A stretch of 20,454 nucleotides of DNA from a virus. The stretch lies in the IMG/VR virus record IMGVR_UViG_3300042731_003602, positions 1 through 20,454 of that record; one strand, given 5' to 3'. Of this stretch, positions 1-20,454 are shown one piece after another. Position 1 is the stretch's first letter. Each line of letters begins with the position of its first letter. The translations under genes and the position numbers were made by a program. The notes beneath the pieces were generated by a model, which was given only the letters and a program-made list of their open reading frames with translations, had not been told where the DNA came from and made no database searches.

Positions 1-964
1 CTATTTCGTTTGCTTTAGAGGCGAAACCAATTTCTGGTCCGAAATAATTTGAATTTCCTAAAGTACTATTATTACTATCTCCTCTAGTAGCTCCTGCAAC
101 TAAAGATGTAGCCCAATCACTATAATATTGATCAGATGAAGCATTTGATGTGTTTTCATGCCACGATGTATAAAAGAATCCATCTTGAGCTTGTCTTGAC
201 GAATCGAGATCGGCAACGGTGGCATGCCCATGAGCATTTGATTGACCCGCTAAAAGATATATATCTATAGTTCTGTCAGCTACTACTGCATTATCGGAAG
301 AGCGATACCATACACCATTAAACCAATAAGCGAGAGCAACACCATCTCCTGTTTCATTACCATCTTCTACTAATACGGTTGTACCTTTATTTGCATTACT
401 TGGCAGAGTGGCGATTGTATAAGCAGATAATGTTTCTTGACCCTGAAGCCTAGTATCTACCGATTCTACATTTGATCTTACATTCCCAAGGCTTACTTGC
501 AGATTGCCCAAGGATACATTGGATGCTCTGCCTTCAAACCAAGCTTCATCATAAGTATGAACTTCATTGCTATCACCTACGATTTTTAAAGAAGATGGTC
601 CAAGGTACAAATCTCTAACCTTATTGCTAGCATTACCTATATCTTGCTGGTCATTACTATTTGGCAATAAATGACCGTTGCTATCTTCTGACCAATCACT
701 AAGACCCCCACCCGTACTGCCTGACTCAAGCGTGGTTATTCTATTATCTAAAGCCCCTACCTCATCAACATCTAAGGCTCTTACTCTCGCAAGTGTATCT
801 AATGCATCATGTACATTTCCTAATGACGCACACCCGCAAACTCCCCAATTTCCTATACTGACAGGCTCATACGCTATTTTATCCGCGCTGAGAGTGTCTA
901 TTTTGTGATTTAGGCTTTTCTGTAATATTCCAACATCAATCCCAACTGACTTTAGAAAACTCAT
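1..964 (-). CDS. tail fibre with SASA acetylesterase domain (partial, cut by window edge)
   Basis: 321 codons are visible, open to the left edge; no stop inside. It starts at the ATG at 962-964, 17 bases after the previous stop, without a clear ribosome site. N-terminus MSFLKSVGIDVG, then VDEVGALDNRITTLESGSTGG (helical/coiled). Next is a fibre motif HLLPNSNDQQDIGNASNKVRDLYLG (98-122), the 'hllPn…ydiG….v.dlYl' module common in tail fibres. IATLPSNANKGTTVLVED (184-201) with FNGVWYRSSDNAVV is a further short fibre module. From 232 comes DIYLLAGQSNAHGH, the SGNH block I of the SASA/CE6-like family with nucleophile S242, then FGPEIGFASKANEI (308-321). The rest of the catalytic residues lie beyond the window. 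Predicted to remove acetyl groups from a host surface polysaccharide during adsorption; substrate unknown. Confidence 0.8.
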   Translation of the reverse strand, partial: MSFLKSVGIDVGILQKSLNHKIDTLSADKIAYEPVSIGNWGVCGCASLGNVHDALDTLARVRALDVDEVGALDNRITTLESGSTGGGLSDWSEDSNGHLLPNSNDQQDIGNASNKVRDLYLGPSSLKIVGDSNEVHTYDEAWFEGRASNVSLGNLQVSLGNVRSNVESVDTRLQGQETLSAYTIATLPSNANKGTTVLVEDGNETGDGVALAYWFNGVWYRSSDNAVVADRTIDIYLLAGQSNAHGHATVADLDSSRQAQDGFFYTSWHENTSNASSDQYYSDWATSLVAGATRGDSNNSTLGNSNYFGPEIGFASKANEI

Positions 965-981
965 TCAAAGCAGTAGGATGA

Positions 982-1308
982 TTATGCGGTAACTTGGACT
1001 AAATCAGATGTCGATATAGCTGAGTCCCCTACGGCATTTGACGCTAGAACCCCATAATAATAATCTCCCGCAGAAGTCTCATCATATAAAACGATGTATT
1101 GATCTCCTGTCGAAGAAGGAGAATTATTTACACCCTGCGAGATTTCTAAATTGGTTACTGGTCCCGATATAGACCAAGAAGTTCCATCATGATCCAATTG
1201 TGCAATTTGGGTATCATTCGTAGTTACGGGTGTGGCTGTACCTCGATATATCCTAAATTGATCTTCGTTATCTGAGTTATCCTGAAATGATATTTGTATT
1301 TTTGCCAT
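982..1308 (-). CDS. single fibronectin type III-like domain protein 2
   Basis: 108 aa, paralogue of the preceding gene. Opens IQISFQDNSDNEDQFRIYRG and ends SAGDYYYGVLASNAVGDSAIS; the middle DGTSWSISGP matches DGTSWNAGI in its sister. The DNS-DNE opening is closer to the general FN3 consensus than in its sister and to the N-terminus of the 506-aa SASA-like protein. Good ribosome site GAGGA seven bases before the ATG. Not a fragment of a broken gene: each copy has its own start, ribosome site and complete β-sandwich. Stops 17 bases before the tail-fibre start. Confidence 0.75.
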   Translation of the reverse strand: MAKIQISFQDNSDNEDQFRIYRGTATPVTTNDTQIAQLDHDGTSWSISGPVTNLEISQGVNNSPSSTGDQYIVLYDETSAGDYYYGVLASNAVGDSAISTSDLVQVTA

Positions 1309-1345
1309 ATTTGTATCCTCAATTAAGTCTTATTGTCTCCATTAG

Positions 1346-1684
1346 TTATATTGTTATTGCAGATGTACTCGGAACTACATCACTATCTGCTACCGCATTA
1401 CCTGCCGATACTCCATAGTAATATGTTCCTGAAGAAGCTTCTGTAAATGTAAAGCCGAAAGTGCCTTCTGTGTCTGTTGGCTCTCCACCCGAAGTGAAAT
1501 CTGTAAGCCCCGAAATATTAGTGGTATCTACAATGCCAGCATTCCATGATGTACCATCCCACTCAATCGAGACAATCAAATCTGAATTGCCTTCATTCAT
1601 ACTTAATGAAGAGCCTCGATATACTTTAAATGCCGTTTCATTATTGGCTTCATCTTGCCACTCCAATCTTATTTGTTTACTCAT
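1346..1684 (-). CDS. single fibronectin type III-like domain protein 1
   Basis: 112 aa, the entire protein being one FN3-like domain. It opens IRLEWQDEANNETAFKVYRGS, the bacterial FN3 signature 'L.W.DnS.NE.gF.IyR', and closes SGTYYYGVSAGNAVADSD ('TyYyrV.A.NavGdS'). No signal peptide or linker. Start has a good GGAGAA six bases upstream. About half of its core positions match the next gene: YRG, DGTSW, SG-x-YYYGV-x-A-x-NAV-x-DS. The pair arose by tandem duplication. A single FN3 protein is too short to be a fibre by itself, so it may decorate the capsid, tail or fibre, or bridge fibre subunits. Ends 37 bases before the next start. Confidence 0.75.
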   Translation of the reverse strand: MSKQIRLEWQDEANNETAFKVYRGSSLSMNEGNSDLIVSIEWDGTSWNAGIVDTTNISGLTDFTSGGEPTDTEGTFGFTFTEASSGTYYYGVSAGNAVADSDVVPSTSAITI

Positions 1685-3074
1685 GATTTATTCTCCATTT
1701 CTTCATTAAATATTTTTCATATGGTAGCCAATTATCAAACATTATATTTGCGCCCGTGAATATCATTTCTCCTAAAAAACAAGGATTCCACCACCTTTGT
1801 CCATTTACTGCATAATTGCCATTGATTGCGAAAGCTTGATTTAAATTATGCGTGGATGCATTATTAGTCGAGTTGACAGTAACTCCATTTATTCTAACCG
1901 TTGCTGTCTTTAACTTATTATTTGCTGTAAACGTATAAACAGCAGGGTTTATCATATCTGTTATAAAGGTTAATCTTCCCACACCCGCTTTTTCGGGTCT
2001 TGCCCAATCGAAATAACCCGCACCTTCATCTTGCCAAGGCAAATGAACTAAACATCTTTGATCCCGCAACACAGCTGAAAATATTTTACCATAATCGACT
2101 GCTGTTGGTTTAGCTACCACAATACAAGTAAAGCTAGTTTTATATGAATCCCTTGGTGGTGCAATAGTTCTATACATATCATCACCAAATATAAATGCTT
2201 TCTTTCCATTTAAGACTCTAGCAGATCGAACAGGAGTCCAAGGAACTACCGTGTATCGTGACCCTACTTTGTTATTAACATTTTGCTTAATATAATCATA
2301 TGAATATGGCAATGGGTTTTCTACTGAAGCAGGGGTACTCGGGTCTCGTGGCAATATAATTCCTCCCATCCCCGCCTGTTGTGCAAGAGAAAAATAATCA
2401 CCACCCTCTAGAATCGGTCCCATCTTAAATGCTTGATTATTATTTAAGATGTCATACCCCAATGGATAACTTGTATCTGAGGTGTGAGGAACGGGCGACT
2501 GAACAGCATGATGCGATTCAGCATCTATATGACATAATGGATTTAGTTCACTTATATCTACATCTTTATTAACCTCTATTTTTCCTTTGGCTTCTACCAT
2601 AGCCCCCGCATACATTTTACCTAAATCGATTTCCGACTTTGTAGTTAATGCATCGTTTAACCTATCTAAATTGGCTGAATTTACTACTCTTACATTTTTG
2701 TTATTTGAAAGCAGTTCTGCCATGTAAGACTCATTTTCATCTACGATAGAAAACCCCCTAGACTTAAAGCCCGACAATCCTGTATTAGTTGCGGTGTAAG
2801 GAAGTATATGACTCTTAAAATCTCCATATTTTTTTTCCAATCGGTCTATATTATTACTTACGAATAAAGGCTTATTGCGATATGAACTATGATTAAATGT
2901 AGGCGGGAAATAGGCAGACTGAACCGTGTTTATTGATCTATACCCATCCTCTCTAGTCGGATGACTTTTCCACCCTGACTGAGCTTTTACCTGATGCCAG
3001 CAATCGGGCAGATATGTAGAATGAGCCCAAAACTCTAAATAAGGAGGAGGAGTTGAAAATTGTATATCGCTCAT
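1677..3074 (-). CDS. surface protein with C-terminal LamG/ConA-like domain
   Basis: 465 aa. The first 300 residues are unlike anything I recognise: MSDIQFSTPPPYLEFWAHST, SYRNKPLFVSN, and helical stretches, with LCHIDAESHH (180-189) rich in His. From about 310 the pattern is a concanavalin-A-like/LamG fold: SFTCIVVAKP, LVHLPWQDEGAGYFDW, VGRLTFITDM, TATVRINGVTVNS, AFAINGNY, FLGEMIFTG and the closing PYEKYLMKKW (450-460). 'hLPW.D…YFD' and 'E.i.y……YL..KW' are marks of the LamG-like domains that close many aquatic phage fibre and structural proteins. Such domains bind glycans. Followed with an 8-base overlap by the first FN3 gene. Likely host-surface adhesin; catalytic residues are not apparent. 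Confidence 0.7.
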   Translation of the reverse strand: MSDIQFSTPPPYLEFWAHSTYLPDCWHQVKAQSGWKSHPTREDGYRSINTVQSAYFPPTFNHSSYRNKPLFVSNNIDRLEKKYGDFKSHILPYTATNTGLSGFKSRGFSIVDENESYMAELLSNNKNVRVVNSANLDRLNDALTTKSEIDLGKMYAGAMVEAKGKIEVNKDVDISELNPLCHIDAESHHAVQSPVPHTSDTSYPLGYDILNNNQAFKMGPILEGGDYFSLAQQAGMGGIILPRDPSTPASVENPLPYSYDYIKQNVNNKVGSRYTVVPWTPVRSARVLNGKKAFIFGDDMYRTIAPPRDSYKTSFTCIVVAKPTAVDYGKIFSAVLRDQRCLVHLPWQDEGAGYFDWARPEKAGVGRLTFITDMINPAVYTFTANNKLKTATVRINGVTVNSTNNASTHNLNQAFAINGNYAVNGQRWWNPCFLGEMIFTGANIMFDNWLPYEKYLMKKWRINHE

Positions 3075-3077
3075 ATT

Positions 3078-4598
3078 TTATCCGTGTACTTCAACTTGTC
3101 TTCCATATGGTATGATCTCAACAATATCGCTTGCTAAATCTAAATATTGCAATGATTTAGCATAAATATGATTTACGGGATCATTGAACAACTCAGGACG
3201 CTTATATTGCATTGTGAAATATTGCCCTATGGGAGTCGATCCTGAAGGATGTGGCTTTCCTGTATAAAGAAAATCTAAATTAATTCCTGTTCCTGCAAAT
3301 GCATCTTCCCACTCATCATATGTACTGACCTTTAAAACTTCCATCCATTCCTCAAAAGTCTTTCTTATGTTTTTACCTGACTCAATATACATAAACTGCT
3401 GTGGCTGTCCCGTAAAAGCACCCCTTCCACCTACAAGTAAATTTAATGGTCTATGCATTCTAGTCCAATAGCCTGCATACCTATTACTTGGATTATAATA
3501 TGATTGTGCATTCCAATTATCATAAACTCCGTTTTGCTCGGCATAATATTTTAGGTACGCATCAAATTCACCACAATTATATTTTATGCAATGCGAACCC
3601 GTGAACTCAGTTCCATCTAATTCATATAATTTATTCCACTTAATACCACCATAATCAGTATATGCTTTCCCATAATACCCTGTCAGCTCTCTTTCGGCAT
3701 ACCACTTTCCTATCGCATCACCTCTATCTTGCACCTTAAAATAGGCAGAATCCTTGATCTCACTTTTTACCCCCCTTCTGTCTGTTAAAACAATAGGCAA
3801 ATCCTCAAAATCCAAATAGCTTCTTAACCAATCTATAATACCTTGATAACTAGATATTACATTTTGGTCTCTATTATCCATATTAATTACGACTCCGCTG
3901 ATACGAGCCTGCACAAACTTATCCCTTAACAAATTTATATGTTGGGAGATATTGTCCTGTATAAACTGCAAGGCATTCCCATTATTTGCATAATTAGTCG
4001 ATGCTATCGCATTTGGCACAGCCAATCTCCATACGGCAATAGGCTTATTATAATTAGCTGACATACTATCTATGTATGAAACTTCTGCACCGAATTTATT
4101 ATTTATGGCATATTCTTGTGCTTTTGCTTCCGTCCAATCGGTGCTAACTGAAGGCTGATCTATTGTATGGGTTTTGACAAAGCTGTCTTGCATTAGTTCT
4201 TCTAATGTTTGAACTGAATCCCCTTCATACAAATGCAAATCAGAAAGGTTGCCTGTCCCCAAAACTTCTTCGTCGCCAATATACAAATACAACTTTGCCC
4301 TTTGGAATACTTCGATTGCACCCAAAGATGCGGTCGTGTTTCCTGAATCATTAAAATTAATAAGTTTAATTTGATGGGTACCTCTACCTACATCACTAAC
4401 ATTTATTTGATAATCTTCGCCCGTTGCTGATGGTTTGGGCTCATTATCTGTCATCAATTTTGCCTTACCCTCTTCTATGAAGGTTTGATTTGCTTCATCT
4501 ATTTTAATTTTACCCGCAGGAATCTCATTTACATTGACACTATATCCTTTCTCACGGTCAGAATTATCTGTAAAAAATATCCCTATCTTATCCTTCAT
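3078..4598 (-). CDS. virion protein with FN3-like N-terminus and catalytically altered SASA-like domain
   Basis: 506 aa. Residues 3-100 start IGIFFTDNSDREKGYSVNV, the same 'I.I.F.DNSDxE..F.V' opening as the two small FN3 genes downstream. From residue 101 the sequence follows a SASA (sialic-acid acetylesterase, SGNH-like) domain: LYLYIGDEEVLGTG (103-116) where the esterase has 'ihLLAGQSNmxG', FGAEVSYI (169-176) for 'FGPEigfA', and ISGVVINMDNRDQN (233-246) for the 'kgvlWyQGEsD' block. A possible H block is PVNHIYAKSLQYLDLA (near the end). The nucleophile Ser is replaced (GQSN to GDEE) and the Gly-Glu of the third block is lost, so esterase activity is unlikely. A binding role for the fold is an inference. 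The start overlaps the previous stop as ATGA with a fair ribosome site (GAGGA). Confidence 0.6.
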   Translation of the reverse strand: MKDKIGIFFTDNSDREKGYSVNVNEIPAGKIKIDEANQTFIEEGKAKLMTDNEPKPSATGEDYQINVSDVGRGTHQIKLINFNDSGNTTASLGAIEVFQRAKLYLYIGDEEVLGTGNLSDLHLYEGDSVQTLEELMQDSFVKTHTIDQPSVSTDWTEAKAQEYAINNKFGAEVSYIDSMSANYNKPIAVWRLAVPNAIASTNYANNGNALQFIQDNISQHINLLRDKFVQARISGVVINMDNRDQNVISSYQGIIDWLRSYLDFEDLPIVLTDRRGVKSEIKDSAYFKVQDRGDAIGKWYAERELTGYYGKAYTDYGGIKWNKLYELDGTEFTGSHCIKYNCGEFDAYLKYYAEQNGVYDNWNAQSYYNPSNRYAGYWTRMHRPLNLLVGGRGAFTGQPQQFMYIESGKNIRKTFEEWMEVLKVSTYDEWEDAFAGTGINLDFLYTGKPHPSGSTPIGQYFTMQYKRPELFNDPVNHIYAKSLQYLDLASDIVEIIPYGRQVEVHG

Positions 4599-6163
4599 AA
4601 TTCCTCTATTGTAACATTGGTTGGCTCACTTGCAAAAGATTGTATTGAGGCATCAAATAAAGATATACCGTCTCCATATATTGCATAAGGATTGACACCA
4701 AACTGCTCGGGTGAACCTACATAAACTTCCTCGAAAGGTACTGGCATGGACGGGCTCCAATTATTTTTCTCTAAATCAGAATCCCATGCATTATACGCAC
4801 CAAGTATATCGCCCGCAGTTTTAGTGTAATATATATTAAGGCTTCTTTGCGTTTTATCAGATATATATTCTTTAATTAATTTTTCCTTATCTTCTGAGGA
4901 TGGGTAATCTGTATCAAACAAGGTTTTGTCACCATCATAAGGTATAAGAGAATTAATATTTAAAACTTTTACAGGATTAGCATTATAACTAAATACATAA
5001 CCCCCTATTACTAATTCGTTATCTAACTTATGTATAGATTCGGCTACATAATTTTCATAAACATTGGTATGAAGCCAATTCTGAAAATCGGCATTGCCTA
5101 TATGTCCACTTTGATACAATTCATCCTCAAGTTGCAAGAACACATTCATTCCCGCAACAACACCATCTGTGCTTTCTAACTCATTTACATGCACTACATA
5201 GGTGTGCATTTTAATAGTTACGAAATGTATATATTTAGGATTTTGACTACCTACTTCCTTCCAACATATGTCATAAACAGAACTACCACTAGATTCTTTT
5301 TGGTATTTTCCATTATATTGCGGATTATTCTCATCTTCATAATAGAAAGATGCTCTACTTAAAGAAGGTCGGCTAGAAAATTCCCAAAGAGGATTATAGG
5401 TCAATCCATTACTATCTTTTGAGGTTTTTAAATAATTATTACGCAAAGTTACAACACCCAAATCATTATTCGATAAATCCCATAATTCTGTGGCAGTATA
5501 TTCTTTTGTGTCTACAATCGCATTCTCTGATATGTATTGCTTTTCTACCTTTCGGGAAAGGTTCAATACATAATGCATTGTAGGAGTCACTATTGGATTT
5601 ACGGATATACTTTCAGGGGCATCGGGGGCTTCCATGATGGTAGCCTCTAACACTATAGGCATTCCATTAGGGTATCCCGCAGGTCGAGCATCATAATCAT
5701 AAACAACAACACTTGATAAATCATTTGGGGCAGTCAATGTCCTTACAAATATCGGGGCTTGCGGAGTATTATCTGTAACTTTTACTTTTGTAGGCTCTAA
5801 AGGCACACTGTTTAAAGTAGCAACCACAGCTACGGGAGGCTCCAAAACATTCACTTCAACATCCGAAGGAACTTGTGGAATAACCATTATATCGGCATTG
5901 ACGTTTAAATCTTCAGGCAATCCAATAACTCTTACTAGTTTTGAGACAGGGACTGCAGGAGCATAATCCGCACTACCTGTTTGATAGGCAACTATTCTAG
6001 CAAAACCAAGAGCAATAGGATTTATATAATAATAATCACCACTAAGAGTAATGCTGATCTTGTCTGCACCACTTAATATTTTATAAGTAACAGGCAGTCC
6101 CGAGGTTGCGTATGCCGTCAACTGAAGGGGGACTGCATTAATTGCTATAAAATTACTACTCAT
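4595..6163 (-). CDS. surface/fibre protein with N-terminal MBG-like domain and Pro repeats
   Basis: 522 aa. Residues 8-80 follow the pattern of bacterial MBG/Big-type Ig domains: LQLTAYATSGLPVTYKILSG … ISITLSG … LGFARIVAYQTGSADYAPAVPVSKLVRVIG ('sAtaSSGLPVtY … gt.tItA.q.G.a.Y..A….r.i.v'). Residues 95-194 are a run of short Pro-spaced β-strands (VPSDVEVNV, EPPVAVVATL, LEPTKVKV, PQAPIFV, EAPDAPESISVNP). The remaining 330 residues are aromatic and acidic. QYNGKYQKESSGSSVYDICW (282-301) has an 'NG-Y…Y…W' shape similar to the end of the gpW-like gene. No catalytic motif seen. It overlaps the preceding gene by 8 bases (ATGAGTAG). Its role is likely a structural fibre or host-binding protein; target unknown. 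Confidence 0.6.
   Translation of the reverse strand: MSSNFIAINAVPLQLTAYATSGLPVTYKILSGADKISITLSGDYYYINPIALGFARIVAYQTGSADYAPAVPVSKLVRVIGLPEDLNVNADIMVIPQVPSDVEVNVLEPPVAVVATLNSVPLEPTKVKVTDNTPQAPIFVRTLTAPNDLSSVVVYDYDARPAGYPNGMPIVLEATIMEAPDAPESISVNPIVTPTMHYVLNLSRKVEKQYISENAIVDTKEYTATELWDLSNNDLGVVTLRNNYLKTSKDSNGLTYNPLWEFSSRPSLSRASFYYEDENNPQYNGKYQKESSGSSVYDICWKEVGSQNPKYIHFVTIKMHTYVVHVNELESTDGVVAGMNVFLQLEDELYQSGHIGNADFQNWLHTNVYENYVAESIHKLDNELVIGGYVFSYNANPVKVLNINSLIPYDGDKTLFDTDYPSSEDKEKLIKEYISDKTQRSLNIYYTKTAGDILGAYNAWDSDLEKNNWSPSMPVPFEEVYVGSPEQFGVNPYAIYGDGISLFDASIQSFASEPTNVTIEEL
5582..5881 (-). repeat. Pro-spaced short β-strand repeats
   Basis: Codes for residues 95-194 of the MBG-domain protein: five or more units of roughly 12-25 residues of the type P-x-[AP]-P-x-x-V-x-V. 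Related units sit in the previous gene at its C-terminus (6216-6365) and near 7206-7304. Probably an extended linker. Protein-level repeats only; no exact DNA repeat seen. Confidence 0.5.
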
Positions 6164-7592
6164 CGAATTGATCCCAAACTATTTCTTGCAATTCTGTCCC
6201 TGTTTGTGCTTCTACAAAACTAGGAGCATTTGGAGGAGGCATTATTCCTGCATTTATTGTTAATAATGACCTTGGGGCTTCAGGTAACTTTATAGCCTGT
6301 ACATAGCTTACTGAATTAGTCGGATGTGTGGCGGTGACTTCAGTTATCGTGGGGGCTTCAGGAAAATCTTCAATATATAGATAGAAACGGTCACCGACAT
6401 CAAATAATGGCTTATCTAAAACCAAATACCCATCACTATTAACTTCTAAAATATGTTTGGTTTTCCACTCATTATTATGGTCTTTATACTCTAATACCAA
6501 TCCACCTAATGCACTAAGGGATGCATTATTTCCATTGCCTTGCTGACTATAATAACCGAATTTACTTAGTGTATGGTCTTTAGCTTCCTGAGTTCCTACA
6601 TCAAATTTTGTATATGTTTCTACATACAATACATGGTTGCCCATTTGGAAGCTATGACCATCCTCTAATACATTCTCTGAAGTATCGATGGATGTTACTT
6701 CATAAACCCACGCTTGTTGTGGCTCAGTAATATAATGTGCAGAACCTAAATCTCCTCTTTCTGTGACAACACCATTTTGATCAATAGTATCTTTAATATT
6801 ATATATATCTATAAGATTATATATTTTTTCTTCATCAAAGGTACCATTCTCGTCTGTATCAACTCCTAATCTTCTTTGTACATAATCATATGGCACAATA
6901 GAACTAAAATAACCATCGAAATAAGTTCTATCTACATACTCCCAATCGTAAGTTTCTACTGAAGATGCCGAAATAACAAGATGACCCATTGGGGGGCAAT
7001 TATAATAGTTTCCATGATATTGATTTACTCCATGTGGCATCCAATACTCCCATTGATGTATTTCGCCATCATGCTCTTCTGACATATCATGCGGATGAGC
7101 TTCAGGTGTCGCCATAGGTGATGCCCAAAGAGCTTCTGCCTCTGTGATATATAATGGATAATATCCATCAATCACCAATGGCTTACCCCACTCCCTAGCC
7201 TTTATTATTTTAACCTTATTAGGGCTAACTTGAACAGAAATAATAGAAGGAAATAGAGGGCTTGTAATAATCTTGCTGATGACATATTCGGGTGCTTGAG
7301 GTTTTTTCGGGTCCCATACTCCATCCCCATCCTTGTCTAAATCTGCAAGATCAATAATGCCATCACCATCCAAATCAGAATATCCCTCACACCAAGCATG
7401 AGTGAACTTTGGTTCATAGATAAATGATATTTTGTCACCTACCGCAAACTGATAACCACTTGATTCTATCGTTACCTCATTATCTTCGGCAGATAACACA
7501 TTAAATTTATCTGTCTCATTAAATGCATAGACCTTACCGCCCTCATCGATCGTTCTCTGAATTATCAGATTTGTAATATCATCTACGATCAT
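6156..7592 (-). CDS. large virion surface protein with Ca-binding loops and His-rich segment
   Basis: 478 aa from the ATG at 7592, which makes an ATGA overlap with the previous stop; an in-frame ATG at 7628 would add 12 residues (MATQGGHSGHSR). Numbering from 7592: residues about 73-94 (SDLDGDGIIDLADLDKDGDG) are two Ca-binding loops of the thrombospondin-3/dockerin type, and about 245-253 (DTDENGTFD) is a third, EF-hand-like. Residues about 152-196 hold six histidines in a cluster ending EYWMPHGVNQYHGNY, possibly a metal site. I recall similar segments in marine phage structural proteins but cannot verify it. A β-rich C-terminal part ends in Pro-rich pieces (DFPEAPTI, KLPEAPRS, MPPPNAPS) like those of the next gene. 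No membrane segment. Probably a fibre or baseplate decoration; no enzymatic role is evident. Confidence 0.65.
   Translation of the reverse strand: MIVDDITNLIIQRTIDEGGKVYAFNETDKFNVLSAEDNEVTIESSGYQFAVGDKISFIYEPKFTHAWCEGYSDLDGDGIIDLADLDKDGDGVWDPKKPQAPEYVISKIITSPLFPSIISVQVSPNKVKIIKAREWGKPLVIDGYYPLYITEAEALWASPMATPEAHPHDMSEEHDGEIHQWEYWMPHGVNQYHGNYYNCPPMGHLVISASSVETYDWEYVDRTYFDGYFSSIVPYDYVQRRLGVDTDENGTFDEEKIYNLIDIYNIKDTIDQNGVVTERGDLGSAHYITEPQQAWVYEVTSIDTSENVLEDGHSFQMGNHVLYVETYTKFDVGTQEAKDHTLSKFGYYSQQGNGNNASLSALGGLVLEYKDHNNEWKTKHILEVNSDGYLVLDKPLFDVGDRFYLYIEDFPEAPTITEVTATHPTNSVSYVQAIKLPEAPRSLLTINAGIMPPPNAPSFVEAQTGTELQEIVWDQFDE
7311..7379 (-). other. tandem Ca-binding loops (TSP3/dockerin-like)
   Basis: Codes for DLDGDGIIDLADLDKDGDG and flanks. 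Two D-x-D-x-D-G-type loops lie back to back, as in thrombospondin type 3 and dockerin repeats, which bind calcium through the spaced aspartates. A third loop (DTDENGTFDEE) lies about 160 residues further on. In virion proteins such loops usually stiffen a stalk. Confidence 0.65.
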
Positions 7593-8389
7593 TCTGCTAT
7601 GCCCGCTGTGACCTCCTTGGGTCGCCATGGCTCATGCGAAACAACATAGGTCGATGAATCAATCATTATATTACCAAGGCTTACAACCGTGAGGTTTTGA
7701 TCTGCTAACTTTTTACCATCTAAGTAATCACAAAAATCACCAACAACTATTTCATGGCTTCTTACTTTTTGTGCATAATGAGCCAACTCATAAAGTGTAT
7801 CGAACTCCGCAGGCGCGCCCGCGCGTAAATCTAATATTCTTTGATCAACTATGCCATTTGCTAAACTAACAACACTAGAATATGTACCTACATTTATACT
7901 TGGCTTGAAATCACCTATTAAGGCAGAAGGGATAACACTTCGTGCCATAGTTCCTTGACCAAGAAAGGTTATTTGACCACCCATAGCTTGCTCAACTATG
8001 GCTAACTCTAATATCAAATCTACATTGCCCTGTTCTTCAGCTAATCTTTGAGCGGCATCCGTATTAAGCAACAATGTACCAACATACATAATATCGCCAT
8101 CTTCATCCATTTTTTCATCCCACTCATCTATGTAGGATAAATAATCACCATATGGATCGTCAGAATTTTTTAACGCAAAGACTATTTTAGACTTTTGGTC
8201 TAACTGATAATAATTGGATACATTTTCACTATCTTCTGTGCGATAATCGCTCCTTAAATGAATGCGTACCTCTAATGTATCGCCTTGAATAAAACTATAT
8301 TCCTCTGAAGTATTATCGCCCTTGGACAACACAAAGGCACTTGTGGGGGAATCTAAGTTTATAAATATATCTCTATGGAAAGACTTCAT
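7589..8389 (-). CDS. possible baseplate or tail-tip protein, unknown
   Basis: 266 aa. The opening FHRDIFINLDSPTSAFVL … YSFIQGDTLEVRIHLRSDY has the 'I-x-G-D-T-x-x-x-x-I-x-L' pattern of N-terminal domains of several phage baseplate/upper-fibre proteins. The middle (VFALKNSDDPYGDYLSYIDEW…) is acidic and β-rich, followed by helix AQRLAEEQGNVDLILELAIVEQ and a C-terminal part with LRAGAPAEFDTLYELAHYAQKV. That last piece is like the 'dt..El' helix found before collagen-like or fibre regions. No enzyme motif. Starts in an ATGA overlap with the joining protein and ends in one with the next gene (ATGA at 7589-7592). First gene of the adsorption block; it may anchor the fibres that follow. Identity is tentative. 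Confidence 0.5.
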   Translation of the reverse strand: MKSFHRDIFINLDSPTSAFVLSKGDNTSEEYSFIQGDTLEVRIHLRSDYRTEDSENVSNYYQLDQKSKIVFALKNSDDPYGDYLSYIDEWDEKMDEDGDIMYVGTLLLNTDAAQRLAEEQGNVDLILELAIVEQAMGGQITFLGQGTMARSVIPSALIGDFKPSINVGTYSSVVSLANGIVDQRILDLRAGAPAEFDTLYELAHYAQKVRSHEIVVGDFCDYLDGKKLADQNLTVVSLGNIMIDSSTYVVSHEPWRPKEVTAGIAE

Positions 8390-8700
8390 CTTTCTGCTAC
8401 CCCCACATATTCTATTGTCATAAGCGGATTACCTCCCGAGGTATTTATTGCGTGTACCCGTACCGCCTTATTATCTACTAATATTTTTTCGCCTAACTTT
8501 GGAACATAATTAAGGCTTTCTTTTTTAACTATTATAGCTCCATCAGCTTGCTCTGTAACACCACCTATATCTAGCTGAGCTAATGTTTCTGCCTCTGCGG
8601 GTAGTGCCGAGATTACTTGTCCCGACACTACCGCATTGACTTTTAAATATAGTAAGTGATCCTCAAAAGCATCTGCTATAAAAGATGTTATAGCACTCAC
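8386..8700 (-). CDS. head-tail joining protein, FII-like
   Basis: 104 aa starting at a GTG (no usable in-frame ATG nearby). The pattern is a helical N-terminus (ITSFIADAFEDHLLYL), then β-rich sequence with IIVKKESLNYVPKLGEKILVDNKAVRVHAINTSGGNPLMTIEYVG: 'v.v…P.l..G..v.vdg..y.V……G…l.l.yvg'. This is the shape of the small head-tail joining family that includes lambda gpFII, which caps the connector and provides the tail attachment surface. Its place just after the head genes supports this. The stop forms an ATGA overlap with the next gene, so the two are probably translated in step. Specific identity as the FII homologue is moderate. Confidence 0.6.
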   Translation of the reverse strand: MSAITSFIADAFEDHLLYLKVNAVVSGQVISALPAEAETLAQLDIGGVTEQADGAIIVKKESLNYVPKLGEKILVDNKAVRVHAINTSGGNPLMTIEYVGVAER

Positions 8701-8723
8701 TTCTCATTTCTACCAAGATAACA

Positions 8724-9821
8724 TTAAGAACCTGTTTCGTCCTCAAGATCAAGGTCGCCTACTTCATAGAAGGCATTGATCGTATAAGTCTGACGAAGGC
8801 GAGTACCCGCTTGGTCGATAACGAGAGTAGGATTACCTCTGTTGGTGATAAAATTCTCAGGTTGTTGCTCAACGGATTGTCCCGATACATGCTGAACATA
8901 AGACTCAAGCATACCCCAAACAATCTTTCTAGCATCCCCAACCTCAGAATCAAGAAGGCTATGAACATCAGATACTTTCAAACAAATGTAAGAAGAATTG
9001 AAATCTAAATCAGAAGCAACAAGGTCAGCACCACCACTAAGGCTTGTCTTGGCAACTGCACTTGGTACACTTGTGTCACCGCCACTTGCACTAACTACGG
9101 CAGAAGTTTCTTCGGTGTTATTAATAAGATTAACAATAGCTTGGATGCCATTAACGGGATTTTGACCCGCAGGCTCAGAACCTCCCGCTAGAGAGAATTG
9201 AGAATTTACTGCTTGATTTCCGTCAGTTCCTGAAGCAGGAGCGCTCACATCAACAAGAGCGGTCAAAGAGGCATACCAAGAGGTAAGGCTGTCAGTTAAA
9301 AGGTCATAGATGTCTTGATTGGTATAACCCGATCCACCATTGCCAGTAGCAATGTCATCCACCAAACAAACTGCAATGTCTCCATCAGTAGAATTAACTT
9401 TAACTTCGTTTTGGCTTACATCTACAACATTGTCAATGACACTAAACTGAATATCGTCTCCATAGGTACCGATATTTTTAGCAGTAATAGAAAATGAACT
9501 ATTATAAGTAGCGGTAGACTTCGTTCCACCGAAAGCGGCAACAAACGAATCACGAAAGGATACGACAATCTCGCCTGTGCTTGCGTCATAGTCTGCACGG
9601 TCAGAACCTCCGTTATTATCTATAACAGTAAGGCTAAGATCATTTCCTGAAGCTCCCGCTTCATTTGCTTCAATCGTTACTTTGGTGCTAGCACTTCCTG
9701 CATAAATATCCAACTTGGATTTTTGGGAAGGAGAGCCAATTACTTCATTGAGATCACCTTGGTCATTGGTGGTGAGATTAACTAAAGACGGATAAACGTC
9801 TGATGTATTTACTTGTGCCAT
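8724..9821 (-). CDS. virion protein with internally duplicated β-domain, possible tail or decoration protein
   Basis: 365 aa. Two copies of a β-repeat are visible: residues 47-69 (VTIEANEAGASGNDLSLTVI…) and 109-131 (SFSITAKNIGTYGDDIQFSV…), each with an I-x-A-x-x-x-G-x-x-G-[ND]-D-[LI] core and VIDN. Later LAGGS (211-215) and LSGGAD (261-266) look like paired ends of such modules. The last 95 residues form a different domain: ICLKVSDVHSLLDSEVGDARKIVWGMLESY … RLRQTYTINAFYE. The 'TA…G..GN.I' repeat ending in 'LsGG' is common in phage tail and baseplate-associated proteins; exact role is unknown. It lies between the capsid and connector genes, so a major tail or neck protein, or a capsid decoration, are all possible. 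The start at 9821 has only an A-tract before it, no ribosome site. Confidence 0.6.
   Translation of the reverse strand: MAQVNTSDVYPSLVNLTTNDQGDLNEVIGSPSQKSKLDIYAGSASTKVTIEANEAGASGNDLSLTVIDNNGGSDRADYDASTGEIVVSFRDSFVAAFGGTKSTATYNSSFSITAKNIGTYGDDIQFSVIDNVVDVSQNEVKVNSTDGDIAVCLVDDIATGNGGSGYTNQDIYDLLTDSLTSWYASLTALVDVSAPASGTDGNQAVNSQFSLAGGSEPAGQNPVNGIQAIVNLINNTEETSAVVSASGGDTSVPSAVAKTSLSGGADLVASDLDFNSSYICLKVSDVHSLLDSEVGDARKIVWGMLESYVQHVSGQSVEQQPENFITNRGNPTLVIDQAGTRLRQTYTINAFYEVGDLDLEDETGS
9429..9497 (-). repeat. second copy of the 'A-G-x-x-G-N-D' β-repeat
   Basis: Codes for residues 109-131 of the duplicated virion protein; partner of 9615-9686. Here the invariant asparagine of the GN pair is replaced by aspartate. 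Confidence 0.6.
9615..9686 (-). repeat. first copy of the 'A-G-x-x-G-N-D' β-repeat
   Basis: Codes for residues 46-69 of the duplicated virion protein; shares the pattern [VS]-x-I-x-A-x-x-x-G-x-x-G-[ND]-D-[LI]-x-[LF]-x-VIDN with the second copy at 9429-9497. The DNA itself is diverged, so this is an old protein-level duplication. Confidence 0.6.
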
Positions 9822-9851
9822 TTTTTTTAAGATTAGAGGTTAAATTATTGA

Positions 9852-10106
9852 TTAATGATCTAGTCTGCGATACTTGATGAGCCTTCCTTTTGCATACCAC
9901 ATAACCCACCTATATTTTGTGTCTTCTGTGGTGCTATCGGAATCGATGTCATTTGACTGCTGATTTAACTGACACCTATGCTCAAAGAGGGTGTTTGCCG
10001 CATCAGCATTATCGAATACCGATGCAGATAATGTGCCCTTTGAACCGTCGGAGGTATTAGCAGTCTCCGAGAGAATTACATGGGTGTTTAATGCGTTAGC
10101 CAACAT
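9852..10106 (-). CDS. small protein downstream of the capsid gene, unknown
   Basis: 84 aa, starting two bases after the capsid stop with no clear ribosome site, so probably translated by coupling. The N-terminal two-thirds is polar (ANTSDGSKGTLSASVFDNADAANTLFEHRCQL). The end is striking: YRWVMWYAKGRLIKYRRLDH, a Trp/Tyr/Arg-rich strand-like tail. No membrane segment or known motif. Position matches that of small head-completion or decoration proteins (for example lambda FI or D-like genes), but there is no recognisable similarity. A 30-base gap follows with no visible signal. Confidence 0.6.
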   Translation of the reverse strand: MLANALNTHVILSETANTSDGSKGTLSASVFDNADAANTLFEHRCQLNQQSNDIDSDSTTEDTKYRWVMWYAKGRLIKYRRLDH

Positions 10107-10108
10107 GA

Positions 10109-11071
10109 TTAAGATACATCAAGAGTAAAGATGCGGTTGGTAGTGCTGTCTTTTGGTGCTTCAAGACCATACATAATGGTAAGTGCATATTGCTCTTTAG
10201 CATCAAATACATCATACTTTCTGCGAAGCTGTAGTGAGAGACCGCTTGATGGCTCGGTTGCATTTGCGATATCACCAATTTGCATTGAAGCATCAGCAAA
10301 CTCAGGTAAACGATTTACCATAGCAAGAGAACCTTCATATCCCGCAAGAACTTTGTCTCCTCCTGTTAGACCTCCCAATCCATTATAAGTATAAATTGAA
10401 AAACCTCCGAGGGTTTGATCGACTAACGCACGATTAATGCCAGGTTTAATATCATAAGTGGCATTACTAATCGTGGTAAGTGTTTTGAGCAACTGATAAT
10501 ATACAGAATGATCAATAACCATCCATCTGCCACTCTTGGGCATATTCTCATCATCCATGTGCTTCGCAACATCGAAAATATTTTCTACATCAAAAGATGC
10601 TAAAGGAATCTGTGTAGAATTGAGCTTGGTATCATTAGCAAAAGCTTTTTCCAACAAATCTTCAGTAACTTTTTGACCCAATGCATGAGCGGCATATTTG
10701 GCGGCTTCAGCAATATAAGAAACTGAAGTTTGCTCACGCTCAAGGTCTGTGAGGTGGAATTTGATATATTTGTGCTGATCAAGCGTAATTGTTACAGGCT
10801 CGGCATCTTGCTCTTCAGAACCATCATTGTAGCTGTGAGTATTGCTGTTTCCTGCATCATTCCAATCGACTACTTCACTCTTACTCCGAGTAGCGAAGAT
10901 TCTTGTTTGGATGCTTTGGTTGAAGCGCATGGCTTCTCCACCAAAATCACGATGGATTGATCCGAGGATTCCTAAGTCTTGAATAAAGGTATCAAGTGCC
11001 TCTTGAAGAATGATGTCAACGGTAAGGTTGCCATTCGGATATTTGTTGGTGATACTATCTAAGTTAGCCAT
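10109..11071 (-). CDS. major capsid protein
   Basis: 320 aa. Placed after protease and scaffold, the standard site of the coat gene. The sequence has coat-like features: an N-terminal helix (VDIILQEALDTFIQDL), then EAMRFNQSIQTRIFATR, VTITLDQHKYIKFHLTDLEREQT, a long helix YIAEAAKYAAHALGQKVTEDLLEKAF, a 'GRWMVIDHSVYYQLL' strand/helix, GGFSIYTYNGL, KVLAGYEGSLAMVNRLPEF, and a C-terminal basic RRKYDVFDAKEQYALTIMYGLEA. The order 'tldqhK…f.ltD.e … vt.dl … vid…y..Ll … g.f.iy.sn' is what I know from HK97-fold coat proteins of the P22/lambda-E-like groups. I see no delta-domain coiled coil, in line with a separate scaffold gene. It ends two bases before the next start. Confidence 0.85.
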   Translation of the reverse strand: MANLDSITNKYPNGNLTVDIILQEALDTFIQDLGILGSIHRDFGGEAMRFNQSIQTRIFATRSKSEVVDWNDAGNSNTHSYNDGSEEQDAEPVTITLDQHKYIKFHLTDLEREQTSVSYIAEAAKYAAHALGQKVTEDLLEKAFANDTKLNSTQIPLASFDVENIFDVAKHMDDENMPKSGRWMVIDHSVYYQLLKTLTTISNATYDIKPGINRALVDQTLGGFSIYTYNGLGGLTGGDKVLAGYEGSLAMVNRLPEFADASMQIGDIANATEPSSGLSLQLRRKYDVFDAKEQYALTIMYGLEAPKDSTTNRIFTLDVS

Positions 11072-11493
11072 TATTTAAGTCCTCCAAGGATTTTTTCTTT
11101 GTGTTGACGATAAAAATTAGTTTTTTCGATTGGGTCGGAAATTTCTCCCCATGCTTTAACATGGTCAAACTCCTCTTGCTCTGACTGAAGACTTACTGGC
11201 TCTACGCCAATTTCATTAAGTTTTTCAGAAACTTTTTTCTCTAAGGCTTCTTCTTCGAGGGTAAGTGAACGAACTTGCTCTTCTAACTCCTCATTTTCCG
11301 AAACCTTAGTATCAAGCTCTTCCTCTAAAGAAGTTTTTTCTTCTTTAACTTTTTCGAGCTCTTCTGACTTCTCAGAAGCTTCTAGGGTTAATTTCTCAAT
11401 TTTTTCACTAGCTTCGTCTAAAAGTTCTTTTAAAGAAGATACTTCACCTAACAAAGTTTCATGCTCCTCAATGATATTTTTTGCTTCACTCAT
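11071..11493 (-). CDS. coiled-coil scaffolding-type protein
   Basis: 140 aa from the ATG at 11493 (a GTG immediately before it is an alternative). Residues about 8-95 are an almost uninterrupted acidic coiled coil rich in E, K, L and S with clear heptads (LKELLDEASEKIEKLTLEAS, then EELEKVKEEKTSLEEEL). The C-terminal 45 residues are more mixed (HVKAWGEISDPIEKTNFYRQHKEKIL). Position between the S49 protease and the major capsid protein, plus this composition, fits a scaffold that shapes the prohead and is then removed or cleaved. The C-terminal 'W-x-x-x-x-D-x-x-E-K-x-x-F-Y-R-x-H' piece resembles the ends of capsid-adjacent proteins in other phages and could be the capsid-binding part. The stop overlaps the capsid start by one base (TAATG). 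Function is inferred from composition and place. Confidence 0.7.
   Translation of the reverse strand: MSEAKNIIEEHETLLGEVSSLKELLDEASEKIEKLTLEASEKSEELEKVKEEKTSLEEELDTKVSENEELEEQVRSLTLEEEALEKKVSEKLNEIGVEPVSLQSEQEEFDHVKAWGEISDPIEKTNFYRQHKEKILGGLK
11080..11085 (-). promoter_or_regulatory. strong ribosome binding site of the major capsid gene
   Basis: GGAGGA lies eight bases before the capsid ATG, inside the last codons of the scaffold gene. It is among the closest matches to a full Shine-Dalgarno in the window, consistent with the need for many capsid copies. The scaffold stop and capsid start overlap as TAATG. Confidence 0.7.
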
Positions 11494-11521
11494 CACAATA
11501 GCTTTTTTGTCTCCATCAATT

Positions 11522-12361
11522 TTAATATTTATTTTTTTCTACTTGGTATGCGAGCATTTGATACGCATCCTTAAAACTTCCAATTACATCCACAAGTTGC
11601 ACGCCCTTCGCTCTTCTTCCGAGGTACACTTGTCCTTGCATTGCCTTTGCGGGAATATCTTTTCTAGCTGACAATACAGAATTTTTAAAATCTTCATATA
11701 TATCTTGCACCATCTCTCTTAAGTATTCTTTTTGATCATCAGTCAATGCTGTTCCATCAAATCCCGCACCTTTATAAGTGGCTTCTTTATTTTTAATCAA
11801 CTCCACTTGTATGCCTTGAGCCTTATATGACTCACTACTATCAACTACAGGCAAATAAACACCGATTGATCCAACCTTTGAACTGCCCGAGGCAAATACT
11901 ACTGATGCTTGTGACCCCAACCAATATGCGGCACTTGCCATAGTACCTTCTACTGACGCATAAACAGGTTTTTTGTCATTAAGCATTGCTATTGCTTCTG
12001 CTGTTTCTGCTATTCCTGAAGCAGAACCTCCTCCTGAATCTATATCGAGCAATACTCCTTTTACTTGGTCATCTTCAGCTAGTGCTTCAATCTTATCTTT
12101 TAATGCAGAAGTGTCAGTCATCCCAAAGAACTTTGCTACTTGCTCTGGTATTCCTCTCATCAATGTGCCTTGAATTGGTACTACTGCAATATCTCCTTCG
12201 ACATAATCCCTTGCCACACTTTCCTCGATTTCTAGGTCATCCACCCGTCCATCTAAATCCAAATATTGCTCAAAGGTTAACTGCACACCAAGGTATGCAT
12301 TCTGCGTTATTAACCAAGGACTATTGATCAGATTCTCTTGTATCTTCGCTATCATCTTCAT
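11522..12361 (-). CDS. S49-family prohead protease (lambda gpC-like)
   Basis: 279 aa from the ATG at 12361, inside the end of the portal gene; an ATG two codons on (12355) is equally possible. Upstream in-frame codons to 12409 include only a TTG start. Serine peptidase of the SppA/ClpP fold that cleaves scaffold and/or portal during head assembly. Seen: VEGDIAVVPIQGTLM, the substrate-binding LLDIDSGGGSA, then VEGTMASAAYWLGSQA, which holds the nucleophile serine (in ASAAY). After SSKVGSIGVY, one of the lysines in LIKNKEATYKGAG should be the general base. No signal peptide or membrane segment is present, as expected of a phage rather than a cellular SppA. Unlike lambda C/Nu3, the scaffold is in a separate downstream gene and not nested. 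Confidence 0.92.
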   Translation of the reverse strand: MKMIAKIQENLINSPWLITQNAYLGVQLTFEQYLDLDGRVDDLEIEESVARDYVEGDIAVVPIQGTLMRGIPEQVAKFFGMTDTSALKDKIEALAEDDQVKGVLLDIDSGGGSASGIAETAEAIAMLNDKKPVYASVEGTMASAAYWLGSQASVVFASGSSKVGSIGVYLPVVDSSESYKAQGIQVELIKNKEATYKGAGFDGTALTDDQKEYLREMVQDIYEDFKNSVLSARKDIPAKAMQGQVYLGRRAKGVQLVDVIGSFKDAYQMLAYQVEKNKY

Positions 12362-13799
12362 TTGATTCTTGTGGTAACATTGTGTCTCCTTGCGACAAAA
12401 GACTAACAATTATATTTCGGTCTACACCTAATTCTTCAGCTAACATATCTGCTTTCTCAAACATATATTTAATTTCTTTAGCTCTTTGCTGACATTCAGA
12501 CTGCCAATCTAAACCTCTCTTCCCGAAGTGTTCTCGGAGCGTCATTAAGCCCGCAGACACATCTTCTCTTTCTTGCATCATCTCCCTGCCCGCATCGATT
12601 GTTAATTGGGCGGGGGCTTGGATTCTGCATTTATACCAATTTTTCATTGGAGCTATCTTGCCCGCATCGATTGCATCAGCAATTACCATAGCCCATACCT
12701 TTTTCACAAATTTATAAAACAATCTTTGTCGTTCATTAAATCTTCTTTGGGCTTTTCCCATTATGAATCTTTGTGCGGGTCCCGTGATTCCCGCAGGATG
12801 CCACAAAAACTCATATGGCAAACCCATACCAACAGCAAACTCCCTAATTAAAAACTCTAGGAATCCTTGGAATGTTGGAGATGGTCGATTATAAGAAAAA
12901 GGTGTCAACTTTTCCCCCTTTTTAAGTACGGGGATACTACCGCTTTGAACATCACTAACAGTCAATCTTGTGGCATTTTCTTCTATATCTTTAATATTCC
13001 ATGCATCGGGGTCTGCTTCTCCTGTCTCAGACTCCAAAACGGCGGCAATGGTTGATAGGTTTTTAACACCCTCTTTTTCGTAATTAAGAATATCCTTAAT
13101 ATCACGGACATGGTTGATTGCATGCTTAATTGCGGGTAACCCTCTTTGCTGATCTGCTCTTTCGGGGTCATACAAAAGCATCATTGCTGACGCAGGAATC
13201 CTTTTTGCCTTCGTTGTTTTCGGATAAAATTCACCACGAATAGATTCGTCGCTAACCAAATAATGAGTAGCTCTACCATATTTATTTGTTTTTACTCCAT
13301 CTAAGAACCCTTTGTCTGATTCTATAAAATCTCCAATTCTGTGTGACTCAATTAACTGCAATCTGAATCCCGCAGCCCTTACAAAAGCAATCCCAATATC
13401 GCCATCTCTGTCTATGGCTATCGAGGCTAATCTTTGCAACTCCTCAAATCCATACCTTTGACCCACATCCGCATGAGTAGACCAATCTTGGAATAATGCC
13501 TCTGCCTCCATGTTCCAATAAGCATCATCAGAGACAGCTTGGGGGGTCAGGGGAAACGAATATCGTGCTAAATCATTTATGGCACATCTTACAATTCCAT
13601 CATTGTCATATAAATACCTAGATAAAGAAGCCATTTCTTTACGGCTCCAACTAGAATTAGACCTAGCAGATTTAAATGTGTATGGTATATTTTTTCTGTG
13701 CCTAGACCTTTGGATGCCCTCCCAATATGTGGGATGGTATGACTTAGGATTACTAACATCCTGTTTTTGTTTTCTAAATAATTTGTCGAGCAAACTCAT
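12321..13799 (-). CDS. portal protein, lambda gpB-like
   Basis: 492 aa from the ATG at 13799, which overlaps the preceding stop as ATGA. An in-frame GTG at 13820 is a poorer choice. It forms the dodecameric channel at the capsid vertex through which DNA enters and leaves. Typical lambda-type portal segments are visible: an N-terminal basic part followed by the R-S-Y/N 'FKSARSNSSW' region, LLYDPERADQQRGLPAIKHA, the long helix VRDIKDILNYEKEG, and the C-terminal FLIREFAVGMGLPYEFLW with GPAQRFIMGKAQRRFNERQ. The acidic C-terminus (SNEDDSEDTRESDQ) overlaps the protease gene start. As in lambda, portal is directly followed by an S49 prohead protease, which supports both calls. Confidence 0.93.
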   Translation of the reverse strand: MSLLDKLFRKQKQDVSNPKSYHPTYWEGIQRSRHRKNIPYTFKSARSNSSWSRKEMASLSRYLYDNDGIVRCAINDLARYSFPLTPQAVSDDAYWNMEAEALFQDWSTHADVGQRYGFEELQRLASIAIDRDGDIGIAFVRAAGFRLQLIESHRIGDFIESDKGFLDGVKTNKYGRATHYLVSDESIRGEFYPKTTKAKRIPASAMMLLYDPERADQQRGLPAIKHAINHVRDIKDILNYEKEGVKNLSTIAAVLESETGEADPDAWNIKDIEENATRLTVSDVQSGSIPVLKKGEKLTPFSYNRPSPTFQGFLEFLIREFAVGMGLPYEFLWHPAGITGPAQRFIMGKAQRRFNERQRLFYKFVKKVWAMVIADAIDAGKIAPMKNWYKCRIQAPAQLTIDAGREMMQEREDVSAGLMTLREHFGKRGLDWQSECQQRAKEIKYMFEKADMLAEELGVDRNIIVSLLSQGDTMLPQESNEDDSEDTRESDQ

Positions 13800-14545
13800 T
13801 TTACTATAATTTTTCCCCACTCTGTTTCAGAAGTGAGCGGTGTCGTTGAATTACTTTTTTGGGAATCATGCACTACTCCCGAATAATCATAAATAGACCA
13901 CCTATTGTTTTCTTTTACAATTTGGTTTTGATAATCTTTATCAGCCCAATATCCATTAGTCAGATTAATAGTACTGACACCCCTATTGTAATAAAAGATG
14001 TCGTCATTGACTGAATTTCCAAATATCGGCGCAAGGTCAAAAACCTCAACCGAACCTAAAATTTCAATTTTTCGGGATGCCTTGATTCTTACGCCCTTAG
14101 AATTGTAGGCTTCATAATCGACATATTGCACACCTACATGATTCATAATTGGGTCACTTATTCTTGTGACTGTTAAATCGCCCTCTACGGGATCATAAGC
14201 TATTGCTCCCGTGTCTATAAACTCTTCCTCAGGGTAATAAGTTTCTTTACCATCCTTTAGCTTTATTACCATTCTTACTAAAGCGGGATTATGATTTGGA
14301 ACAAGTCTCTTAATTGACCTTCCATAAACTTCAGGCATGGCTTTCTTCAACGCATGCTCTACCTCTTTTAGTTCATGGACTATTTCATTGTACGACAATA
14401 GGGCTTTCTTGCCCATCTTACCGCCCATATCGACCTCTTCAAACCTTGATCCTAGTCGTGCCTTCTCTAGTGATTGCAACAACTGATCCCTAATACTATT
14501 TAGGTCAGAAACGGGCAACCCTACATAATGTCCTCTTATTACCAT
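13796..14545 (-). CDS. gpW-like head-tail connector with C-terminal extension
   Basis: 249 aa. Residues about 13-70 (LNSIRDQLLQSLEKARLGSR … SYNEIVHELKEVEHAL) have the helix-basic loop-helix pattern of the lambda gpW connector family. It also sits where gpW belongs, between terL and portal. Lambda gpW is only 68 aa, so about 175 residues are extra. The middle is β-rich. The end (about 185-245) contains TINLTNGYW…NNRWSIYD…SNSTTPL…EWGKI, an 'NG-Y … W-x-I … TP … W' pattern that I associate with small β-domains on phage surface proteins. The long tail may expose a domain at the neck, or the whole may be a connector adapted to a different portal. The start at 14545 follows the terL stop by one base; the stop makes an ATGA overlap with portal. 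The gpW assignment is moderate and the C-terminal domain is descriptive only. Confidence 0.6.
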   Translation of the reverse strand: MVIRGHYVGLPVSDLNSIRDQLLQSLEKARLGSRFEEVDMGGKMGKKALLSYNEIVHELKEVEHALKKAMPEVYGRSIKRLVPNHNPALVRMVIKLKDGKETYYPEEEFIDTGAIAYDPVEGDLTVTRISDPIMNHVGVQYVDYEAYNSKGVRIKASRKIEILGSVEVFDLAPIFGNSVNDDIFYYNRGVSTINLTNGYWADKDYQNQIVKENNRWSIYDYSGVVHDSQKSNSTTPLTSETEWGKIIVK

Positions 14546-14546
14546 C

Positions 14547-16325
14547 TCATTTAAGCTCTTCAGTCTCCACTACTTCATATTGAGATATTAATTTATTAGC
14601 TAAAGATGCAACAACTATCATCAATTCACAATCAAACATATGATTGTCTTTTCGTACTGGCAACCATTCATATTTGATTCTGCCTTTTATATCTTGTATT
14701 TGGACTCTCTTTTCTGCGGTAACTTGCCTAGTGTACTCATTACAAGTATCACCCGCTATCGTCCAATCCCCAATCATACCTTGGATTAACTCAGCTAACA
14801 TATCTTTGATTCCATCATTAGACCAAAGAAACAATCTTATTGCTTTGTGCAACCCATGTTCTTTTGTTCCTATACCTACTTCAGCCTTCGTCCACGTCCA
14901 TAATTGCGTGCTTATTCTTCCTGTCTTAGCATTCCTGTGCCTAAATCCCGCACTACCTGAACCTTTCATTGGCTTCCATCCATGCCTTTGGCAGAATTTA
15001 TAGACAGACGCTGAGTCAAATCCTGAATCCACCATGCAATTGTCTGCATGAACATTATTCTTCTCTGCTACCTCAAGCAACTCAACATCACTTTCGGCTC
15101 TACCATAATCTATCAATCTTGATTTTGCCCCCTCTTTGGCGAACCCTCTCACAACATACCAATAGTGCATACCACCTTTGGCTTGTTTATCGGCAGACAA
15201 AAACCTTATTTCTTCTTCTTCCCATTCATCACCCAATTTATATTCTCTAGCACGGGATTTAAGTTGACCAAAATCCTCAAAATCTCCCAACCTATCTTCC
15301 CAAGGCTCTCCTAATGATTCGTTTATAAAATCCTTTAATGGCGACGTATCTCCATTATATGTCGATTGTTTAGCTAATAAAAACTCTTCGACTAAATCTC
15401 TCCACTTTACCCAAGGAGGCAACAAGGCATTCCAATGGTAGCTTCTTCTATTTTTAGGAGCATTTAAGTTTAATGGGATATATTTACCACTTTTTACAAA
15501 ATGTCTTCGGTCTGATGGCTCATCTTTATAGACCTCCCCACACTTGCATTTAAAATGTATTGTCTTTGATAATTCATCAAAATTATAACCTTTTTCATTC
15601 TTTGTGAGATCATTCTCCTCCCACTTCATCATTTCCCAACTCATCGGGTAATATTCATTGCATGACCTACATTGAAAGTGCCACACTCTTTGGTCTCCCT
15701 GAATATACGCACGATGAGTAGCATCATTATACATATCGGGAGTTGATACAATACAACGCCTTGCATTCCAATATGCCCTAGTTCTTTTCAGAACCATTTC
15801 TAATGCACCTTCGGGGTAGTTTCTTACCTCATCCAAAAACAACCATCTAACAGGCTTGGACTGCAATCTTGATGGTGATGACGAACCAACCACACCCAAG
15901 GACGCACTTTTTAAATGTACCTCCATTTTATTAACAGCACTTCTATCATCTATTAGTTGATCTACTACGGGCTGACAGGCTTTGATTGTAGGGATCAACC
16001 TTGTCTTCATCAAGAATGCGGCTTCCTCGGCAGTCGATGTAACCCACATTGTCGGAGCGGGTTCCTCCGAGAGAGCCCACATCAAAAGACATATCATTGT
16101 CTGAGTCTTAGCAGATTGCGCTGAACACATCACACTAATATCTGAAACTTCATTATCAGCAAAACACTCCATGAGTTCCCTTACCCACGGCGATATTTCT
16201 GACTTCCAAAAACCTTGATACGGGCTTGTTGGGTCAAGCTTTACACTTTGTTCAGCCCACTCCCATGTTGTCCTTGTGTCGGGAGGCTTCCAACTTCTTT
16301 TAGCAGATGACTCAACTATCCCCAT
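14547..16325 (-). CDS. terminase large subunit, GpA family
   Basis: 592 aa, a normal length for the lambda gpA family. It is the ATPase/nuclease motor that cuts concatemeric DNA and drives it through the portal. Visible features: TWEWAEQSVKL near the N-terminus; an ATP-binding loop MCSAQSAKTQT (66-76), where the usual QSGKT reads QSAKT; the Walker B strand WLFLDEVRNYP (161-171); a CRSC…CKC cluster (C219, C222, C260, C262) that looks like a zinc ribbon; and a C-terminal nuclease domain with acidic residues in FLSADKQ (D379) and CMVDSGFDS (D433). The C-terminal VRKDNHMFDCELM segment is also typical. It is separated from terS by five genes, an unusual arrangement. It stops one base before the next gene starts, suggesting coupling. 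Confidence 0.95.
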   Translation of the reverse strand: MGIVESSAKRSWKPPDTRTTWEWAEQSVKLDPTSPYQGFWKSEISPWVRELMECFADNEVSDISVMCSAQSAKTQTMICLLMWALSEEPAPTMWVTSTAEEAAFLMKTRLIPTIKACQPVVDQLIDDRSAVNKMEVHLKSASLGVVGSSSPSRLQSKPVRWLFLDEVRNYPEGALEMVLKRTRAYWNARRCIVSTPDMYNDATHRAYIQGDQRVWHFQCRSCNEYYPMSWEMMKWEENDLTKNEKGYNFDELSKTIHFKCKCGEVYKDEPSDRRHFVKSGKYIPLNLNAPKNRRSYHWNALLPPWVKWRDLVEEFLLAKQSTYNGDTSPLKDFINESLGEPWEDRLGDFEDFGQLKSRAREYKLGDEWEEEEIRFLSADKQAKGGMHYWYVVRGFAKEGAKSRLIDYGRAESDVELLEVAEKNNVHADNCMVDSGFDSASVYKFCQRHGWKPMKGSGSAGFRHRNAKTGRISTQLWTWTKAEVGIGTKEHGLHKAIRLFLWSNDGIKDMLAELIQGMIGDWTIAGDTCNEYTRQVTAEKRVQIQDIKGRIKYEWLPVRKDNHMFDCELMIVVASLANKLISQYEVVETEELK

Positions 16326-16364
16326 TACCTTGAAATTCTGAAGTCATCCTTCAGATTTGCATGG

Positions 16365-17282
16365 TTAATCGGCTCTTGTGGCTTCATATTTTAAATGATG
16401 AGTGCTTAAGTCTTTCATCCTTTCCACATAGAATCTAATCCACACAGCACCTAATGGCTTCGGTGGTCTGCCCTTTTCCATATGAAAGCCTGAATCCTTC
16501 ACTCCATATTCATTTTTATAAGTTGGTATTTTAATATGAAGTTGCTCATCAATATATTCAGTCCCGTCATGGGTAATCCTACTACGAGCATTAGTAAAAA
16601 ACCAAGAATCATGGGTATGCCCCGTAGCCACAATATTAGCATCTGGGTGAGTAACTCCCATGCGATTCGCCCCAATGACTCCCTTGGTAACGGGTCCACC
16701 ACCACCCGCTCCATGAAACATGTAGAGCCATACATGCTTCCCAAGCTTTCTAAACTTTCCATTTCTGTCTCTGTACCTAGCTCTAATCCCGATCCAATTT
16801 GCAATTTGCCCTGACTTAATTTTTGAGCCCGTTCTTCCATTGACAAGATCAACCAACCGCTGAGTGAGATCAGTTTCTCTGTGCTTGTAGACAGCTGTTT
16901 CGTGGTTTCCTCTGCCCATGACAAGAATGTTCTTTGAATAAGGCTCAAGAAATTCCGAATAGGTATTAACAAGGCTATCAAGATAACTGCCCGTCTTATG
17001 TATTTCTTTGATGTCATTTTTACTTGCTCTTGGATCGCCTTTGCCCTGCATTGCACAGAACGCATCTCCATTATCTAAAATAAAAGCATTCCTTTCTATT
17101 GCTTGATCAAGATGTTTTCTTTCTAATCTATTATCTGAATGTGGATTGTCATGGTGTGCATCACTTCTTAATAAACACCAAAACTCTTTTTTACTTGGAA
17201 GTTCTGATGGGAAATCCAAATCAATGAAAAATATTCCCTCGCTTTTTTTTGTAACTTTGAACGGCTTTTTATCATGCATCAT
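16365..17282 (-). CDS. calcineurin-like metallophosphoesterase
   Basis: 305 aa. All family signatures are present in order: D-x-H in RSDAHHDNP (residues 39-47; D41, H43), GD in NGDAFC (71-76; D73), GNHE in GRGNHETA (123-130), a metal histidine in FHGAGG (H190), and the closing GHTH at 221-224. These are the ligands of a two-metal site, so the enzyme should be active on a phosphoester. Substrates in this superfamily range from DNA ends to nucleotides and proteins, and the sequence does not choose. Long insertions separate the boxes. It starts in an ATGA overlap with the glycosyltransferase gene. A strong GGAGGAG lies one base before the first ATG, and a second ATG three bases further on is at better spacing. 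It precedes terL by 39 bases. A role with the neighbouring modification enzymes or in DNA processing at packaging is inference. Confidence 0.85.
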   Translation of the reverse strand: MMHDKKPFKVTKKSEGIFFIDLDFPSELPSKKEFWCLLRSDAHHDNPHSDNRLERKHLDQAIERNAFILDNGDAFCAMQGKGDPRASKNDIKEIHKTGSYLDSLVNTYSEFLEPYSKNILVMGRGNHETAVYKHRETDLTQRLVDLVNGRTGSKIKSGQIANWIGIRARYRDRNGKFRKLGKHVWLYMFHGAGGGGPVTKGVIGANRMGVTHPDANIVATGHTHDSWFFTNARSRITHDGTEYIDEQLHIKIPTYKNEYGVKDSGFHMEKGRPPKPLGAVWIRFYVERMKDLSTHHLKYEATRAD

Positions 17283-18031
17283 ACTCCTCCTATGGGTATT
17301 TTTATTATGGGGTTGATGTCATAGCTCTGTTGTCTCTTCCTTTGCACTTGAGAAGCACCTGAATCAAACTGAATAATTTTCGATCCCCACTTTTTTCGCA
17401 ACATATCATTATGCTCTACTTCTTTTTCAATATTTCGATACTCCGCACAACCTCCTGCTAATGTAGCTTGATCGCAGTCATAATGGTACATATTTAATCT
17501 AAGATTTCTTCTGTACTTATTCAATACTTGCAGGGTCATATCATAATCTTCCTTTAGATATATTTTTTCATCATATCTTAGGTCATTATTTATATGGGCT
17601 TGAAATGGTCCCCCGATATATTGTCTTGTACCAAAAGGAGTATATTCACGATAGCTCCCTTTATCACCCAAGCAATTAATCCCCCAAAACTTCACATCTA
17701 AATCACGGGCGAGCAAACAACCTTCTTCGATCATATTATACACACCCTCTTCGCTTAGCTTTACATGGTCACCACCATTCCATCTACCCAAGCTATGGAT
17801 GTCATCATCTAACAAGATTATATTTTCATCTTCAGCATTATCTAAAATATAATTTCTAACACGGGATAAATTACCTTGGGCAGAATCAGGTACTATCCAT
17901 ATTTTATCATGTATACCTTCGTAATCCTTCTCCTCAGACTCCCTTACTACATAAACGGTATCTTTTAAATATTTATGAGTGCGACATAGACCCGACCTTT
18001 TGAATGTAGGGGAATAGATTTTATATTTCAT
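17279..18031 (-). CDS. GT-A-like glycosyltransferase, resembling TET-associated (TAGT) type
   Basis: 250 aa from the ATG at 18031, which forms an ATGA overlap with the FkbM stop. An upstream TTG in frame at 18058 is less likely. It opens with KIYSPTFKRSG…THKYL…VYVVRESEEKDY, then SRVRNYIL and ILLDDDIHSLGR. This is a Rossmann-like GT-A layout with a DDD (residues 75-77) where the metal/nucleotide-sugar-binding DxD belongs. A later KEDYDMTL (about 160-167) offers a plausible acidic catalytic or acceptor-site residue. The opening 'IYxPTxxR' plus 'VVxESE..Y' plus 'DDD' reminds me of the glycosyltransferases found beside TET/JBP base oxidases in phages. No TET/JBP gene is in the window. Alternatives are a sugar transferase acting on virion protein or host surface glycan. 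The fold is fairly secure; the subtype is tentative. Confidence 0.65.
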   Translation of the reverse strand: MKYKIYSPTFKRSGLCRTHKYLKDTVYVVRESEEKDYEGIHDKIWIVPDSAQGNLSRVRNYILDNAEDENIILLDDDIHSLGRWNGGDHVKLSEEGVYNMIEEGCLLARDLDVKFWGINCLGDKGSYREYTPFGTRQYIGGPFQAHINNDLRYDEKIYLKEDYDMTLQVLNKYRRNLRLNMYHYDCDQATLAGGCAEYRNIEKEVEHNDMLRKKWGSKIIQFDSGASQVQRKRQQSYDINPIIKIPIGGV

Positions 18032-18699
18032 TTTCTTGCTCTTATTATTTGCATCCAACCCGCAGGGTCTCTGTTGCCTTGCACCTTATCGAAATTTGCA
18101 TCTAATATTTCAAATACTTCCTTCAACTTAGTATTTGACTCATCCTTCAACATTGTTCTGTGCCATTCTACAACAATAGATTCTATGCCACTCCAATCTT
18201 CTAAGTGTTTAATAATGTCATACTCGGAAGCCTCGCAATCCATTTTAATTTTATTAGGATTATATTCTTTTATTAAATCATTAATACTAACGGCATCGAC
18301 TACGGTTCTAATTCTTCCCCTTTTAGGTATTATTGTGTCCCCATCTCTTCTTGAACCATTATTAATAAAAAGCTCTATTGTTTTATTATTTCCTCCCAAC
18401 ACCGCTTTTTTTAAGGGTATGACTGCACCTTCTCTTGGATTCTGATTAATATTTAAAACAGCTAAATTATAATTTTCTTCCTCAGGTTCAAAACCAATAC
18501 ATACTTTTGCCTTTGATCCATAGAATACACTAAAGGCACCAATGTTCATGCCTATATCCAAGACTACATCTTTGGAATTTACTTTAAGCCATTTCTGATA
18601 GGTTGCAGGATGAGCAACCTCATCAATAACCCATCTATCTGACTTGTTGTGCCTAAATGTAAAAGTTTTTAGACCTATTTGCCTTGTTTCAGTTTCCAT
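18028..18699 (-). CDS. FkbM-family SAM-dependent methyltransferase
   Basis: 223 aa, close to the usual length of an FkbM-type domain. The SAM-binding motif I is clear at residues 45-57 (VVLDIGMNIGAFS), with the acidic residue that binds the ribose at the end of strand 2 (FEPEEENY, 70-77). The later motif (KIKMDCEASEYDII, about 152-165) and the 'VVEWH' strand are typical of FkbM. Known members mostly O-methylate sugars, polyketides or related small groups, not DNA bases directly. It overlaps the ParB-like gene by 11 bases and the glycosyltransferase by an ATGA, so the three are likely made together. An attractive inference is that it methylates a sugar added by the next gene's product, either on DNA or on a virion or host glycan. 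The substrate cannot be read from the sequence. Confidence 0.85.
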   Translation of the reverse strand: METETRQIGLKTFTFRHNKSDRWVIDEVAHPATYQKWLKVNSKDVVLDIGMNIGAFSVFYGSKAKVCIGFEPEEENYNLAVLNINQNPREGAVIPLKKAVLGGNNKTIELFINNGSRRDGDTIIPKRGRIRTVVDAVSINDLIKEYNPNKIKMDCEASEYDIIKHLEDWSGIESIVVEWHRTMLKDESNTKLKEVFEILDANFDKVQGNRDPAGWMQIIRARK

Positions 18700-19297
18700 T
18701 TAATTTTTTAAAATAATCGGTTCCCTTGATAACTCTGCCGATACCTTTACTCCAAGGCTTGCCATTAGATCGCTTCGAATGCACAGAATCCAAATCAAAA
18801 TGAGTTTGTGCCTGCAACCAATCAATATCATTATCAAAATATATAACTACATAATTATTGGATTCATTTAGCACTTCTGAGAATATTACTTCAGGCTCTT
18901 CCTTCTCATCTTCTTCAGTTAGCTCAGACAGAACATCATCAGCATCAAAACCCCAATCTATAAGATCATCACTATCAAAATTATTAGCTAATAAATCCCA
19001 ATCCCATTGACCACCATTCTTGTTGAGGCGAATGTTTAACTCCTTTTCTTTGTCAAGGGAAAGTTTTACTTCTACGCAGGGGATTTTCTTATTTCCCAAC
19101 TCTGACCATATCCGTAATCTTTGGTGACCACCGATTACTACATTTTCTCTGTCCTTGTGCATATTTACGAGGACTGGCTCAACCACGCCAAAATCTTTAA
19201 GGCTTTGCTTTAAATCCTCATATTGCTTTTTGGTCAATTCCCTTGGATTATATTCGGCAGGCTTAAGGTCTATAATCTCCCTATCTATTGTTTTCAT
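18689..19297 (-). CDS. ParB-fold (ParB/Srx N-terminal domain) protein
   Basis: 202 aa. Residues 1-80 match the ParB/sulfiredoxin-like domain: a leading I-x-LKPAEYNPRE segment (8-20), a helix (QYEDLKQSLKDFG) followed by VVEPVLVN, and the signature VIGGHQRLR at 54-62. In ParB-type proteins this box binds nucleotide (CTP in true ParB, ATP in related phosphotransferases). The next part (ELNIRLNKNGGQWDWDLLAN, 86-105) is the usual continuation in phage members of the family. The last 55 residues (NNYVVIYFDNDIDWLQAQ…) form a small extra domain. There is no ParB-type HTH, so chromosome partitioning is unlikely. In phages such proteins are usually next to DNA methyltransferases or DNA-modification genes. 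Here the neighbours are a methyltransferase-fold enzyme and a glycosyltransferase, which suggests a modification role. The ATGA start overlaps the previous stop. Confidence 0.85.
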   Translation of the reverse strand: MKTIDREIIDLKPAEYNPRELTKKQYEDLKQSLKDFGVVEPVLVNMHKDRENVVIGGHQRLRIWSELGNKKIPCVEVKLSLDKEKELNIRLNKNGGQWDWDLLANNFDSDDLIDWGFDADDVLSELTEEDEKEEPEVIFSEVLNESNNYVVIYFDNDIDWLQAQTHFDLDSVHSKRSNGKPWSKGIGRVIKGTDYFKKLNGN

Positions 19298-19695
19298 AAT
19301 TTCTTTCTTTGTCCTCTTCCTTTTATATTAAATTTTTTACTAAAGTTGATAGCTTGTTTACTTAACGATTGTTTAAATACATTTATTCCTTTTTTCTTTG
19401 CTATCTCAGACAATGGCTCACCATTGAATAATTCGGGTCTTAAAACCCAACACATAGCTATTGCTTTTCTCATGACTGTCTTACCATACCCTTCTGAGTT
19501 TTTGTCTCCCATAGTAAGCCATGTCAACATTTCTCTTAATATTTCTCCCATCTTTTCAACTTCTTCGGGCTCGTAAACCTCTTCACTCGTATCACCATCC
19601 AACTCATCGTAAGGAAAATGATGGCATTGTTGCTTATCCAATGTATCAGCTCTTGTTTCATCAAAATGGTATAAGGTACTATGCTTCCCCATCAT
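19294..19695 (-). CDS. small HTH-like protein of unknown function
   Basis: 133 aa. The N-terminal third is acidic (EEVYEPEEVEKMGEILREM), the middle is helical, and the C-terminus is basic. Residues about 98-125 (PLSEIAKKKG…SLSKQAINFSKKFNIKG) look like a helix-turn-helix of the sigma-region-4 or transposase/resolvase kind: 'select the programme, choose the helix, bind'. It ends in KGRGQRKKL. I do not recognise a named family. It starts inside terS (17-base overlap, two adjacent ATG codons at 19695 and 19692, weak ribosome site) and ends with an ATGA overlap onto the ParB-like gene. Its expression is therefore probably tied to both. It could be a late-gene regulator, a second DNA-binding packaging factor, or a partner of the ParB-like protein; nothing decides between these. 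Confidence 0.6.
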   Translation of the reverse strand: MMGKHSTLYHFDETRADTLDKQQCHHFPYDELDGDTSEEVYEPEEVEKMGEILREMLTWLTMGDKNSEGYGKTVMRKAIAMCWVLRPELFNGEPLSEIAKKKGINVFKQSLSKQAINFSKKFNIKGRGQRKKL

Positions 19696-20353
19696 TATCT
19701 ATTTTTTGCTTTGTATGGTTTATCCACTCATTTTCATGCAAACTTTTAAGAGCATCCACTACACCCTGCTTAATTATCTTTTCTGCCTCTGCTATTGATT
19801 GACCCACAACTTGTGGCGCTAATGAAGACGGCAAAGATAATAACTCTCTTTTCGCTTGCTGTACCATTTCTGAAACATGTTGGTCAATATCCACATTAGG
19901 TGTATACTCTCCCCGAAGAATACCAACTTGTATTTCTAACTTCTCATTTTGTAGCATCATGCTACGGATTTGCTCGGACTCCTTACTTACTAAATCTCCT
20001 GCCCTAGCTCCATGCAAATCCTTCCACTCCACGACTTCCCTAATGCTAAATCTTCCATCTGGCTTTTCTTTAGGAAACGTTGGGTCTTTCTTCCATCTCT
20101 GTATTGTTTTTCGATTTACATTAAGATGTTTTGCTAACTCTGATTGGTTTTTAGCATATGATGTCACATTTGTCCCAATCATATCTAAATCTTCTACATC
20201 ACCAATGTCTCCATGTTTTTTTACATACCCATAGTACCACTCCATCTCTCTTTGATTGAGAGGTTTGTTATCCATCAGCTTCTTATTCAACAATTTAAAT
20301 TGCTTTGCCTCCAAGGCATCTAAGTGCTCTTTTCCTAACTTTTTTTCTTGCAT
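19679..20353 (-). CDS. terminase small subunit, Nu1-like
   Basis: 224-aa protein, probably the DNA-recognition subunit of the packaging motor. It would bind the packaging start site and bring in the large subunit encoded about 3.4 kb downstream. A helix-turn-helix is visible at residues 70-90 (QSELAKHLNVNRKTIQRWKK), followed by a short wing with RFSIREVVEW (101-110). This is the winged-helix layout of lambda gpNu1 and of MerR-like excisionase domains. A charged helical linker follows (130-150), then a helical C-terminal part with LLSLPSSLAPQVVG (171-184), a pattern I associate with Nu1-like small terminases. The start at 20353 is chosen on the strong AGGAG; an in-frame ATG at 20413 would add a hydrophobic leader. 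It overlaps the next gene by 17 bases. The call rests on the HTH, its position at the head of the packaging block, and C-terminal resemblance. Confidence 0.75.
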   Translation of the reverse strand: MQEKKLGKEHLDALEAKQFKLLNKKLMDNKPLNQREMEWYYGYVKKHGDIGDVEDLDMIGTNVTSYAKNQSELAKHLNVNRKTIQRWKKDPTFPKEKPDGRFSIREVVEWKDLHGARAGDLVSKESEQIRSMMLQNEKLEIQVGILRGEYTPNVDIDQHVSEMVQQAKRELLSLPSSLAPQVVGQSIAEAEKIIKQGVVDALKSLHENEWINHTKQKIDNDGEA

Positions 20354-20357
20354 TAAA

Positions 20358-20363
20358 TCTCCT
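20358..20363 (-). promoter_or_regulatory. ribosome binding site of the small terminase gene
   Basis: AGGAGA lies four bases before the ATG at 20353. It is one of the best Shine-Dalgarno sequences in the window and decides the start. The in-frame ATG further upstream at 20413 has only A-rich sequence before it and would add a 20-residue hydrophobic leader that a terminase should not have. An imperfect inverted repeat (CTGCT-AAC-AGTAG) sits just upstream, significance unknown. No convincing -35/-10 promoter was found in 20354-20454. Confidence 0.7.
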
Positions 20364-20409
20364 AATACTACTGTTAGCAGAATTAATAAAGACTTTTTTA
20401 TGAGACATT

Positions 20410-20454
20410 TCATTTTTTTTTACTCACAAATGGACTCCACCCCTCCTCCCGAAC
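20410..20454 (-). CDS. possible 3' end of the preceding gene (partial)
   Basis: Reading from the right edge, the frame starting exactly at 20454 gives VREEGWSPFVSKKK and then TGA at 20410-20412. That TGA overlaps an ATG as ATGA, the junction type seen at seven other places here. The other two frames also end in short stops (…SGGGVESICE and …FGRRGGVHL), so which frame is coding cannot be decided from 14 codons. No function can be given. The purine-rich start of this stretch (GGGAGGAGGGGTGG on the minus strand) could simply be coding sequence. Confidence 0.3.
   Translation of the reverse strand, partial: VREEGWSPFVSKKK

Follow-up and report, generated by a model that had tools for sequence, protein, structure and literature searches.

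What do a ParB-fold protein, an FkbM-type methyltransferase, a glycosyltransferase and a phosphoesterase do between the two terminase subunit genes of a phage, and do they act together? This question is raised by the DNA analysed here, a 20,454-base IMG/VR fragment (hereafter the window). Questions on the gene content of the whole genome were put to relatives of this fragment.

Results

Gene layout of the terS–terL interval

The first-pass annotation had recognised four genes linked by one 11-base and two ATGA overlaps, and all of these features are confirmed on the minus strand (Table 1). The ParB and FkbM genes share 11 bases (18689-18699), and the TAGT/phosphoesterase junction is ATGA (17279-17282). 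The FkbM/TAGT junction is also ATGA, provided that TAGT begins at ATG 18031; the start chosen by the ORF caller, TTG 18058 (17279-18058), lies upstream of the start in most relatives. The four genes indeed lie between terS and terL as had been described, but the number of genes filling this distance is five, namely the 133-aa gene, ParB, FkbM, TAGT and the phosphoesterase. The 133-aa gene overlaps its neighbours on both sides, and its product has no Pfam or PHROG match and is conserved solely within the clade of the window (cluster c9, 13 members). The same layout is seen again in IMG/VR contigs with TAGTs 49-97% identical to the one in the window, and therefore the arrangement is not a matter of chance.

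Table 1. Genes and domains in the terminase region of the window
Feature	Position	Strand	Basis and assignment
Terminase small subunit terS	19679..20413	-	phrog_57, E=5e-21
133-aa protein, no assigned family	19294..19695	-	Between terS and ParB; cluster c9
ParB_N-domain protein, 202 aa	18689..19297	-	PF02195 and position upstream of TAGT; core component
ParB C-terminal domain, partner-specific	18692..18883	-	30-locus alignment; motif NNYVVLxFDNxxDWLxAxTHF...GIGRV
FkbM-type SAM methyltransferase, 223 aa	18028..18699	-	PF05050; variable-slot occupant
TAGT-family GT-A glycosyltransferase, 250 aa from ATG 18031	17279..18031	-	PF20691, phrog_842; core component
Calcineurin-like metallophosphoesterase, 305 aa	16365..17282	-	phrog_7339 and sequence motifs; accessory, outside core
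Terminase large subunit terL, GpA type	14547..16325	-	PF05876/PF20454; phrog_15, E=1e-88

Protein assignments

The identities proposed earlier for ParB, FkbM and TAGT are borne out by profile searches, all with scores above the Pfam cut-offs. TAGT matches PF20691 over profile positions 1-204 of 205 (E=1.3e-9, 38.7 bits against a gathering score of 27.5) and phrog_842, the beta-glucosyl-HMC-alpha-glucosyltransferase family (E=3e-16). The enzyme is thus of the TAGT type, as had been suspected, and belongs with the T-even DNA glucosyltransferase families. Residues D75-D77 and D162/D164, the acidic metal-binding motif of the GT-A fold, are invariant across 60-62 sequences, and the DDD metal motif and the LKEDYD motif are invariant or almost so in 60-62 relatives. 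When the structure model (pLDDT 88.9) was used for a fold search in BFVD, the best named viral matches were TAGTs, including a T-even-type HMC glucosyltransferase, and the top solved structures in the PDB were transferases of wall teichoic acid or rhamnose together with AvpGT, a glycosyltransferase whose crystals contained a nucleoside (Ara-A). Sequence searches of solved structures with TAGT, FkbM and the phosphoesterase gave no matches. From its family and context, TAGT is predicted to transfer a sugar to DNA; the GT-A fold is generic, so that a non-DNA acceptor is possible.

ParB matches PF02195 (E=7.6e-9), and its profile finds ParB/Noc CTPases (E about 1e-12 to 1e-7) and sulfiredoxin in the PDB. 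The N-terminus is the ParB/Srx nucleotide-binding domain and the C-terminus is a TAGT-linked domain, which shows 16 invariant columns in an alignment of 30 loci and for which the structure model is of low confidence. A ParB relative occurs in 210 phage records. A search of 50,697 GenBank phages with the C-terminal domain yielded a single record, Javan291 (from Streptococcus marmotae HTS5), and no other phage among them has a TAGT match that spans 80% or more of the query. No ParA is annotated near the ParB-TAGT pair in Javan291 or Jefe.

The FkbM protein matches PF05050 (E=2.5e-9, 37.9 bits against a gathering score of 22.7). The phosphoesterase matches phrog_7339 (E=6e-9) and no Pfam family, and its metal-binding motifs SDxHHD, NGD, GNHE and GHTHD are kept. 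An alternate-frame ORF of 190 codons lies within the phosphoesterase gene.

Linkage of ParB and TAGT

Viral and bacterial contigs were scanned with a TAGT alignment, ParB playing no part in the choice of loci; the best 80 of 386 viral loci were taken together with 10 bacterial loci, among them Bacteroides, Treponema, Victivallaceae, Phascolarctobacterium and Roseibacillus. ParB lies no more than 900 bases upstream of TAGT in 80 of the 81 best-scoring loci that have at least 700 bases upstream. The lone exception, L047, has a second TAGT upstream that reaches the contig end. In the converse scan, where the query was the 64-residue ParB C-terminal domain alone, TAGT is directly downstream, within about 730 bases, in 80/80 of the best-scoring loci kept. 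Since the two sets overlap in contigs and each was taken from the top of a larger set ranked by score, the counts demonstrate near-strict linkage and not an exact frequency. Repeated co-occurrence, for which the first-pass annotation had proposed a neighbourhood survey, is thus very strong for ParB and TAGT, and this near-inseparable pair is the core unit. ParB also accompanies other, independent TAGT lineages, in the Microbacterium phages Jefe and Gingerbug and in Lilbeanie; Jefe additionally encodes a UDP-glucose dehydrogenase.

The C-terminus of ParB is matched to its partner. Across 57 non-redundant loci, the C-terminal domain tracks TAGT when the N-terminal domain is accounted for (partial r=0.67; 0/2000 permutations), and the N-terminal domain does so far less (0.23). 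In L011, L012, L063 and L086, the ParB N-terminal domain is 76-81% identical to that of the window and TAGT 49-53%; TAGT has been exchanged within the terminase clade of the window. The co-variation fits a contact surface between the C-terminal domain and TAGT. However, as the ParB C-terminus adjoins TAGT on the DNA, recombination linkage could mimic co-evolution, and a recombination breakpoint inside ParB would give the same pattern.

Position beside the terminase

The pair adjoins the terminase in nearly every sampled phage, many of these being unrelated. Of the 83 loci with room for it, 74 have a terL match no further than 4.5 kb downstream of TAGT, and most of the remaining 9 carry a terL-cluster member missed by the stricter search. 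The adjoining terL proteins fall into four Pfam groups: GpA, Terminase_6, TerL (PF03354/PF20441) and Terminase_3. The pair stands between terS and terL in the clade of the window and directly before terS in most other loci. In Microbacterium and Gordonia the pairs are not beside terminase genes, and thus the terminase position is common and not essential.

The variable slot and the phosphoesterase

The slot between ParB and TAGT is either empty or occupied by a second TAGT, a class I methyltransferase (PF13489), a radical-SAM/SPASM protein (PF04055/PF13186) or FkbM. FkbM was found there solely in the window and the closely related contigs L002 and L003, and is a lineage-specific slot occupant. 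Judging from its family and from the slot, the simplest reading is that it would O-methylate the sugar once this has been added.

The phosphoesterase has homologues unlinked to TAGT in L008, L010 and Rhodobacteraceae phage LS06-2018-MD07, the last with no TAGT detected, and for this reason it is not assigned to the module; it is a passenger of the terminase clade of the window, outside the ParB-TAGT core. The earlier proposal that the four genes make one set is therefore not supported, as FkbM only fills a variable slot and the phosphoesterase follows the terminase clade. Both come and go among the loci irrespective of ParB-TAGT, and a single pathway of all four was rejected on this ground.

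ParB partners in other phages

The ParB N-terminal domain is similar to the N-terminal region of phage proteins that join ParB to a DNA methyltransferase (phrog_498, E=2e-33). Upstream of terS-terL, Streptococcus phage Javan124 encodes a cytosine methyltransferase as well as a fusion of ParB to an N6/N4 methyltransferase, and the ParB-TAGT pair of Javan291 is found in the same place as this fusion. In gut phages, proteins of comparable length that are annotated as ParB-like are encoded near the terminase. Mom is preceded by a ParB protein in phiEf11, Sonny and MenE; it is identified by Pfam in phiEf11 (E=1.8e-45) and by similarity to the phiEf11 protein in the other two. Mom homologues more distant than these have no annotated ParB alongside. 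Published work places ParB genes beside the DNA cytosine carboxymethyltransferase CmoX, with the role of ParB stated to be unknown (PMC12783734), and the ParB-like ATPase DpdB acts in the insertion of deazaguanine into DNA (PMC12839542).

Since the ParB N-terminal domain is fused to N6/N4 methyltransferases before terminases and stands beside Mom, DNA is the most likely target, and the ParB-TAGT module is probably DNA-directed. Of the two readings offered initially, DNA modification is thus favoured over protein or LPS glycosylation by the TAGT family, by the ParB linkage and by the occurrence of ParB with methyltransferases and Mom; the part that joined all the genes in one pathway is given up.

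Search for base-preparing enzymes

The thymidylate-synthase family (PF00303), to which the dCMP hydroxymethylase of the T-even pathway belongs, has a match in 0/11 and 0/22 records, 31 different ones including complete phages, with a positive control in 9 genomes. TET/JBP (PF12851) was likewise found in 0/11, 0/22 and 0/5 records, 36 in all, with a profile for which no control genome scored above the cut-off and on contigs most of which are possibly incomplete. A 2OG-oxygenase profile had no match in 18 records, and a C5-methyltransferase (PF00145) was seen in 1/24, a single 70-kb contig. Among 34 proteins of Javan291 and 51 proteins of the 49-kb and 48-kb relatives, Pfam recognised replication and recombination genes, no base-preparing candidate and no alpha- or beta-glucosyltransferase (GT-B). 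It had been pointed out at the outset that a base-modification reading needs TET/JBP or hydroxymethyl-base genes elsewhere in the genome; these did not turn up in the 49-/48-kb relatives or the complete phages, the TET search having no above-cut-off control. Near-complete relatives and complete phages thus yielded neither a thymidylate-synthase homologue nor TET/JBP, and a C5-methyltransferase is confined to a single contig, which leaves the usual hydroxylated base unexplained. Unrecognised enzymes, incomplete contigs or supply by the host may account for this, and so may direct glycosylation of a canonical base.

Discussion

Proposed mechanism and alternatives

We consider it reasonably probable that ParB and TAGT form a two-gene phage DNA-glycosylation module with tailoring by the slot gene and shielding of the packaged DNA. 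The ParB N-terminal domain would bind nucleotide and/or DNA, and the C-terminal domain would hold or deliver the glycosyltransferase. TAGT would then move a sugar from a nucleotide-sugar onto a base of the phage DNA that accumulates for packaging, which we propose as the reason why its gene and those of the terminase are neighbours. The slot gene, FkbM in the window, may O-methylate the added sugar, and the modification may shield the packaged DNA from host nucleases.

How the base is prepared divides this proposal further. As a special case of the module, TAGT might act in a two-step hypermodification on a pyrimidine hydroxylated by a host enzyme or by one invisible to the profiles. Hydroxymethylcytosine DNA is the substrate of the characterised TAGTs, those of T2 and T6 (PMC13216743, PMC13390438), and many proteins of the ParB-TAGT genomes have no family, both of which speak for this route; we nevertheless regard it as somewhat doubtful, as none of the 31 records has a thymidylate-synthase homologue, none of the 36 a TET/JBP and 23 of 24 no C5-methyltransferase, and the scans of Javan291 and the close relatives offer no candidate. 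Rather more tentatively, ParB-TAGT may attach its sugar straight to a canonical base, an exocyclic amine being one conceivable site, so that no hydroxylation step would have to come first. The analogy is with Mom and the N6/N4 methyltransferases, which have a related ParB and act on unmodified bases. If direct glycosylation were true, ParB would be a general partner that exposes unmodified DNA to chemically different modifying enzymes, with a separate type of ParB C-terminal tail to recognise each of them.

The remaining explanations place the function elsewhere. TAGT could glycosylate a virion protein (portal, capsid or terminase) or a host surface glycan, with FkbM methylating the glycan and ParB being unrelated or regulatory. 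FkbM enzymes usually methylate sugars, teichoic-acid transferases are among the closest GT-A structures solved, and the genes are located in the packaging/head region. However, the near-complete linkage to a ParB that otherwise accompanies DNA-modifying enzymes and the assignment to sequence families of DNA glucosyltransferases make this unlikely, and as the pair is conserved beside at least four terL families, no single structural protein can be the common acceptor. Least probable, in our judgement, is a packaging-site mark, in which ParB would bind a specific phage sequence and TAGT would glycosylate pac or cos only, regulating terminase cutting. Methylation of pac in P1 regulates terminase cutting, relatives of ParB are site-specific DNA binders, and the pair adjoins several unrelated terminases; yet the signal required differs from one terminase to another, the pairs of Microbacterium and Gordonia lie away from terminase genes, and operon position accounts for the adjacency equally well.

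Comparison with known systems

The DNA-glycosylation module proposed here joins two questions left open in the literature, the function of solitary phage TAGTs (PMC13216743, 2026) and the role of ParB beside DNA-modifying enzymes (PMC12783734, 2025). The near-obligate pair, the swappable tailoring slot and the partner-specific ParB tails occur in several culturable phages or hosts, so that both questions are experimentally testable.

The window TAGT has the Pfam family (PF20691), the GT-A fold and the phage coding in common with the T-even TAGT of T2 and T6, which puts a second glucose on glucosylated hydroxymethylcytosine (PMC13216743, PMC13390438). The T-even enzyme depends on HMC synthesis and a first glucosyltransferase, whereas no hydroxymethylase or TET was found for window-type loci, and unlike the T-even enzyme the window-type TAGT has a near-universal ParB partner. 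It appears to belong among the solitary phage TAGTs without alpha-/beta-GT, which were reported in 288 of 753 phage genomes with their function left open (PMC13216743); beyond that report, we describe a constant ParB partner, a terminase location and a variable slot for one large subgroup.

Three other systems share the ParB element. In Streptococcus and gut phages, the fusions of ParB to an N6/N4 methyltransferase (phrog_498) contain the same N-terminal domain as the window ParB, but there the catalytic domain is a methyltransferase within the ParB protein itself, whereas the window has a separate glycosyltransferase. The carboxymethylcytosine loci with CmoX/CmoY also carry ParB_N beside a phage DNA-base-modifying enzyme; CmoX is a C5-methyltransferase homologue (PMC12783734), and no such enzyme was found at the window. 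In the Mom loci of phiEf11, Sonny and MenE, as in the window, a ParB_N protein precedes the modifying enzyme, and the two differ in the C-terminus of ParB, which is a CPxC zinc-ribbon-like tail beside Mom and the NNYVVL...GIGRV domain beside TAGT.

Further features of the window and of loci with the TAGT/ParB pair

Two TAGT glycosyltransferase genes follow ParB in tandem in the compared loci L008, L021 and L089, and in 32 of the 80 best-scoring loci kept from the ParB C-terminal-domain scan. One copy is near the window type and the other is divergent, as if two sugars were added one after another. L095 carries a second ParB-like gene immediately downstream of the pair. A C5-cytosine methyltransferase homologue, sought as a possible source of a modified acceptor base, occurs in only one of 24 TAGT contigs searched (G016, which bears L038).

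The 133-aa protein is conserved in 13 loci, exclusively within the window's terminase clade. Among seven close relatives, counting the window, six keep the alternate-frame ORF free of stop codons, far beyond what synonymous-codon shuffles give (0/1000); the ORF is absent from L005 and L006, and its span shows no clear extra synonymous constraint. It may be considered a candidate overlapping gene, not an established one.

In Microbacterium phage Jefe, the UDP-glucose dehydrogenase gene in the same row as TAGT suggests that the donor of this glycosyltransferase is a uronic acid.

Locations of the features
Feature	Location	Strand	Context
ParB, 76-aa protein, TAGT, UDP-glucose dehydrogenase	L019:6984-9379		Jefe; consecutive
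133-aa protein, family unknown	window 19294-19695		between terS and ParB
Alternate-frame ORF, 190 codons	window 16499-17071	minus	inside phosphoesterase gene
Second ParB-like gene	L095:3919-4518		
C5-cytosine methyltransferase homologue	G016:16578-18179
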